DNA of 64,000 nucleotides from the NCBI GenBank assembly GCA_006503475.1, contig RSEH01000006.1, positions 186,001 to 250,000 of the forward strand, written 5' to 3'. This DNA comes from Stentor roeselii. Its lineage: Eukaryota > Ciliophora > Heterotrichea > Heterotrichida > Stentoridae. The translations under genes and the position numbers were made by a program. Of the stretch, positions 1-64,000 are shown piece by piece. Positions within the stretch are counted from its first letter, which is position 1. Every line of letters begins with the position of its first letter. The notes beneath the pieces are model-generated. The model made no database searches and was not told the origin of the DNA. It saw only the letters and a program-made list of their open reading frames with translations.

Positions 1-79
1 CTTAAATTTATCTTTTCCTTTATACACTTATATATTAATAATGAAGAATATCTTTCAATAGGCAGTGAATCTTCTTATA

Positions 80-433
80 ATGGAAAAAGATCCAATCAAG
101 TCAACTCAGTCCACCAACGAGCGCTCAAAGTCCTCAGTGAAAAGCGCCTCCTTATCTGTTGAAAAAAGAAATTCACTGGAATCTTCATCAAATTTCTCTA
201 AAGTAAATAAAGGAAAATTTTCGATACCACATGGTTCATTTAAACGACTCGCAGTATCTTTAACCCCAGACTTCAAATGGAAAAAGTCAGCCCTTGAGTC
301 TCTTCACTACGCAGCAGAAGCTTACATCAAGACCTTGTTTGAAGACACGAATTTAATACTGACGCATTGCAAGAGAAAAACTTTGTTTGTGAAAGACTTG
401 ACGCTAGCCAAACGTATCAGAGGTGAAAATTAA
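80..433 (+). CDS. Divergent histone H3 variant (candidate centromeric CenH3)
   Basis: 117-residue protein with a histone H3 fold in its C-terminal half (about residues 53-117). The strings EAY, LFEDTNL, H-x-KR and the ending LAKRIRGE match alpha-2, alpha-3 and the end of H3 closely. The first 50 residues are Ser/Lys-rich and lack the canonical H3 tail (no ARTKQTARKS). Aligned on F-K-R-L, the region leading into loop 1 is about four residues shorter than in standard H3. The ATG at 80 is chosen over an in-frame GTG at 65 because it follows TTATA directly. A diverged tail on an H3 fold is typical of CenH3 variants, which mark centromeres (in ciliates, in the micronucleus), but a specialised or decaying H3 is equally possible. 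Its stop abuts the stop of the next, convergent gene. Fold: sure; centromere role: inference. Confidence 0.8.
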   Translation: MEKDPIKSTQSTNERSKSSVKSASLSVEKRNSLESSSNFSKVNKGKFSIPHGSFKRLAVSLTPDFKWKKSALESLHYAAEAYIKTLFEDTNLILTHCKRKTLFVKDLTLAKRIRGEN

Positions 434-967
434 TTAAATAGTTCCTTTTTTTAACTTGTTGCCGACTAGTTTTCTTTGGTTCCAAAACACGTAGTTTTTC
501 TTTGTTGCTGGACTTAAGGAAAAGTTTCTCTTTTTCTTTACTGTTGGATATGCGTTTTTACTTGGAAGGGGTCGGAAACTCTTTTGCATGAAATTTACTG
601 TTGTTTGTCGATAGGGGAAGTACTGATGGGTGACATGCGGACTATCTGCTATGAACTCATTGCTAAAAGGAAGAGAGCGATTAACAAATTCAGGAACAAC
701 TGTGCTAGAGTGCTTAGTTATCCCAGAATTTTTCATCACAGGTTCCAACAAAGGTAATTCACGTATTTGAGGTTCAGGTAAATCCTTTAAAAAATTATCT
801 TGTGTCAAACTCTGAGGACTAGCCGAATTAACGTAAACAGTTCGAACACGGCGATTATTTCCCTGATGTATAGCAGAAGAAAAGACCCTGCGTCTCGGAC
901 TGATCGGAGGCGTGTTAAACTTGACCCAAGGTCCAAGTTCATCGAGTTGTAAGTAGATAGGTTTCAT
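434..967 (-). CDS. Basic hypothetical protein
   Basis: 177-residue basic protein that I do not recognise. It has a Pro/Ser/Arg-rich N-terminal half (SPRRR near residue 23) and a Lys-rich C-terminus, with no membrane segment, coiled coil or cysteine motif. Such small, basic, low-complexity proteins are common in ciliate cortical and axonemal structures, but nothing here proves that role. The stop lies immediately next to that of the convergent histone gene. The start at 967 follows an A/T-rich run ending AAATTTA. An uninterrupted 177-codon frame with a typical start context supports a real gene. Confidence 0.6.
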   Translation of the reverse strand: MKPIYLQLDELGPWVKFNTPPISPRRRVFSSAIHQGNNRRVRTVYVNSASPQSLTQDNFLKDLPEPQIRELPLLEPVMKNSGITKHSSTVVPEFVNRSLPFSNEFIADSPHVTHQYFPYRQTTVNFMQKSFRPLPSKNAYPTVKKKRNFSLSPATKKNYVFWNQRKLVGNKLKKGTI

Positions 968-1105
968 TAAATTTTAACCCCTTCAAAAAGATCTCTAATC
1001 ATTTCATTAAAATGTGGTTAATGACGTCACAATAATACCTAAAACTCTTCTAATTTTCGACTATCAACTATAATGCTCTAATCAGATAGAGAATCAATAA
1101 AATTA

Positions 1106-1942
1106 ATGTCAGATTCATTACTTTCTCGTCGTTTTACTCATTGGAACTCAGGAGCTATTGCAGGAACCATCTCAGCCATCGTTCTTCAGCCTTTTGATGT
1201 GTTGAAAACTTACTCTATTGTGGTTAAACGATCAGAAGCTAGTCTAATAGAAGGTTACAGACTAGCGATGTCCAAGTACGGAATTCGAGGCATGTGGCGA
1301 GGAGTTACTCCAGCTGTTTACAGGGCTATCATAGGCTCTGGGTCTTACTTTTTAATATTGGAAGAGCTTAAATATTTCTCATCGGCAAACTCATTTTGGG
1401 TCCTTGGATTTTGTTCTGGTCTTGCAAAGGTCGCTGTGACGATTGCTTGCATGCCGATATCAGTTGTGAAGGTAAGGATGGAGTCTCCTACTTGTTCAGT
1501 ATATTCAGGACTGCGTAATGGACTGAAGACAATATACAATTCTGAAGGCATTCCAGGATTTTATCGAGGACTGATGCCGACTGTAATTCGAGAAGTGCCT
1601 TACTCATCTCTAGGTTATGGGTTCTACGAAAAGTACATTCAAATGATAAACGAAGTCACCTCCAAAGACAGATCAGATCCAAAAGTCACAATGCTGGCAG
1701 GAAGTCTTGCAGGTTTTTCAGCCACTCTAATAACACAGCCTTTCGACGTCTTAAAAACCAAGATAATCTACCAAAGAGTCTCTGGAAGTGACTGCACATC
1801 AATGAAAAAAGCGATATCTTCAATCTACAAAGAAGACGGAATCTTAGGATTTCAACGCGGAATAATCGCCCGACTATGTAGACGTCTATTTTCATTTCCA
1901 CTGGTATGGACAGTTTACGAGCAGATGAAAATAAATATTTAA
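1106..1942 (+). CDS. SLC25A38: Mitochondrial carrier, SLC25A38/Hem25 glycine transporter type
   Basis: 278-residue mitochondrial solute carrier of typical length with three repeats of two helices. The signature P-x-D-x-x-K appears as PFDVLK at residues 29-34 and again in the third repeat. In the second repeat it reads PISVVK, a substitution also known in SLC25A38 (PITVIK there). Segments such as VRMES, the second-repeat YNSEG/YRGL pattern, and the ending VWTVYEQM resemble SLC25A38 more than other carriers. That family brings glycine into the mitochondrial matrix for the first step of heme synthesis. The protein would sit in the inner membrane. The stop is only 2 nt before the ATG of the PH-domain gene. 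Family membership is certain; the glycine assignment is likely. Confidence 0.85.
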   Translation: MSDSLLSRRFTHWNSGAIAGTISAIVLQPFDVLKTYSIVVKRSEASLIEGYRLAMSKYGIRGMWRGVTPAVYRAIIGSGSYFLILEELKYFSSANSFWVLGFCSGLAKVAVTIACMPISVVKVRMESPTCSVYSGLRNGLKTIYNSEGIPGFYRGLMPTVIREVPYSSLGYGFYEKYIQMINEVTSKDRSDPKVTMLAGSLAGFSATLITQPFDVLKTKIIYQRVSGSDCTSMKKAISSIYKEDGILGFQRGIIARLCRRLFSFPLVWTVYEQMKINI

Positions 1943-1944
1943 TA

Positions 1945-2676
1945 ATGGGCTCCAGTTGCGGATGTGAAATTTCAGAAGTCTCAAACGAGTTCTTCAACTT
2001 AGAATTCGAAAAGAACAGCGAAAAGACCCTCTTCGGCCGAGCTTCAAACGAAGAGCACTGGGTGCAAGAAAATCAATCACTTCACACAACTCAAATCTCA
2101 ACAAGACCCAAACGAGGTAAAAGTGTCTCTTCACAAAGAAGTAGAAATCTTGAATCTTTTCACATTTCTTTAAACAGATCAGTTCAAAGCTACACAAAAA
2201 CTGAAGACGAGCCAGATCAAATCATTTACGAAGGAGAACTTTTAAAGTACCGACCAGGGATGAGTGCCGAGTACATCTCACGATGGTGCAGACTGACCTT
2301 CGACGGCTTCGCTTATTACAAATCTCGCTGGGCGGCGACTTGTTCCAACAAAACGCCTCTGGCTTTTATTCCCATTCTTCAAATTCATGAAGTGAGTCAA
2401 GTGAGTCGTTCAGGAAAGCGACTTCAAAATTTATTTGAATTTGAGATTTTCCTGGTACAAGAAGAAGAACTAGTAAAACTCTCAAGGTCCACAGAAGGAT
2501 TCACGTTAAGAAAAAACGACTCACATGATAAAGTCCCTGGCAGCTGGTGGAGTGTCAGGCAAGTCGAGTGGTACACAGCTGAAAGAAGACTTTTATTCGC
2601 TTCTCCAAAGAAAAATGAAGTTAAAACTTGGGTTGAAAAACTGAAAAAAGCGACAAGTGACGTTTTGCTTATATAA
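1945..2676 (+). CDS. PH-domain protein with an N-terminal acylation motif
   Basis: 243-residue protein starting MGSSCGCE, a classic N-myristoylation site (Gly2, Ser at position 6 replaced by Gly-Cys) with cysteines available for palmitoylation. Residues 20-90 are polar and probably disordered. From about residue 93 to the end lies a pleckstrin-homology domain: a YEGELLK beta-1 strand, a central W-C-R-L strand, and the closing amphipathic helix V-K-T-W-V-E-K-L-K-K with its invariant Trp. The likely role is a peripheral membrane adaptor binding phosphoinositides. An in-frame ATG at 1906 lies inside the carrier gene; the ATG at 1945 is preferred because it creates the acylation motif. Only 2 nt separate it from the upstream stop, so the 5' leader must be within the upstream gene or absent. 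Confidence 0.75.
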   Translation: MGSSCGCEISEVSNEFFNLEFEKNSEKTLFGRASNEEHWVQENQSLHTTQISTRPKRGKSVSSQRSRNLESFHISLNRSVQSYTKTEDEPDQIIYEGELLKYRPGMSAEYISRWCRLTFDGFAYYKSRWAATCSNKTPLAFIPILQIHEVSQVSRSGKRLQNLFEFEIFLVQEEELVKLSRSTEGFTLRKNDSHDKVPGSWWSVRQVEWYTAERRLLFASPKKNEVKTWVEKLKKATSDVLLI

Positions 2677-2694
2677 ATTTAAAGTTTTCAATTA

Positions 2695-3606
2695 TTAACG
2701 CCCGAATGACAGGAAAGGAGAAGTAAACTCGTCGTCATCTGACAGTCGAGAAGACGCTCCAGGTGAAAAAAGGCCCAAGTCTAACTGCCCTCTATTTGTA
2801 ACAATATGTGCAGGGCGCTCTGCCACATGTTCCAGTCGGATAGGCGCTGCGAGGCTTGCATTTTGCAAAGAAAGTGCAGCGATTTCGCTTTCTCGCTTCC
2901 ACTCCATGAAAGCGACGGCTTTCACAACACAATCTGAGTCCTGTGGCAGAATAAAAGGCTCAGTGTAGAAGGTTCCAGTCATGTCAGAAGGCAAACTACC
3001 GTCCAGGGTGTAGCGGATGAAAGAGCCTTGCACGGAACTGATGATTATTTGGTGATGGTCGTTTAACTTGTTTATTGTTATCGTCGGCTTCGATGTCCTT
3101 TCAACGTGATCTGCTTCGTAAAGCTTTGTCGCTTTTATGTCTTGGTCTTGTGGAAATGGAGGCACGAATGCCATTGGAAGGACGTCAACTCGGTTCCAAC
3201 TTGCTGGCGCGGAAGAGGTCCCGCTTATGCGAAGACTGTAAAGGATCAACTCGCGAAGAGGGACTTTTTCTGAATGGAAATCACGGCAGTTTGAGGAAAG
3301 GTCTAACTCTTCTTGAACTTCTTCTAGTTTTGTCTCGAGAGATGTGTAGGAGGATAGAAGAAGATGGCACTTTAAGAAAAATTCTTCCTTTTTTGAAGTG
3401 ATTTTTTGATTTAAGGATCTTATTTTTTCTTCTCGCTTTGCGGTTTCTTGGACTTTTTAAGGCTTACGATCTTGGATTTGATTTGAGATTAAGGATAGCT
3501 GAGAGGATATGTTTAGCTCGGATGTGTTTGATGATCTTAGGGATTGCAGGTGTTGGAGAATTGAGGCTTTTAACTTTAGAAGGTCTTTTTTTAGGGTGCT
3601 GCTCAT
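2695..3606 (-). CDS. Coiled-coil protein with a chitobiase C-terminal-like (CHB_HEX_C) domain
   Basis: 298 residues after removal of one 15-nt intron at 3453-3467 (GTAAGCCTTAAAAAG), which carries the only in-frame stop; both flanks then read as one frame. The N-terminal 110 residues form a coiled coil rich in Lys, Glu and Leu. Around residues 150-235 is a beta-sandwich resembling the chitobiase/beta-hexosaminidase C-terminal domain, recognised by I-x-Y-T-L-D-G-S-x-P-S followed by the F-Y-T-E-P-F strand. The C-terminal tail is Ser/Asp-rich. This small domain occurs in many non-enzymatic protist proteins, so no enzymatic activity is implied. The ATG at 3606 follows AATAATAAAAA. The exon join is strong; the function is unknown. 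Confidence 0.75.
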
Positions 3607-3728
3607 TTTTTATTATTGAGATTATCGTGAGGAAGATTTTATGAAGATTTTTGAAAATTAGAGTAGAAAGGTCTAGCTAATTTTCAGATTGTTATTTAAT
3701 TATCATAACTCTCATAAAGATCTAACTA

Positions 3729-6560
3729 TTAAACCTGTCTAATATAAACTTGAGGCCAGGTTCCATTCTCTCTCCAAAACTCAGAAACACTATGAAAAAC
3801 TCTTTCTCCATCATATCCAGCACTTTCTTCATCCTCCTTCATTTTAAAAGCTAGAGCATGCAAATTAAGTCTTCTAGGTCTATTCACAAAAACATCCAAA
3901 AACATTTCCTTAAACTCCCTCAACTGAGTCTGTCTAATTTCTTTCTTGACCACATTTTTCCTATTAAAGTTATAACTTGAGTTATCAACTTCAAACTTAA
4001 ACCTGTTAAATTCATCCTTGAGGCTTAAATCCTTCTTAAAAGTAGTCTTAATACTAGCCACTTTAATCTGTTCAAGTCTATTTTCATCAATTTTTTCCAA
4101 TTCTTCAGCCATACCCTTGATAAACTCATTAATTCTCTGAAACAAGAAGCTAGGATGTTTAACAGAGCTCTGAATACAAACCACAAAGTTGAGAATTCCT
4201 CTAATTTCATGACTATAGCTCCAAACAATATACCCCAGCTGTTCTTTAGTCCTCAAAACATCGAAACAAGGCTCATCCAAGAAGTTATCAATCATGGCAA
4301 GTACCCCTTGGGCCTTAAAACTCATTTTTCCGACTTGCCACTGAGAAATAACAGCAGAGTTAGTATCACTTGCATCAGGCAGATGACTGGCCAGCCTGGT
4401 CTGAGTCTTTTTCGTGATTTTCAATGACTTGATCGTAGAAAACTCTTCAGTGGTCATGAAAGTGCATTGTTTTCTCTTCTCAAATCCTTCAATACTAGAA
4501 GTAACCATCGAAGTCACTGCTTCACTTGTAATGTTTCCAACGACCAGCCATTCAAAATGAACATTTTTCAGCCATCTCGGGCAAAACCAGACAAAATCAG
4601 CGAATTCCATCGTTTCCAAAGCTTTCAACTTGGCCTTATTCGTGAAGTACCCGCCGCTTAAGTTGGTTTCATAGACCAGCCGTTGGACATGCTCGTAAGG
4701 TTTCGAAAAGTCAACATTTTTGAACTTTAGCAGAAATTGCGACTTCAGGTCGTTGAAGAGAGACTCGTCTGAAGCCTCGACTTGAGCAGAAGCGAGACTT
4801 TCAACGATGAACTGAAAAAAAGATGCGAATTTTTGACTAAATCCATTCAATTGAACACGAACTCCAAACTTATCAACGTCAATTGAAAAGTTAAGTCCTG
4901 CAATCTCGGCTTGATAAGCCTCTTCCCTGATTTTTTCTTTGATGAACTTCACGAAGAGTTCTGCTAAAATATAAGAAAAGACACTTACATCGAATCGGAC
5001 TGAGTTACAAGAAATAAGGACCTGGCCGTAGACCTTGTCCATGTCGAACTTGGAACTTTTCTTATAAAAGACTCGAGTTTTCTCGTTTCTCAGGATTTCT
5101 GATGGCGTCTTGCTTTCGGAAAGGCCGACTGTTAAGTGACTTGAAGGGATGTAAGGGTTCACAGGGGGATGAGCGAGTTGTTTGGCCGTCAGGTCCAGGT
5201 TAGGACTTTTTAATCTTGCCAGAAGTTCACCGTCGAGATCTTCAGTTAAATAAGAAGTCCCGTACCACTTTTCCTTCAACATCCTCGACTGGTCCAGGTC
5301 TTTTGAAATGAGAAAAACTTGCAAAAACTGAACGTCAAGACACTTTATGCAGTCTTTTATCAGGTTCTCATCAAATTTCTCAAAAAGCTCAGCTCCTGTT
5401 AAGACCTTCGATGATGGGTACTTCTGAAGCCTTGCACTGAGTTTTTGAGAGTACCAAAAGGGATCTTCTTTGTTTTTGAAAGTGAATTCGGAATAAGCCA
5501 CTGCTTTCAGCTCGTTGAAAATCCATTCTTGTGGATTGTGCTGGTTTAGGTATTCGATGTACCCATAGACAATTTCAAGAACTTTTTCGTATTGCTGAAG
5601 TCCTTTTTCAGTCAGTTTGACATCAATATAAAGGTAAGAGTACGAGCTGAAGTCTTCATCGATGGAAGAAGTCAGTTCTTCAGCAAGGTTAAAATATTTC
5701 AAGTAACTCAAAAGACTATTTTTGCCCTCATGTCCCAGTAGGTTGCTCAAATATAAATGCGGCTTTTCCTGATATAACTGAGCCTGTTCTGGCAAGGTCC
5801 AAAGTAGTTTCAAGGTTCTTGAGTCTTTCACAGGTACTATCCTCGTGATTTTCCCTCTATTTGCGAATTGAGGCACTCCAAAGTGAGGCATCTGAATATC
5901 CTTATTAACCACTGCCGAAAACAACTCGACCGCCCAAGCTCTAAGACTCTCAGCAGGTTCTTTCCCATAAATCACAAGACTCATCAAATTCGCGCTATAA
6001 TACTTCTCATAAAACTCAATCACTAACCCTCTAATCCCTTCAACATCCAACGTTTCCTTATTCCCAATTCCAAAATGATTAAAAGGTGCACTAAGTGAAT
6101 TTCTCAAGATTTGATAAATTCTCCAGTTATCATCTTGTAAATTTTTATTATACTCTGAATCCACTGCTTTCAGCTCTCTTTCCACAGAGTCACTTAAAAA
6201 CAACGGCTCAATGAAGAACTGAGCAAAGATGTCTAAGGCTTCACGGAAGTGGTCAGAACCGACTTTAAAGAAATAGTTTGTATTTTCACTTGCGGTGTAA
6301 GCATTAGAGTACCCGGAGTGACTTGTCAAGAAGTTGCTGTACTCGTTCTCGCCTGGGTACTTCTTGGTGCCCATGAAGAGCATGTGTTCCAAGAAATGGG
6401 CAATTCCGTGCCGGGTCTCGTACAAGGATCCGACCTTTACATTAACCGCGGCTGCTGAATGCTCAGCCTCAGGGTCGCTTATCACTAAGCATTTGATTCG
6501 ATTTTCTAACTCAAAAGCTTCGAAGACTCTGGAGTCTTTTTCGCTCTTTTCCACAGACAT
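3729..6560 (-). CDS. Insulysin-type M16 zinc metalloprotease
   Basis: 943 residues, the usual size of a single-chain insulin-degrading enzyme. The inverted zinc motif H-F-L-E-H is at residues 55-59 (Glu58 the catalytic base), and the distal zinc-ligand glutamate is in the VDSEYNKN segment near residue 136. The surrounding E-H-M-L-F-M-G-T-K-K-Y-P-G-E-N and SNAYT strings are diagnostic. Four M16 modules are implied by length, and the C-terminal half keeps the R-T-K-E-Q-L-G-Y motif of the substrate-contact region. Members cleave peptides of less than about 70 residues in the cytosol, mitochondria or peroxisomes; no clear targeting signal is seen. The ATG at 6560 is preferred over one 18 codons upstream because the longer form would overlap the divergent gene's start. 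Confidence 0.92.
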   Translation of the reverse strand: MSVEKSEKDSRVFEAFELENRIKCLVISDPEAEHSAAAVNVKVGSLYETRHGIAHFLEHMLFMGTKKYPGENEYSNFLTSHSGYSNAYTASENTNYFFKVGSDHFREALDIFAQFFIEPLFLSDSVERELKAVDSEYNKNLQDDNWRIYQILRNSLSAPFNHFGIGNKETLDVEGIRGLVIEFYEKYYSANLMSLVIYGKEPAESLRAWAVELFSAVVNKDIQMPHFGVPQFANRGKITRIVPVKDSRTLKLLWTLPEQAQLYQEKPHLYLSNLLGHEGKNSLLSYLKYFNLAEELTSSIDEDFSSYSYLYIDVKLTEKGLQQYEKVLEIVYGYIEYLNQHNPQEWIFNELKAVAYSEFTFKNKEDPFWYSQKLSARLQKYPSSKVLTGAELFEKFDENLIKDCIKCLDVQFLQVFLISKDLDQSRMLKEKWYGTSYLTEDLDGELLARLKSPNLDLTAKQLAHPPVNPYIPSSHLTVGLSESKTPSEILRNEKTRVFYKKSSKFDMDKVYGQVLISCNSVRFDVSVFSYILAELFVKFIKEKIREEAYQAEIAGLNFSIDVDKFGVRVQLNGFSQKFASFFQFIVESLASAQVEASDESLFNDLKSQFLLKFKNVDFSKPYEHVQRLVYETNLSGGYFTNKAKLKALETMEFADFVWFCPRWLKNVHFEWLVVGNITSEAVTSMVTSSIEGFEKRKQCTFMTTEEFSTIKSLKITKKTQTRLASHLPDASDTNSAVISQWQVGKMSFKAQGVLAMIDNFLDEPCFDVLRTKEQLGYIVWSYSHEIRGILNFVVCIQSSVKHPSFLFQRINEFIKGMAEELEKIDENRLEQIKVASIKTTFKKDLSLKDEFNRFKFEVDNSSYNFNRKNVVKKEIRQTQLREFKEMFLDVFVNRPRRLNLHALAFKMKEDEESAGYDGERVFHSVSEFWRENGTWPQVYIRQV

Positions 6561-6570
6561 TTCTAAGAAA
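6561..6570. promoter_or_regulatory. 10-bp spacer between divergent start codons
   Basis: TTCTAAGAAA is all that separates the ATG of the M16 protease (minus strand) from the ATG of the coiled-coil gene (plus strand). It is an imperfect palindrome (TTCT/AGAA). Any core promoter for the pair must include this string or lie in coding sequence. Confidence 0.4.
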
Positions 6571-8277
6571 ATGTCTGAATCGAATTTAACTGAGACCTTG
6601 CAAGAAGAGATCAAAATGATTAAAGGTCAGATGATGGGAATGATGAATATTGTTCAAGACTTCAAAGACCTGAAGTTAAGGAGGAAGATTTCAGGAGATG
6701 CTCTTGGATTTTCAGCTGTTTTGATGATGGTGATTAAAGAAGAACTGTTAAAAGAAGTTAATATGATTAATTTCAACTTAAGAGACCAGATAAATGAATT
6801 GAAAGAAGTAGTTGAGATTAACAAACAAGAAACTCTTGATAAATTCGAAGGGTTTCAAGGAAGTTTACTTGGACTTGATGAGATTTTAAGTGAAACAAAT
6901 GAAAATATTTCGAATATTCGAGGACATGTTAATAAGTTTTACGATAAATTTGATGATATTCGGAAAAACTTTGATGAAAAAGCTGCCCTGACTGACTTAA
7001 ACGAGGTAAAACTTAAATGCAAACAATTCGCCTTTCAAAGTCAAGTGGACCTGATGACTCAAGAGCTGAGTTTAAAAGCTCCTAGAGAGTCTTTCGACAA
7101 GTTACATAGAAAAGTAGTGGACTTTGAAGACACTCTTCCAAGTTTCATAAAAAAATATGAAGTGGATGAAATAAAAACAGGAGTCAAATATGACATCGAG
7201 TCTTACTTAGACCTCAACTTCATGCTTCAAGAGGACTTTTTAACGTATAAAGACATCGTCCATGCAAAGCACCAGAAGTTTGAAGATGACTTCAAAGGAC
7301 TCATCCACAAAGTCGAAAGCAACAACAAGCTCACCAAAGACCATCTCGCGAGATTCAGCCAGAAACTCACGAAAAAGCCTTGGAAAAAAGATGTGGAAAG
7401 ACTTGACAGAGAAATCACTTCTCTCGCTAAAATCACTGAACTTAAAGATCTGGAATATTCAATCTTCCCTGCACTTTATCTGTGTCAAGAAACTGTTAAA
7501 AAATATGGAGATAAAATTGACGAATTTGAAAGAATTTTAACGAGATATGACGAGATCCTCTTGGAAAAAGCTTCGAAGGACGACGTCAAGTTTTACTCAG
7601 AAAAACTGAAAAGTTTCTTGAAATCCGATGATTTCGAAGAGTTTCACATACTTTATGAGCAGCAAGTGAAAGACCAAAAATATCATATTAGTGAAATCTC
7701 ATCACAAATATCTTCAATCAACTCACTTATGTCTTCTCATTCTTCGAAACTAGACAGAATAAAAAAAGAAACAAAAGAAACAAGTCATGTAGCTTCTCAA
7801 CTTCAGTCAATCAGAGATGATTTGATGCAAAAAGCTGACAAAATTGATTTTCATGCAGTGATGGATATGATGGGGCGAAAGGAAGACCTGGAAAAAGTGA
7901 CGGAAAAATGTGAGGTTTTCCAAAAGCAATTTGAACTAAGCAGTATTTTAAACTTCACCCTATGCCGAACTCTTCTAGGCAGTGGAGAAAGTACAAGTTC
8001 TCTAGTCCAGCAGCGTCAAGACGTTTTCCGAAAGATGCAAAATCTGGTCAGCTGGGTAAACGGCGACGAGCCAAGAGTAAAAAGCACTGTTCCATGGCGA
8101 GTGACTCCCACAGTTCGACAAGAGTTATTTCTCTCCAAAGAAGAAAGTCTCAAGCAAATTCCTCGAACTGCCAGAAACGGCACAGCCCGGATCAAGATGC
8201 GTCCAAAACGATTCACGCCAAGACTTGAATTCGCTTCATTAGACGCAAGCCACAACTTTGGAAACACAGTCCTTTGA
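6571..8277 (+). CDS. Coiled-coil protein, unknown
   Basis: 568 residues, ending in TGA. Most of the protein from residue 3 to about 490 is predicted by eye to be alpha-helical with repeated heptads (frequent Leu/Ile/Phe at a/d positions and Lys/Glu/Asp elsewhere). The last 80 residues are basic and less regular, with R-x-T-P and K-R-F-T-P-R-L motifs. There is no catalytic motif. A long helical rod with a basic tail fits a cytoskeletal, basal-body or ciliary structural role, which remains inference. The ATG at 6571 lies 10 bp from the start of the divergent protease gene; later Met codons at 6616 onward are alternatives. Confidence 0.7.
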   Translation: MSESNLTETLQEEIKMIKGQMMGMMNIVQDFKDLKLRRKISGDALGFSAVLMMVIKEELLKEVNMINFNLRDQINELKEVVEINKQETLDKFEGFQGSLLGLDEILSETNENISNIRGHVNKFYDKFDDIRKNFDEKAALTDLNEVKLKCKQFAFQSQVDLMTQELSLKAPRESFDKLHRKVVDFEDTLPSFIKKYEVDEIKTGVKYDIESYLDLNFMLQEDFLTYKDIVHAKHQKFEDDFKGLIHKVESNNKLTKDHLARFSQKLTKKPWKKDVERLDREITSLAKITELKDLEYSIFPALYLCQETVKKYGDKIDEFERILTRYDEILLEKASKDDVKFYSEKLKSFLKSDDFEEFHILYEQQVKDQKYHISEISSQISSINSLMSSHSSKLDRIKKETKETSHVASQLQSIRDDLMQKADKIDFHAVMDMMGRKEDLEKVTEKCEVFQKQFELSSILNFTLCRTLLGSGESTSSLVQQRQDVFRKMQNLVSWVNGDEPRVKSTVPWRVTPTVRQELFLSKEESLKQIPRTARNGTARIKMRPKRFTPRLEFASLDASHNFGNTVL

Positions 8278-8317
8278 TGAGTTAATATGTAAATGCTTTT
8301 TTGAATAGTGGATAAAT

Positions 8318-8572
8318 ATGAGTGGAGCAGATAGAACAAGGCAACAACCTGGAGGAAATTCAACTTTTTCTCTTGGCTGGGGAGCTGAAGAAAAGAAAGA
8401 AACTGAAGAAGAAAGGAGAAAACGAGAGGAAGCTGAAAAAAAGAAGAAGGAGGAAGAAGAAGCTGCTAAAAAGGCACAGGAGGAACAGTGGAAGAAACAG
8501 TTGGATGAAGCGAGGAGTTCTAATAAACCTAGAGCACCTCCTGGTGGCGCCAGTAGTATTAGCTTTGGTTAA
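8318..8572 (+). CDS. Small SPIRAL1/Jupiter-like protein with paired PGG motifs
   Basis: 84 residues: a P-G-G-x-S motif followed by F-S-L-G-W near the N-terminus, a highly charged Lys/Glu helix (residues 24-65), then P-P-G-G-x-S-S-I-S-F-G at the very end. A pair of P-G-G-x-S...G motifs at the two ends of a short protein is the layout of plant SPIRAL1, and related motifs occur in the Jupiter/HN1 family; both are microtubule-associated. The single charged helix between them is compatible with a microtubule role. The start follows GATAAAT. Homology over such short motifs is suggestive only. Confidence 0.6.
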   Translation: MSGADRTRQQPGGNSTFSLGWGAEEKKETEEERRKREEAEKKKKEEEEAAKKAQEEQWKKQLDEARSSNKPRAPPGGASSISFG

Positions 8573-8868
8573 TATCGTAAAGGTAGATGGTATGAGAGTG
8601 GATTGGATGTCGATTTAGGGGTTGAGAGGATTTTATGATTAAGGGTGGTATTTGGAGTATTTATTTCAGAGATTTGGTTATTAAGAATCATCATTGGAGA
8701 ATGAGGATAATTTATAAGGGTGGCTTTATTCGATAGAAAGATAAGATTTATAAGTTTGATGAATTTAATTTTTATAGATGATGAGAATTGAACTAGGAAG
8801 TAATTGGAAAACTAAATTTTATCATTTAATAATAGTATCTTAACGATTCATACACTATCTTATAATAA

Positions 8869-11860
8869 ATGGATCCATTCCAGTACCAAGAACTCGAAAA
8901 TCTAAAAGATCTCTTTTACAACGCTCCAGACGAAAAAGTAACAAAAATTCAGACCAGAAAACTTTCAGAAGGTAAACTTTTTTCCTTCTTCGACAGTCCC
9001 GAAAATTTCCAATCAATTCTAATCCTATCCCTTCGAAGTACATCTCCAGAGCTTCAATTTTTATCATTAAAGTCAATAAAAACTCACTTAAGCCAGAAAT
9101 GGAAGTCATTATCGATATCAGACCAGTCCTCCCTCTTCAAAGAGTTTTTCAATTCAATTTTCTTGACGACATCAGTCACTCCGAACTACACCCTGATCGG
9201 CAAATGCAAAATTCTTGCAAATATCTGCCGATTGGGTTGGAATCAGTTTATTCAAAGCGCAGCTTTGTTAGAACAAGTGACAACTCTCGCTTACAACGAC
9301 CGTTCAAAGCTCCTGCCATCACTTTTCCTCTTCCAAGAGCTGATAAACGAGATGAGTCAACCAACTAAATACAGATCTTTGCCAGTAAAGAGAAAATTCG
9401 TCACAAATTTTCAGGAAAATATGTTGGGAGGAATTTTCTTGTTTTTAGTTGAACTTCTGAGAAGTTTTCTAAGTTTGCAAGAAAATGAATTGGAAAATTT
9501 GATGGATTTGGCAATTTCTGTTCTTTCTTTCGGGTTTGATGTTGTTTTGGATGAGGGATGTGAGATAGAGTCACGAATTTCAAACATGTGGAAAGTTATG
9601 TATGAAGAAATTTTGAAGTTTATTGATAAGGTGCTGTTTAGTGTTACTTGTTCTGATGTTATTGAAACTAAAGCAGTGGTGCTTTTGGGATGTTTAGGAA
9701 AAGTGAAAAATCTTATGTTAAGTGGGCAGATCTCTAACTTTATTGATAGTTATTTGAAGATTTCCTTCAATATTTTTCGATTAAAAACCTTCACAGGTGA
9801 CAAATTGACTGAATTTGTAAAAGGAGTCAAGATGTTCATTGAAACTTTTGAAGTGCAGAGTGTAGGTAAAAGTCCATATTTCAATGAATGGATTCAAAGT
9901 CTTCATGAGTTCAGTCTTCGACTTTTCCAGTCCTCAGATGCGATTTATTCCCAGTACAACAGTTCGATGATTATCTGGAACCTGATCTCAAATGAAGCGA
10001 ATTCGATCCAATCCCAAAGCATCTCTCTGATAATCTCTTCATTATTCAAGCCATTCATAGCTTCAACCCTTTCAAATTCCAGTCCATCCCTTCTTCTCGA
10101 CAACCTAGAGCCATTAAAAGACCACTTAGACCTAATCTCCAGTTTCAGTCTTTACTTTTCCTCTGAATTTCTCCAAATCCTTTTAGAATTCTTCTCATTC
10201 GTCTTAGAAACCTGGTCAAAATCAAGAACATCTGAATCAGAAAGCCAGCTTGCCTGGCTTTTATTCCTTTCCTCATCATTTCTAACATACAAGGCAACAA
10301 AGTCTTCAATAGACCAGAACAGTTTCATCCTTCAACAAGTTTTATACATAATTCAAAACTTAGACCCTTCTGAAGTATGTTTGGCAGTGGCCAGTACGAA
10401 CTATCTGACGATTTATTCAAAACTTTGGGTAAATGTTGCTGAGGACAACTTTGGAGACTCATCAGAAGACAACGATTCAAGTGAGTCGCCGTTGAAGGTG
10501 CTTGACAAGATTGTTTTGTTTATTTTTAAAGAGATGCAGTTTAACTCACATCCAGTGGTCATCAATTGGGTGCTCGACCTGTTTGAATACCTGGCGAAAG
10601 GTCACTATTCGGCGAAGGTCTTGATGCAGGTTAACACGATTCAGGACTTTTCTTATAATTTTCTTAACTACCCGCTTTGTTTGCATGACTCGAAACTTAG
10701 GGCTAAAGTTTTTCATGTCTTGGCTTCACTTTGGATTCATGAACAGAACACTGAAGGACTTGACTCATTGCTGGCTCCTTATGAACTGGCTTTTAATAGG
10801 AATGAACAAAGACAACCTCAGTATTTTGAGTTCTTGTTTAGAGAAATTCAAGGAATTTGTAGCGCGATTAACACCCAAAGTCACTTTTTCACCTGGTTTA
10901 TTGATAGGGCTGAGTTTTTCGTTGGGGTTTGTCAGGAGTTTTTTTTGGAAGATAGAACTTTTACGGCATTTTTGAAGATGATGCAGGAAATCACTGATGT
11001 TAGGGGAAATCGAATTGTTTTTAATGAAAATTCAGCTTATGGAGTTATCATGTTTAAAAAAATAGCACCTTTGATTACCAGGTATTCACAATTTTTAGCG
11101 AATAAAAATAGAGAAATCAGTAATTTTCTAGGAAAATCAAAGAGAATTGTAGGGATTATGAAAAATTTCTTGATTGGAGGTTATGTTTGTTTTGGAGTTT
11201 TCCAGGTGTTTAATGATTCCACTTTCCTAGATTCAATCAACGCGACTTTTACTCTGATCTCAAAACTATCATATTCTGAAATCACAGTATTTTTAAATAG
11301 ATTTACTCAAAACTTCTAGACAATATTTTCGATTACTTCGAAGCACTTACCAAGAATCATTCACCCTTGCTTCTCTCTCTTTCAAACCCCAACACTCTAA
11401 ACCTAATACTGCAGTATTTAAAAAGTGGAATAAAATCTTCAAGTAAATTTATTTAGACCTAAAAACCTGCCACTCCTCATCAAAATCCCTAACATCACTA
11501 TGCGAAGAACTAATAAAACTATTAAACCATTCCCAAGACTCTGATCTTTTATTTTCAAGCTTAAATCTCTCTGAAATGACTGAAATAGTTTTAGATACCG
11601 TATTAGTCGAAGAGTCAAATTTTCTATGGTCCTTAAAAATTCCTCTGATGGGTTTAATCATCTTGAGTCAAGGTTCGTTCAAAGAAATCTGCTCAAAAGT
11701 AATAAGCCGTGTGAGTTTTTCTGATGATTTCAAAGCTGAGATAATGACTTGTTTAGAAAACCTGATGCTAGGAGTTGAAAGAAACATGAAAGAAAAGAAC
11801 CAGGCAGTTTTCTCAAAGAACTTTTCACTTCTGAAGAACTTGCTAGACACCTCTCACTAA
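8869..11860 (+). CDS. XPO7: Exportin-7 (RanBP16), importin-beta superfamily
   Basis: 987 residues from three exons; introns at 11287-11300 (GTATTTTTAAATAG) and 11443-11456 (GTAAATTTATTTAG), each 14 nt. The N-terminus has the L-E-N-L...L-F-Y-N start and the G-K-C-K-I-L-A...L-G-W segment of exportin-7. The C-terminal exons give YSKLLDNIF, a P-L-M-G-L-I-I-L block, and E-N-L-M-L-G-V-E-R-N-M, matching vertebrate XPO7 (PLLGLILL, ENLMEGIERN) in order and spacing. Without splicing, the first frame stops at 11319 and the conserved C-terminus is lost. Exportin-7 is a RanGTP-dependent nuclear transport receptor built of HEAT repeats, working at the nuclear pore. Human XPO7 is about 1,087 residues, so this copy is slightly short. 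Confidence 0.9.
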
Positions 11861-11875
11861 CTACCAATACACTAC

Positions 11876-12736
11876 TTAATGAATATACACTTGCCTAATC
11901 CTCGCGATTTCATCGAGTTTTTTCTGTTCAAGTTCGAAACAGAAGTCATGAATTTCCTGGTTCATTGAAATTTCCATTTGTTTCACGATTTCCAAGATAA
12001 TAGGACTGTTTCCCATTTCAAGTATTTCCTGCATCTGAACGTTGTAATTCCGCCTGATCTCTGAGACCTTCGATGTTTTTTCATCCATGTATTTTTCCAT
12101 TAGTTCGATGAGTCCATCTTGATACCTGTCGCGTCCTGCGCTTTTATCACCTTCAGGGCGACTGGTGAGGGTATTTCTTCTCAAACTCTTGCGAGCCTTG
12201 ATCTTTTCTTCAATGCCTTCTTCTTGAACCCTGATGTTGACCAGCGCGTGTTGCGTCGCGTTGAGACTTTCAGAACAATTGTCGTTTATATGCTTTTCCG
12301 CGGTTTTTAGACAATGATTCTTGATGCCTCTTCTTGGGGCGATGTTCTGGTCAGATTCACATCTTTCGAAAGGGTTTTTTTGTTCTTCTTGAGGTTCAGG
12401 AAGGACGTTTGTGGACTCTGATGATTTTAAATGGTTTAAGGCTATTGATGTCAACGGCGCTCGACGATTGAAAGGCTTTGAAGACGCGTTTAAGACTTTT
12501 TGGACGGAATCTTGAAGGAGTAAAGACTTTAAACGGCTGTGGTAGGCTTTGTATTTGTTGTCTTTTATTGACTCGTAGTACTCGATTGCTCGCTATGTGA
12601 AAAGTACTGAGTAAAGACTCACTAACTCACGGATTGACTCAATTGTGCAGGATTTTTCTAAACCCATTTCGAGGTCTAATAAGGATTCAGCGAATGTTTC
12701 TGAGTTTGGGAAAGTTATCTCGTGATTTTCATCCAT
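11876..12736 (-). CDS. Hypothetical helical protein
   Basis: 281 residues after splicing a 15-nt intron at 12593-12607 (GTACTTTTCACATAG) that holds the only stop between the two coding stretches. The N-terminal 90 residues are helical, with a segment A-I-E-Y-Y-E-S-I-K-D-N-K-Y-K-A-Y that looks like a TPR- or MIT-like hairpin. The middle is polar and charged, and the last 90 residues form a probable coiled coil. I do not recognise the family. The ATG at 12736 follows GAATATAAA; a nearer upstream ATG opens only five codons. The 3' end lies 15 nt from the convergent exportin-7 stop. Confidence 0.65.
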
Positions 12737-12772
12737 TTTATATTCCGTTAACCATTTTTATTTAAATTCAAA

Positions 12773-14212
12773 CTAGCTTGCTCGTGAGGAGAGCTTGAAG
12801 GTTTCTAGGTATTCGTCTTTTGGAAGGAGCTTGTGAGGCTCGCCAGTTCCTAATTCGTAGAAAGAAGAGACTGGCTTGAAGCCAAATACCCATTCCCCTC
12901 TTATTTTACCGTATAATTGAGTTCTTCGAAGTTTTTCCTCATCTTCCATTCGTTTTTTTTCTTCTTTCTGCTGCTTTTTCAGCTTTTCAAGCGGTTCTGC
13001 GATTCTAACTAAAGGTTCTTCACGAGGTTTAGGAAGTCTTAATACGAATTCAGGCTTTCCTACTGCTTTTGCGTCGAAATCATCTCGAAATTTATGAACA
13101 TAAGGCTCAGATAAAAGGTCAGGTTTATTAGACAAAAGTTGTTTGGCTGTTTCTGTTTTGATTTTTAAATTATCTGGAAGTCGGAAGTTCGTCGAAAACA
13201 AAGGTTTTGAAGGAGGTGCTGTTTTGACAGCAGGAGGAGGTATCAAAACTTCCTCAATCAGAAAAGCTTCATATTTTTCAGGTACGGACATCGGAGGATC
13301 TTTAATAATTTCCAGGCATTCTCTTTCAGGCAAAGACTTAACAATACCCTCATCAATGAAGCCTTTGTTGGTTTTCAGAACTTCTTTCAAGTCATTAAAC
13401 CTTTGTTTCGCTTTAAAGGTAAATTTCACAGATTCTTCTGACTTTGGGTTAAAAACATTAGTTCCTTGCTCGACTGGATTTTGCCTTTTTAAGCTTTCTT
13501 CTTTTTTTATCATCACGTTGCCTTCTGGTTCGATTCCTGCTTCGTTTTTAGAAATTTTAGAAACAAGAACAGGCTTTTTTGGCTCGAATGCCTTGGGGAG
13601 GGCTTTGAGCTTAGGAGCCTGCTTTTCCCCTGCCCGGAACCAAGAAATAAACTCGTTTAACTCGTATCCTGTGAAAGGGCCGTAGATTCGAGCTAGTTCG
13701 TCTATCCAAGCATTTCCTTTCATGAAGAGAACTTTGAACTTCTTGCGTAAGTCCGGGCTGGCTAGAATTTCTTGAGCTACTTTTCTTGATTTCTCTTGAT
13801 ACTGTTTAATTGTCTGTGTAGAAGCAAGTGTCTTATAAGGCGATTTCCTTAACGAAATTATAACAAAAACCATATCCTCAGGTTTATCAGCAGTCAGACA
13901 AATTTCATCATAGGTATTATTCAAGAGTTCTTCAAGATTCAGCAAAAGATGCAGAGAAACCAATAATGGATGAGACTCAGGAGACCGGATAATCTTACTG
14001 TCACTTTTGAAGTGGCCTATAGTAAAAGCAGGCCGAGTAGTTTGCAGAAGAGTCTCAACTGCAGTAACTGAAGATGGAATCAAAGTAGTCGGCCAGACAA
14101 TATTATCTATTTCTGCTGATTCTCCTGTAAAAACAACTGAATGGAGTAGTGACAAGTACTGTTCAGGAGAAACACGGGCAAGGTTTATCAGTTTTAGCAA
14201 CTTGGAGTCCAT
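12773..14212 (-). CDS. Hypothetical protein, weak CAP-domain-like N-terminus
   Basis: 479 residues. The first 20 residues (L-L-K-L-I-N-L-A-R-V-S-P-E-Q-Y) resemble the opening helix of CAP/SCP domains (I-N-x-A-R-x-x-P-x-x-Y), and residues 20-190 could be a diverged domain of that type, but the catalytic-like His and Glu residues are not obvious. The C-terminal half is Lys/Pro-rich and low-complexity, with a short charged helix near residue 410. No signal peptide is present, unlike secreted CAP proteins. The start at 14212 follows TTTTTCATAA. The frame is clearly coding; the CAP suggestion is weak. Confidence 0.6.
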   Translation of the reverse strand: MDSKLLKLINLARVSPEQYLSLLHSVVFTGESAEIDNIVWPTTLIPSSVTAVETLLQTTRPAFTIGHFKSDSKIIRSPESHPLLVSLHLLLNLEELLNNTYDEICLTADKPEDMVFVIISLRKSPYKTLASTQTIKQYQEKSRKVAQEILASPDLRKKFKVLFMKGNAWIDELARIYGPFTGYELNEFISWFRAGEKQAPKLKALPKAFEPKKPVLVSKISKNEAGIEPEGNVMIKKEESLKRQNPVEQGTNVFNPKSEESVKFTFKAKQRFNDLKEVLKTNKGFIDEGIVKSLPERECLEIIKDPPMSVPEKYEAFLIEEVLIPPPAVKTAPPSKPLFSTNFRLPDNLKIKTETAKQLLSNKPDLLSEPYVHKFRDDFDAKAVGKPEFVLRLPKPREEPLVRIAEPLEKLKKQQKEEKKRMEDEEKLRRTQLYGKIRGEWVFGFKPVSSFYELGTGEPHKLLPKDEYLETFKLSSRAS

Positions 14213-14255
14213 TTATGAAAAACTATTAAAAATCCAAAAAATCTCGAAGGTCTTT

Positions 14256-15320
14256 TCAAGGATTCACTCTTAGAGAGAGGTCTTTCAAATGATAGAATTG
14301 TTCAGGCCACTCCATTTGAGTGATGCTGTACCAGAAGTCATGGTCAATCTTGCTGTTAAAAACCAAATCACTCTTATTAAAAAATCTCGACAAAAACGGG
14401 TGAAGTAAAGCTTCTTCACTGCTGATCCTTTTTTCACTATCAAATGTAAGCATTTTCATTAAAAAGTCAATAAAAACCGGACTCGCATTTTCAAGTCTTT
14501 CAGAAATTTCGAATCCTTTTTCAAATTTAAGTCCATTCAGGAAATCTCTTGCTTCTTTATTCCTGACCTTTTCGATATCTTCACTTGAAACTCCTCCAAG
14601 ACTATTAAAAATCAAAGCAATAAACTTTTTTCTGTCTTGATTCGGGAAAAGAGTTTCTTTTTTGAATGCTTCGAATAAAATGCACCCGATATTCCAAAGG
14701 TCTGACTTAAAATCACCTCTTCTATCAAAAATGAGTTCAGGAGAAATGTAAGGCATTAAAATGTGATTAAAATGCGAGTTTTTTTCTAGAGTACTTGAAA
14801 AAATACTAAGAGGGTAATAGATTGTCATTGAAAACTTTAACTCGCAGTCACTGTTTATTAGAATGTTTTTTGGAGTTAGATAGAACATCGCTGCATCATT
14901 TCTGTGAAGGGTATGCGTGTGTATTAGCATTTGGTATGCGAAGTAAGCCAAATGATCTTCTGTTAGTGATTGATCTGACCTTCTGAGGATTAGCAAGTTG
15001 GTTTCCATCGATTTTGTGATGTAGTAGAAATAGTAGTCTTTAGAGAAGTCTGGAGGAATTAGTACTCTGAGCAAGGTTACAGAGTGCTTGCTTTTCAGGG
15101 ATTGATTAAGGTATAGTGCTTGGAGAGTTGACCTGCAAGAATAATAGTCTTCTGGGTGGAATCTTTCTTTTGTTATAACCACTTTAGTTTTTAATATTTT
15201 GTCAAATGCCTCGATTCTATAAGTAAACTTTGGAGATAAGTTCTTAATAAATTCGTAGTTCTCGGGTAATATAAATTGTATTCCTTGATTGATAGTGATT
15301 ATCGTTGTATATTCTTCCAT
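14256..15320 (-). CDS. MAPK-like pseudokinase
   Basis: 354 residues with the layout of a CMGC/MAP kinase: S-M-E-T-N-L (hinge/alpha-D, as in MAPK S-L-E-T-N-L), L-T-P-K-N-I-L-I-N in the catalytic-loop position, P-Y-I-S-P-E-L-I in the APE position, and D-L-W-N-I-G-C-I-L-F-E-A for D-x-W-S-x-G-C. The catalytic residues are gone. The HRD position reads F-Y-L (about 146-148), the DFG position reads M-T-I (about 165-167), the beta-3 Ala-x-Lys reads V-I-T, and there is no glycine-rich loop. It should therefore be catalytically dead and act as a scaffold or allosteric partner. The frame is intact over the full kinase length, which argues for constraint rather than decay. Confidence 0.8.
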   Translation of the reverse strand: MEEYTTIITINQGIQFILPENYEFIKNLSPKFTYRIEAFDKILKTKVVITKERFHPEDYYSCRSTLQALYLNQSLKSKHSVTLLRVLIPPDFSKDYYFYYITKSMETNLLILRRSDQSLTEDHLAYFAYQMLIHTHTLHRNDAAMFYLTPKNILINSDCELKFSMTIYYPLSIFSSTLEKNSHFNHILMPYISPELIFDRRGDFKSDLWNIGCILFEAFKKETLFPNQDRKKFIALIFNSLGGVSSEDIEKVRNKEARDFLNGLKFEKGFEISERLENASPVFIDFLMKMLTFDSEKRISSEEALLHPFLSRFFNKSDLVFNSKIDHDFWYSITQMEWPEQFYHLKDLSLRVNP

Positions 15321-15393
15321 GAGTGATTATTAAACAATTCTTTGATATCTAAACCCCAACCTCCTACAATGATAAGAAAATTTTATATTTAAA

Positions 15394-16410
15394 TTAAGTA
15401 AATTCATCAGGCACCACAAACTTCTCACTTTTTGTACTTTGATTCAAATTCTCCTGTTCTAAAATTTCAACCGCTTTACAAAACTCTTCAAAGTTCAACT
15501 CTTCATCAAGTTCAATAAGTTCATAAACAATTCTTCCAATCCTTTCATGCATATCCCCAGGAAGACTAACAGACTGAACAGTAGCTTTAGTAATACATCC
15601 ATTTGCATTAGGTTTAAGCAAGTCAAACATTCTTTTATTCTCTAAATTCTTCATTTTCTGTAAAAAACTGACACTTTGGGCATTTTTAACAGACCTACAA
15701 GGAGAATAATTGACTTGTTTCTTCCAAACATTAGGTCTAAAAGTATAAGTTTCATTGAATCTGCTTAAATTTTACATCTTCAAACTTTTTTCATCCTTTC
15801 TCTGTTGAATAACTTTCGCATTATTATAAAGTTCAATACACTTATCTCTACTTTTCCCATCTTTTTTCAGTCTATTGTTAATTTTCGGTTTAAAAGTGCA
15901 GATTTCGCTTTGTTCCAACAACCGAAGATGCCTTTTATGAGTCCCTATTTTTTCTGAAGTGTTTCTAGTCCTTCCAACATAATGATTGATCTTTGGTGTG
16001 AAGGTCGTGTTAATCATTTCATTTTCCAAGATAGTCTGTTTGTGCATCTGAACCATGTGCTCTACTTTTTTCTTCATCATCAAGCCTTTGTCATAAAGCA
16101 ACTCGCCGTAGTTTTTCGCAGATGATGAGCGATTATGAGAGTTAACTGACTGGTTTGAAGCTTTTATGTTTGAAACAACTGAAGAAAGCAAAGTCGTGGT
16201 ATTTCCAAGTTCTTCTTCTATGAAATCGTCAAGGTTGTCTTCGATGTTTTTCACTAAAACTTGCTTCACGTGCATTGGAAGTTTGTGTTTTTTGCAGAAC
16301 TTTTCAGCGACTTCTTCAGGTTCGTCGTCTTCTAAGACTTCGAGGTCTTCGCTACGGTTGTTGTCGAGCTTTATGTTTAAGACTAAAATTGCTCGAGACT
16401 TTTCTTCCAT
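15394..16410 (-). CDS. Protein with F-x-P-x-I-N motifs and a ubiquitin-like N-terminus
   Basis: 333 residues formed by joining two frames across a 15-nt intron at 15761-15775 (GTAAAATTTAAGCAG). Read unspliced, the first part would end at ATG TAA and the second would lack a start. Residues 8-70 look like a small beta-grasp domain (V-L-N-I-K-L-D start, then an acidic strand and a K-F-C-K-K-H helix), a pattern common in ciliate proteins. Three repeats follow the form T-F-x-P-K-I-N / T-F-K-P-K-I-N / T-F-R-P-N-V, each followed by basic residues; such repeats occur in many alveolate and kinetoplastid cytoskeletal proteins. The C-terminus has an EF-hand-like helix pair without a clear calcium loop. 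Molecular role unknown. Confidence 0.75.
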
Positions 16411-16863
16411 TTTGAATATTATTTTGAATCATTTTAGATTGAATTGATTTAAGTTGGAAGTCTGGGAGGGTTGAACTTGGTTTGTGATTTGGATGATTAG
16501 TTAGAGGATGATGTTTTGGGGTATTTAGATTATTTGATAATCTAAGAGCTTTCTTATGATTCGCTTAAAGATGGCTCTGTATGAAAGGAAAGTTTATGTT
16601 TTTTGTATTATTTTTGAGGGTGTATTTAGAGTGTCTTTTGAATACACTTTTTAGTTGGTTATGGGAAGTTTTATTATGAAAATGTTGAAACTAAGTCATT
16701 TATGTCTAGTTTATATCTTTTGATTAAAATCGCTTTATTTTATTTACATTTGAAAAAGGATTTCATAATGATGATATCTTTTCAAAAAGTCAATATTAAT
16801 CATTAAGACAATAAAAAACTATCACTCATCTTCCATATCTAATTTTGATTCATTTCCTCATAA
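16411..16863. other. Intergenic spacer with two short inverted repeats
   Basis: 453 bp between two divergent starts; no coding frame seen. The plus strand is poor in C. It contains a perfect 9-bp inverted repeat with a 3-nt loop (TTAGATTAT at 16525-16533, ATAATCTAA at 16537-16545) and a 7-bp one (GTGTATT at 16620-16626, AATACAC at 16641-16647). The spacer probably holds the promoters of both flanking genes. Confidence 0.5.
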
Positions 16864-17466
16864 ATGCGAAAAAGACTAGCAAGATTCTTCACTGAAGAAA
16901 TATTCACCACTGAAGACATCTTCAAAGACAAAGAAGGTAGATTCAAAACACGTTGGCACGCTTCAGACAAGCCAAACATAACAATCAATAAGCCAAACGA
17001 CGTTCCAACCTACCAAGCAACAATCGATTTTCCAGTGAATAAAAAGCGAGTGTTCGACTTTGACCTTCCCAAAGACTTCTCAAGTATCGAGCCGCCGATG
17101 CAGATCTGGGCAATGGGCGAGGGAATGTTTTCTGTGAACAACATCTGGATACCTGGCCCCATCATTATATTTCCCACTGCTGTCTTCATGTGGAACGCGC
17201 CTCGATTAGAAGATTTAGAAGATCATCATTTGGATATCCTTAAACTCATTCAACCGAGACTTGACTACGCTGTTCTTGGCACTGGAAGAGGAAAAGTCTT
17301 GAATTTCGCGGAAGGGGTTCGAAAACGATTCAGAGGGATTGGAATTAACCTTGACTTGTGTCCGACAGTAATTTTTACCTAGTTTGAAGCTTGTTCTACT
17401 TTTAATTTGGCTGCTGAGGAAGGGAGAAGGATTTGTGGGTTGATTTTACCTCATAACTATGAGTAA
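16864..17466 (+). CDS. NDUFAF3: Complex I assembly factor NDUFAF3 (MTH938/DUF498 domain)
   Basis: 195 residues after splicing a 15-nt intron at 17368-17382 (GTAATTTTTACCTAG). The domain core is recognisable: I-I-I-F-P-T-A-V-F-M-W-N in place of the family's L-I-F-P-x-x-V-x-x-W, L-I-Q-P-R-L-D-Y-A-V-L-G-T-G-R-G, then G-I-N-L-D-L-C-P-T. Only the spliced second exon supplies the A-C-S-T-F-N-L-A-A-E-E-G-R segment, which matches the conserved A-x-x-T-F-N-x-L...E-G-R end of NDUFAF3. The first 15 residues, basic and hydrophobic (M-R-K-R-L-A-R-F-F), suit a mitochondrial presequence. NDUFAF3 works with NDUFAF4 in early assembly of the Q-module of respiratory complex I. Confidence 0.9.
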
Positions 17467-17641
17467 AGGAAAGTAGATAATTGAACAACTGGAATAGTTT
17501 AAGGTTTAATTCTTAAGAAGCGAAGATCAAAAGACTTTATTTTTTTATTTTTGATTTGATATTTATATTTCAAGGTTATATGAAAAATTTAAATCAAGTC
17601 GTCAAATGAAAACTCTTCACATGAAATAAAGCAGCTGGATC

Positions 17642-17733
17642 TTAAAGTCATTATTTTATATAGATTAAAGTCATTATATTATATAGATTAAAGTCATCAT
17701 ATTATATAGATTAAAGTCATTATATTATATAGA
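17642..17733. repeat. Four tandem copies of a 23-bp AT-rich unit
   Basis: Units start at 17642, 17665, 17688 and 17711, each beginning TTAAAGTCAT and ending TATATAGA, with single-base differences (TTT for TAT in unit 1, CAT for TAT in unit 3). A fifth partial copy, TTAAG, contains the stop codon (TTA, read TAA on the minus strand) of the next gene. So the array abuts, and supplies the end of, the long coiled-coil gene. Confidence 0.9.
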
Positions 17734-20700
17734 TTAAGTTGATGAGAAATAATTGCCATAAGGAAAAACGAAATTATCTGGTGAGTAGTTCTGACTAATC
17801 GATATCGGAGACGCCAACTTATGATTACTTCGAGGTGGCCTACCTTGCAAATCCACATCAACTGACTTAGGCCTCGAATAGCTTCTAGCAGAAGCAAGAC
17901 TCGCTTCAACCTCATAACTATTCCCAGTATAAGTCATATGTCTCGCTATTCTCGGCGAGTCAGCTTCTAACAAACTCTGCAAATTTTCCATAAACTCCTG
18001 ATTCTGTTGAAGCAACTGAACAATAAGTGAATCTCTAGAACTTCTCTTAAAAATCCCTAAAACCAGCTGAGCAGTTTCATCAGGAGAAAGCATTTCAGGA
18101 GACAAAGCATTAGAATCCGCTAATTTTTCATTAAGTTCCCTGATTTTTTCTTCTAATTTACTTTTTTCAATATTCCATTCTTCCTTTTTTCTATTAGAAT
18201 TCTCAAGCCATTCTTTTGACTTCAAAACATAATTTTTATATTCATTTGACAAGACCTGTAATTCATTTTCATATTTTTTAAGAGTTTCCAGGACTTTCTT
18301 AGGATTTTCTCTATCATCAGCTGAGTCTCTTTCCATTTGTTCAAGTTTCATTTTATAAGCCTGGACCTGAAGCCTGAGTTCTTGACTGTCTTCAACGCTT
18401 TGCTTTACCTTTTTCGCTGAAAGGGGCATGTCGAAGTAAGACTCTTCCTGATTGATTAAGCTGGAGTTTCTGACGTCTTCAACTCTTTTCATCATTTCCA
18501 GTCGGAAGTCTTCTCGCATTTTTTCTTTTTCTTGGAAATGTTGAGCGTCTAACTGTGAAATTGTTTTTAAGTAGTTGTCTTGAAGCTCTCTTCTCACTTT
18601 TAACTCGACTTCGTGGATTTTTTCTTTTAGAGAAGCTGAGGAAAGGTCTTCGTGGTACTTTCGGGTGTCTTCTTGCACCTGTTTCAGCTTTTTCTTGAAA
18701 AGTTCAGCTTGTTCTTCCAGTGATTGATTTTTTTCAACTTCGAATTCACTTTTTAAGACCTTTTCTCGGTCTTGTAGTTCTTTTTGGAACTTGTTTTGCA
18801 TTAGTTTGGTTTTTGTTTTTTCTTTACGGTCCCAGTCGGCTTTTTCTTTGTTTAGAGTTTCTTGGTGTTGAACTTCCAGGTCTTTTTTAGCAGTTTCAAG
18901 GGCGTTTTCGAGTTGTTGAGTGAGTTTTTTCTGTTCTTTTTCGGATTCTCTTTTGTTTCTTTGTAGTTCCATTTTAAGGTTGTTGATTTTTTCGTTGAAC
19001 TCTTCTTTTACTTTTTTTTTTTCAGTTTCTATAGAGTCTTTCAAGTTTTCAATTTCGTTTTCCTTGTCGCGAAGTTCTTTTTCAAGAGAATTTTTTAAAG
19101 TTTTCTGTTTTTTAATGAAAGAGTCTTGAAGTTCTCTTTCTTTTTCCCCGATTAATACAGCGACTTCGTCTTTGACTCTTTGATTGTCAGCTTTCGAGAG
19201 AATGTCTTTTTTGCTCATCATTTCTGAGTATTTTTCTTGTTCTTTTAAAAGTTTTTCATTGAACTCTTGGGTAAGAACTGATATTTTTTCATTGAAATCT
19301 CTTTCAAGTTTCTTTTCTTTTAAGAAAAAGGCTTTTTCAGTGTCTCTCATATCTTTAGAAAAAGCGGTTTTGTATTCCTCGATTTCTTCTGAGAGACTTT
19401 TACGAGTTTCTTGAAGTTTTTCTTCATATTCACCAGTTATTTTTTTTTCTTTCAGTCTTTGCTCTTCAAGAGCCTCGTTTTTTTTCTTGAGATCCTGCAG
19501 AAGTTTCTCGATTTGAACTGAAAGTTCTCTTTTTTCCTGTTCAAATGAATGAAAAAGGTCGGTTTTTTCTCTTTCGAAGTGAAATTTCGAGTCATCTTTC
19601 ACTTTTTTTATAATCGTTTCAAGCTCCTCTTGAGAACTTATCAAAGAACTTTGTCTCAAAAGAAGGTTTTTCTGTGTTTCTGATAAAAGATTCTCGAGTT
19701 CTTTGAAGTGCTTTTGACTTAAAAATAATTCTTCTTCTTTCATCCTTAGTTTTTTTTCAAGATCTTCTGATTTTTCCTGGTCTTTTGAATGTCTCAGTCG
19801 ATTTTCGTATTCTATTTCCAGAGATTTTACCTTGTTTAAAAAGTCTTGCTCCATTTTAGAAGAGTTTTTTGAGTAGTCACTTTTTAGAGATTCTAGTTTT
19901 TTTGAGTAGTCGTTTTTTAGCTCTTCGACTCTTTTTTCGAAGTTTTCTTTTTCATTTTTTGAGAGTTTTGCTAGTTTTTCTGAGGATTCTTGCTCGAGTT
20001 TTTCTTTCATTTCTTGGATCATTTGTTTTCTCGTGCTTTCCTCGTTTAGTGAGTTTAACTTGCTTTTGATTAAATATTCTGATTCCACTTGTGCCCTGAT
20101 TTCATCTCGCATGTTTGAATAGTCAAAACTGGTCTGGGTTGCGGTTTGTGAGTTGTAAATTTTTTTTAGTTTTGTGATTTCGGCTTCTTTTTCTTTTTCC
20201 ATTTTTTGTTTGAAGAATTCGAGGTCCATTCTTAGTTTGTCTTCGTTATTCCTGAAGCTTTCTTCAAGTTCTTGTTTGATTTCCGAGATTTCCTGATCTT
20301 TTTCTCTTAACCTCTGATGAAGTTCATCTTTTTCAAACTGACTCTTAGCAGTAATTGACGTGATTGAGTTTTTAAGTCTTAAGACTTCTTGTTCAACTTC
20401 ATCTTTCATCTGGATTTTAAGTGAGTTTTCATTAGCTCGAAGTTCTTCCAGTTGTTTTTTTAGTTTTTCATTAAGTTGCTGATGTTGAGTGCTGGCAAAT
20501 CGATATTTTTCTATTTCTTCTTCGTATTGTGTTAGTAAATCTTTGTAGTTTTTCGACTCGTTTTGAAGAATTTCGAGGTTTCTCTGATAACCGTTGTTCA
20601 TGTTTTCTTGCATTCGCAATTGCTCTTTGAATTCTTGTTCTTTTTGTAATAGTTGACATTCTAGATCTTTTCTTTCATTTGAAAGCTTTCCAAGAGCCTC

Positions 20701-22509
20701 TGATGATCTTCTTTCGCTGTTTTTCATGTCGAGAAGGCGAAGATTGAGTTCTTTGTTTTCGAATGTGATTTTGTTTAACTCATCCTGCAGCATTTCTATT
20801 GTTTCTTTGGCCTCGTCGTCGAAGGTGTTGTGAATACCAGTCATTAATCTAGCAACCTGAGCCTCTAAATCTTTAATTTTATTCTCATATCTCTGACAAT
20901 TCGCCTTGACAAGCAAAAGTTCATCTTTATTTTCATCAAGTTTTTTCTCATAAAGCGCTCTTACCTTACTGATCTGAAACTCATAATCACCAGCAGTAGT
21001 CCTTTCATAAGAAGTTCCAGAGACCTGTTTCTGCAAGATTTCCAAGCTATTTTTCGCATGTTCAAGTTCATCATTAATTAAATTCTTAGCTTTTTCCTCA
21101 TTATCCCTGGCATTTTTCATATCTTTAAGTAATTTCGAGTTTTTTTCCAGTTCTTTACTCTTCTCCATTAGTTCTTGTCTAAGATTAGCGACTTCATCAA
21201 CCATTTTCTTGATTTTTAAATCCTGATCACTAATAACATTCCTAAACTCTCCATTAAAATTTTCCTTAATTCTTCCTTCTTTCTCAAGTTTTTCATTTAA
21301 TTCCTTGATTTGTTTATTCTGCGAGTTATTTAAAATCTTTAACTTCGTGATTTCATAAGTAAGTTCTTCAATCTCCTTTTCCCTAGCAGAGTTATTTTCA
21401 ATGATATTCCTCTGTGAAAGTGCATGTTTATAATCCTCAATCTTTTTTTCCTTTTCCGCAAGGTCAGCCTTGAGTTCCTTGACCTGCAATCTAGCATATT
21501 CAAGCGACTTTCCTCTAAGTTGTTCTAAACTTTCAGGTGACTTCTGCTTCATAATCATTAATTTCACTTTTTCATCTAATTCCGCATTTTTTTCTTCAAG
21601 TTCGATTTTCTCATTTTCCATTTCTTGCAAAGCATTACTACAAGCATAAAGTTCTTTCTTCGTCTCTTCATGCATGTTCTGTTCAGACCTAAAAGCAACT
21701 TTTAAATTAGTAAGTTCTGACTTAAGCCGATGAATTTCTTCAAAGATCGGGGCATTGTCCCTGATTTGACTAAGAGAAACTTCTGAAGGAAAGTGATGAT
21801 TCGCTGCATGTGAAAGCAAAGCACTTCCTTGCATGAGTTCTGTTGAAAAAGAGTTTTTAGGGAATTTCATGCTTTGATTTGTTGAACTTCTTTTGGAGTT
21901 TTGGTTCGGGTTGAAGTACCAGTTCGCTTCTGCGTTGTTTGGAGAAAATGTTATCACTTCTCGTGATGGCTTTTCTTCGTGCGTTGGAAGGTCTAAGACT
22001 GGAAGGTTGCTTATGCTCTTCTTTGATTGGTTGTGGGTTCCAAGTGATGAGTGAGAACGAAGAATCATTGTTGGCTGAGGAGTGTCTTGGGGAGAGTCCC
22101 AGATGTCTCCTTCAATGCTCATGCTTGGAGCTGATACTTGTGGAAAGATACCCTCTGCTGGGTTTATGTTGTTTTTAGACCATTCCATTATTCTTGACTC
22201 TTGGTTTCTTGTGAAGTTCTGAGACATTGAACTGTCCATCTTTGAGTCTTCGTTTAGGTGAAGGTTGGATAAGGGAGACGTATGTGCAATTGTGGAATTT
22301 ATCGAATTCTCGAAAAAGTCCTCTTGATGCCGCCCTGGCGACTGCAAACCTCTGTGAAAAACTTGAGACTCAGGCTCATATGCTGACCTGCCCATCATGA
22401 TATCAGAAGAGGCATCACTAATGCTTTCATCTGGAACAGCTATCTGGTCAAGAAGTCGGTGAATTTCTAGCTCGCGTCTAGGGTCGCCTAAATAAGCATG
22501 TTGGTCCAT
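17734..22509 (-). CDS. Giant coiled-coil protein (1,591 residues)
   Basis: A disordered Ser/Asn-rich head of about 270 residues is followed by about 1,150 residues of near-continuous coiled coil (dense Lys/Glu with heptad Leu) and then a Ser/Pro-rich tail with short basic patches. A less helical segment near the C-terminus (L-V-L-G-I-F-K-R-S-S, then L-L-Q-Q-N-Q-E-F-M-E-N-L) could be a docking element. There are no motor or enzyme motifs. The design resembles centrosomal, basal-body or Golgi tethers; I infer a structural role only. The start at 22509 (MDQHAYLG) is preferred to a longer frame reaching 22698, which would run through the divergent gene's start. The 3' end meets the tandem repeat. 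Confidence 0.85.
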   Translation of the reverse strand: MDQHAYLGDPRRELEIHRLLDQIAVPDESISDASSDIMMGRSAYEPESQVFHRGLQSPGRHQEDFFENSINSTIAHTSPLSNLHLNEDSKMDSSMSQNFTRNQESRIMEWSKNNINPAEGIFPQVSAPSMSIEGDIWDSPQDTPQPTMILRSHSSLGTHNQSKKSISNLPVLDLPTHEEKPSREVITFSPNNAEANWYFNPNQNSKRSSTNQSMKFPKNSFSTELMQGSALLSHAANHHFPSEVSLSQIRDNAPIFEEIHRLKSELTNLKVAFRSEQNMHEETKKELYACSNALQEMENEKIELEEKNAELDEKVKLMIMKQKSPESLEQLRGKSLEYARLQVKELKADLAEKEKKIEDYKHALSQRNIIENNSAREKEIEELTYEITKLKILNNSQNKQIKELNEKLEKEGRIKENFNGEFRNVISDQDLKIKKMVDEVANLRQELMEKSKELEKNSKLLKDMKNARDNEEKAKNLINDELEHAKNSLEILQKQVSGTSYERTTAGDYEFQISKVRALYEKKLDENKDELLLVKANCQRYENKIKDLEAQVARLMTGIHNTFDDEAKETIEMLQDELNKITFENKELNLRLLDMKNSERRSSEALGKLSNERKDLECQLLQKEQEFKEQLRMQENMNNGYQRNLEILQNESKNYKDLLTQYEEEIEKYRFASTQHQQLNEKLKKQLEELRANENSLKIQMKDEVEQEVLRLKNSITSITAKSQFEKDELHQRLREKDQEISEIKQELEESFRNNEDKLRMDLEFFKQKMEKEKEAEITKLKKIYNSQTATQTSFDYSNMRDEIRAQVESEYLIKSKLNSLNEESTRKQMIQEMKEKLEQESSEKLAKLSKNEKENFEKRVEELKNDYSKKLESLKSDYSKNSSKMEQDFLNKVKSLEIEYENRLRHSKDQEKSEDLEKKLRMKEEELFLSQKHFKELENLLSETQKNLLLRQSSLISSQEELETIIKKVKDDSKFHFEREKTDLFHSFEQEKRELSVQIEKLLQDLKKKNEALEEQRLKEKKITGEYEEKLQETRKSLSEEIEEYKTAFSKDMRDTEKAFFLKEKKLERDFNEKISVLTQEFNEKLLKEQEKYSEMMSKKDILSKADNQRVKDEVAVLIGEKERELQDSFIKKQKTLKNSLEKELRDKENEIENLKDSIETEKKKVKEEFNEKINNLKMELQRNKRESEKEQKKLTQQLENALETAKKDLEVQHQETLNKEKADWDRKEKTKTKLMQNKFQKELQDREKVLKSEFEVEKNQSLEEQAELFKKKLKQVQEDTRKYHEDLSSASLKEKIHEVELKVRRELQDNYLKTISQLDAQHFQEKEKMREDFRLEMMKRVEDVRNSSLINQEESYFDMPLSAKKVKQSVEDSQELRLQVQAYKMKLEQMERDSADDRENPKKVLETLKKYENELQVLSNEYKNYVLKSKEWLENSNRKKEEWNIEKSKLEEKIRELNEKLADSNALSPEMLSPDETAQLVLGIFKRSSRDSLIVQLLQQNQEFMENLQSLLEADSPRIARHMTYTGNSYEVEASLASARSYSRPKSVDVDLQGRPPRSNHKLASPISISQNYSPDNFVFPYGNYFSST

Positions 22510-22527
22510 TTTATTAAGTTTAAGCGA
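22510..22527. promoter_or_regulatory. 18-bp spacer between divergent start codons
   Basis: An A/T-rich spacer (TTTATTAAGTTTAAGCGA) separates the ATG of the giant coiled-coil gene from that of the C2-like/GAS2-like gene. It contains the near-palindrome TTAAGTTTAA. Confidence 0.4.
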
Positions 22528-23874
22528 ATGTGGAATGAGGTTTTCGATGCCAAGGTCATTCGGGCTGAAGGCTTTGAGAAGGGCAGTTTGAAACTTGTTG
22601 TTCTTGTTGATGATAGAGAAGTTGTTCATGCTCAGAGTTGGGATGGTGAAAAGTCTTTTGGAATTCCTCAGAAATCGACCTGCCGCATTGTTTTGCATGA
22701 CTTGAATGGACTGTTCAAAGGTAGTGTTAAGTTTACTACTGAGATTATTTTAGATGATGGAGTTCAGTGGCTACCGCTTTTTGATAATCCGGAGAAGGAA
22801 AATGTTGAAATATGCCCTGATGATGTTCAGTGTCCTAGGGTACTGGTCATGTTTCGTAAAAAAATTATTTTAGATCCTATTAATGAGGGCGGTGACAAGT
22901 CAGAAGTCGCCAGTGCCTGTGATGAGGACTACATGCCTGAAATCAAACTTTGTACAAGTTTCAACGACCATTACTGCGACAGTCAAACTGATGAAAACTT
23001 CGAAGAAATCTCCCAAACCGAATCTTTTTCTAATTTTTCATCTCGAGATCCTTCTCCAAACGAATACCAAGAAAACTTAAAAAAACTCATGATTTTGCTT
23101 GAAATAGAGAAAAAATCATCAGAAACCCTAAAAAAAGAACTAGAAATCGTTAAAAAGACCTTCGAAGACGAGCTAAAACTTTCAAAATCACGAGAAACAG
23201 GACTTCTCGACGAGTTCAAAAATGCCGAAAATCAACTAAGCGACTACCGAATCCAACTCCTCAAGACCCGAACAGAACTATCATCAGTCCAAGGAGAAAA
23301 CACAAGACTCATCCAGTTATTCAAAGCATCCGAATGGAAAACCCAACAAAAACTAGAAGAACTTCAAAAAAAGCTAGAAATTCATGAAAAGTCATCAAAA
23401 TTCATTCAAAATTTTTCGAAATCTTTAGAAACTTCCCAAAAAAATCCAGAAGGCAAAGACGAGACAATAAAAAAACTCCAAAGTGAAATTAATCTACTTC
23501 GAGGAAAGATCATTGAACTTACTTTAAAAATTCAGTCAACAGATGAATTGGAAGATGCAGTCCAAAGATCAACTCGTGGCACACGACTTGCAGGTTTAAT
23601 TAAAAGAGACAAAGAACAAAGCTACACATGTAACAATAAAAAAATCTCTCTGATGATAAAAGACGGGCAACTTCTCTGCAGGGCAGGGTCGATTTTCAAG
23701 CCTTTTTCCGATTTTCTGAAAGACTTTCTTCTGGCAGAGGCAGGGGTGGTAAAAATCGTCCGACCTTCAGAGTATCGAGAAGTTGAAGATAGAAGCCCTT
23801 TAAGAAAATCTTCAAAACAAGTATCTTCAGGTTCAAAAAGTGCTTTAAGGGGCAGTATTATTAAGAAGGACTAA
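22528..23874 (+). CDS. C2-like / coiled-coil / GAS2-like protein (copy 1)
   Basis: 448 residues. Residues 1-110 form a beta-rich, C2-like domain: K-L-V-V-L-V-D, then C-R-I-V-L-H-D-L, and a W-L-P-L-F-D-N-P closing strand. Residues 190-340 are a Lys/Glu/Leu coiled coil. At about 370-410 is a GAS2/GAR-like module: K-K-I-S-L-M-I-K-D-G-Q-L-L-C-R-A-G followed by K-P-F-S-D-F-L. The tail is basic and Ser-rich. The same three-part design, with matching residues in both end domains, recurs in the gene at 54992-56755, so the two are paralogues. GAR domains bind microtubules, and C2 domains often bind membranes or ciliary transition-zone partners; a cortical or ciliary linker role is inference. Confidence 0.75.
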   Translation: MWNEVFDAKVIRAEGFEKGSLKLVVLVDDREVVHAQSWDGEKSFGIPQKSTCRIVLHDLNGLFKGSVKFTTEIILDDGVQWLPLFDNPEKENVEICPDDVQCPRVLVMFRKKIILDPINEGGDKSEVASACDEDYMPEIKLCTSFNDHYCDSQTDENFEEISQTESFSNFSSRDPSPNEYQENLKKLMILLEIEKKSSETLKKELEIVKKTFEDELKLSKSRETGLLDEFKNAENQLSDYRIQLLKTRTELSSVQGENTRLIQLFKASEWKTQQKLEELQKKLEIHEKSSKFIQNFSKSLETSQKNPEGKDETIKKLQSEINLLRGKIIELTLKIQSTDELEDAVQRSTRGTRLAGLIKRDKEQSYTCNNKKISLMIKDGQLLCRAGSIFKPFSDFLKDFLLAEAGVVKIVRPSEYREVEDRSPLRKSSKQVSSGSKSALRGSIIKKD

Positions 23875-23883
23875 TGAAAATGA

Positions 23884-24300
23884 TTAAATATGAGTTGAAA
23901 TGTAATGACTTTGAACCTCTGTTCGCTTTATGTTCGTTGATTTTTCACATTGCTCGCATGAATAAAACACCTCGCTTCGCTCGACTTGCTTCTGACCTGG
24001 AATCGCGCTGAAAAAAATACTGCAACCTGAATTTCGGTTTTCAAGGCAAAGACGTGTTGGGTTTATTCGACTGTTTTCGTAAACTATCAGGTCTTGAGAC
24101 TTGCCTTTTCCCATTGAACGGTCGAAGGAGTTCTTGAGTTTGATAAACACTTCTGCTGTTTGGCGAGGGTTCATGTCTAAATCGTCGCAAAGGGCGAAAA
24201 AGTCTTTTGTCACGTATAAAAGAGAGTCAAGATCGCAACCGAACTCTTCCAGGGACTTTAACAATGAGGCACTTTTTCCTGCAACGAAATTTAAATCCAT
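23884..24300 (-). CDS. Small protein with a single C2H2-like zinc finger
   Basis: 138 residues. The N-terminal 65 residues are helical and acidic, with D-M-N-P-R-Q-T-A-E-V-F-I-K-L at the centre. The C-terminus holds S-C-E-Q-C followed, 14 residues on, by S-H-Y-I-S-T-H, the C-x2-C...H-x4-H spacing of a zinc finger. No other family is recognisable. The start at 24300 follows CCAAATAAAT. The stop is 9 nt from the convergent neighbour's stop. Confidence 0.6.
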   Translation of the reverse strand: MDLNFVAGKSASLLKSLEEFGCDLDSLLYVTKDFFALCDDLDMNPRQTAEVFIKLKNSFDRSMGKGKSQDLIVYENSRINPTRLCLENRNSGCSIFFSAIPGQKQVERSEVFYSCEQCEKSTNIKRTEVQSHYISTHI

Positions 24301-24495
24301 ATTTATTTGGCTTTAGACAAAACCATCATCAAGTATTTATTATTTAAAGTATTTTTAAATCCCAAATAATTTTAAATATTTTCATCTTTCTATATCAGTC
24401 AGAACTCCAAAAAAAAAAATCTTCCTTTTGTAACACTAAATGAAAATAACGTAAACAAATAAAAAAACCCAACATTCGATAACCAATTCATTATA

Positions 24496-26238
24496 ATGGA
24501 AGAGCCAATTCGAAAATCCCTCAGCAAAATCGAGCTGAAAATAATAAAAAACACATTCCTAAGCAACTCAAACGACCTCCGTTACAAAGACGACACCCGA
24601 AAGTCTCTCCAAACCCTAACCAGTAAAAACTCAAATTCAATTCTTCCCCGTACAATCGATTTATCCGAAATCAGTCAAATTTCATCATCAGTCTCAAACC
24701 ATTTCCGAATTTTTTCAATCCAAGAGCTAGACCTGAGTTGTTTAACAAGTCAAATCTCTCTCGAAACTCTAGAAAACTTATCAGAAACAATAAAGACTTC
24801 CATAGGTGGGACCCAAATCACCCTTCCAGGAAAAAAGCTTTCATTCCGAAGCCTTTTAATAACATCTCCAATTCATTTGAAAGGTTCAGCAGGAACATTG
24901 CTCGAGCTTCTCGACGGGTCGATAACAGTCGATTTTTCCAGTCAATCACGTGAAAGTTTGCTAGAAACAGAAAAAGCGATAATCTGCGAGGCAGCAATTT
25001 CACTAAAATCCTCTCGATTGATGCTTTCACTATTTTCAATAGAAAGTCCTTCAACACATTTAGAAGTTCGAGATTGTGATTTAAAAAGTGATTCTTCAAG
25101 TCCTGGAGACCTTTTCGCATTTGGAGTGAATTTAAGTGGCTTTCGTAAAGGAGCAAGTAGAAGTTCTTCGAGGTTTAACAGTTCTTTGATGGTCAGTTCT
25201 TGTAATATTCAGGGATTTGGAGATGTCTGTCGTGCGGGACCGAATTCTTCAGTGATTTTTGAGAAGTGTTATATTTGTGCATGTGAAGGCAACGCGATTT
25301 CAGTGATGAACCCAAGAGACTTCCAGGTGAAAAATTGTGTGATTGATAAGGCGGAGAAGTCAGGAATAGACGTTTTTATCGCAGTTGATAATTCTTCTGT
25401 ACTCAACTCGCCATCATCGAAGACTGACACCATGATGTCTTCTCAGTCAGAAAGAACTGTAAACATCGAGGGAAACGACATAAGAACCTCAGGAAACTAC
25501 GGAATTAGCATCTGGTCAGAAGCTCCTGCTTTTTTTCCAGCTTTCATTTCAGTAAAATCAAATAAAATCACAAATTCCAAGAAAGAAGGACTCGCTTTTC
25601 GTCATTTGAATTTAGTTTCTTTAGAAATTGATGGAAATGACTCAAATTGCAATCAAGGAACAGGATTTTGGCTACAAAAAGTAATCGCTTCTAAAATTGT
25701 CTTTTGTCATAACCGCGCTTATGATAATTACTCCGGCTATGGCCTTTATTTTTATGATACTGGAGGAGAGGTGAAAAATAATGAGTTCTTCAGGAATAGT
25801 CTTGGAGGACTCATGGTTGTTGGAAGTTCAAAAGGCACTGATACCAACTTGGCCATTAAAAAAAACCAGATTCATAGCAATGGAGAAAATGGAATCACTG
25901 TTATGGACTTTTGTAAAGGAATGATTTTAATTCAAAAATGCAATGTTTCGGAAAATTCTCAGGATGGAGTTCATTTGTTGCAAACTAATCCTGATAAAAA
26001 TTCAGCACTTGTTAAAATTTTAGACTCGGAAATCACTGGGAATTCTATGGTTGGACTTAATGTTGTTAAGTTTAGGTGCTGGATCGAAAAACTTAGAATC
26101 GCTGATAATTTGAATGGAAATATTGTCATTTCTGAAGATAGTAAGGAACTTGTTAGGTTCTTGGATCAGAATGAAAAAAAAGTGGAGAAAAGTGAGAAAA
26201 AAGGATTGTGTGCGAAAAATAAATGTGTTGTGTTTTAG
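24496..26238 (+). CDS. Right-handed beta-helix protein with a C-terminal CaaX box
   Basis: 580 residues. From about residue 100 to 560 the sequence is a run of parallel beta-helix coils with N/D ladders: S-C-N-I-Q-G-F-G, N-C-V-I-D-K-A, I-E-G-N-D-I-R-T-S-G-N-Y-G-I, V-K-N-N-E-F-F-R-N-S-L-G-G-L, K-K-N-Q-I-H-S-N-G-E-N-G-I. This is the PbH1/pectin-lyase-like pattern of SHCBP1- and FBXO11-type eukaryotic proteins rather than secreted pectinases, and no signal peptide is present. The protein ends CVVF, a CaaX box with X = Phe, preceded by a Lys-rich stretch, so it is probably prenylated and membrane-bound. A prenylated intracellular beta-helix protein is unusual. The start follows CATTATA. Confidence 0.8.
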   Translation: MEEPIRKSLSKIELKIIKNTFLSNSNDLRYKDDTRKSLQTLTSKNSNSILPRTIDLSEISQISSSVSNHFRIFSIQELDLSCLTSQISLETLENLSETIKTSIGGTQITLPGKKLSFRSLLITSPIHLKGSAGTLLELLDGSITVDFSSQSRESLLETEKAIICEAAISLKSSRLMLSLFSIESPSTHLEVRDCDLKSDSSSPGDLFAFGVNLSGFRKGASRSSSRFNSSLMVSSCNIQGFGDVCRAGPNSSVIFEKCYICACEGNAISVMNPRDFQVKNCVIDKAEKSGIDVFIAVDNSSVLNSPSSKTDTMMSSQSERTVNIEGNDIRTSGNYGISIWSEAPAFFPAFISVKSNKITNSKKEGLAFRHLNLVSLEIDGNDSNCNQGTGFWLQKVIASKIVFCHNRAYDNYSGYGLYFYDTGGEVKNNEFFRNSLGGLMVVGSSKGTDTNLAIKKNQIHSNGENGITVMDFCKGMILIQKCNVSENSQDGVHLLQTNPDKNSALVKILDSEITGNSMVGLNVVKFRCWIEKLRIADNLNGNIVISEDSKELVRFLDQNEKKVEKSEKKGLCAKNKCVVF

Positions 26239-26309
26239 AATATTTAATTAATAATTCGGAGCTTTGGAGGGTTTTAGAAATTCAACCCATTTCATAAATT
26301 ATTTCAAAT

Positions 26310-27779
26310 ATGAACTCTTCCATCACTTTTTCCAAATTTCCCACCACACTGACCGAGCCAAAAATATTCACTCTTCAACGAGAAATCGAGCAAATGACTC
26401 AAAGTCTCGAATTCGAAAAAAGAGAATCAACTTACCTAGACGAGCAAATAAAACTAATCCAATTCGAAATCAACTCTCTTCCAAAGCCCTCAAAATTGCG
26501 TCTTCTCGACTTAAAAGCCAAAATCTCAGTCCAAGAGCGTAAACTAGACCTTGAAATTTCCTCCTTAAACAATTCCAAGTTCCGAAACCGACAACTTCGA
26601 AGTCAAATCGACGAGTACCGCCTTGACAAAAGTGCCCACAAGCAGAGTTTAAACGCGATAAGTGAAAACTTAGGAAAAGTCTACAAAGAAGCTGACCAAG
26701 TGAAAGAAAACAACTTAAAAACTCAAGAAAATGACGAAGAAGAACAAGAAAAAATCTTAAAAATGCGAGTGCGAAGCGCGAGCCATCGTTCAGCCTACGA
26801 CGAAAAAATGTCTCACCTTGCAAGTGTTTTAAGAAATTCTGACTTAAACAGTCGTTTTTTAATAGAAGATAAGACCTACGCTGCACAGAGCATTGAAGTG
26901 ATAAGCGTTTTAAAGTCAACTTCAAGGTTCTCTCAAAAGTACTCTATTGACAAAAAACGATTTTTAGATAACTACTTGAAACATATCAACTCTTTGAAGT
27001 CAGGCTTTGAGTCTATTAAAACAGCGACTGGAATCAACGTGATTGAAGACATGGTCACTAGTTGTGTCAAAAGTGAAGAACAGAACTTGCAGGTCTTGTC
27101 TTATCTTAACTTGTTAAACGCTGAAATCGATTTACTTGAAGAAAGTTTGAAAAGTTATAAAAATAAAATAAGGATACTTGAAGGGTCTAAAAATCAAGGA
27201 AAAGTCAGCGTTGAAGAAATCAAAGCTTCTAATGAAGAACATTTTCGAAATGTTTTGCAGAGGCTCAGTGAAAAACAAGAAAAAAATCAAAAAATTTCAG
27301 ATGAGGTTAAAAAATCGCTTCCTCTTGTCAAGCAGATTTTTTTGAATTTGATGAGAATTAACTTGAAAGGACTGACGATTAAGAAGATTGACTTGCAGGT
27401 TATTGATAAGTTGAACCAGGAATCAACGAGTTTGTTACTTGGAAATATTGAAGACTTTGTTATTAACTTGTCAATTGTCGCTGATTTTAGAACTGATCAT
27501 TTTTCTAGTCACTTCAAAGATACTGCAAAAAGTTCTGTCGGGTTTAAACCTGCTATTAAAGAACTCTTGGAAGAAAAGGACTTGTTTGATGAACCTGGCT
27601 TTGATGACATCAAAGTCCCGATATCTTTAGAAGAAATGAAAAATAAAGCTGTTTTGCATTATCAGAATAGAAAAAGCTTTTTAAGAAGCAAGCCAGGCAC
27701 TCCTGATGCGACTTTAGGAAGGAATCATAAACGTGACTTAGCTAAGGAACAGAAAAACGTGAGGATTCAGGCTTTGTAG
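26310..27779 (+). CDS. Outer dynein arm docking complex protein, ODAD1/CCDC63 (ODA1) type
   Basis: 489 residues, almost entirely coiled coil. The opening pattern L-Q-R-E-I-E-Q-M-T then E-I-x-x-L and F-R-N-R-Q-L-R-S-Q-I-D-E-Y-R matches the conserved N-terminal block of ODA1/CCDC114/CCDC63 proteins (N-x-x-L-R-x-x-I-D-x-L-R), and a later L-L-N-A-E-I-D-L-L-E-E-S-L fits the second conserved block. Family members form the coiled-coil dimer that anchors outer dynein arms on doublet microtubules. The stop is TAG. Coiled coils attract false matches, so the family call is moderate; the ciliary setting is reasonable in a ciliate. Confidence 0.65.
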   Translation: MNSSITFSKFPTTLTEPKIFTLQREIEQMTQSLEFEKRESTYLDEQIKLIQFEINSLPKPSKLRLLDLKAKISVQERKLDLEISSLNNSKFRNRQLRSQIDEYRLDKSAHKQSLNAISENLGKVYKEADQVKENNLKTQENDEEEQEKILKMRVRSASHRSAYDEKMSHLASVLRNSDLNSRFLIEDKTYAAQSIEVISVLKSTSRFSQKYSIDKKRFLDNYLKHINSLKSGFESIKTATGINVIEDMVTSCVKSEEQNLQVLSYLNLLNAEIDLLEESLKSYKNKIRILEGSKNQGKVSVEEIKASNEEHFRNVLQRLSEKQEKNQKISDEVKKSLPLVKQIFLNLMRINLKGLTIKKIDLQVIDKLNQESTSLLLGNIEDFVINLSIVADFRTDHFSSHFKDTAKSSVGFKPAIKELLEEKDLFDEPGFDDIKVPISLEEMKNKAVLHYQNRKSFLRSKPGTPDATLGRNHKRDLAKEQKNVRIQAL

Positions 27780-27791
27780 AATGAATAAGAA

Positions 27792-28901
27792 TTAATTATT
27801 AGAGTTAAGGACGATTATCCCCAGGATTAAAGAGAGAAGTAGGGCTAGGATTGGAAGGATCAACTTAAAAGGACTTTTTTGAGTCACTTCAGGGATTTTC
27901 TTCATTTTTTCTTGGTTTGAATTCTTTTTCTCAAATTCTTGAATGACTGAAGGACTGAATCCTAAAAGCATCTCAATTCGTTGTTTCCCATCATCTAAAG
28001 TCTCATCATCCATCAGATAATCAGAGGCTGTAAACTCGTCTTTGTAAAAAACTCTTCTGGGTAACCCGAAACTTTCCTTAAATTCTTGAAAATCAGAACT
28101 TATTAAAGAAATTCGATTTTCAAAACTTTTCAATAAATCTTGTTTTATCATCGAGGCAACAAAATCCTGAGAGCTTCCTTTTATTACAAAAACGCGACTT
28201 TCAAGTACTCCTCTAATCGAGCTCTGAGGTTTTTCAATAACTTTTCCTAGTTCTTTCGAATAAATCACAGCTTCTTGAGACTCTTTAATCACTGCACTTT
28301 TTTCTAAACCTTTGAACCTGACAACTAACCCATTAACAAACTTTGAAAATTCCTCTGAAACCTGCTGAAAACCAGTAACTTCTCCTTTTTCAAAATCAAG
28401 AAAAACCTTTAAAATCGCTCGAATTTCAACAAAATCTATTTTTTCCTCTTTTCCTCCTCCAGCAAGATAGTTCTGCCCAGTGAAAAAATCAAAAACCCTT
28501 GCAACAGGTTTATTTTTTCCAGTTAAGTCTTGATGATAATGTAAAATTTGATTATTTTTCGTAATTTTCTGGATTTTTTTCAACAATTCATTGATTTCCG
28601 AGTTAATTCCAGATTTACTCTCAATAACACCCTCTGCCGAGCAGGTGTAAATCCCGATGACCTGCATGGAAGGCACTAAAAGTTTACTTGCTTGAACTGC
28701 ATGTTGCAAGACCCAGCTTTTCATGGAAAATGACTGTGATTTGAAGTGGATAAGCTCGGAAAGTGACTCTGGAAGATGAACTTCAGCTTTCGGGACTTCT
28801 GCAAAAGAGCAAAAAACAGGCTTTTTCTGAGAAAAGAACCCGAAAACTAAACCGATTTTTCCTTTCGGATTCTTTCCTGGACTCATGACCAGGGCTTCCA
28901 T
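27792..28901 (-). CDS. ODR4: ODR-4 homologue, tail-anchored ER protein
   Basis: 369 residues. The N-terminal part reads as an MPN-like fold (G-L-V-F-G-F, then W-V-L-Q-H-A near residue 63). Around residue 285 is the family hallmark L-P-R-R-V-F followed by D-Y-L-M-D-D-E-T-L-D-D-G. The protein ends with about 20 hydrophobic residues (I-L-P-I-L-A-L-L-L-S-L-I-L-G-I-I-V-L), a tail anchor. ODR-4 works with a UFSP2-like partner at the ER and, in animals, helps send chemoreceptors to cilia. It shares a 10-bp spacer with the next gene's start. Family call fairly strong. Confidence 0.7.
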   Translation of the reverse strand: MEALVMSPGKNPKGKIGLVFGFFSQKKPVFCSFAEVPKAEVHLPESLSELIHFKSQSFSMKSWVLQHAVQASKLLVPSMQVIGIYTCSAEGVIESKSGINSEINELLKKIQKITKNNQILHYHQDLTGKNKPVARVFDFFTGQNYLAGGGKEEKIDFVEIRAILKVFLDFEKGEVTGFQQVSEEFSKFVNGLVVRFKGLEKSAVIKESQEAVIYSKELGKVIEKPQSSIRGVLESRVFVIKGSSQDFVASMIKQDLLKSFENRISLISSDFQEFKESFGLPRRVFYKDEFTASDYLMDDETLDDGKQRIEMLLGFSPSVIQEFEKKNSNQEKMKKIPEVTQKSPFKLILPILALLLSLILGIIVLNSNN

Positions 28902-28911
28902 TTATAGGTAA
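28902..28911. promoter_or_regulatory. 10-bp spacer between divergent start codons
   Basis: TTATAGGTAA separates the ODR-4 ATG from the next ATG. On the minus strand it reads TTACCTATAA directly against the ATG, the same TATAA-to-ATG contact seen at many genes here. Confidence 0.45.
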
Positions 28912-31900
28912 ATGAAAGTCGCACATTCACGAAATGTCAAGTCGACTACTCTTGAAGGAACTCCTGATATTGATGAAAACTTGAACCAGAGACTGTCGTT
29001 TTTACTGAAAAATAATAAAGGAAGACAGTGTAAGACTCCGAGTTCGTCTTCGAGGATTCAAATGGGATTCAACCCGGATCCGAATTTTTCCAAAATCATG
29101 CCGAAAGAAATTAGATTTGATAAAGAAAGGTTGTTGGAGGAAAATGAGTCGATAAAGTCACAGGTCTTCGAAATCTCTGAAGAAAATACCAGGTTAAAAA
29201 CAAAACTCTTAGAACTTCTCAGCCACCAAGACAAAGAAAGCAATAAAAATCTCAGCAAACTAAAAAGAAAAGTAAGAGACTTCCAAAACCTCCTCCATTC
29301 AAAAGACGACGAAATTTTCCAAGTTCTCGAGAACATAAAATCCTCAAAAGTCTTCGAAAAAGAAAACGAGATCGCCAGTTACATAACCGAAGCATCAAGA
29401 CTAAAGTTCCTAATCGAGAAGCTCTGCACGGAGACTACCATCGACCCGGAGCATTTCCAAGAAACAGCTCAAGACCTAGCAATCGAGATTCAAACTTTAA
29501 AAAAAGAAAACATTCATCTAAACAACGTCCACGACCAGTCCCAACAAGAGTTGTTGACTTTAAAGCAGAAGCTTGACAAGTTAGAACACAAAAAAGACCA
29601 GGAACTTTTCAAGAAAAAGATAAAAAAATACAGCAAAATCAGAGAAAAACAGCTAAAAACATGTGAAGATCAATCATTTGACTTAAGTAATCAACTCGAT
29701 TCTTTGAGAAATATGGTGAAAGACCTGGAAAAACAAGAAATTTCTAAAATACAGGTCTTGGAAAAAAATGACTTGAAAATCATGCAGCAGGACCAGGTGA
29801 TTAAAGAGATGAAGGAAAAACTGGATAAGGATAAACTTATTAGAAATCGAAGAAATCATACTTTTATGCCTTCCACCCTTAGAGAGCAGATAAGCATCAA
29901 ACAAGTCAACCCTCCACGTCTTTTAGTGAAGTTAAACCAGATCTTAAAAAGAAAAAAAATGTTGATAAGTGTTTTTCTTTCACTTCTTGATAAAAACAAC
30001 AACGGCCAGGTCCATTCCAGTCTTTTTGTATCGGGTCTTAGAACTTTCGGAAAGAAAATCAAGAAAAAGCACATGGATGAAATTTTTAATTACTTGGGCA
30101 ACTCGCACTATGTAGAACTGAACAAATTAGAGGATTTATATGAAAAGTACAGATATGAAGATCAGTATCAAAGCAGCACTGATGAAGAAGTTAATTTAAA
30201 AAGACCTGTTCATGGGTCTTCTCCTTCTCATGCCTCTCCATCCTCGCCATCCTCGCCATCCTCTCCGAACAACCAAAGAAGAGACGATAACCGAAAACCT
30301 TCAGTGAAAGAAAAAATCATCAGCTTAGAACCTGTCATCGTCTCCAATGAAAAAATCGTCGACTTGACCAAAGCCTACCAAATCAAAGACTTTTTAGATG
30401 AAGTCAGAGAAAAAATGATTCAACTCAAGATGCATAAAGGAAAAACTGCTTTCTTTTTATTCGGCAACAACTTCGACCCTGATGAAGACCTGCAAAGTGA
30501 TGAGGTTGAAGTCATCATCAAACAACAATTAAAAGACTTTCAAAGCGAAAATCTTTTTCCACTTGTTGCAAAGTTTTTGATTGAACCGGAAATTGGAACT
30601 TTCAAGGAAAGCGCTTATAAGAAACTTAAAGGAAACCTTCGAAATGGATGCAGAAAACTCTTGAAACATTTGAAAGACTGGGAAATTTTTAATGATTTAG
30701 AAGTCGCTGAATTTGAAGCGAGTTTAAAAGCGATTTTAACGTTGAAATATGATAAAATCATGAAAATTATGAAAAAAAATGAGGGAAAAAATCAGAAATT
30801 TTCAGAGTTTTTAGAAATTTTAGAAAAAGTTGATGCTTCTTTCTCGGAAAGGATGATTTCTTGGGTGATGTTCACGTATCAGATAAAGGAAAAAACTGCG
30901 GAATTTGATGGATTTGCCTTTATGCAGCGGTTTAAGTCAGTTGAGCCTATTTTCGCTGTAAAGCCCAGTCAATACGAGGAGAAATTCAAAAATTTTCATG
31001 AAAAAACTGAAGTTTTTCTTGATGGATTCATTGAAAAAATAGCAAATGTGTTGAAAAACGAACCATCTTTATTTCCCAGAGGTTTTTTATCGTTCAGTTC
31101 AGATGATTTTATTCACTTTTTCCATGATCTAGGAATTCTTGCCTCGGAAGATGAGCTTGCTGCGGTTTGGGAGCATTTTTCTAATGCAAGGACTGAAAAA
31201 ATGAGCCGAGACTTTGACCCTGAAAGGTTTTTAATCGCTTTGAAAAAGTTTGGATTCATTCCGGATGAGGAGCCTGGGTTCAAGTCAAGCCGTTCTTTTG
31301 ATAAAGAGTTTATTGTCATACAAACTAATGAAAAAAATTCACTTTTTTACCCTTCTTCGAACCCTGGTCTTAATTCAGAGCAACTTCATTTGAAAGACGA
31401 AAGTAAAGAATCGATTTCTTCATATGAAAGTGAAAAAAATCAAGAATTTAAAATTGAGAATTCAAAAATTATCAAAAATTATGAAAAACAACAAAAGTCT
31501 GATATTGAGGAAAGCTTTGAAGAATATGATATTGTTTCAAATGGTGGGGAAAGTGATAGAGTTGTTAAAAGTCAAGATAAAAATTTTCATTTTAATGGAA
31601 AAAAAATTGAGGAATTTGAGGTTTCTCAAGAATCTGAAAAGTTTGAAGAGGGGGAGAAGAATGAGTTTAGTGAAAAAGTAGAGAAAAAATTTAAAGATTT
31701 TCAAAAAATTCAGGAATTGAATGAAGGAAGTTTTGAGTCTGATCAAGAGATATGTGATGAAGTTGCAGGAGAGATTGAAAAAAATAGTGGAGATGAAGAA
31801 AATAAGAAGTATGAGCAGGAATTTGATAATATTGAAGAGGATATAGAAGAAGGAAAAAATCAGGGAGATGAAGGGGAGACATCATTAGAATTTGAAGAAT

Positions 31901-31926
31901 ATGGGATTCGTATCATTAACTCTTAG
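28912..31926 (+). CDS. Large coiled-coil protein with a degenerate EF-hand
   Basis: 1,004 residues. Residues 70-310 are coiled coil, including a K-D-D-E-I...N-I-K-S-S-K...Y-I-T-E-A-S-R-L-K-F-L block like that of several ciliary coiled-coil proteins. Near residue 350 a helix-loop-helix carries the loop D-K-N-N-N-G-Q-V; its last position is Leu instead of Glu, so calcium binding is doubtful. A Ser/Pro run at about 435-450 is followed by a long helical domain (residues 480-790) and a strongly acidic Glu/Asp/Lys tail of about 180 residues. No family is certain. The overall build suggests an axonemal or cortical structural protein. Confidence 0.75.
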   Translation: MKVAHSRNVKSTTLEGTPDIDENLNQRLSFLLKNNKGRQCKTPSSSSRIQMGFNPDPNFSKIMPKEIRFDKERLLEENESIKSQVFEISEENTRLKTKLLELLSHQDKESNKNLSKLKRKVRDFQNLLHSKDDEIFQVLENIKSSKVFEKENEIASYITEASRLKFLIEKLCTETTIDPEHFQETAQDLAIEIQTLKKENIHLNNVHDQSQQELLTLKQKLDKLEHKKDQELFKKKIKKYSKIREKQLKTCEDQSFDLSNQLDSLRNMVKDLEKQEISKIQVLEKNDLKIMQQDQVIKEMKEKLDKDKLIRNRRNHTFMPSTLREQISIKQVNPPRLLVKLNQILKRKKMLISVFLSLLDKNNNGQVHSSLFVSGLRTFGKKIKKKHMDEIFNYLGNSHYVELNKLEDLYEKYRYEDQYQSSTDEEVNLKRPVHGSSPSHASPSSPSSPSSPNNQRRDDNRKPSVKEKIISLEPVIVSNEKIVDLTKAYQIKDFLDEVREKMIQLKMHKGKTAFFLFGNNFDPDEDLQSDEVEVIIKQQLKDFQSENLFPLVAKFLIEPEIGTFKESAYKKLKGNLRNGCRKLLKHLKDWEIFNDLEVAEFEASLKAILTLKYDKIMKIMKKNEGKNQKFSEFLEILEKVDASFSERMISWVMFTYQIKEKTAEFDGFAFMQRFKSVEPIFAVKPSQYEEKFKNFHEKTEVFLDGFIEKIANVLKNEPSLFPRGFLSFSSDDFIHFFHDLGILASEDELAAVWEHFSNARTEKMSRDFDPERFLIALKKFGFIPDEEPGFKSSRSFDKEFIVIQTNEKNSLFYPSSNPGLNSEQLHLKDESKESISSYESEKNQEFKIENSKIIKNYEKQQKSDIEESFEEYDIVSNGGESDRVVKSQDKNFHFNGKKIEEFEVSQESEKFEEGEKNEFSEKVEKKFKDFQKIQELNEGSFESDQEICDEVAGEIEKNSGDEENKKYEQEFDNIEEDIEEGKNQGDEGETSLEFEEYGIRIINS

Positions 31927-32894
31927 AATGAATTATAAAACTTATTAATAGTTAAGATTGAATAATTATATATAAAGATTAATAAGAAATCTATAAAATT
32001 TCGTTTATTAAAGCCTCCTTTGGTAATTCTTGATTCATTAAATTCTGAACCACTTCAACTAAATTTAATTCAAATACTAACTTACTATTTTTTATTAGTC
32101 CTAATCTTTCAAGTATAAAGAAATTCCTGAAACAATTACTATTTCAAGTAGACCTAGTTAATTAAAATAAATATTTATATAAAATTTATATTGATTACTG
32201 GAATGGGCTAAAATCATCATTAAAATCTAAGTCATCAACTCGTATTTGAGCAACGCTTTCTGGCAGTATTAAAGCGAGGCAAGTAAGTAAACAGCCTGAA
32301 AGTAGTTGGAGTAGAATACAAATTATAAACAGCTCCATAAACAACATAAGGCTAATGATGAGAATAGTGTTATATACAAAAAATTTTATCATCAGAAGTT
32401 TAGACCTGTATGAATGTCAACATAATAAGAGAGGTCTTTAATTTGACAAAACTTTTTAGGTTTTTAGAGCATATCTTCTTTTTCTTGTAATTTCTTGGAT
32501 AAAAAGTCTTAATTCTTACTTTGACAGAGATAATAATCTATTTTAAATAATTAACTTTAAACTTTACATTACTACCTAAGTTAGAATCTTCTCATTTTAG
32601 ATTAAATATTTATTTTCTGCTTTTCTATTGTGTATGATTGTCCATATTGCACAAAAAAGTTTATCAAAGCTTGGAAGATTGCTGAACTTTTAATAATTCT
32701 TACCTCAGAAGCTTAAAATATCTTATATTTCAGAAGTTTATCTGAAAGAGTCAGTTGAAAAACAATATCTTCTGATTTATGACATAAATAAAATGATCAA
32801 CCATTGCTTGGCTACTTTGAGTAATCATCGATATTCATTGAAAATAAAGATTTAATAATACTTAAATAAATGCTTTATCTAATTAACTTCACAA
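31927..32894. other. AT-rich gap of about 970 bp
   Basis: No convincing gene spans this gap. It holds one possible small membrane ORF (32195-32392, minus) and, at 31991-32143 on the minus strand, a 51-codon open stretch without a starting ATG whose reading (E-R-L-G-L-I-K-N, then N-Q-E-L-P-K-E-A-L-I-N-E-I-L before TAG) looks like the C-terminal end of a lost gene. Confidence 0.45.
32195..32392 (-). CDS. Possible small membrane protein
   Basis: 65 codons starting at an ATG. The first 45 residues are strongly hydrophobic and could form one or two membrane helices, followed by an acidic tail (D-D-L-D-F-N-D-D-F). AT-rich non-coding DNA easily yields hydrophobic ORFs of this size, and the start lacks the usual TATAA context, so this may be chance. 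Confidence 0.25.
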   Translation of the reverse strand: MIKFFVYNTILIISLMLFMELFIICILLQLLSGCLLTCLALILPESVAQIRVDDLDFNDDFSPFQ

Positions 32895-34673
32895 CTATCT
32901 TTTTACCAAAGTTGCATAGCTTATAATAACAGCTGCAAGCCAAAACCCAATAGCTAGTCCAATTAATCCAAAAGCACTGGTGCTAATATCACTACCATAA
33001 TCAAATCTTTCATCCGGCTCAGGATTAACACCATCATTCAGATCAAGACCTTGAAATTCATTTCTAATTAACCCAGAGTGGCAATAATAAAGTGGTAAAA
33101 AATACCTAATATATCTGAAAACCATTGGAGTGGAATCTATATCAACTATAATTCCTGAAAACAAAACAAAAATCACGGTAATTAAAGGAGATATAATCAG
33201 AACATCTCTAGATGACTGGCCTAGACTCCCAGATAAGGCTCCAGCAGACAAACAAGACAATAAGAAACAAACAGAAATCGTATAAAATATAAAAAATTTA
33301 TCTGCAGACTCTTGGTTGAATCCTACTATGAAGTAGATTATAGAGACTACTACTAAAGTGCTGATCACTGCAAGTGGGACTTCAACTAGAAAGATAGATA
33401 AATAATAGGATAATGGAGAGTATAATTTTTCTCTTATTTCTTTAGAAACTAGCTGTTTTTCATAAGCTATCATTATTGACAATATTAGAATTGGAGTAAA
33501 TCCAATGCCATTCATAAAGTAAAGAATTGCACCATGACGGTCTTCTATACCTCTGTTGTCTTTACCAAGATTGTGGAAAGTCAGACATAATAATGCACTA
33601 AAATATAAAGGTTGAATAATTTTTGCGTTTGTAATAAAAGGATTACGTTTGACTGAAATAAAGTTTCTCCAAACTAAGATTTTTAGTGATTGGAAAAATT
33701 TTGGATATTTAAGTTCTGTAAGTTTTTCATCACCAGTTAATACTTTCATATTTTCCCAGTCTTCTTTGTAACATCTCTCTAATCTTTCCATTATCTCAAA
33801 TTCATGTCTTTTAATATCAAACCTGTCTTCAATATTTAAAATCCTCATAAAAAAATCAGCAGGATTTAAATCTTTCCCTATTTCAAATCCTGCCTTTCTA
33901 AAATGATCACCCGACTCACCAACCCTTCCAGAATAAACAAAATTTCCATCTTGCATAATAATCAGCCTATCAATCATCTGAAATATTCTAAACCCAGGTT
34001 GATGAATACTGCAAATGACATTCGCTCCTGACCTCGAAATACTTTTAAGTATTTCAATAACTGATAAAGCCATAAAGCTATCCAGTCCTGAAGTAGGTTC
34101 ATCAAGAATTAAAACAGAAGGTCTACTGATGACCTCTGATGCAATAGCAAGTCTTTTCTTTTCTCCTCCAGAAAGTCCTTTAATCAAGGCGTTTCCTATG
34201 ATTGTATCCTTTACAAGTTCTAATCTGAACTTTTTCAGTAATTTAATCACTTTTAATTCTACTTCTTTTCGACTTTTTCCTGTTTTAAGAGATATGAAAA
34301 AGGTTAAAATTTCAAAAGGAGTCATGAAATCGAATAAGTGGGTTTCTTGTGGAAGGTATTTCAGATGTTGATGGAAAGGATTGGATTTTGAATCTTTTCC
34401 ATTTATTGTCAATGATCCTGTCAAGGAGTAACTTGTTGAAGGAATGGTTCTTTGTGATAAGATTGATAGTAAGGAAGTTTTTCCACTTCCTGAAGGGCCC
34501 ATGATTGCTGTGAGTTCTCCTGGATTTGCAAAGCCAGAGATATTTTTAAGGATTTTAAGAGATTTTCGTGGAGTTTTTACTGTGAAATTGATATTTTTCC
34601 AACAGACAAGTGCTGGGACAATTTGTTTATTGTTTTCTAGATATTCAAGAAGTGGTTGCTTCTCGAATTCCAT
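32895..34673 (-). CDS. ABCG-family half-transporter (WHITE subfamily)
   Basis: 592 residues with the ABCG order: nucleotide-binding domain first, membrane domain second. Walker A is GPSGSGKT at 59-66, the signature LSGGE at 167-171, and Walker B with its glutamate LILDEP at 188-193, followed by S-G-L-D and the switch histidine in S-I-H-Q-P. The C-terminal half contains about six hydrophobic segments, with the N-G-I-G-F-T-P re-entry region. As a half-transporter it must dimerise; ABCG members move lipids, sterols or drugs across plasma or organelle membranes. The start at 34673 follows GATTATA directly; an upstream in-frame ATG at 34742 would add a hydrophobic, Phe/Ile-rich extension unlike the family. 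Confidence 0.92.
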   Translation of the reverse strand: MEFEKQPLLEYLENNKQIVPALVCWKNINFTVKTPRKSLKILKNISGFANPGELTAIMGPSGSGKTSLLSILSQRTIPSTSYSLTGSLTINGKDSKSNPFHQHLKYLPQETHLFDFMTPFEILTFFISLKTGKSRKEVELKVIKLLKKFRLELVKDTIIGNALIKGLSGGEKKRLAIASEVISRPSVLILDEPTSGLDSFMALSVIEILKSISRSGANVICSIHQPGFRIFQMIDRLIIMQDGNFVYSGRVGESGDHFRKAGFEIGKDLNPADFFMRILNIEDRFDIKRHEFEIMERLERCYKEDWENMKVLTGDEKLTELKYPKFFQSLKILVWRNFISVKRNPFITNAKIIQPLYFSALLCLTFHNLGKDNRGIEDRHGAILYFMNGIGFTPILILSIMIAYEKQLVSKEIREKLYSPLSYYLSIFLVEVPLAVISTLVVVSIIYFIVGFNQESADKFFIFYTISVCFLLSCLSAGALSGSLGQSSRDVLIISPLITVIFVLFSGIIVDIDSTPMVFRYIRYFLPLYYCHSGLIRNEFQGLDLNDGVNPEPDERFDYGSDISTSAFGLIGLAIGFWLAAVIISYATLVKR

Positions 34674-34905
34674 TATAATCATACCTATAAACTCTTTAAA
34701 AAACGGTGAAATTTTAATTATAAATTTAAAAACGAAGATCAAATCATATTCTCTAAAAATCTGTAACCAATTCGGAAAATTTCAAGAATTTCTTATTGAT
34801 GAATATCTCGCCCTTCTAATCTAGACTAAAATCTTCTAACTATCAGGTTGTCTCCAGTTTCAAAACTTTAAGCCAATCTCACATGCCAATTAATGGTTAA
34901 TAAAA

Positions 34906-35811
34906 ATGTTTGGAAGAGTTCTTCGCAGCTTCAGCAGCAAACGAAAAACGACGCAACTGAAGGACATGATAAAGTCTTCCAACCTAGAGTACATAATGGA
35001 AGCCCACAACGGTATGAGTGCAGTGATAGTAGAAGAAGCCGGATTCAAAGGAATCTGGGGCAGTGGTCTATCAATATCAGCTCAACTAGGTGTAAGAGAC
35101 AGCAACGAGGCTTCCTGGACTCAAGTCCTCGACGTGCTTGAGTTCATGAGCGACAGAACAACGATTCCTATTCTACTCGACGGTGACACCGGTTACGGCA
35201 ACTTCAACAACGCCCGACGACTGGTGACAAAATTAGAACAGCGAGGAATCGCCGGAGTCTGCTTAGAAGACAAGCTTTTCCCAAAGACCAACTCTTTGCT
35301 CGATGATGGAAAGCAAACTTTAGCCCATATTCCTGAATTCGCTCTTAAAATCAGAGCCTGCAAAGACACTGCTAAAGACCCTGACTTTGTAGTCGTTGCA
35401 AGAGTTGAAGCCTTTATTGCTGGGTGGGGACTTGACGAGGCACTTAAAAGGGCCGAGGCTTATAAAGACGCTGGAGCTGATGCGATTTTAATGCATAGTA
35501 AAAAAGCTGATTCCTCGGAAATACAGAGTTTTATGAATGCCTGGGGGAATAAGTTGCCTGTTGTCATTGTGCCGACTAAGTACTATAAGACACCTTCTAG
35601 TGAGTTCAAGAATTGGGGAGTTTCTATGGTCATTTGGGCCAATCATAATATCAGGTCGTCTGTTAAGGCTATGCAGGAAACTACTAAGTTGATCTTTGAG
35701 AATGAGTCACTGGTTCCTGTCAATGATCGATGTGTAAGTGTTCAGGAAATTTTTAGACTTCAGAGACAGCATGAACTTAAGGCTGCTGAAGATAAGTATC
35801 TTAAATTTTAG
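34906..35811 (+). CDS. PEPM: Phosphoenolpyruvate mutase (phosphonate biosynthesis), probably mitochondrial
   Basis: 301 residues of the isocitrate lyase/PEP mutase superfamily. The active-site loop [10 protein letters not shown] (121-130) is diagnostic for PEP mutase over lyases, and the metal-binding L-D-G-D-T-G-Y-G-N has Asp92 and Asp94. The enzyme turns phosphoenolpyruvate into phosphonopyruvate, first step to 2-aminoethylphosphonate; ciliates such as Tetrahymena place this headgroup in phosphonolipids. The N-terminus, [14 protein letters not shown], is a good mitochondrial presequence (amphipathic, Arg/Ser-rich, no acids). Phosphonopyruvate decarboxylase and the AEP transaminase, usually needed downstream, are not in this window. 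Start follows GGTTAATAAAA. Confidence 0.93.
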
Positions 35812-35976
35812 AGGATTTGTTTGGAGAGGGTTTAGTGGTTTTGGGAGGTTGGATTTCGAAGGGTTTGGGGATTTTTTTTTGGTGGAGAAATTGAGATGAT
35901 TGGTTTTTTGGAATTTTAAATAGTTGATGAGTTTCGAGACAGTCCTGTTAAATTTGGTTTTAGTTGATATAATTTC

Positions 35977-37437
35977 ATGGACTGCTCTAAATGTAATTCA
36001 AAAGCGACTCATGAGTGTTCTTGTCTTTCTACCCCGATGGCATTTTGCATGAGCTGCCTATCCTCACACATCACTTCAGCTCTAAACCTTCAACACGCAG
36101 TTCAAGAACTCGGTAACAAGCACGCAAGTCCTCTCTGCTCAGAATGTGACTTTCGTTTCTCCGAAATCTTTTGTCTCTGCAAACGAGTAGGAGTCTGCAA
36201 GCCTTGTCTATCCTCTCACATATCATCTCCAGGTTCTCACTATTTCGACTACATAAGGACCGAAAAGCAATCAAAGGACACATTAGACTTAGACCGAAAG
36301 CCATCTTCAGACCTAATCAAAACAGAAGTGATAGAAAACATAAAGCAACTTGAAGACTTCATCGAAAAAATCAAGCAAAGCAGAGATCAACTTCACGCAA
36401 GTCTCGATAAAATGACGAGCGACTTGCTATCAACAGCTGAAAACAGCAAAAAAAAACTAGAAGTCGCTCTTGAAATGATTAAAAATTCAAGAGTTCCCCG
36501 AGAAGACATCTGGCCTTACAACTATAAAAAAAGACAAGGAGCCATGACACCAAGTCGAAGATCAATGGCAGTTACTTTAAAATTATGTGAAACTGAGTTA
36601 AATGTCGATGCCGTGTTTAAAGCGATTTCTACAATGGGCCGAGTGACTTTAAACGGAGACGTTCCACATTCACAAGAACAAAATCTTTACTTCTTCAAAC
36701 CAAAAATGAAAGAATTAGTCTGCGTTGAGACCAGTTCTTTCTACACAGTAAAAAAGATCCTTCCTAAGAACTTGTCCCTTTCAGAGTCAGGGTCCTGGTG
36801 TGAAGGTCCGAACAAGCAGTTGATTTACGTGGGTGGATATACAAATAGAGGCTTTTCCAGTGAAGTGGTCCTTATCGACCCGATCTCTCTTAACTTCCGC
36901 CCGATGCCGAGTATGAAAACTGGAAGAGCAATGTCAGCCGTAATATTCTTCAACAATGAACTCTTCGTCTTCGGAGGGTACAACGGCAACAATATGGACT
37001 CTTGTGAAAAGTTCAGCTTTAGTCTTAATCGCTGGGAAGACCTTCCTCCAATGCCTGTTGCGCGAAGTGCTTTTAACCTTGCAGAGTCCTCTGGTATTCT
37101 TTACATGTCAGGAGACAGTAAAAGACTTGACGCTTTCAACCCAGTTACAAATGTTTATATGGAAAATGAAGCAATTTTAGCAGAAGCTAGTTATTCAACT
37201 CTTATAAGTTTCAAGGAAAATTTGATATTAATTCAAAATGAATCAGTTTATAAAATCGACCTTTCATCGTTTTCAGTAAGAAAAATCGCAAATGCACCAA
37301 ATGGAAAATGGTGGAGTTGCTTCCCGGCTTATATCAATTCTAACACCCTGGTTTTTTCAAGAGCTGATGATGGACATTTGTGGGCTTTTGACACTGCTGC
37401 TGGAGTTCTCAGTAAAAAGTTGAGGGTCGTTTCATAA
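35977..37437 (+). CDS. B-box-like zinc-binding and kelch-repeat protein
   Basis: 486 residues. The N-terminus has two cysteine-rich modules: C-S-K-C...C-S-C...C-M-S-C at residues 3-28 and C-S-E-C...C-L-C...C-K-P-C at about 54-77, each followed by S-S-H-I, like B-box pairs. A coiled coil covers about residues 112-165. The C-terminal 230 residues form kelch-type blades, with the marks Y-V-G-G-Y, F-V-F-G-G-Y-N-G, and W-E-D-L-P-P-M-P followed by R-S. The design recalls TRIM/kelch proteins without the RING finger; such B-box/kelch proteins are numerous in ciliates. Probable protein-interaction scaffold. Confidence 0.8.
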   Translation: MDCSKCNSKATHECSCLSTPMAFCMSCLSSHITSALNLQHAVQELGNKHASPLCSECDFRFSEIFCLCKRVGVCKPCLSSHISSPGSHYFDYIRTEKQSKDTLDLDRKPSSDLIKTEVIENIKQLEDFIEKIKQSRDQLHASLDKMTSDLLSTAENSKKKLEVALEMIKNSRVPREDIWPYNYKKRQGAMTPSRRSMAVTLKLCETELNVDAVFKAISTMGRVTLNGDVPHSQEQNLYFFKPKMKELVCVETSSFYTVKKILPKNLSLSESGSWCEGPNKQLIYVGGYTNRGFSSEVVLIDPISLNFRPMPSMKTGRAMSAVIFFNNELFVFGGYNGNNMDSCEKFSFSLNRWEDLPPMPVARSAFNLAESSGILYMSGDSKRLDAFNPVTNVYMENEAILAEASYSTLISFKENLILIQNESVYKIDLSSFSVRKIANAPNGKWWSCFPAYINSNTLVFSRADDGHLWAFDTAAGVLSKKLRVVS

Positions 37438-37464
37438 TTAGAGATTTAAATATTTCTTAATATT

Positions 37465-38682
37465 ATGGCGGCTTTCACTGAAATGTACGGCAACCCGTGG
37501 CTTGCTTCTATTCAGGACTTAATGTGCAGGACACAGAAAAACTTGAGATTTGCAAGAAAGTTCTCAGGAAATAGAAGTAAAAGTTTTTTTCTTAACTCTG
37601 CTGATTTACAGTCAACTAATTTTTCTATTGAAAAACAAGATCTTTGTGAAGATGCTTTGGAAAACTTTAAAAAAGAACTTTTCGCTGATATGGAGGAAAA
37701 AGTAGAAAAAAACTTTGAAGGGGTTGAGGAGATTAAACAGAGAATTGGAAAATTGGAAGTTTCTTTTAAGTTTGGAAGGAAAATTCAGGAAAATATTTTA
37801 GTTGATGTTGAAAGTTTTGATTTAAGAGTTAAAAAAAGAATTGATTCTGTTAAAGCGAAAGGCTTTTTAAATCAAACTGAACTGCAAATAGTTAAAGATA
37901 AACTCGCAGCTGAAAATCAAGAAAAAAGCGAAATTTTACATCAAAAACTCAGAAAAATCCCGAAAAAAAATCAAGATTTCTCTGAAATCTTCTCAAAAAT
38001 TCAAGATTTTCCGAAAGACCTGCTGAAAAAATCGAAATTTTCCAGGTTTACTCAAAACCAAGCAGAAGTCTCTGAAAACATTTCGAAAACCTGTGAAAAT
38101 TTAAAGAAAACTTGTAGGAAAAGACTTCGACACCTTGACAAGCGATCAGAATATTTAAGTCAAGTGAAAGTTGAAGACTATTTAAATAAAACCTTTGAAA
38201 ATTTGAATGAATCTGAAGATTTGACTGAAGAATCTCAGAAGTTAAGAGAAACTTCAAAAAAGCTCAGGCGAAGCCTGAGCCGTATTCAAGAAAATGAGCA
38301 AAAATTGAAGGAACACAATGAACAGCTTCAGATTTTTTCCTTGAAAGACAGAATTTCAGATGAAATAAAAGAAATCAGTCAAATGGAAAATCGAGTCTCT
38401 TCTTTGATGGACCGACTTGGAAGACTTAGACAAAAAAAGAAAAAAAGTAACAGAAAGATTGAAAATTTTACAAGGATTAATATCAATTATATGGGGGAAA
38501 GTGATGAGGATAGCTTTAGTTTTACTTCACCTACACCGTCACCTTTGAATCAGAGACTTCATCCTGTTAATTCAACGAAACATACCTCGAAGAATTTTAA
38601 GTTTAGTGGAGATACGATTCATGAAAATCCAGATGAATATGAAAGACTTTCTCCTGAAGTCGATTCACAACAATTAATGTAA
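37465..38682 (+). CDS. Coiled-coil protein, unknown
   Basis: 405 residues starting ATG at 37465 right after TTAATATT. Residues 60-335 are rich in Lys/Glu/Leu and form a probable coiled coil in several segments, with repeated F-S-x-I-x-S-K-I-Q-D-F-type breaks. A basic patch (R-Q-K-K-K-K-S-N-R-K) near residue 325 is followed by a polar, Ser/Pro-rich tail. No motif allows a family call. It lies 27 nt downstream of the kelch gene on the same strand. Confidence 0.65.
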   Translation: MAAFTEMYGNPWLASIQDLMCRTQKNLRFARKFSGNRSKSFFLNSADLQSTNFSIEKQDLCEDALENFKKELFADMEEKVEKNFEGVEEIKQRIGKLEVSFKFGRKIQENILVDVESFDLRVKKRIDSVKAKGFLNQTELQIVKDKLAAENQEKSEILHQKLRKIPKKNQDFSEIFSKIQDFPKDLLKKSKFSRFTQNQAEVSENISKTCENLKKTCRKRLRHLDKRSEYLSQVKVEDYLNKTFENLNESEDLTEESQKLRETSKKLRRSLSRIQENEQKLKEHNEQLQIFSLKDRISDEIKEISQMENRVSSLMDRLGRLRQKKKKSNRKIENFTRININYMGESDEDSFSFTSPTPSPLNQRLHPVNSTKHTSKNFKFSGDTIHENPDEYERLSPEVDSQQLM

Positions 38683-38857
38683 TTAAAGTTTCATTAAATT
38701 CAAGAATTTTCAATTTTTTCTTTTTTCGTAAAAAATTATTTCCAAATATTTCTAAAAATCCTAAAAAATCCCAAAATATAAAAAAAAAATCCTCATCACT
38801 TCTTAAAAATCATAAAAATGACCTGAAAACATGCTCCATTCTTTCACCTTATAAAAA

Positions 38858-39217
38858 ATGACTTTATTTGAAAAATATGGAGGAGTCGATTTCTGGATAG
38901 ATCTTATAAATGAATTCTACTCAGAAGTCATAAAATCACCAATTCTCTCTCACCACTTCGAAACAAAAGACATGGAAAGTATAAAAAACATGATCCTCGG
39001 AATAATCCAATCAACTTTCACAGTGCAAGGCGAGTCCGAGTTAGACTTCGTGCGTCAAAGTCACAAGCACCTTTCAATATCCAACCAAGATTTCAACGAA
39101 TGGATTACTTTATACACTCAAGTCCTCGAAAGAAACAAAGTCTCTAAATCAGACCAGCTTCGTTTATTAGAAGTAATGGAGAACTTCCGTCTTTATTTAG
39201 TAACTAACCGTTCATAA
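38858..39217 (+). CDS. Truncated haemoglobin (2-on-2 globin)
   Basis: 119 residues, the normal size of group I-type truncated globins. It starts T-L-F-E-K-Y-G-G, the conserved opening (L-Y-E-K-x-G-G), with F-Y at residues 20-21 (the B9-B10 pair; Tyr21 is the usual distal ligand stabiliser), and the proximal heme histidine His69 in S-H-K-H-L-S-I-S-N-Q-D-F. Ciliates (Paramecium, Tetrahymena) were the first eukaryotes shown to have these oxygen- and NO-binding proteins. No targeting signal. The start follows CCTTATAAAAA. Its stop is 18 nt before the next ATG. Confidence 0.9.
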   Translation: MTLFEKYGGVDFWIDLINEFYSEVIKSPILSHHFETKDMESIKNMILGIIQSTFTVQGESELDFVRQSHKHLSISNQDFNEWITLYTQVLERNKVSKSDQLRLLEVMENFRLYLVTNRS

Positions 39218-39235
39218 CCCAAAAATGATAAACAA

Positions 39236-40072
39236 ATGTTAGTAAACAATAAATTCAAGCCTCCCAAACCTTTACCTGAAGTGCAGGTCCTGAGAAAGAC
39301 CTACGATTTTTACAAAGAAACAGGGAACAAGTGGAACTCGCGATACTTATCAAGTAAAAAGATCTCCAGGTACTTCCTCGACAACCAGGACTCTGAAGGA
39401 CTTCCTCAGAACTTGACCCTCAGCAGTTATCAAGACTCGAAAGTCGAGATCAACAAAAGAATCGCGAAAGACTTACTAATGAAGAGAAAAGTTCAAAGAA
39501 TCCAATTAACTACTTTCAACTCTTCTCTTAACCCAAAACCTTCTGATTTTAACTTAACAGGAAATTTGAACAGTTGGGATAATATCAACGACTTGCCACT
39601 TGCTAAGCTTAAACATGTCGTTCCTGCAGAAGTCATTGATAAGGACCGACAAGGTATTCGAAGTATTTTACAGAAATCAGCAGAACTTAAAAAAATCGAC
39701 GAGTGGAACGAGTCACAATTTCAAAAAACTCGGTTAAAGTCAAGACTTGCCCTTGTCCAGCGTCATAACTTCTTAAAAAAACTAGAAGAAAAATCAGGAA
39801 TTATAAAAATTCGAGAAAAATCAAGTCCTCAAGGAATTTTCGGCTACGTCAAAAACTACTCATTTGATAAAGTCTCTTCCAAGCTCAGCCAGTTAAAAAA
39901 AAAGGTAAAAAACGACCAGTTCTCTCATCAAGACTTTCGAGGTCTGCTTCACGCTGACTACTCAAAAGCGATTTTTAAAATAAACCCGATTTTTCAAGGT
40001 ATCTCAGAAATCAGCGAAGAAAAATCAATTTCTTCAAAGCCAGGCAGTGTTCAAATAATAAACTTCGAGTAA
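39236..40072 (+). CDS. Basic hypothetical protein
   Basis: 278 residues, Lys-rich and mostly helical, without recognisable domains. A short charged helix lies near residues 175-190. The tail is Ser-rich. The ATG at 39236 is chosen because the preceding one at 39225 opens only five codons. Only 18 nt separate it from the globin gene and 14 nt from the Myb gene, all on the same strand, so three genes occupy a tight co-directional run. Confidence 0.6.
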   Translation: MLVNNKFKPPKPLPEVQVLRKTYDFYKETGNKWNSRYLSSKKISRYFLDNQDSEGLPQNLTLSSYQDSKVEINKRIAKDLLMKRKVQRIQLTTFNSSLNPKPSDFNLTGNLNSWDNINDLPLAKLKHVVPAEVIDKDRQGIRSILQKSAELKKIDEWNESQFQKTRLKSRLALVQRHNFLKKLEEKSGIIKIREKSSPQGIFGYVKNYSFDKVSSKLSQLKKKVKNDQFSHQDFRGLLHADYSKAIFKINPIFQGISEISEEKSISSKPGSVQIINFE

Positions 40073-40086
40073 GTCTCTTATACTAA

Positions 40087-40953
40087 ATGGCTTCAAATAA
40101 ATTTTCTTGGACTTCTGAAGTAATTTAAAAGTAGGAAGACGAGGCTTTGGTGGAGCTTGTCAGAGAAAATGGCGAAAAGAAGTGGTGCAATATCGCGACT
40201 CTCATCAATGAACAGTTCCCGAATTCTGATAAAACTGGAAAACAATGCCGAGAAAGGTGGCATAATCACTTGAATCCTAGTCTTAACAAGGAAAGTTTCA
40301 CTTTGCAGGACGAGATTAAAGTTTTTGAGCTTCAAAGGCAGTTTGGAAATAAATGGTCTCTGATTGCGGAGCACTTTGATGGTCGCAACGATAATTTCAT
40401 CAAGAACTGCTTTTACAGTGCCATTAGAAGGAACTTGAGGAAGTACAACAGGAAGAAAGTCCCAAGTAAACAACTTAAAGGAACTATTAATTCACTGTTG
40501 AGGAATCCACAGACTAAGAAGATACTTATGTGCTTCCCTGAACATGAACACCCTGAACTTGCCTTGCCTAGAGAAGAAGTGAAAAAAGTAGAGAAAAATG
40601 AAAAAAGTGAGAAAAATGAGAAAATTTGCAAAAGGAATGAACAGAAAAATCATAATTTAAGAGTCAATGTTCCTCCTAAGGCAACTCCTGCTTTTAGACC
40701 TGCAGGGTTTCAGAATTTAATTAGAAGGGACCTTGGAGATATCACTCCTACTATATTTGCTAGTATGGGACTTGGAATTGTTTCTGAGGATTATGAACCG
40801 AATCAGGAAGTGTTTGGAGTCACTACTCCTCTTGCTTTTGGGAATAGTGAAAATTCTAGGAATGAACCTCCTTCGGGGTATCAATTAATTTTGCCTGAAT
40901 ATTGCTTGCAAAGTAGCTTTCAACATTATATCTCACCCAGAAATTCTCAGTAG
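40087..40953 (+). CDS. R2R3-type Myb DNA-binding protein (copy 1)
   Basis: 283 residues after splicing a 15-nt intron at 40120-40134 (GTAATTTAAAAGTAG) that follows an 11-codon first exon. The join recreates F-S-W-T-S-E-E-D-E-A-L, the start of a Myb repeat. Two repeats cover about residues 6-112: the first with K-Q-C-R-E-R-W-H-N-H-L-N-P, a perfect R2 recognition helix, the second with K-W-S-L-I-A-E-H-F and a weakened third helix (I-K-N-C-F-Y). The first repeat carries Trp at 8, 29 and the R-E-R-W position. The C-terminal part is Lys/Glu-rich then Pro-rich. Likely a nuclear transcription factor. Confidence 0.9.
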
Positions 40954-41349
40954 TTAAATACGATAAGTTTTTGGAATATTGAAGGGAGGAGTGAATGGAT
41001 TTGAGATAAGCAGCGTGGATTCATTTTTTAGGTTAAAAAGAAGCCGTTTCATGATACCAAAAATTTCTTCCAAATTAATTAAAATTCTTGATCACTTGGT
41101 CTCCATCTAAATAAAACCCTTAAAAATTCTAATAAACTTCAAAAAATCCTTAAAAACCCTTTAAAAACCCCTGAAAATTCTTAAAAAAATTCACCAATAT
41201 CTTTCCCAACTCAAAACTCTCACCTATTATTCCCCAATAACTAAAAACCTACCCAATTCTAAAAAAATCCTTTTAAAACAAACAGAAACTATTTCTTTCA
41301 AATTCCCCAAAAAAACCCCTAAAATATTTGAATTCCTTAAAAACCTTAA
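40954..41349. other. Intergenic spacer with a near-G-free tract
   Basis: 396 bp with no gene. From 41101 to 41349 the plus strand has only three G in 249 bases while C is frequent, often as C3-C4 runs between A runs. It probably contains the promoter and leader of the second Myb gene. Confidence 0.6.
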
Positions 41350-42042
41350 ATGGAAAATAAGCCTCACCCTTATGCAGTAACAGATGATATCTGGATGGTT
41401 CCCTGCCTTTCAAACAAAGAAGGCAACCAATACCAGCCTTTATGTCAGCCCTTCAACTCAGAAGTCTCCTGGGAAGAGCTTCAAGTGCGTCATCCGTGGA
41501 CGGGACGAGAAGATGCAGCACTGAAAAAAATCACTGAAGAAAGAGGCACCAAGGCTTGGTCAGCTATCGCCCGTGAGTTGAATAATTTAGTGCACAATGG
41601 AGTTCCTTTGAGAAGAGGCAAACAGTGCAGAGAAAGATACTATAACCACCTTAATACTGGACTCAAAAAAGGAGATTGGGCTGCAGAAGAAGACCAGTAC
41701 ATTGTGGACATGCAGGGGCAGATCGGAAATAAATGGAGTGAAATTGCTAAACAACTGCCTGGAAGGACTGAAAATCAGGTAAAAAATAGATGGAAAAGCC
41801 TGCTGAAAAAGATTGAAAAAAAACCAGAGATCAAATACAAAAAGAACAAAACTGAAGAATATAAAATGATTTCGCCTCTGCTTTCCATGACACCTAATTC
41901 GGCTATTGGATTCGTTCCTTACAGCTATGATTTAGGGTTCAGCTCATTGGCTGATAGTATTAAAACTCACTACTCGTTTGGAGATCAAAGTGTTAAAAAA
42001 GATACACATTCTCCTTCTAGTTTGCTTTATTTTAACCATTAA
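41350..42042 (+). CDS. R2R3-type Myb DNA-binding protein (copy 2)
   Basis: 230 residues. Two Myb repeats lie at about 48-160. The first (H-P-W-T-G-R-E-D-A-A-L) has an inserted loop and ends K-Q-C-R-E-R-Y-Y-N-H-L-N-T; the second (W-A-A-E-E-D-Q-Y-I) ends K-W-S-E-I-A-K-Q-L-P-G-R-T-E-N-Q-V-K-N-R-W-K, an excellent c-Myb R3 recognition helix. The rest is basic then Ser-rich. It sits directly after another Myb gene on the same strand, but the two differ widely, so this is an old pair rather than a recent duplication. Likely a nuclear transcription factor. Start follows AAAAACCTTAA. Confidence 0.92.
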   Translation: MENKPHPYAVTDDIWMVPCLSNKEGNQYQPLCQPFNSEVSWEELQVRHPWTGREDAALKKITEERGTKAWSAIARELNNLVHNGVPLRRGKQCRERYYNHLNTGLKKGDWAAEEDQYIVDMQGQIGNKWSEIAKQLPGRTENQVKNRWKSLLKKIEKKPEIKYKKNKTEEYKMISPLLSMTPNSAIGFVPYSYDLGFSSLADSIKTHYSFGDQSVKKDTHSPSSLLYFNH

Positions 42043-42059
42043 ATGTGAAGAATAATTAT

Positions 42060-43055
42060 CTAGTTAAATGCACTAATGGTTTCGAAGTAGCTATCTATGA
42101 AAATCGGTGGCCAGTTGTAAATCAGAGCAGGTGTGACTTCATTCGAAGGAAACAAATTCGGATTTTTCCTAGCCTGAGTCACAAAAAAGTTCGAAAGAAA
42201 CTGTGCCATATCAACCGCTTCATAAAAGTGAGGAATACTTGCCTGATTCCATTCAAACAAGTTTTTTTCCGGGTGAAACTGAGTCCCATATATAGGGTAC
42301 TTGACTCCTTCAACCATTCCCACAAAGGTCGTTCCACTTTTATCCTTCATATGACTAAGCACCTTAAACATATTCCCCAAAGCCGGGTACTGGACATAAG
42401 CCTGAGGACTGATTCCATGATAATGAGACAAAAGCGACACATTCAAACTAGCCATATTGTCCATAACACGTTTCGACCACTCAGAACTCAGGGTGTTAAA
42501 AATAACACTCGAAGCCGCTGCAGGTAAAAACTCAGAATTCCTCGCATAAGAAGGCTCACCGTTGAAATTTCCTACTGTTCCAAACTGTTGATTTGCACAG
42601 ACATGCAGTACTTCAAAGCCTAGACAAGTTCCCCATAGTGGATAGAACTGGCCCTGGTTGTTTGTTTGGACTACTTTGTTGAATATGTAACAAGCTTTTG
42701 CTGCGTAGTCGGGACTTAAGACTGGAGTCGCACTGTTGTTCACCCAAAAGACGGCTGATCCTCCTGTGAAGAGGATTCCATTGAGACGGGTGAATAAGTA
42801 ATCGATTTCTGAGAAACTATGGTCAATTCTGATTGGAACGACTCGGGCTCCAGACATTTCGAGGTACTTGACGTAAGAACTTGCTATGTAACTGGTTCCA
42901 TTCACAGTAAAGTTTTCGTATGGGTAGTTGGGTAATGACAATATACCGATCACTGGCTGGTTGTTTGTAGAAGCTTTTAAGTCTTGTTCTAGTTCTGAGA
43001 GAAAAGTTGGACTAGTTGAGGCTAGAGATATGAGAAAGAATAAATTCAACACCAT
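42060..43055 (-). CDS. GGH: Gamma-glutamyl hydrolase (peptidase C26), tandem copy 1
   Basis: 331 residues with a cleavable signal peptide (M-V-L-N-L-F-F-L-I-S-L-A-S-T-S). The mature protein begins near Q-P-V-I-G-I-L-S-L-P. The class I glutamine-amidotransferase-like catalytic residues are present: nucleophile Cys144 in P-L-W-G-T-C-L-G-F-E, His261 and Glu263 in Q-F-H-P-E-K. The oxyanion strand F-T-G-G-S is at 96-100. Family enzymes remove gamma-linked glutamates from folate polyglutamates in lysosomes or outside the cell. N-glycosylation sequons are visible (N-F-T, N-G-T, N-V-S). The neighbour at 43257 is a close tandem duplicate. Confidence 0.93.
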   Translation of the reverse strand: MVLNLFFLISLASTSPTFLSELEQDLKASTNNQPVIGILSLPNYPYENFTVNGTSYIASSYVKYLEMSGARVVPIRIDHSFSEIDYLFTRLNGILFTGGSAVFWVNNSATPVLSPDYAAKACYIFNKVVQTNNQGQFYPLWGTCLGFEVLHVCANQQFGTVGNFNGEPSYARNSEFLPAAASSVIFNTLSSEWSKRVMDNMASLNVSLLSHYHGISPQAYVQYPALGNMFKVLSHMKDKSGTTFVGMVEGVKYPIYGTQFHPEKNLFEWNQASIPHFYEAVDMAQFLSNFFVTQARKNPNLFPSNEVTPALIYNWPPIFIDSYFETISAFN

Positions 43056-43256
43056 TTATGAAAGACATAAAAAATGTTAGATTAGAATGTTGATTACAAA
43101 AACTATAAGAACTGATGTTGTGGGTTATAGAGTTTTGATTTTTTATTAATAATAGTTCTTGATATCAGTAATAGTGATAGAGGGCTTTGAGAAGTTAATG
43201 ATTCTAAAGGATAGAATTTTAGTTGCTTATATTTACATAATTTCTTTAATCGTTAT

Positions 43257-44246
43257 CTAGTTAAATGCGCTTATAGTTTCGAAGTAGCTGTTAATGAAAA
43301 TAGGTGGCCAGTTGTAAATCAGTGCGGGGGTTAATTCATTTGAAGGAAAAACATTTGGATTTTTTCTTGCTTGAGCTACAAAAAAGTTCGAAAGAAACCG
43401 AGTCATTTCGACAGCTTCGTAAAAATGAGGGAATACAGCGTCATTCCATTCAAATATGTTCTTTTCTGGGTGAAACTGAGTACCATAGATGGGATACTTA
43501 ACTCCTTCGACCATTCCGACAAAAGTTGATCCACTTTTATCCTTCATATAACTAAGAACCTTGAACATATTCCCTAAAGATGGGTACTGGGCATAAGCTT
43601 GAGGACTGATTCCACGATAATGATTCAAGAGCGAGACATTCATAGTCGACATTATGTCCATCACACGTTTAGACCACTCAGGATTAAGAGTGTTAAAAAT
43701 GACACTCGAAGAAGCTGCAGGTAAGAATTCAGAACTTCTTGTATAAGGAGGTTTACCATTGAAATTACCTATTGTTCCAAACTGTTGATTTGCACAGACA
43801 TGCAACACTTCAAAACCCATGCAAGTCCCCCAGAGCGGGTAGAACTGGCCCTGATCGTTTATTTGAATGACCTTGTTGAAGATATAACAAGCTTTTGCTG
43901 CATAGTCCGGACTCAAGACTGGAGTCACACTGTTGTTGACCCAGAAATTCGCTGTTCCTCCTGTGAAGAGGATTCCATTGAGACGAGTGAATAAGTAATC
44001 GATTTCTGAGAAGCTGTGGTCGATTCTGATTGGAACGACTCGAGCTCCTGACATTTCGAGATATTTGACGTAAGAACTCGCCATGTAGCTGGTTCCATTG
44101 ACAGTGAAGTTCTCATAAGGGTAGTTAGGTAAAGTCAATATGCCAATAACAGGCTGATTATTAACCCCAGCCTCAACTCCTTTTTTTCCATCATCCAAAA
44201 CCACAGTGCTTCCGAAGGTGAAAACAACAAGAAAGTTCAACCACAT
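43257..44246 (-). CDS. GGH: Gamma-glutamyl hydrolase (peptidase C26), tandem copy 2
   Basis: 329 residues, same strand and order as copy 1, with the catalytic Cys (in P-L-W-G-T-C-M-G-F-E) and His-Pro-Glu (Q-F-H-P-E-K) kept. The two proteins differ most in the signal peptide and the first 30 residues; the rest reads as about 85-90 percent identical by eye, and even the DNA just before the stop codons is shared (T-C-T-A-G-T-T-A-A-A-T-G-C). Both copies appear functional. Its start codon faces that of the TPR-IQ gene across 24 bp. Confidence 0.93.
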   Translation of the reverse strand: MWLNFLVVFTFGSTVVLDDGKKGVEAGVNNQPVIGILTLPNYPYENFTVNGTSYMASSYVKYLEMSGARVVPIRIDHSFSEIDYLFTRLNGILFTGGTANFWVNNSVTPVLSPDYAAKACYIFNKVIQINDQGQFYPLWGTCMGFEVLHVCANQQFGTIGNFNGKPPYTRSSEFLPAASSSVIFNTLNPEWSKRVMDIMSTMNVSLLNHYRGISPQAYAQYPSLGNMFKVLSYMKDKSGSTFVGMVEGVKYPIYGTQFHPEKNIFEWNDAVFPHFYEAVEMTRFLSNFFVAQARKNPNVFPSNELTPALIYNWPPIFINSYFETISAFN

Positions 44247-44270
44247 TTATCAAACAGTAACCCTTAGAAA
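44247..44270. promoter_or_regulatory. 24-bp spacer between divergent start codons
   Basis: The whole interval between the second gamma-glutamyl hydrolase ATG and the TPR-IQ gene ATG. On the minus strand it ends TGATAA against the ATG. Confidence 0.35.
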
Positions 44271-45380
44271 ATGTCTAAATTTTTAAGTCTGAAACAAAAG
44301 GACGAGGTAGTCAAGAGTTACAACAAGTTAGCGATGGAGCAGCTTCAACAAGAAAACTACGACAACTCCCTATCATACCTAAAGCAAGCCCTACTCGGCA
44401 TCAAAGGCATATCCGAAGAGTCTCTAAAAAACAAGTTACTTGCAATCACCTACAACAACCTCGGCATCTTTTTCAAGCGAATGTCAAACTATCCCGAGGC
44501 ATTAAAATACCTCTACAAGTCAATAGAACTCGAAAACAAGATCCCAAACGAAGTTTCAACGATTTCCGGCGCTCACTTGAATGTTTGTTCAATTCTTTCA
44601 AGTCAAGGCGACCATTCCCAAGCGATTCGTCATGGTCTTCGTGCTTTATTTTTACTGAAATCGATTTACAGATATGAGCCGAGAGTGATTCCGACATTAG
44701 TGACTGCTTATTACAACGTGGCAAAAGAATACACTGTTCTTGGACAGTTACCTGACGCTGAAGACTGTTATAAAATAGGTCTGAAAATATGTACTGAAGA
44801 ACTTGGAGCCTCACATAGCTTGACCTCTTCATTCAAACAAGCTCTTGGAGGCTATTCTCGCAAAATGTCTCCAAACTACGACACTTTCCGAATGACTAAA
44901 AATTCAGTCTCGCCTCGAGGACGAGCTGTTAACGCCTCGGCAAAGGTCAGGTCAACTAGTCAAGAAGCTGAGCAAAAAATGAACTTCAGCAAGTTTTTAA
45001 AAGAAAAACGATTTGAAGATGAACAAAGCAAAAAGTCCTCAGATTCCAGAAGGGCATATCCTGGATATGACTTGAAAAAACCTTTTAATATAAAAAGACC
45101 TGGAAAGTCGAAAAGTGATGAAGAAAATTCAGTCACTACTGATAAAAGCTTCTTGTCTTATGGAAGTGCCTCTAGAAGAATAGACCTGGAACGTCATAAA
45201 GCGACTGAAAGGGTCGCCGCGATTCTTATTCAAAGTGCCTGGCGAGGGTTTAAAGCACGAAAGCGATATAAAGAACTGCAGATGACTTACAAGTTAAGAC
45301 AAGCTGAGATAAAAGCACGTAAAGCAGTTGAAGAATATGAGAAGTTGAAACAACAGGCGACTAAACTTAAGAAAAAGTAA
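44271..45380 (+). CDS. TPR protein with a C-terminal IQ motif
   Basis: 369 residues. Residues 10-200 hold four or more tetratricopeptide-like hairpins, for example the block with Y-N-N-L-G-I-F-F-K-R, Y-P-E-A-L-K-Y-L, and the later Y-Y-N-V-A-K-E-Y-T-V-L-G-Q-L-P-D-A. A basic, disordered linker follows, then an IQ motif near residue 320 (I-L-I-Q-S-A-W-R-G-F-K-A-R-K-R-Y), a calmodulin-binding site, and a final charged helix. TPR-IQ proteins of this shape are frequent in ciliates; a calmodulin-regulated scaffold is plausible. Confidence 0.8.
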   Translation: MSKFLSLKQKDEVVKSYNKLAMEQLQQENYDNSLSYLKQALLGIKGISEESLKNKLLAITYNNLGIFFKRMSNYPEALKYLYKSIELENKIPNEVSTISGAHLNVCSILSSQGDHSQAIRHGLRALFLLKSIYRYEPRVIPTLVTAYYNVAKEYTVLGQLPDAEDCYKIGLKICTEELGASHSLTSSFKQALGGYSRKMSPNYDTFRMTKNSVSPRGRAVNASAKVRSTSQEAEQKMNFSKFLKEKRFEDEQSKKSSDSRRAYPGYDLKKPFNIKRPGKSKSDEENSVTTDKSFLSYGSASRRIDLERHKATERVAAILIQSAWRGFKARKRYKELQMTYKLRQAEIKARKAVEEYEKLKQQATKLKKK

Positions 45381-45393
45381 TGTTAATTAGTTC

Positions 45394-46863
45394 CTAACCA
45401 ATGGACAGGCTTCTTTCCTTGATATCGATACTCTTGTGTTCCTCTGAAGGCTCAGAGTTGACTGGAAGGTCATCGTCTTGAACTGCCCGAACCTCTTGAA
45501 TCGCTTCGACTCCTTCCATGTTGTCTTCTTCGAATGACGAGTTCATTCCGAGCTGACCGTGTTCGAACATCAGGTTGTCGCTTTGACCTTTTGAATCTTG
45601 CTTCTTTTGAATCATTTTGGCTTTTAGCTCTTCTGGGTTGTTTACACTTAATGGAATACCTGAACCTATTGGAAAGACTGGGACGTACCCTGCACTGGGA
45701 CTTGACACAAAAGCCTCGTAACTTGAAGAAGAACTTTTGAAGCAAGAGGGTAAAAATGACCATGGCTTTTTCAATGAAAACTCTAAAAGGGTCCTACCCG
45801 CCTGTATCACAAGTTCTTCATTCGCCTCTAAAGAAATCGGCCTCTTGATCTGTATAAGAGTCCCAAACTTACTTCCCTTATCCTCCAAAAAGAAGCACCC
45901 TCCAATAAGTCTAATAACTCCATGAAGCCTAGAGACAGAAATATCAGTCATTCTCAATTCACAGTCATTTGCCCGTCCGAACTTAATAGAGTCTTTGCTA
46001 TTAAGTGACACCACATGAAGCCACTTACTTGAATTTTTTTCACTGCAAAGTCCTTCAAGAATCACGTATTTTTCTGGAGGCTTCGGAATTTTTATTAGTT
46101 CCACAGTCTTGCCATTGACGATGAAGTGGTAAGGGTAGGGCCGCTTGCAAAGGTCGCAGCTCATTGACTTCCACGTGAAGGACAAAGCGCTTTCTGTCGA
46201 CCTTGATGTCACCTTTGAACGCAGAGCACGTTGAAGGCACTTCAGGTGGATGTACTTCATTGTTCCGTCGCAGTTGCATGGGCAGATTAAAGGGTTTTCT
46301 AAGTCGTACTTCTCGCTTAGGCATATTCGGCAGGGAAGGGAAAACTTGTGGCAGGTTTCTTCGTCTTCACTGTCGTCGCTGTCTTCTTTTATTATTATTA
46401 GGTCTTGAAGGTTGAAGTCTTTAATTCGCTTTTCGGGGTCCGCACCTTTTAGTTCTTTTACTCGGAATTTTAAACGACCCATTTTGATTACGTCACCTTC
46501 GGTTACCATATAGCCTTTATTCGAGTTGAGGTATTTCACAACAAGATGAGGCTTTTCATTAATTTTGTTCTTTGGAGACTGTTCCCCAACTTCACAAGGC
46601 GAGATAAGAAACTGTCCTGATTTTCACATACCATCTGAATTGAGTAGATGTATCAAATACTTCAAATCCTTGTCAGGAATTTCTTGATAAACTTGAGTGA
46701 CTTCTTGACCCTTTCTAATCAAATAGCATTCAGAGGCTGTTTTAATCGATTTTTTCGTAAGTTTCTGGCATTCATAATCAAAAAGTCCATTTGAATCACG
46801 TGCCCAAGTATTAGTTTTGATAGTAACGCTGAATGATTTTTACGTAGATGTTTTTTTTTTCAT
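45394..46863 (-). CDS. RINGv (RING-CH) and FHA domain protein
   Basis: 479 residues after removing two 15-nt introns at 46829-46843 (GTAAAAATCATTCAG) and 46617-46631 (GTATGTGAAAATCAG); the first follows a seven-codon exon. The RING-CH finger (about residues 169-230) is C-R-I-C-L...C-P-C-N-C...H-L-K-C...C-D-L-C, a C4HC3 pattern as in MARCH E3 ligases. An FHA domain follows (about 285-345), with F-G-R-A, S-V-S-R-L-H and the G-S-K-F-G-T turn, i.e. the phosphothreonine-binding Gly-Arg, Ser and His. Unlike MARCH proteins it has no membrane helices. A ubiquitin ligase recruited by phosphothreonine is the natural reading. A basic strand before the finger (K-M-G-R-L-K-F-R-V-K-E) is likely part of another small domain. 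Confidence 0.85.
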
Positions 46864-46893
46864 TTTATAAACAAAAATTAATATAATTTTAAA

Positions 46894-47667
46894 TTATCGA
46901 CTAAAATCATTAATCTCTTCAAAATAATCCAATTGAAGTTTAGGATCAACAGGTAAAAGCCAAGTCCAGCTATTTCTTCCAAAAACTCTTTCAAGATTTT
47001 CAACAAATCCTAAAGTTTTACCTTTTTTCTTCTGATAAAACTCAATAGTCGTCTGATCATTTCGAATACTTCGAATCTCTACCAACATCAAGACTCCTCC
47101 AAAAGCATAAAACATCAAAGCTTCAAAAATACTAAAAAAAATGCAAATCATTCCAAAGTTATCAAAATTTTTTCCAATCTTATAACTAAAATAAAAAATC
47201 CCTATAATCAACAAGCCAAAGGTACATGTGCAAGTTGTGTAAAACAAAAAAAGAATGAAAAATTTCTTATTTGCACTTCCGATGCAGTTCCCAGCCCATA
47301 TGCAATGATGGTCTAAACGATGGACACATTTTTGGCAAGTTTTGCAATGATGGCTACGGCTTGGCTTGAACTGGTCGCAAGTTTTGCAGTAGTCGGGGCA
47401 GTCGGGGGTTGTTTGATGGGAAAGACTTGGAGTAAAGCCTGGGTTTGATGTGATTATCTTGAAGTGACTCATTAAAGATAGAAGAACTGAGAAAAGATAG
47501 ATGAAGTAATGAAAATGGACTAGATGGAATTCGAAGGATTTCCAAGTTTTCATCTGGAGGGATGGAGTTATTATGTATCGATGTATTGTCAGAGTTGGAA
47601 ATATCAGAAGTAACCAGGTCTATGAAGGTTTTACGAGAATGATCAAAAGGATTTCTAATTTTTGCAT
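46894..47667 (-). CDS. DHHC-type palmitoyltransferase
   Basis: 252 residues after splicing a 15-nt intron at 47620-47634 (GTAAAACCTTCATAG). The cysteine-rich domain is complete: C-K-T-C...R-S-H-H-C-K-T-C-Q-K-C-V-H-R-L-D-H-H-C-I-W, with the catalytic DHHC at 114-117. Two membrane helices lie before it (the first exon supplies most of the first) and two after, the usual four-pass topology, and a T-T-I-E-F-Y stretch stands where family members have their T-T-x-E motif. The enzyme transfers palmitate to cysteines on the cytosolic face of membranes. This window also encodes candidate substrates (proteins beginning MGSSCGC and MGCSC). Confidence 0.92.
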
Positions 47668-47737
47668 GTTTTTTTATTTAGGGATTTGGATTTAAGTTGG
47701 TGAGATTTATAATAATGGAATAAGACTTAAGTTGTCA

Positions 47738-48095
47738 ATGTTTCTGGATATGATTTTGTTTACCGGATTATTCAAGTTTATAAGGAATTTATCTGATGGG
47801 TCAATAGTACCTTTAAGTATTGAATCAAATAGTGAGTTTTTTATATCTAGAGGTGAATTTAGAGATTAGAAATATTGAAGAAATACGGGCGATGATAGCG
47901 AATAACTATTTCGATTTGAATTTTGAATATCCTAATGTTTTAAAAGTTTCGGAGATTATTATTACGGATTCCTTTCGATGTATTGGGTTCATTTTTACAA
48001 TTAAAAAAATTGATACAACTCTTCAGTTAGTGATAATTTACCAGACGATATTCTTATTGAAGATCATTATAATTATATTCTATATCAACTTTTGA
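47738..48095 (+). pseudogene. Broken coding remnant, unknown family
   Basis: An ATG at 47738 opens 43 codons ending at TAG 47867 (G-S-I-V-P-L-S-I-E-S-N-S-E-F-F-I-S near the end). A second frame runs on from about 47872 to 48095 with coding-like content (I-E-E-I-R-A-M-I-A-N-N-Y-F-D-L-N-F-E-Y). No GT...AG interval of 14-16 nt joins them, so a frameshifted remnant of one gene is the simplest reading. Its origin is unknown. Confidence 0.35.
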
Positions 48096-48509
48096 TTCAC
48101 ATAATCAGGCTTCATTATTTTAACTTTTTTCTATACCAAGAATAAATTGGATAATATTTTTATAAAAACAAAACTGCACTCTGAACTTTCTCATTTGTTT
48201 TGAGCTATAATCTAATTTACAAAGAATTTCAATGATTATCCGAATCCTAGTCACTGAAAATAACACGGAAACTATTTTGAAAAATTGGTGCATTGATAAA
48301 TTGTTGATACGCTGCTCCAAAAGTTATCATGTTTAATCAAATTTTGAAGAGTTAATTGTGAATATTAGATCTCATCTTATACGAAATGATAAAAAAAAGA
48401 ACTAGTTCCTGGAAATTGTGATCAAGATTGTTTAAGGATAATAATTGAACTCTTAAAGCTACATTAAATATACAGCAATTTAAATTTATAGAAAAGGTTA
48501 TCAATATTG

Positions 48510-48965
48510 CTAAAAATCAAGAACTTGAATACTTAAAATCAAGAAGTTGAACACTTAAAATCAGTAATTTCAAGAACAAATATAAAAAAAATTAATTGAA
48601 TATCAAAACTCAAGAACCTGGGACTGAGAAAAAATCCAAAAAAATCAATATAATACTAAACAAATCTGAAAGTTTTATAAAAGTCTATAAAAAAAGATCA
48701 TTATGCAATAAGGATACTATTGTGAAGCTGAGGATGAAATAAAACTAAAAACATTCAATTTCAACAATCATTTTGATCAAATTTCTTAAATCTCGGAAAA
48801 CCAATTTAAAATTAACTAAGTTTTCAAACATTAGTCTTCATTTTCTGAAATTTTGAGGAACTTCCTGCATATCAAGGGTCTCTGACATTGATATCCAAGT
48901 CCTTAGATATGTAAGTAAGAAAATATTGAAAATTTGTGAATCGGCACAACAATTGAAAACAAAAA
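48510..48965 (+). pseudogene. Decayed partial duplicate of the coiled-coil gene at 51198-53057
   Basis: About 48510-48770 lines up with 51340-51620: shared strings include TTCAAGAACAAATA, CAAAACTCAAGA, and CTATTGTGAAGCT. About 48819-48965 then lines up with 52787-52950 (AGTTTTCAA-CAT-AGTCTTCA, then CACAACAATTGAA). The intervening 1.1 kb is missing. All frames carry stops. This is a dead host gene copy lying about 2.5 kb upstream of the intact gene in the same orientation. Confidence 0.6.
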
Positions 48966-49200
48966 TATCTGAATGATTTCAGCAATCTGGAAGTTTTCGG
49001 CGACGAAAGCCTGATGGATTCAATATTAATTATTAGAATAGATCTGATAAATCATCTCTAGATTTGAAGGTAATTTAAGAATGATATCAAAAAGAGACAA
49101 CTTCTAACTGTGAAGTGCTTTGCTTCGAATTATTTATTTGAGATCATATTAGAAAGGAACATCAAACTCTTAATGAAATTTCTTTTTTAGTAACTTATAA

Positions 49201-50073
49201 ATGGAAAAGCTCGAATCAAAAAAGATACATGAGGAGAAGGTCAATCAAGCTGACATAAAAACCACTGAGCAATTAGAGCTAGAGTTAACGAAAAGGATAG
49301 ATGTGATCAATTCCAATTCGGATTTAATCATTAAGTTTCAGCAAGAAGATCACGAGGCAATAATTATGTTGGATCGAAAAATTCAATCGGAGGTAAATAA
49401 AAGACAAGATCTTGAGATTCGATTAGGGAGTGAGCTCAATAAGAGGGATGATGATATTAAATCAAAAATTTCTACTGAATCAAAAGAAGATCATGAAAGT
49501 ATTATTCAGTTGAGGAAAAATATTGAATACGAGACTAAAACCAGGCAAGGTCTTGAAAGTCGAATGGATAGGAACTTAAATGCTTTGAAAGCAAAAGTAG
49601 AGAAAATTAATCAAACTGAAAAGGAATCGAAGAAAATTATGGAAGAGTTAAAAAATAAAGCGAAACTAGGAGAAGAATCAATATTGAAAACAGAAAATAT
49701 TAATAAGGACTTGAAACAATTCAGAAATGAAGCGAATAGTAAACTCAATAATTCAGAAAAAAATGTTGATAAATTGAATAAAAGATATGAAAAAATAGTT
49801 AAAGGGCTTCAAGAGAATACAAATGAAATTGCTGAATTAAAAAAACAAGTTCAAGGGAATACAAATGAAATTGCTGAATTAAAAAAACAAGTTCAAGGGA
49901 ATACAAGTGAAATTGCTGAATTAAAAAATGAAATTGTTGAAGTAAAAAAACAAGTTCAAATACTCACTGGAGTTTCTAATGAAACTAAGTTCGAAATTAA
50001 AATACTAGATGAAACTATCAAAGTTTTGATAAACCAGATCAAGAATTTTGAATTTTTATTCAAGTTTAAATGA
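49201..50073 (+). CDS. Coiled-coil protein with internal 14-residue repeats
   Basis: 290 residues, nearly all coiled coil, ending in TGA, with an ATG directly after ACTTATAA. It is richer in Lys, Glu, Asn and Ile and more AT-rich than neighbouring genes. Near residue 205 starts a run of 14-residue repeats (N-T-N-E-I-A-E-L-K-K-Q-V-Q-G), almost identical in DNA and so recently expanded. It stands alone in an otherwise gene-poor zone, next to decayed sequence. A rapidly evolving lineage-specific gene is likely; the function is unknown. Confidence 0.65.
   Translation: MEKLESKKIHEEKVNQADIKTTEQLELELTKRIDVINSNSDLIIKFQQEDHEAIIMLDRKIQSEVNKRQDLEIRLGSELNKRDDDIKSKISTESKEDHESIIQLRKNIEYETKTRQGLESRMDRNLNALKAKVEKINQTEKESKKIMEELKNKAKLGEESILKTENINKDLKQFRNEANSKLNNSEKNVDKLNKRYEKIVKGLQENTNEIAELKKQVQGNTNEIAELKKQVQGNTSEIAELKNEIVEVKKQVQILTGVSNETKFEIKILDETIKVLINQIKNFEFLFKFK
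49816..49930 (+). repeat. 42-bp in-frame tandem repeat (about 2.7 copies)
   Basis: Copies start at 49816, 49858 and 49900 (each AATACAA-GTGAAATTGC or AATACAAATGAAATTG). The period of 42 keeps the reading frame and adds 14 coiled-coil residues, i.e. two heptads, per copy. Confidence 0.9.
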
Positions 50074-51197
50074 ATTTAGTTAACTTTTAGGTTAGATAAA
50101 ATCTTTAATCGGTGTTTGATTATTAACTCTAAAAAATATATTCTTTTATTTAAACCAGTGATGATTTTATCTTTTCAATTCTATAAACTATGCTATCTAT
50201 CTAATTAGTTTTTAATAAAACTTTCTGAAATTGATATCTTTATACTATGGATTTTAACAGTCTTCAATAAACTTAGTGAAATTTATAGATTTATTCTCTT
50301 ATTAAAAGTTGCAACAATAAATACCCAAAAATAGCAGTCATCTTACTAATCTTTATGCAAAATAATTTAATATCCTATAATTAGATTAAATTAATATCCT
50401 ATGTAAAATCTTTTAGTCTCCAGTATAATCACAACAATGAAATCAATCATTCAATAAATTCTATTAAATATCGGATTAAATCAAGGCAGATAACACTAGA
50501 GATTAGACCTGAACTAACAGGAAGAATCAATTTCTTGAAATAATCAAAAATTACATGCTATCTTTAATTTTTATAAAATTACGAGTTACTCATTATGAAA
50601 TTCAGCACATCTTTTCATTTTTCGAATTTATTAAGATTTCTCTGATAACAAAACTGACCTTATCGTTTGAACATTCTGAGAAATGAGGAATATTAATTGA
50701 AAAAATCCCAGTTTATGAAAAATAATTCAAAGTAAGTGAAACTCTTATTTTCAAACTAATTAAAAAGATTATTTCATTTGAAAAAGATTATATTGCATAT
50801 TCTAATTGTTAAAATTTTAATAAAGATACTTCAAAGAAAAAAATAGAGCCTGGCTATTTTATCATTTCATTTTAATTATTGGAAACATTAATTATATTAG
50901 ACACTAAAAAGCTATCAAACTAGAAGGTAAATTTGTTATATATTTCAGTAGTGATTTATAAGGATGATTTCTTATTGAATATAATTTCAATAAAAAATGA
51001 TTTCAGATGATTTAAGAATGAAAATTCAAAAGATTCATTTCTATAGCATAAACCCACTCTTCTTATTTATATTTAAAATGTCTGAAAACTATAAAAATAA
51101 TTTTAACCAGCCTGTGATACTTTAACCAAATCAATTTTACCATCTCTCTTATCCTCATAAAAATTCAATTCTCCATACTTCATATTTCTATAATCAA
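50074..51197. other. AT-rich gap of about 1.1 kb
   Basis: Very A/T-rich, with stops in all six frames and no ORF of interest, RNA-like structure or repeat that I can see. Upstream sequence of the gene starting at 51198 is included. Confidence 0.6.
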
Positions 51198-53057
51198 ATG
51201 AAAAAATTTTACAGAACCTTAAGTATCGATGATTACTTATGTAAATCAGAATCCGAGTTAAAGCCTCTAAACCCTTTAAACCACACTTTGAGGTTCACTA
51301 AGTCAAATTCATCGAAAACTCTGTCAATATTGTTCAAACTAAAGAACGAGAACTACTTAAAATCAATGAAAATCAAAGAACTTCAAGAACAAATAGAAAA
51401 ATTTTCATTTACTTCCAAAACTCAAGACCCTGAAAGCGAAACTGAAAAAAAATCCTCAAAACAATCAATCGAGGACTCAATCAAAGACTTAGAATTGAAG
51501 ACACAAGCTGAAAGTTCTTATTCAAGTCAATTGAAAAAAATGATCATTTCCAATCAGGAGTCTATTGTGAAGCTTATTTAGAATGAATTAAAAGCGAAAA
51601 ACATCCAAATTCAAGAGTCTTTAAAAAAATTAAAGTCTGAGCAAGAAAAACTCTTAAATTTCACTTCAAATGCAAAAAGCTTGAAAGTCACTGCTCAGAA
51701 CTCTTTGCAAGTCTTTACTCGTAACTCGAGTAAGACTTCTTCAGAACTGAAGAAATCACTGATCAAGAAAAAAAACGAAATCATCGGACTTGAAAACCTG
51801 GTCAGATCCAAAGCTGAAGACTTGAACAAAAGAGAAATAGAAGAAGAACGACAATTATCAAGAAAAAACGCTTTAATCAACGACCTTCACCTACACCTAA
51901 AAGAAAGTGAAAAAATGCATAAAAAAAACTCAGAAATTTCATCAAAATTGAGAAATTTTCAATCAAGTTTCGATTTTATTTTTCAGTAATTTCAAGAAAG
52001 GAAAATCGGGTATCAAGGGCAAGTTTCAAGTTCAGCGATTGACTTAATCATTCAGAAAATAAACCAAAATCTCTTCAACGACGGGTCAGTTTCTGAAAGA
52101 TTTATTCATTTATCCCAGCAGCATCATTTAAAAGTTGAAGAACTCGATTTTTCATTGAAAGAACTGAAAACTTTGACATCAAATTTAGAGTTTTCTGAGT
52201 TTAAAGTCCCTTCGAATATGACGTTTAACTTGCATCGATACAACTTGGAAAATGCTTCTATTAAGATAGAAAGTCAGTTTGAAATGAATTTGTTGAATGT
52301 TTATGGGAAAAGTTTGATTTTATTTCATAGGTTTCTTCAACAGCTGAAAAAAATCGAAGAAAATTCAAGTCTTTCAGTGCGTTCTATGGTTTTGTATAAA
52401 GAGCTTGAAGTCGCTTTAACAACGATAAAAAGAGAAGGAAGAAAAACACTTTTTAAAGCAGTTTCTCTTCATAGCTTCTCAGAAGACATGAAAGCGGTTT
52501 TATTGCCTTCAGCTCATGAGTCCATCGAGCAAGAAGTCTTAAAACACTTTCCAGGCGACACGAAAAAAGCTTCATTTATCTTCTCTTTAATCAAACAGTC
52601 CCCTATCACGAAATTCATGTTAACTTTTGAACATTTCGAAACTTTTCTCCTTTCAGGAGAAATTTCCACTTGTTTCCCTCAACTACTTTCAAATTGTTTC
52701 GAAAAACTTGAACTTCAATACCAAAAAATCTTAAAAATCTTAAAAAAACTTCTAAAATCTCTGAAAAATCCTTCAGAAAACGACTCAGTTTTCAAGCATC
52801 AGTCTTCAATCACTGATATTCGAAGGAACTGCTTACATGTAAAGACTTCTCTAACAATGGTTCCCAAGTCTCTCGGCGTAAAAAGTCAAAAATTAAGGAA
52901 AAAATCAGGAATAATCGTCTCAGACCTCACAACAATTGAATCTTTTCAAGAAAAAATCGATAACTTGAAAAGTCTTCATATGCGAGCCACTCGATCTTCA
53001 GAAAATCTGAAAAAACATCTGCCAGGGACTAGAGTGAGTAAAATAATTATTAAATAA
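51198..53057 (+). CDS. Coiled-coil protein, unknown (two introns)
   Basis: 609 residues if two 15-nt introns are removed: 51567-51581 (GTGAAGCTTATTTAG) and 51986-52000 (GTAATTTCAAGAAAG). Each interval holds the sole in-frame stop and the frame continues on both sides. The first begins GTG rather than GTA, so a nonsense mutation is a weaker alternative there. The N-terminal third is coiled coil; the rest is helical, with a basic patch (R-K-K-S-G-I) near the end. No domain is recognised. A decayed partial copy lies upstream at 48510-48965. Confidence 0.7.
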
Positions 53058-53101
53058 AGAAGGATTTGGTGGAAAGGGATTATTTCTGTTAGGTTATAAA
53101 A

Positions 53102-53449
53102 ATGCAGAGATATACGAAAGAGTCCAGCTTTCTGGAAGCTTCTCATAATGAAATCCTTATGGACTTCAAATTAATCATCGGCAATGATGCTGATAAAGTT
53201 GTCTCTGGATTGGAAGGAAAGGCTCGAGGAAGGCAAAAAAAAGAGAAACATGCTGTTTGTGGAGTTCTTGGATTGGCTTCACTTATTGGAGATCGTGATG
53301 GAAAGGAACATAAAATACCGAATGATTGGTTTCAACCTTATCCTCTTACTTATAGGAATTCTAATGAAATATTGCCTACTGGAATTCCTTTGCAGGGAAG
53401 AGGATTGCTTGATGCATCGTTTGATATCTATTATCGAGGGTTGATATAA
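53102..53449 (+). CDS. Small hypothetical protein
   Basis: 115 residues with an ATG right after GGTTATAAAA. Composition is ordinary and globular, with a basic segment K-A-R-G-R-Q-K-K-E-K-H near residue 45 and I-P-N-D-W-F-Q-P-Y-P-L-T-Y-R-N after it. I do not recognise a family. It follows the coiled-coil gene by 44 nt on the same strand. The good start context and balanced composition argue for a real gene despite its location in a gene-poor zone. Confidence 0.55.
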   Translation: MQRYTKESSFLEASHNEILMDFKLIIGNDADKVVSGLEGKARGRQKKEKHAVCGVLGLASLIGDRDGKEHKIPNDWFQPYPLTYRNSNEILPTGIPLQGRGLLDASFDIYYRGLI

Positions 53450-54991
53450 GGTGAATAATTTCTATTCATGTTAAATATGCCTTAAATTTCAAATGCAAGA
53501 GAATAAAACATAGCTCGCAGCTTTTAAATGTAAATTTAAAACTCCTTAGCGAAATCCATTTGCATTATTTGGTAAAAGTTCAAGATAATCATAACTTGCT
53601 TGGTTAGTCTTGATCTGGCATATCTATGTTTAATTACCCTGGTAACTTCGAGATGAACTTACGATTTTTTAAATTTTGTTAGATTTATATACTTATTTTT
53701 GTAAACATTTTTTTAATATTTGTAGTCATTTGTCTTGCCACCGAGTTATTCTATATAAAGTTCTCTAATCCATCGACCCTTCCTGTTAGAATAGAATGAT
53801 ACTGGACTCGTTTACACCTTCAATGTCTTTGCCACCGACTTTCCCAACCATGAAACATGAACAGTCAATTAAAAACTTTATCCTCACTCATGAAGCTCTC
53901 TTGGAAATCCTGGTGAAAGTTTTAAAAATACAATAGGCCATCCTTCATGTGATGGTCAGAATGAGAAGATGCATATCAATATTTATGACAATAAATGGGA
54001 TCCAATAATATTTTAAGTTGGCTGATTTCTGGAATATTCTAGTCAATAATCAGGACTCTAATGCTTACTCTGAACTTAGAAAAAATTCTAAATATGTTTA
54101 AGCTAAGATTTTCTTAACAATAATCAAATAGGGCTTACTTGGCTGTATAGAGTCACCTGATGAAGATTTTATTGTTGAGCTTTCTACTAATAAGCTAGAT
54201 AATTTCGTGATGAATTAAGAACAGCAAGAAAAAAACGAGGAAGAATGCATTCATCAAAGAAGCAAGGAGAGGTATACTGAGCCTAATGGGTCTTATGCTA
54301 AGGTTATTCTTATTTATCCTAGTAATTCGAAAATACCAGATCATATGTATATGATAAAGAACATAAGAAAATGTATTAAATTGTCTATTAATTTTCTGTA
54401 ACTTCTTCCATTCACAGTCCTCAACTTTTTTTTATCCAGTAGCGACATGAATGAGAAATTTACAGCAAGGACTATTGATATATAAAGAATTGTTGAATAA
54501 ATTGAGCGATTTATCTAAAGTATGATTTTTCAGTTAAGATATCATTGATGCTCTCATGAGTTGTAGTCAGAAAGCGAAAGATTCTTATAACCCTGCAAAA
54601 TACACATATATACTTGTAGTAAGATAATTATTCATGTAGGTGGTTTAAATAATCAACTCTTATTTTAAGTTAAACGGTTCGTTGAATTTTCATAAGGACA
54701 ACATATTGAAAGGAAATGAGTGGCTAAGAGGATTAAAACAATCCATAAATCACCATGATTTATTTATATCAAAAGTAATACCAAAAATAATCCTTCACAA
54801 TTTAAAAACCAGATCATTCATAAAACTCTACTCATTGAATTCTTATTACTCAATATAAATAAATTCCAATTTTTCAAACTTTATAAAACTCTTTAATAAT
54901 AAAAAACAAGTAAAATACATAATTCAATAGATTTAAACAATACCCAACCATTCCTTATAAATCCTAAAACCTACTCTAACCCTTAAAACCT
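53450..54991. other. Gene-poor stretch with coding-like remnants
   Basis: About 1.5 kb without an intact gene. Two plus-strand parts look like former coding sequence with several stops: 53799-54021 (for example N-D-T-G-L-V-Y-T-F-N-V-F, later H-P-S-C-D-G-Q-N-E-K-M-H-I-N) and about 54139-54402 (G-L-L-G-C-I-E-S-P-D-E-D-F-I-V-E-L and R-Y-T-E-P-N-G-S-Y-A-K-V-I-L). Their family is unknown. The last 150 bp are nearly free of G on the plus strand. Confidence 0.45.
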
Positions 54992-56755
54992 TTAAAATAA
55001 CTTACTAATCCTCGACACCGGAGTATAATTTCTATCCTTAAGTGGGTAAACAACCGTCAATTTATCCAATATTTTCTTTTCCAAGTTACTCCCAGTTTTA
55101 TTTTCCTTAGGACTACCTTTACTAGAGTGATTTTCAGGAGTGATCGAAGCAGCTCTCTTATGAGTACGAATAGGTGACGAGCCCTGCGACAAGAAAAGCG
55201 ACTGTTTTTTGACATACCTCGAAATTTCTTCAACTTCAGTATTCTGATAAAGTTTCAAGAACTGGTCAATGGGAGTATATCCTCCTCCAGTCCTACAAAT
55301 AAGCCGATTATCTTTTTTAAGTGAAATATTCACCCTTTTAGTTCCATAGATATAAACTCCATGCGCCATTTTCACAAACAAATTTTCAATTCCTTGTTCA
55401 AAAAGGTACTGTTCAAGTTGAAAGTCAATTTCATCTAATTTTATTTTCTCCAGTTTTCGAGTTGTAATATTTTTGCACTTCAAGTTCGTGAATTCCCTTT
55501 CAAGCACCTCAATCGTCCGTGTCAAGGTCAAGACTCGTTGTTTGAGTTCAGAACATTCAGCAACTATTTCCTTGTTTTCAAATGAAAGATGTTCACTTTT
55601 TAACTCAGATGATTCAAGTTTTTCCAAGATTTTTAAAGTTTCACAGTTTTTTTCAACCATTTCTTCTTGTAACCTGCTGATTTCGCTGTCTTGCATGAAA
55701 GAATGTTCTTGTAAGTACTGGATGAACCCGTTTTGAGCCTTGAAAGTACTGAGTTGCGATTTAAGCTCAAAGAGTTTTTTTTGGATTTTTTCGATTTCTA
55801 AGGATTTAACTTCACATTTTTCACAGAAAATTTCTTGTTTTTCACTTGAATCTGTAAGTTCGATTAAAATTTTATTTTGCTTCTGGGCTTCTGCAAGTCC
55901 TTCATTCAAGATTTTGATTCGAGTTTCGTATTCTGCAGCTTCAAACCCTTTAGAGCAGTCAAAGCGGGAAGTGATTTCCTTGATCCTCACGTCTTTAAGT
56001 GAAATTTCAAAGTTTAACTGGTTAACCTTCTGATTAACTCCAGCCAGTTCTCTTTTAAGTGCCGCATTTTCTTCAAAGCACTCCAAAGCTTTCCTTTTAA
56101 CCCCTTCTAAAACAACTTCCTGTTGTTTTAAAGTTTCTGCAAGTTTAAAATCCAGCATTTCCACTTTTTTCTGTTCAGTCTGGCAAAGTCTCATCAATTC
56201 AACCTTTTGTTTATTGAGTTCCTGAATAATTCTAAAAGAGTTACTCAGTTTAATCTTCAATTGTTCTAAAGTCAATTCACTTCCAACTTGCAGTTCATGC
56301 AACAAGCGAGTTTTTTGATTGAGTTCTTTCGAGTTATCCTCTTTTTCCTTTCCCAATTTACACTCCAGTTCCAAGACAGTCGTTGAAAGTTCTCTGATTT
56401 GATTAAGCAAGTCGCTGGTATTGTGCGAATTCGACTGGTTTAAATATTTTGAATAAGAACTTCCAACAGAAATTTGAATTCTCGGCATCGGGTTAAGACT
56501 TGAGGACAATTCAATCCATTGTTCTGAGGACAAAGTCGCGATTTCGCCTGTGAAGGTCCCAAGGACCAGGTCTTTCCGCATGTCTTTTATCACGAATTCG
56601 ATGACTCCTGATGATGGCACTTCTGAGTTGTTCTCTGGGTTCTGCACGTTGAGAGGCGTGATGATGTCTACTAGTGAACCGTTCACTGATAAAAAACAAC
56701 CCAGCGCCGCCGGGTCATTCAAAAGGTTTTCAGTTTGAATAACAGATAATCGCAT
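54992..56755 (-). CDS. C2-like / coiled-coil / GAS2-like protein (copy 2)
   Basis: 587 residues with the same order of parts as the gene at 22528. The N-terminal C2-like domain includes V-I-E-F-V-I-K-D-M...L-G-T-F-T-G-E-I and S-S-E-Q-W-I-E-L, equivalent to the copy-1 strands ending V-Q-W-L-P-L. Residues 120-440 are coiled coil. A GAS2/GAR-like module (about 458-500) reads R-V-N-I-S-L-K-K-D-N-R-L-I-C-R-T-G-G-G-Y-T-P-I-D-Q-F-L, and here keeps the R-x-G-G-G core that copy 1 lost. The tail is basic and Ser-rich. This more canonical module supports microtubule binding. Confidence 0.8.
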   Translation of the reverse strand: MRLSVIQTENLLNDPAALGCFLSVNGSLVDIITPLNVQNPENNSEVPSSGVIEFVIKDMRKDLVLGTFTGEIATLSSEQWIELSSSLNPMPRIQISVGSSYSKYLNQSNSHNTSDLLNQIRELSTTVLELECKLGKEKEDNSKELNQKTRLLHELQVGSELTLEQLKIKLSNSFRIIQELNKQKVELMRLCQTEQKKVEMLDFKLAETLKQQEVVLEGVKRKALECFEENAALKRELAGVNQKVNQLNFEISLKDVRIKEITSRFDCSKGFEAAEYETRIKILNEGLAEAQKQNKILIELTDSSEKQEIFCEKCEVKSLEIEKIQKKLFELKSQLSTFKAQNGFIQYLQEHSFMQDSEISRLQEEMVEKNCETLKILEKLESSELKSEHLSFENKEIVAECSELKQRVLTLTRTIEVLEREFTNLKCKNITTRKLEKIKLDEIDFQLEQYLFEQGIENLFVKMAHGVYIYGTKRVNISLKKDNRLICRTGGGYTPIDQFLKLYQNTEVEEISRYVKKQSLFLSQGSSPIRTHKRAASITPENHSSKGSPKENKTGSNLEKKILDKLTVVYPLKDRNYTPVSRISKLF

Positions 56756-56766
56756 TTAAAAACAAA
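56756..56766. promoter_or_regulatory. 11-bp spacer between divergent start codons
   Basis: TTAAAAACAAA separates the ATG of the C2-like/GAS2-like gene (minus) from that of the zinc-finger gene (plus). All A/T except one C. Confidence 0.4.
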
Positions 56767-57381
56767 ATGCTCTGCAAATACTGCAACAAAGACATACCTG
56801 AAGATAATTTTCAGATTCATGAAGTTAACTGTGAGAGGAATAATATTGAATGTGAAAAATGTAAAGAGATTGTACCTAAGTCTTCTATTGATCAACATTT
56901 GATGATTCATCAGGAGAAGACTTGTAAGAATTGTGAAATTGCTTTTGAAAGTAGATATTTTGACAGTCATCTTTGCAGTGATCCGCTGAAAACTTGTAAG
57001 TATTGTGAGGCGACTATGAAGACTTCGGTGTTTGAGGAACATTTCAGTCAGTGTGAGAATCGGACTGAGCAATGTCTTAAGTGTGAAAAGTTTATCAAGA
57101 ATAAGGATATGGAAAAACATAAGGAATTAGATCAATGTACTGCTTTGGATTATCTTAGTATTGGTAGTAGCTCTTCTTCAGATAGTTTTTCAAGTAGCTA
57201 CATCAAAATTAAGGGAAATTATTCAGATTCTTTACTTACAAAGAATTCGACTAAGTTGTCGATATTTAGGGGTACTTTCATTAGTGTTTGTGTAGGAGTC
57301 AGGATCAATGCTCCGAGAATCAACAGGTTTTATGATAAGGACGCTTACGAGAAATGGATAAGTAAAAACTACGATAATTAG
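56767..57381 (+). CDS. TRAF-type zinc-finger protein (XAF1/TRAFD1-like)
   Basis: 204 residues. The first 120 residues contain five or so Cys/His modules of the TRAF-type spacing C-x2-C...H-x3-C: C-K-Y-C...H-E-V-N-C, C-E-K-C...H-L-M-I-H, C-K-N-C...H-L-C, C-K-Y-C...H-F-S-Q-C, C-L-K-C...H-K-E. This is the series seen in XAF1 and TRAFD1. A Ser-rich linker leads to a basic C-terminal region. These fingers bind proteins rather than DNA. No RING or TRAF domain is present. Confidence 0.8.
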   Translation: MLCKYCNKDIPEDNFQIHEVNCERNNIECEKCKEIVPKSSIDQHLMIHQEKTCKNCEIAFESRYFDSHLCSDPLKTCKYCEATMKTSVFEEHFSQCENRTEQCLKCEKFIKNKDMEKHKELDQCTALDYLSIGSSSSSDSFSSSYIKIKGNYSDSLLTKNSTKLSIFRGTFISVCVGVRINAPRINRFYDKDAYEKWISKNYDN

Positions 57382-57390
57382 TCATAATAA

Positions 57391-57822
57391 CTACTTCCAC
57401 TTAGACCTCATAGTCAAGTAACTCCGAGGTTTCAAACTAATAGAAGGACTTATCCTTTCATCACTATTCTCAGAATGAACAGCAAACATATTCCCTGCTT
57501 CAAATCGTCCTCGAATCTTGCTTCCTCGAAGAGGGGTACCAAAAGCCGAGATAAGACTAGGAAAATTACCTTCAGTCTGCCCAGGAGTATACAAAAAAGT
57601 GACTCCATTTCTCATCAAGACATAAGGACTTCGACTCGGTGGACAAGGAGTTGAAGGTTTTTTGCATTCAACTCGAATAGGAAATCTTTGCTTTCGACCT
57701 TCACCAGGAAGAGTTTTCGTTGAAGTGACAGGAGTGATCGATCTAGTCTGCATCGTCTTTTTTGAACTATTCCTGGTCATGTTGAGGTTTTCATTGATAT
57801 GTAAATGTTTGTGCAGCTGCAT
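57391..57822 (-). CDS. Basic hypothetical protein
   Basis: 143 residues, basic and rich in Ser, Thr, Arg and Pro, with C-P-P-S-R-S-P-Y in the middle. No domain recognised. A second in-frame ATG at 57780 is an equally good start, since neither has the TATAA-like context common here. The stop is 9 nt from the convergent zinc-finger gene. Confidence 0.5.
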   Translation of the reverse strand: MQLHKHLHINENLNMTRNSSKKTMQTRSITPVTSTKTLPGEGRKQRFPIRVECKKPSTPCPPSRSPYVLMRNGVTFLYTPGQTEGNFPSLISAFGTPLRGSKIRGRFEAGNMFAVHSENSDERISPSISLKPRSYLTMRSKWK

Positions 57823-57878
57823 AGGGATTAATTATTTCAGTTCTGACGAAAACACAGATGTTGAAGAAAGACTTATTT

Positions 57879-58244
57879 TTATTTGGTTTTAACAGGTTTC
57901 TTATTAAAAGGTCCTACTTTTGCCACTCTTATCGTCGAGTCGATGTACTTGGTGAAGTCTCCTGATCGTTTGTAAAAAACGTTAGGATTATTATCAATCA
58001 CTTTCGAATATCTCTCAGAACAACTAACTTCTCTTGGAATGCGGGTTCTTTTCACTTCTTTCATCGACATCATGTCGTAGTCCCGCTGTCCAATTGGAGG
58101 GTTCCAGTCATGAGACTTGCCTCGAGTCCATAAGTCTGAACTTTCAGTGTTGTAATGAAAAATGAATTCTCCCATTTCAAGTCTAACTCGCTGAAAAGGC
58201 TCAGTTTTTAGATGCGGATTTTCTTTTGTTTGCTTTCGGCTCAT
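57879..58244 (-). CDS. Small hypothetical protein, possibly axonemal
   Basis: 121 residues, basic, with W-T-R-G-K-S-H-D-W-N-P-P-I-G-Q-R-D-Y-D near the middle and K-R-T-R-I-P-R-E-V after it. Short, basic, Pro/Tyr-rich proteins of this style are often found as microtubule inner or axonemal proteins, but I cannot assign a family. The start at 58244 is preferred to an in-frame ATG at 58280, which lies inside the divergent gene. Confidence 0.6.
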   Translation of the reverse strand: MSRKQTKENPHLKTEPFQRVRLEMGEFIFHYNTESSDLWTRGKSHDWNPPIGQRDYDMMSMKEVKRTRIPREVSCSERYSKVIDNNPNVFYKRSGDFTKYIDSTIRVAKVGPFNKKPVKTK

Positions 58245-58254
58245 TTTTATATAA
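58245..58254. promoter_or_regulatory. 10-bp spacer between divergent start codons
   Basis: TTTTATATAA lies between two ATGs. Read either way it presents a TATA-like string against the start codon (TATATAA-ATG plus; TTATATAAAA-ATG minus), the clearest case of a possible shared core element. Confidence 0.5.
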
Positions 58255-59100
58255 ATGTGCAATGAGGATGAGAGATTCAAAGTGATTCATGATGTTTTGG
58301 TTTATTGCTCTATTCCTTCTGGAATCGCTTGTCTTTTCATGATATTCGCTTATTTGAAGGTCAGGGTGTTGCAAAGTTTTTCATTGAAAATAGTGTTTTG
58401 GATGTCGGTGAATGATTTGGTTAGGAATGCTTTTTATGTTTTGCCTTTGAAATATTTGGAAAATGAGAATATTTGTGTTTTGTATGGAGTTGTTATTAAT
58501 ACAGCTTTGACTAATAATGCGATTTGGGCAGTTTTTATTGTGATTTCTTTGTACCAGGTTATTTTTTCTTATGATAGAAATGTTGAGGTTTATTTTAAGT
58601 ATGCTCTTTTGATTACTTTTGGAGTTATTCCGATCTTGAATGTGCTGCCAATTTTTACTAAGAGTTATGGGTTTAATTATGGAATTTGTACTTTTAAAAC
58701 TGATTTAGGTGGAATTATATGGAGATCTATTCAGGAAGGGATTATTATCATTACAATTATTTTTAGTCTTGTGATGTATTCTGTTATATATATAAAGCAA
58801 AGACGATTCCAAATGCTGACAATAAAAGAAGTAATCTTTGACAAAGGCATGATTTTTGTGATAATCACATCTGTAACAGTAACTTTTCTTATTCTATTTC
58901 GATACTTAGAAATTTCCTATGATATATGTCAAATCTATGAATTTGGAATATTATCTTCTTCTGCAGTTTCACTTCACGGTTTTCTAAACTTTTTAGCTGT
59001 AATGGGTAACTCAAGCATCCGAAGAGCAGTGACTGATTCCTTACATAGCCGACCATCAATAGACGAAAAGGGACTTTTCGAAGTAATAACCCGAAACTAG
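58255..59100 (+). CDS. Seven-helix receptor, cAMP-receptor-like (class E type) GPCR
   Basis: 281 residues with seven hydrophobic segments at about 13-33, 43-62, 74-97, 113-133, 150-173, 196-218 and 231-252. A cysteine at about position 73 in the first outer loop and another in the second outer loop (G-I-C-T-F) could form the usual disulphide. The last helix is followed by a short Arg/Ser-rich tail (S-S-I-R-R-A-V-T-D-S-L), a phosphorylation-type tail. The overall look is that of Dictyostelium cAMP-receptor-like proteins. The stop TAG shares the palindrome CTAG with the stop of LTV1 on the other strand. Confidence 0.7.
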   Translation: MCNEDERFKVIHDVLVYCSIPSGIACLFMIFAYLKVRVLQSFSLKIVFWMSVNDLVRNAFYVLPLKYLENENICVLYGVVINTALTNNAIWAVFIVISLYQVIFSYDRNVEVYFKYALLITFGVIPILNVLPIFTKSYGFNYGICTFKTDLGGIIWRSIQEGIIIITIIFSLVMYSVIYIKQRRFQMLTIKEVIFDKGMIFVIITSVTVTFLILFRYLEISYDICQIYEFGILSSSAVSLHGFLNFLAVMGNSSIRRAVTDSLHSRPSIDEKGLFEVITRN

Positions 59101-60050
59101 TTTAATTTAATAACAGAAGTTCCCTGTCTAACGTCATAATTTCCAACACCTCTCTTAACCTCCTTCGCTTTTTCCACTTTCACTTCTTCCTTCTTCTTTT
59201 TTTTTTCTTCACGAGCTTCTTTTCTTTCATTTTTGATTTTTTCCTTCCTAATCTTTTTCTCTTCTTTTGTTTCATTTCTTTCCCGTCGACCACTAATTTT
59301 CTTGCTTTCCAATTCTTTATTTTCTTCTTTTTTCACTATTTTTTTCGAAGTCCTTCCACTTGTTCTAACAGAAATGACTTCAGGTCGATTATCAGTATTC
59401 GTAAAATGAGAAGCATTCGAAATAACATCATCTTCTTCTTGACTTTCACTTGATTCTTCAAGTTCTTTTTCAGAATCACTTGATTTATCGAGAGCTGCTT
59501 TTAAAACATGGTCTTGTTCGAAAGGAATTCCTTCAAATTCGAAGATTTTCGGGTTTTCTTGGTTGAAGAGAGGTTTGTGCTCTGTGATGAACTCGTTTAA
59601 AGCGGCTTCTAGTTCAGATCTGCTCACTTTTATGATTGGTTCTTCTTTTTCTTCAAGGTTCTCGTCGTATTCTTGAAGGACTTCGTCGAGGTTCGCTTGT
59701 TGGATGAAGTCGTCGTCGATTTCTTCGTAGTCTTTTTCATCGTATAGAGCTTTTATTACTTCGACTTCTTCGTCGTTTATGTTTTCTGGATCGATGTCGA
59801 TGTCAACTGCTTCTTCTTCTTCAAGTTCTTCGATTTGGACGTCTGGGTGGCTTGGATGGTGAAAGTCTGGTGGCAACGTGTCTCTAAAGTGTTCTCCTCC
59901 AATAAGCATCTTCAGTTTCAAGTACTTCTCAGATTGAGCCTCCCCTTCATCGACAGGTGCAAGATAGCAACCCTCTCCATCCTTGGGCAAGAGTTTAAGT
60001 CTGATTCCTTTATCCTTTTTCTACTTACTCCTTACGCCTCTGCCAGCCAT
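59097..60050 (-). CDS. LTV1: Ribosome biogenesis factor LTV1
   Basis: 312 residues after splicing a 15-nt intron at 60021-60035 (GTAAGGAGTAAGTAG) that follows a five-codon first exon. LTV1 traits appear in order: an N-terminal basic stretch, an acidic block ending I-D-D-D-F-I-Q-Q-A-N (D-D-F-I-L-Q-A-N in human), L-D-E-V-L-Q-E-Y, and a C-terminal basic helix E-T-K-E-E-K-K-I-R-K-E-K-I-K-N-E-R-K-E. LTV1 chaperones uS3 onto the pre-40S subunit and accompanies it to the cytoplasm. It is about two-thirds of the human length. The 3' end overlaps the receptor gene by 4 bp. Confidence 0.88.
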
Positions 60051-60065
60051 GTTGCTCCAATAATA
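60051..60065. promoter_or_regulatory. 15-bp spacer between divergent start codons
   Basis: GTTGCTCCAATAATA separates the LTV1 ATG (minus) from the next ATG (plus). It contains CCAAT on the plus strand; with so little sequence that may be chance. Confidence 0.35.
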
Positions 60066-60551
60066 ATGGCTTCAGTATTCACATCAAGTTACCCAAACTA
60101 CGGAGACTACTCAAGCAGTCCAGTTAAGACGCTAGCAATAAGTCCTCCAAAGCGCAATCCAATAACCCAATCCGAGATTTCAACCCCTGAGTTCAAAAGA
60201 GCGAAAAAAGTGCCTCCAAGTTACGAAATCACTCCAAACAAAACAGAAGGCATCGGCCGAGCAGCTTATTCAGAAAAAGGCTGGAGGTCCTTTTCCTTCT
60301 CCTACTCCACCCCTGAGCCTTACACCTTCACCAAGCGAATGATCAGCCCTGCTCCTTCAGAACCTGTTCGAGGGTCAACCATTCGGAAAAAGGGAGAATT
60401 TAGTCCTACAAAGCGAGACCCGATCATTCAAAAAGAAGTAAACTTAACACCTCAGAAGGTTCGAGCGAAAATCACTGAAAGCAATATTGACTTGTCGTTT
60501 GGAAGGGAAATGGAAAAAACGGATGAATTGAGGATCAGACAAGGGCCTTAG
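60066..60551 (+). CDS. Small Ser/Pro/Lys-rich hypothetical protein
   Basis: 161 residues, basic and likely disordered. A short motif occurs twice: S-P-P-K-R-N-P-I-T-Q-S-E-I near residue 26 and S-P-T-K-R-D-P-I-I-Q-K-E-V near residue 115, so S-P-x-K-R-x-P-I is probably a binding or phosphorylation site. A G-W-R-S-F-S-F-S-Y segment lies between them. A longer frame upstream of 60066 has no support because it crosses LTV1. Function unknown. Confidence 0.6.
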   Translation: MASVFTSSYPNYGDYSSSPVKTLAISPPKRNPITQSEISTPEFKRAKKVPPSYEITPNKTEGIGRAAYSEKGWRSFSFSYSTPEPYTFTKRMISPAPSEPVRGSTIRKKGEFSPTKRDPIIQKEVNLTPQKVRAKITESNIDLSFGREMEKTDELRIRQGP

Positions 60552-60575
60552 TATTTTTTATTCAGCTTTGAAAAT

Positions 60576-60824
60576 ATGAAAAGTCGCGTTTTTAATGCAC
60601 CGGATGTGGAGAAAAAAATTTGCTTTAAAAAAGTACCGACTCGGGCTTCGGAAGTTGCGAGTATTATTACTTATAAGGATTGTCAGATGAAGGAAGAATC
60701 GCAGGCGAAGAAACCGAATAATTACTCGATGAAGAAACAGGACTTGGCGCAGAAAGGAACGCTTACTGGACTTGCGAAAATTTATAGCGAGAAAATGGTT
60801 AAGTCTCAAGTAGTCTTTAATTAA
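60576..60824 (+). CDS. Small basic hypothetical protein
   Basis: 82 residues, Lys-rich, starting 24 nt after the previous gene's stop on the same strand. It opens M-K-S-R-V-F-N-A-P and has a Lys/Gln-rich centre and a helical end (G-L-A-K-I-Y-S-E-K). No family recognised. Clean frame and start context (GAAAAT before the ATG) give moderate support. Confidence 0.5.
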   Translation: MKSRVFNAPDVEKKICFKKVPTRASEVASIITYKDCQMKEESQAKKPNNYSMKKQDLAQKGTLTGLAKIYSEKMVKSQVVFN

Positions 60825-60954
60825 AGATGAGATGATTAGTTCTTGATCATTGAAGAATAGATGATTAAAACCTTGAAAATACTTCCTTTAAAATAAAAAG
60901 ACTTTCTTATTAAACATCAAATCTTAAAACAAATTTACTTTTAATAATAAATCA

Positions 60955-61203
60955 ATGGGCTGTTCATGCAAAGGCTACCGAGTGAACGGCGAGTACCACG
61001 AGACCTTAGAAGCAAACAACTCCGAGCCTATAATAATCCAAAGGCCAAAAAAAGTAGATCTTTTCATAGTAAACGAAGAAGAAAGCCATTTAGAGCAATC
61101 AAACATCGCAAGTTGCATCCATTCAAAGCGTCAGTCTCTAGCTTCAGTTCCCCAGCGATTCTCAGACCACTTTCAGCTTTCCATCCCTAACCCCAAACCA
61201 TAA
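60955..61203 (+). CDS. Small protein with an N-terminal dual-acylation motif
   Basis: 82 residues opening MGCSCKG: Gly2 for myristate and Cys3/Cys5 for palmitate, as in many signalling proteins anchored at membranes. The rest is polar, with an I-I-I-Q-R-P-K-K-V-D-L-F-I-V segment and a Ser/Pro-rich tail. No other domain. Together with the PH protein at 1945 it is a possible substrate of the DHHC enzyme at 46894. The start follows TAATAATAAATCA. Confidence 0.6.
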   Translation: MGCSCKGYRVNGEYHETLEANNSEPIIIQRPKKVDLFIVNEEESHLEQSNIASCIHSKRQSLASVPQRFSDHFQLSIPNPKP

Positions 61204-61216
61204 TTTGAATTTAAAA

Positions 61217-61816
61217 ATGCTAACAAGTCCAAGACGTCCAAAGCTTCAAAGATTCACTTCTACTGACTCCCTAAGAAGCCAAGTTCACATCGTTGACGAT
61301 TTAGGACTCATTTCAAGCGACTTGGACACGTTTAAACCGCACTCAGGCCGTCATTTAACGAGAAATGTGAATACTGTTAAAATCGCTGACTTCTGGGGCA
61401 AGGAACACTCAAAAAAAATTATAAAAAATGCGAGATTGTCGAATGCTGCTAGCAACTTGAAGTTCGAGTACTGGATTCAAGAGCGTAAAGGGAAAATTCT
61501 TAGAAATCTTCCGAATTTACCTCATCGGATTGAAAATCTCAGATGTCCAGTTGAAAAATCAAGAGGTTTTGATAGGAAAATCGTGAAGGTTCATTCGGAT
61601 TTGAAGGAATTCGCTGCGAAAGATGTGGCAAATACTCGAAGGCTTAAAGCGATTAATGAAATTATTCAGAGTTGTGTTGAATGTGAAAATGAAAAAGTGG
61701 TTGTTAAGAAGATTCATCAAGATTTTGAGATGGGGAAGAAAAGATTGACTAGGAATCAAAGAGTTAACATTGAAAATCAGATTTGGAACCTGGATCATAA
61801 GTTTAGTGGGTATTAA
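61217..61816 (+). CDS. Basic hypothetical protein
   Basis: 199 residues, rich in Arg and Lys. The ATG at 61217 (after GAATTTAAAA) is preferred to a TTG-initiated extension at 61205. The centre (H-S-K-K-I-I-K-N-A-R-L-S-N-A-A-S-N-L-K) and the C-terminal helix with C-V-E-C-E-N-E-K are helical. The N-terminal third is Ser/Arg-rich. Only 13 nt separate it from the preceding gene. No family recognised. Confidence 0.55.
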   Translation: MLTSPRRPKLQRFTSTDSLRSQVHIVDDLGLISSDLDTFKPHSGRHLTRNVNTVKIADFWGKEHSKKIIKNARLSNAASNLKFEYWIQERKGKILRNLPNLPHRIENLRCPVEKSRGFDRKIVKVHSDLKEFAAKDVANTRRLKAINEIIQSCVECENEKVVVKKIHQDFEMGKKRLTRNQRVNIENQIWNLDHKFSGY

Positions 61817-61921
61817 TTAAGAATGTAGCTTTCACCTAAAGAATTTTTAAGATTTCTCAATATTTTCTGTGATTTTATCATAAATCTAATAAAACACTGC
61901 TATTCTTTATCTTTAATTCAA

Positions 61922-63883
61922 TCATCCTTCAATCATCCCAGCTTCAACAAGGACTTTTCTGTACTTTTCTCTATCAGCAAAGCTGAAATCTCCATTATGC
62001 CCACATTCAACACTAATCAACCCTCCCGCTTTTTTCCAGTCCTGAGCAATTAAAATTTCATCAGGGCCAGCAGACCTCCTTCCAGACCTTTCAAGAAGTC
62101 CATCATAAACAAGATCCAAGCACTTAGCAATGACTTCAACATCTTTCCAAAGTTCAGCCTCTTCAAGATCCTTCATCACAGAAGCCAAGATCCTCAATTC
62201 TGCGACATGTCGAATTAAAAAGCTGCTTGTTTCTTCTCCATCAATTCCCCAGACCTCAAGAACCATGAACCAAACCTGAAGTTCCAAAGCAGGTCTTTTT
62301 GCTTTTGTCAATTCGAGAAGTCGAAGGCCGCCAGCTTGAATTTCATTTAAAATTTTTACAGTCTTTCTGAGATTATTTTTAAAGCCTGGGTCTTCTCCTT
62401 GCTCAGTCTTCACATTTGCTTTGATTTCTTCTTTTGTTGAAATTTCTGTTAAGAGCGTCCAGGAATTTGAAATGTTTTTTAAAGACCTGCAAACTGCCCT
62501 GCCTGATTCTTTTGAGATTATGCATGAAAAGTCCTTGGATATGTTTTTTAGAAGAAGATCTCTGATTGAATTGTACCTTGGACTGAATAGAGCCAGAGCG
62601 ACGCCTGACTTTAAGGATGATAAGTTCTTGATCATTTGGTCGTTTGGGTCGTTTACGATTAGCTTTGGACTTTCGAAGGAAAGATAGACTTCAGTCGTGT
62701 CCATGTCTTTGTGGCCTGTTAGGCGAAATAAGTAGTAGGCTAACTTTCCGTATTTTACTAAGATTGCACTGAATAGAGAACTGTAGGTACGGTCACAGAG
62801 AAGGAAGTCGGGATTGGTTACTTTAGCTATATGGGCAGCGATACACCCTCCAAGAGACTCTCCATGAATACCGATTTTAGAATATTGAAAGTTTTCCTTG
62901 ATATAATTAACGATTTCCACCCCATCATCAACAAGCAAGGGTAAATAAGGTGAGCCAGTTGACCTTCCATACCCACGATAATTCCAAAGTACCAAATTAA
63001 CTCCATTAGTAAGATAAAACTCACTCCAATTAGTCTGAAAGTAGAAGTATTCAAAATACCCAGCATTTCCATTGCATATAAGAAAAACAGTTTCAGCTTT
63101 TTCTTCCAAACTCAGATGAAGACTACTTAATTCTTACCAGTCAATAATCGCCTTTCCCCTCCTAACTTTAAACTCAGTGCATTTAAATCTATTAAGCAAG
63201 TCACTTCTCATATATTCAATGCTTCCAATGCTATCATTGAACCAACTCAAGAACATCCTGACCCATCCCTTGCTTTCAAAGCATTCTTCAAGAAAAGAAA
63301 TAAACATAATACAGCAGTTTAATGCAAGATTCGCAGAAGTTGTCTGAAAAGAATCATTCAAAGAGACCTTCGTAACATTCGAGCAGTCTTTTTTGACATC
63401 AAACCATTCGAACAAGTTAAATTCTTCAGAGTCATTGACAGTGATCTGGACCTTTTCTAAGTGATCCTTCAGATCAACCAGATGATTGAAGATCTTTCGT
63501 TGATACCTGGAAAGTTTTGGCATTGTTGAGTAGATTTTAATCAGAGACGATATGAATGAGTTGAGGTTCTCAATTCGATAGTCCTTTAATTGAGAACTTT
63601 TCAGAATTAGAAGTTCTAGATAGTCTTTTAGATGAGAGACTTTTTCGTGAATTTGTTGAGAAAGCTCTTTTCGGTAGGATAACTCGTGAGCTTTAAGCAC
63701 GAAAGATGAGGATCCTGGGTAAATCGTTTTGTAAACTATTGATCGGAATATCAGCCAGAGGACTAGCAGGAAGATTGCACTTGATATTGAAAGGCTTAGG
63801 TAATGAACTAGAATGCAAAGAACTATTGTCAGACATGATAGGAGAAGGATACCTAAAATAATCAGAAAATTGGAAAGTTTCAT
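61922..63883 (-). CDS. Membrane-anchored alpha/beta hydrolase (ABHD16/BAT5-like)
   Basis: 648 residues formed from two frames joined by a 15-nt intron at 63123-63137 (GTAAGAATTAAGTAG). Residues 6-52 hold two hydrophobic helices near the N-terminus, followed by a 190-residue helical linker. The catalytic domain starts near F-L-I-C-N-G-N-A-G (oxyanion strand), has N-Y-R-G-Y-G-R-S and the nucleophile elbow G-E-S-L-G-G with Ser about 338; an acid lies in N-D-P-N-D-Q, and the likely catalytic His is in C-G-H-N-G-D-F near the C-terminus, after a long helical insertion of roughly 180 residues. ABHD16-type enzymes are phospholipases of ER membranes; the family call is moderate. Confidence 0.8.
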
Positions 63884-64000
63884 TTATCACTTTGATTTTT
63901 TAGGATTTTGGATATTTGTTTGGGAAAGTTTTAGTTTTTTTTAAGGGTTTTTTTGTTTCTTGGGATTTTGGTTGAGGAAGGGAAAAGTTGATAAAAATGC

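Follow-up and report, generated by a model that had tools for sequence, protein, structure and literature searches.

How short a spliceosomal intron can be is a question raised by one gene of Stentor roeselii, in which two intervals of only 14 nt appear to interrupt the coding sequence. The lower size limit of introns is set by spliceosome geometry, because a single active site has to accommodate both splice sites, 5′ and 3′, together with the branch helix. The gene lies in a window of 64,000 nucleotides (bases 186001–250000 of contig C495, which has 266,565 bases), and the assembly searched comprised 44.4 Mb in 522 contigs. A preliminary description of the window had reported two 14-nt GT...AG intervals, at 11287–11300 and 11443–11456, and both read exactly so. 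It took them for introns, with a homopolymer error in each as the alternative. Neither tRNAs nor Rfam matches were found in the window.

The exportin-7-like gene occupies positions 8869–11860 of the forward strand, with three exons that together encode 987 codons plus a stop. Exon 1 (8869..11286, 806 codons) is an open frame with homology to Stentor coeruleus SteCoe_9623 and a weak Pfam TPR_XPO7 match. It is followed by candidate intron 1 (11287..11300, GTATTTTTAAATAG, phase 0), exon 2 (11301..11442, 142 nt), candidate intron 2 (11443..11456, GTAAATTTATTTAG, phase 1) and exon 3 (11457..11860), which is open up to its TAA stop. The exons stand in three different frames, the frame step being identical at both intron sites, and deletion of 14+14 nt joins them into a single open frame. 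Both introns have GT..AG ends, a GTA start, a pyrimidine-AG end and an A that precedes the 3′ splice site by 5 nt and, at position 9, would be the branch A. Their length of 14 nt lies outside the 15 or 16 nt of heterotrich-type introns.

Intron boundaries were scored by enumerating GT..AG removals of 8–60 nt at each site. This gave 4 and 7 choices including none, and each of the 28 resulting pairs was translated and scored against the S. coeruleus protein SteCoe_9623 (P0001). The 14+14 pair obtained the top score of 531 (runner-up 489), and the best seven pairs all contained the 14-nt intron 1. The spliced protein aligns to P0001 without a gap across either junction, exon 2 included. Removal thus restores the exportin-7 C-terminus, as had been claimed, and the reading with best support is one with two 14-nt introns in the exportin-7-like gene.

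P0001 (1003 aa, UniRef name Exportin-7/Ran-binding protein 17) was the sole named homologue in a protein search with three matches. The alignment to this annotated Exportin-7/RanBP17 member spans the whole length, with 37% identity at E=5e-59 over residues 700–987. The name exportin-7-like was chosen because TPR_XPO7 scored 21 bits, under its curated cut-off of 27 (E=2e-4, exon 1 only), and a PDB search with the protein gave no match at E≤0.001. A non-standard genetic code was rejected, since the spliced frame contains no in-frame stop. All three standard stops serve in a rough test, and a trained gene finder resorted to stop read-through once on a piece of contig C137 and never on C495. A retained germline insertion (IES) was also rejected as improbable, given that both intervals have GT..AG ends and that a paralogue carries 15-nt introns at the same places.

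Intron lengths were surveyed with a codon-based gene finder that reads both strands, accepts introns of any phase and allows frameshifts and stop read-through at a cost. A motif-free run, with lengths 9–40 weighted equally and only GT and AG required, covered 260,000 of the 266,565 bases of C495. It called 98 introns. Of these, 26 were 15 nt long and 4 were 14 nt long, and the remaining 68 were spread over other lengths (at most 5 per length). The four 14-nt calls were the two exportin-7-like introns and two others, and all four started with GTA and carried TA at −7/−6 and a pyrimidine at −3. Among the 68 calls of neither 14 nor 15 nt, a GTA start was seen in 20 and A at −6 in 29. The A at −6 was present in 21/26 of the motif-free 15-nt calls and in 39/41 of the 15-nt calls after motif training. 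The latter run, trained on the 15-nt set, called 68 introns on C495; 41 were 15 nt long, 5 were 14 nt and 3 were 16 nt, and no other length had more than 3.

Support for single introns was expressed as the score loss, in nats, when that intron is forbidden, and amounted to 7.9 for intron 1 and 8.6 for intron 2 of the exportin-7-like gene. At support ≥5 nats, C495 held 27 introns of 15 nt, 4 of 14 nt and none of any other length; at ≥3, one 20-nt intron joined this set. The fifth 14-nt call (C495:9569-9582) had a support of 1.3, and the 12-, 13-, 16- and 18-nt calls on C495 (8/68) were all at or below 1.7. A 50 kb piece of C137 yielded 9 introns, and those at support ≥5 were three 15-nt introns and one 14-nt intron (GTATCTTTAAACAG, 5.7). 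With reversed or reverse-complemented decoy motifs, no intron of 10–20 nt reached a support of 3 on the C495 and C137 pieces; 8 longer introns did, two of them, both 38 nt, at ≥5. A 13-nt candidate from the motif-free run (C495:25460-25472) was dropped, as the trained model favours a 28-nt same-frame alternative (support 1.6). At this site (C495:25460-25487) the frame of a long gene, presumably kinase-like from its translation, shifts in a way that would fit 13, 16 or 28 nt; alternatively, two neighbouring genes meet here.

For the window itself, the preliminary description had counted 12 other introns of exactly 15 nt. This was nearly reproduced: 11 introns of 15 nt were called, along with 4 longer, doubtful ones of 27–31 nt (window 12593-12622, 39173-39200, 58771-58797 and 58879-58909). 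In the motif-free run, the end of the first of these, GTACTTTTCACATAG, had been called as a 15-nt intron.

Other candidate 14-nt introns were called in further genes on gene-finder support, in some cases with homology fit. They lie at C495:102003-102016, C495:170350-170363 and C137:104981-104994, and in loci L003, L008, L049, L061, L065, L066 and L069. The 14-mer GTATTTTTAAATAG has 8 genomic places, one of which is intron 1. Four of the other 7 were called as introns (support 5.9 in L003, 2.6 in L005, 4.2 in L006 and 7.0 in L008) and 3 were uncalled. For the motif GTAWWNNTANNYAG, which has 630 places, the first 40 of 100 listed were examined, each within 150 bases of flanking sequence either way (one was cut short by a contig end). 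Eight were called as introns, 5 of them above support 5, one at 3.9 and two at ≤1.2, and 32 were uncalled. The 13-nt analogue of this motif, a small control, was called at 1 of 8 places with a support of 1.2. Since the places were chosen by motif, these results show recurrence and not frequency.

Homology was used to place several of these introns. The segment C495:170253-170737 aligns without a gap to human U11/U12-35K (8r7n_C) over 131 residues (E=2.8e-30) after removal of two introns, one of 14 nt (GTAAAATTAAATAG) and the other of 15 nt. Among 90 removal pairs at this locus the best scored 288, the next, with the same intron 1, 279, and the best with another intron 1 267. In L069 (OXA1L-like), removal of 14 nt scored 92 against 80 for the next choice and 49 unspliced; in L049 (RRM) the corresponding scores were 95, 85 and 72. 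The case of L061 (CDC50-like), where the PDB match starts at the junction, is weak because 14 nt scored 130 against 124 unspliced. Pfam searches with six spliced pieces placed RRM_1 and CDC50 above cut-off and 60KD_IMP below it, with a weak match only for L039 and none for L065 and L066. The latter two are gene-finder calls with a support above 7 each, and L065 gave no match in PDB either. At L003, a further read-through of 14 nt was looked for among proteins, and none was found. As a separate observation, the U11/U12-35K-like gene, which lies on C495 outside the window at lower contig coordinates, encodes by its best PDB match a minor-spliceosome protein.

The size of the 14-nt class was estimated from whole-genome counts of spaced motifs. 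At 13, 14, 15, 16 and 17 nt, GTAAG..TANNYAG occurred 82, 93, 1112, 77 and 97 times, and GTAWW..TANNYAG 593, 630, 2172, 498 and 577 times. The GTAAG form shows no 14-nt excess to speak of genome-wide, and neither form shows an excess at 16 nt. For the GTAWW form, the excess is ~1600 at 15 nt and, at 14 nt, ~53 over the 17-nt count or 74 over the mean of 13/16/17, with a Poisson error near 30. A reversed-pattern control was unusable as a baseline, as it gave more hits than the forward motif at all lengths except 15. Taken by itself the count test is weak: such counts bound the 14-nt class but do not prove it. Scaling of the 40-place sample gives ~80–125 14-nt introns in the GTAWW class. By rough estimate, 14-nt introns may thus form ~3–8% of the GTAWW class and ~2–5% of all introns. 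The genome-wide excess is small, and the 4/31 found on C495 therefore overstates the class.

Related sequences bear on the length of the two exportin-7-like introns. A DNA search of the assembly returned one other match, C171:61964-62063, which belongs to a second exportin-7-like paralogue (L030, C171:60464-63563) with 15-nt introns at both homologous places. Read by eye against the Stentor protein, the 15-nt GTAATTTTTAGAAAG lies between ...EIM and TYVKLLD, and the 15-nt GTAACTAATACCTAG between ...SSN and MKHC. The gene finder called the second of these with a support of 1.0 and left the first uncalled. No in-frame stop interrupts the first, so that translation could continue across it, and this would add five residues absent from Stentor. 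Intron position is conserved in this paralogue at both places and, judging from its protein end, in P0003 at intron 1. P0003 is 78% identical over the matched part and ends in EILVYFK at the intron 1 place. A stop codon following it starts with T, so AG cannot sit at 13–14; if the next codon is a stop, 15 nt (GTA TAY TTY AAR TAG) would fit, 16 would be possible and 14 would not. Judged from one paralogue and one relative, 15 nt is likely ancestral at both places, with 14 nt derived.

A more direct indication comes from P0002, a JGI-sourced protein of 816 aa that is a read-through of the window DNA bar residue 623 (I to M), one difference in 816. It ends in SEITVFLNRFTQNF, which corresponds to the 14-nt intron 1 plus the next exon in the unspliced frame. 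The 15-nt version of intron 1, GTATTTTTTAAATAG, would stop the read-through after four residues. The tail of P0002 continues beyond that point, and intron 1 is therefore 14 nt long in a second, non-identical and perhaps independent sequence. P0002 points to a true length at intron 1 and against a homopolymer error there. P0004 is identical to the window gene within exon 3 from its first Met onward. Because this start is a Met inside the exon, P0004 gives no measure of intron 2 length; it fits a 14-nt intron 2 but is not decisive. The longest contig is 17,469 bases for P0002 and P0004 alike.

If both introns were truly 15 nt, assembly or sequencing would have dropped one A/T-run base in each, which we consider improbable. 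The idea draws on the facts that GTATTTTTTAAATAG, which is intron 1 plus one T, was called as a 15-nt intron on C495, that this 15-mer was found three times among the 100 places listed for 15-nt GTAWW..TANNYAG, and that these places hold at least 15 nt in the paralogue and in the relative P0003. However, P0002, which carries its own substitution, shows the identical 14-nt read-through at intron 1, and 14-nt introns with no run above 4 exist, such as GTAAAAGTAATTAG and GTATCTTTAAACAG. Base loss is also rare where it can be counted. On C495 the trained model has 6 frameshifts, of which 3 are of the one-base-deletion type, in 203,100 exonic bases holding 5178 A/T runs ≥4 and 2182 runs ≥5, although this count comes from the same gene finder, where a split gene or a long intron call could hide errors. 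The 41 15-nt introns hold 15 A/T runs ≥4 and 6 runs ≥5. Four deletions in 615 (generously 2250) intron bases compare with the 3 exonic ones at Fisher p 3e-9 to 5e-7, and with all 6 exonic frameshifts at 2e-8 to 3e-6, values that are flattered since the window was picked for holding two 14-nt introns. Without these two, two 14-nt introns remain on C495 and one on C137. The homopolymer error offered in the preliminary description is thus contradicted for intron 1 by P0002, and is unlikely for both introns because the exonic indel rate is very low and 14-nt introns recur elsewhere.

The intervals could also be real in DNA but poorly or never spliced, in a paralogue that is decaying or regulated by retention and nonsense-mediated decay. 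With a second exportin-7-like paralogue carrying 15-nt introns this copy might be spared, retention of 14 nt, not a multiple of three, would break the frame, and both such introns sit within one gene. Against this, the frame stays open over its 987 codons and can be aligned to Stentor through to the end, and the 14-nt length recurs in conserved genes (U11/U12-35K-like and OXA1-like). We rate poor splicing as improbable as the dropped-base account. Far less probable still is programmed ribosomal frameshifting across each site without splicing. The shared frame step would suit it, but homologues fit best with the whole 14 nt removed and no extra residues, and the GT..AG ends, the T at −7 and A at −6, and the paralogue's 15-nt introns at the same places are those of introns.

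Both intervals are hence, with high probability, true spliceosomal introns (U2-type-like) of 14 nt, a minority class in a genome overwhelmingly of 15-nt introns. Their removal from mRNA is what we infer from sequence, with A9 as the putative branch point. Most likely, 14-nt introns originate by one-base deletion from 15-nt introns, as a rule within the A/T-rich segment that separates the 5′ splice site from the branch A. The distance from branch A to 3′ splice site would be kept at 5 nt, and the loop from 5′ splice site to branch would shrink from 10 to 9 nt. The spliceosome may tolerate 14 nt because the former distance stays at 5 nt. All five 14-nt introns of C495 and C137 above support 5 are A/T rich behind GTA and none begins with GTAAG; this A/T richness fits a base loss from an A/T run, which we offer as a suggestion. 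A true 14-nt class would move the lower intron size limit, and would suggest that the spacing from 5′ splice site to branch gives way and that from branch to 3′ splice site does not. Annotation that fixes heterotrich introns at 15–16 nt would render such genes frameshifted.

Tiny introns call for caution: in Arabidopsis, none of the predicted introns ≤30 bp was confirmed when tested (PMC6161759). In the literature searched, no ciliate intron below 15 nt is named, and published data may hold an unnoticed 14-nt tail. Annotated S. coeruleus introns are of 15 nt in 8173/8806 cases and of 16 nt in 633/8806, with an A at position 10 of 15 or 11 of 16 that is described as the branch point (PMC9505925). 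The introns analyzed here resemble them in their GT..AG ends, GTA start, A/T richness and in an almost invariant A that lies 5 nt before the 3′ end (PMC9505925). They differ in that S. coeruleus has 7% 16-nt introns (PMC9505925), whereas here 14 nt occurs and the motif counts show no 16-nt excess. The S. coeruleus authors conjecture that splicing is mainly by the major spliceosome (PMC9505925).

Blepharisma stoltei is similar in having a compact somatic genome (41 Mb) with introns predominantly of 15 and 16 bp, but its UGA encodes tryptophan (PMC9942806), whereas the present genome is read with three standard stops. The available text on B. stoltei makes no mention of a 14-nt class (PMC9942806). 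Ultra-short introns, identified by RNA-seq with a mapper minimum of 10, also occur in Loxodes magnus, a karyorelict from the sister group; in contrast, their mode is 17 bp and those below 16 are negligible (PMC11441545). Heterotrich introns are given there as ~95% of 15 bp, the remainder being 16 bp (PMC11441545). The 15–16 nt on record for heterotrichs is consistent with the claim that introns of 14 nt would go below the published limit (PMC9505925, PMC9942806, PMC11441545). With their predicted lariat loop of 9 nt, the 14-nt introns are probably the shortest natural spliceosomal introns known to us, and the minimum would then not be fixed at 15 nt.
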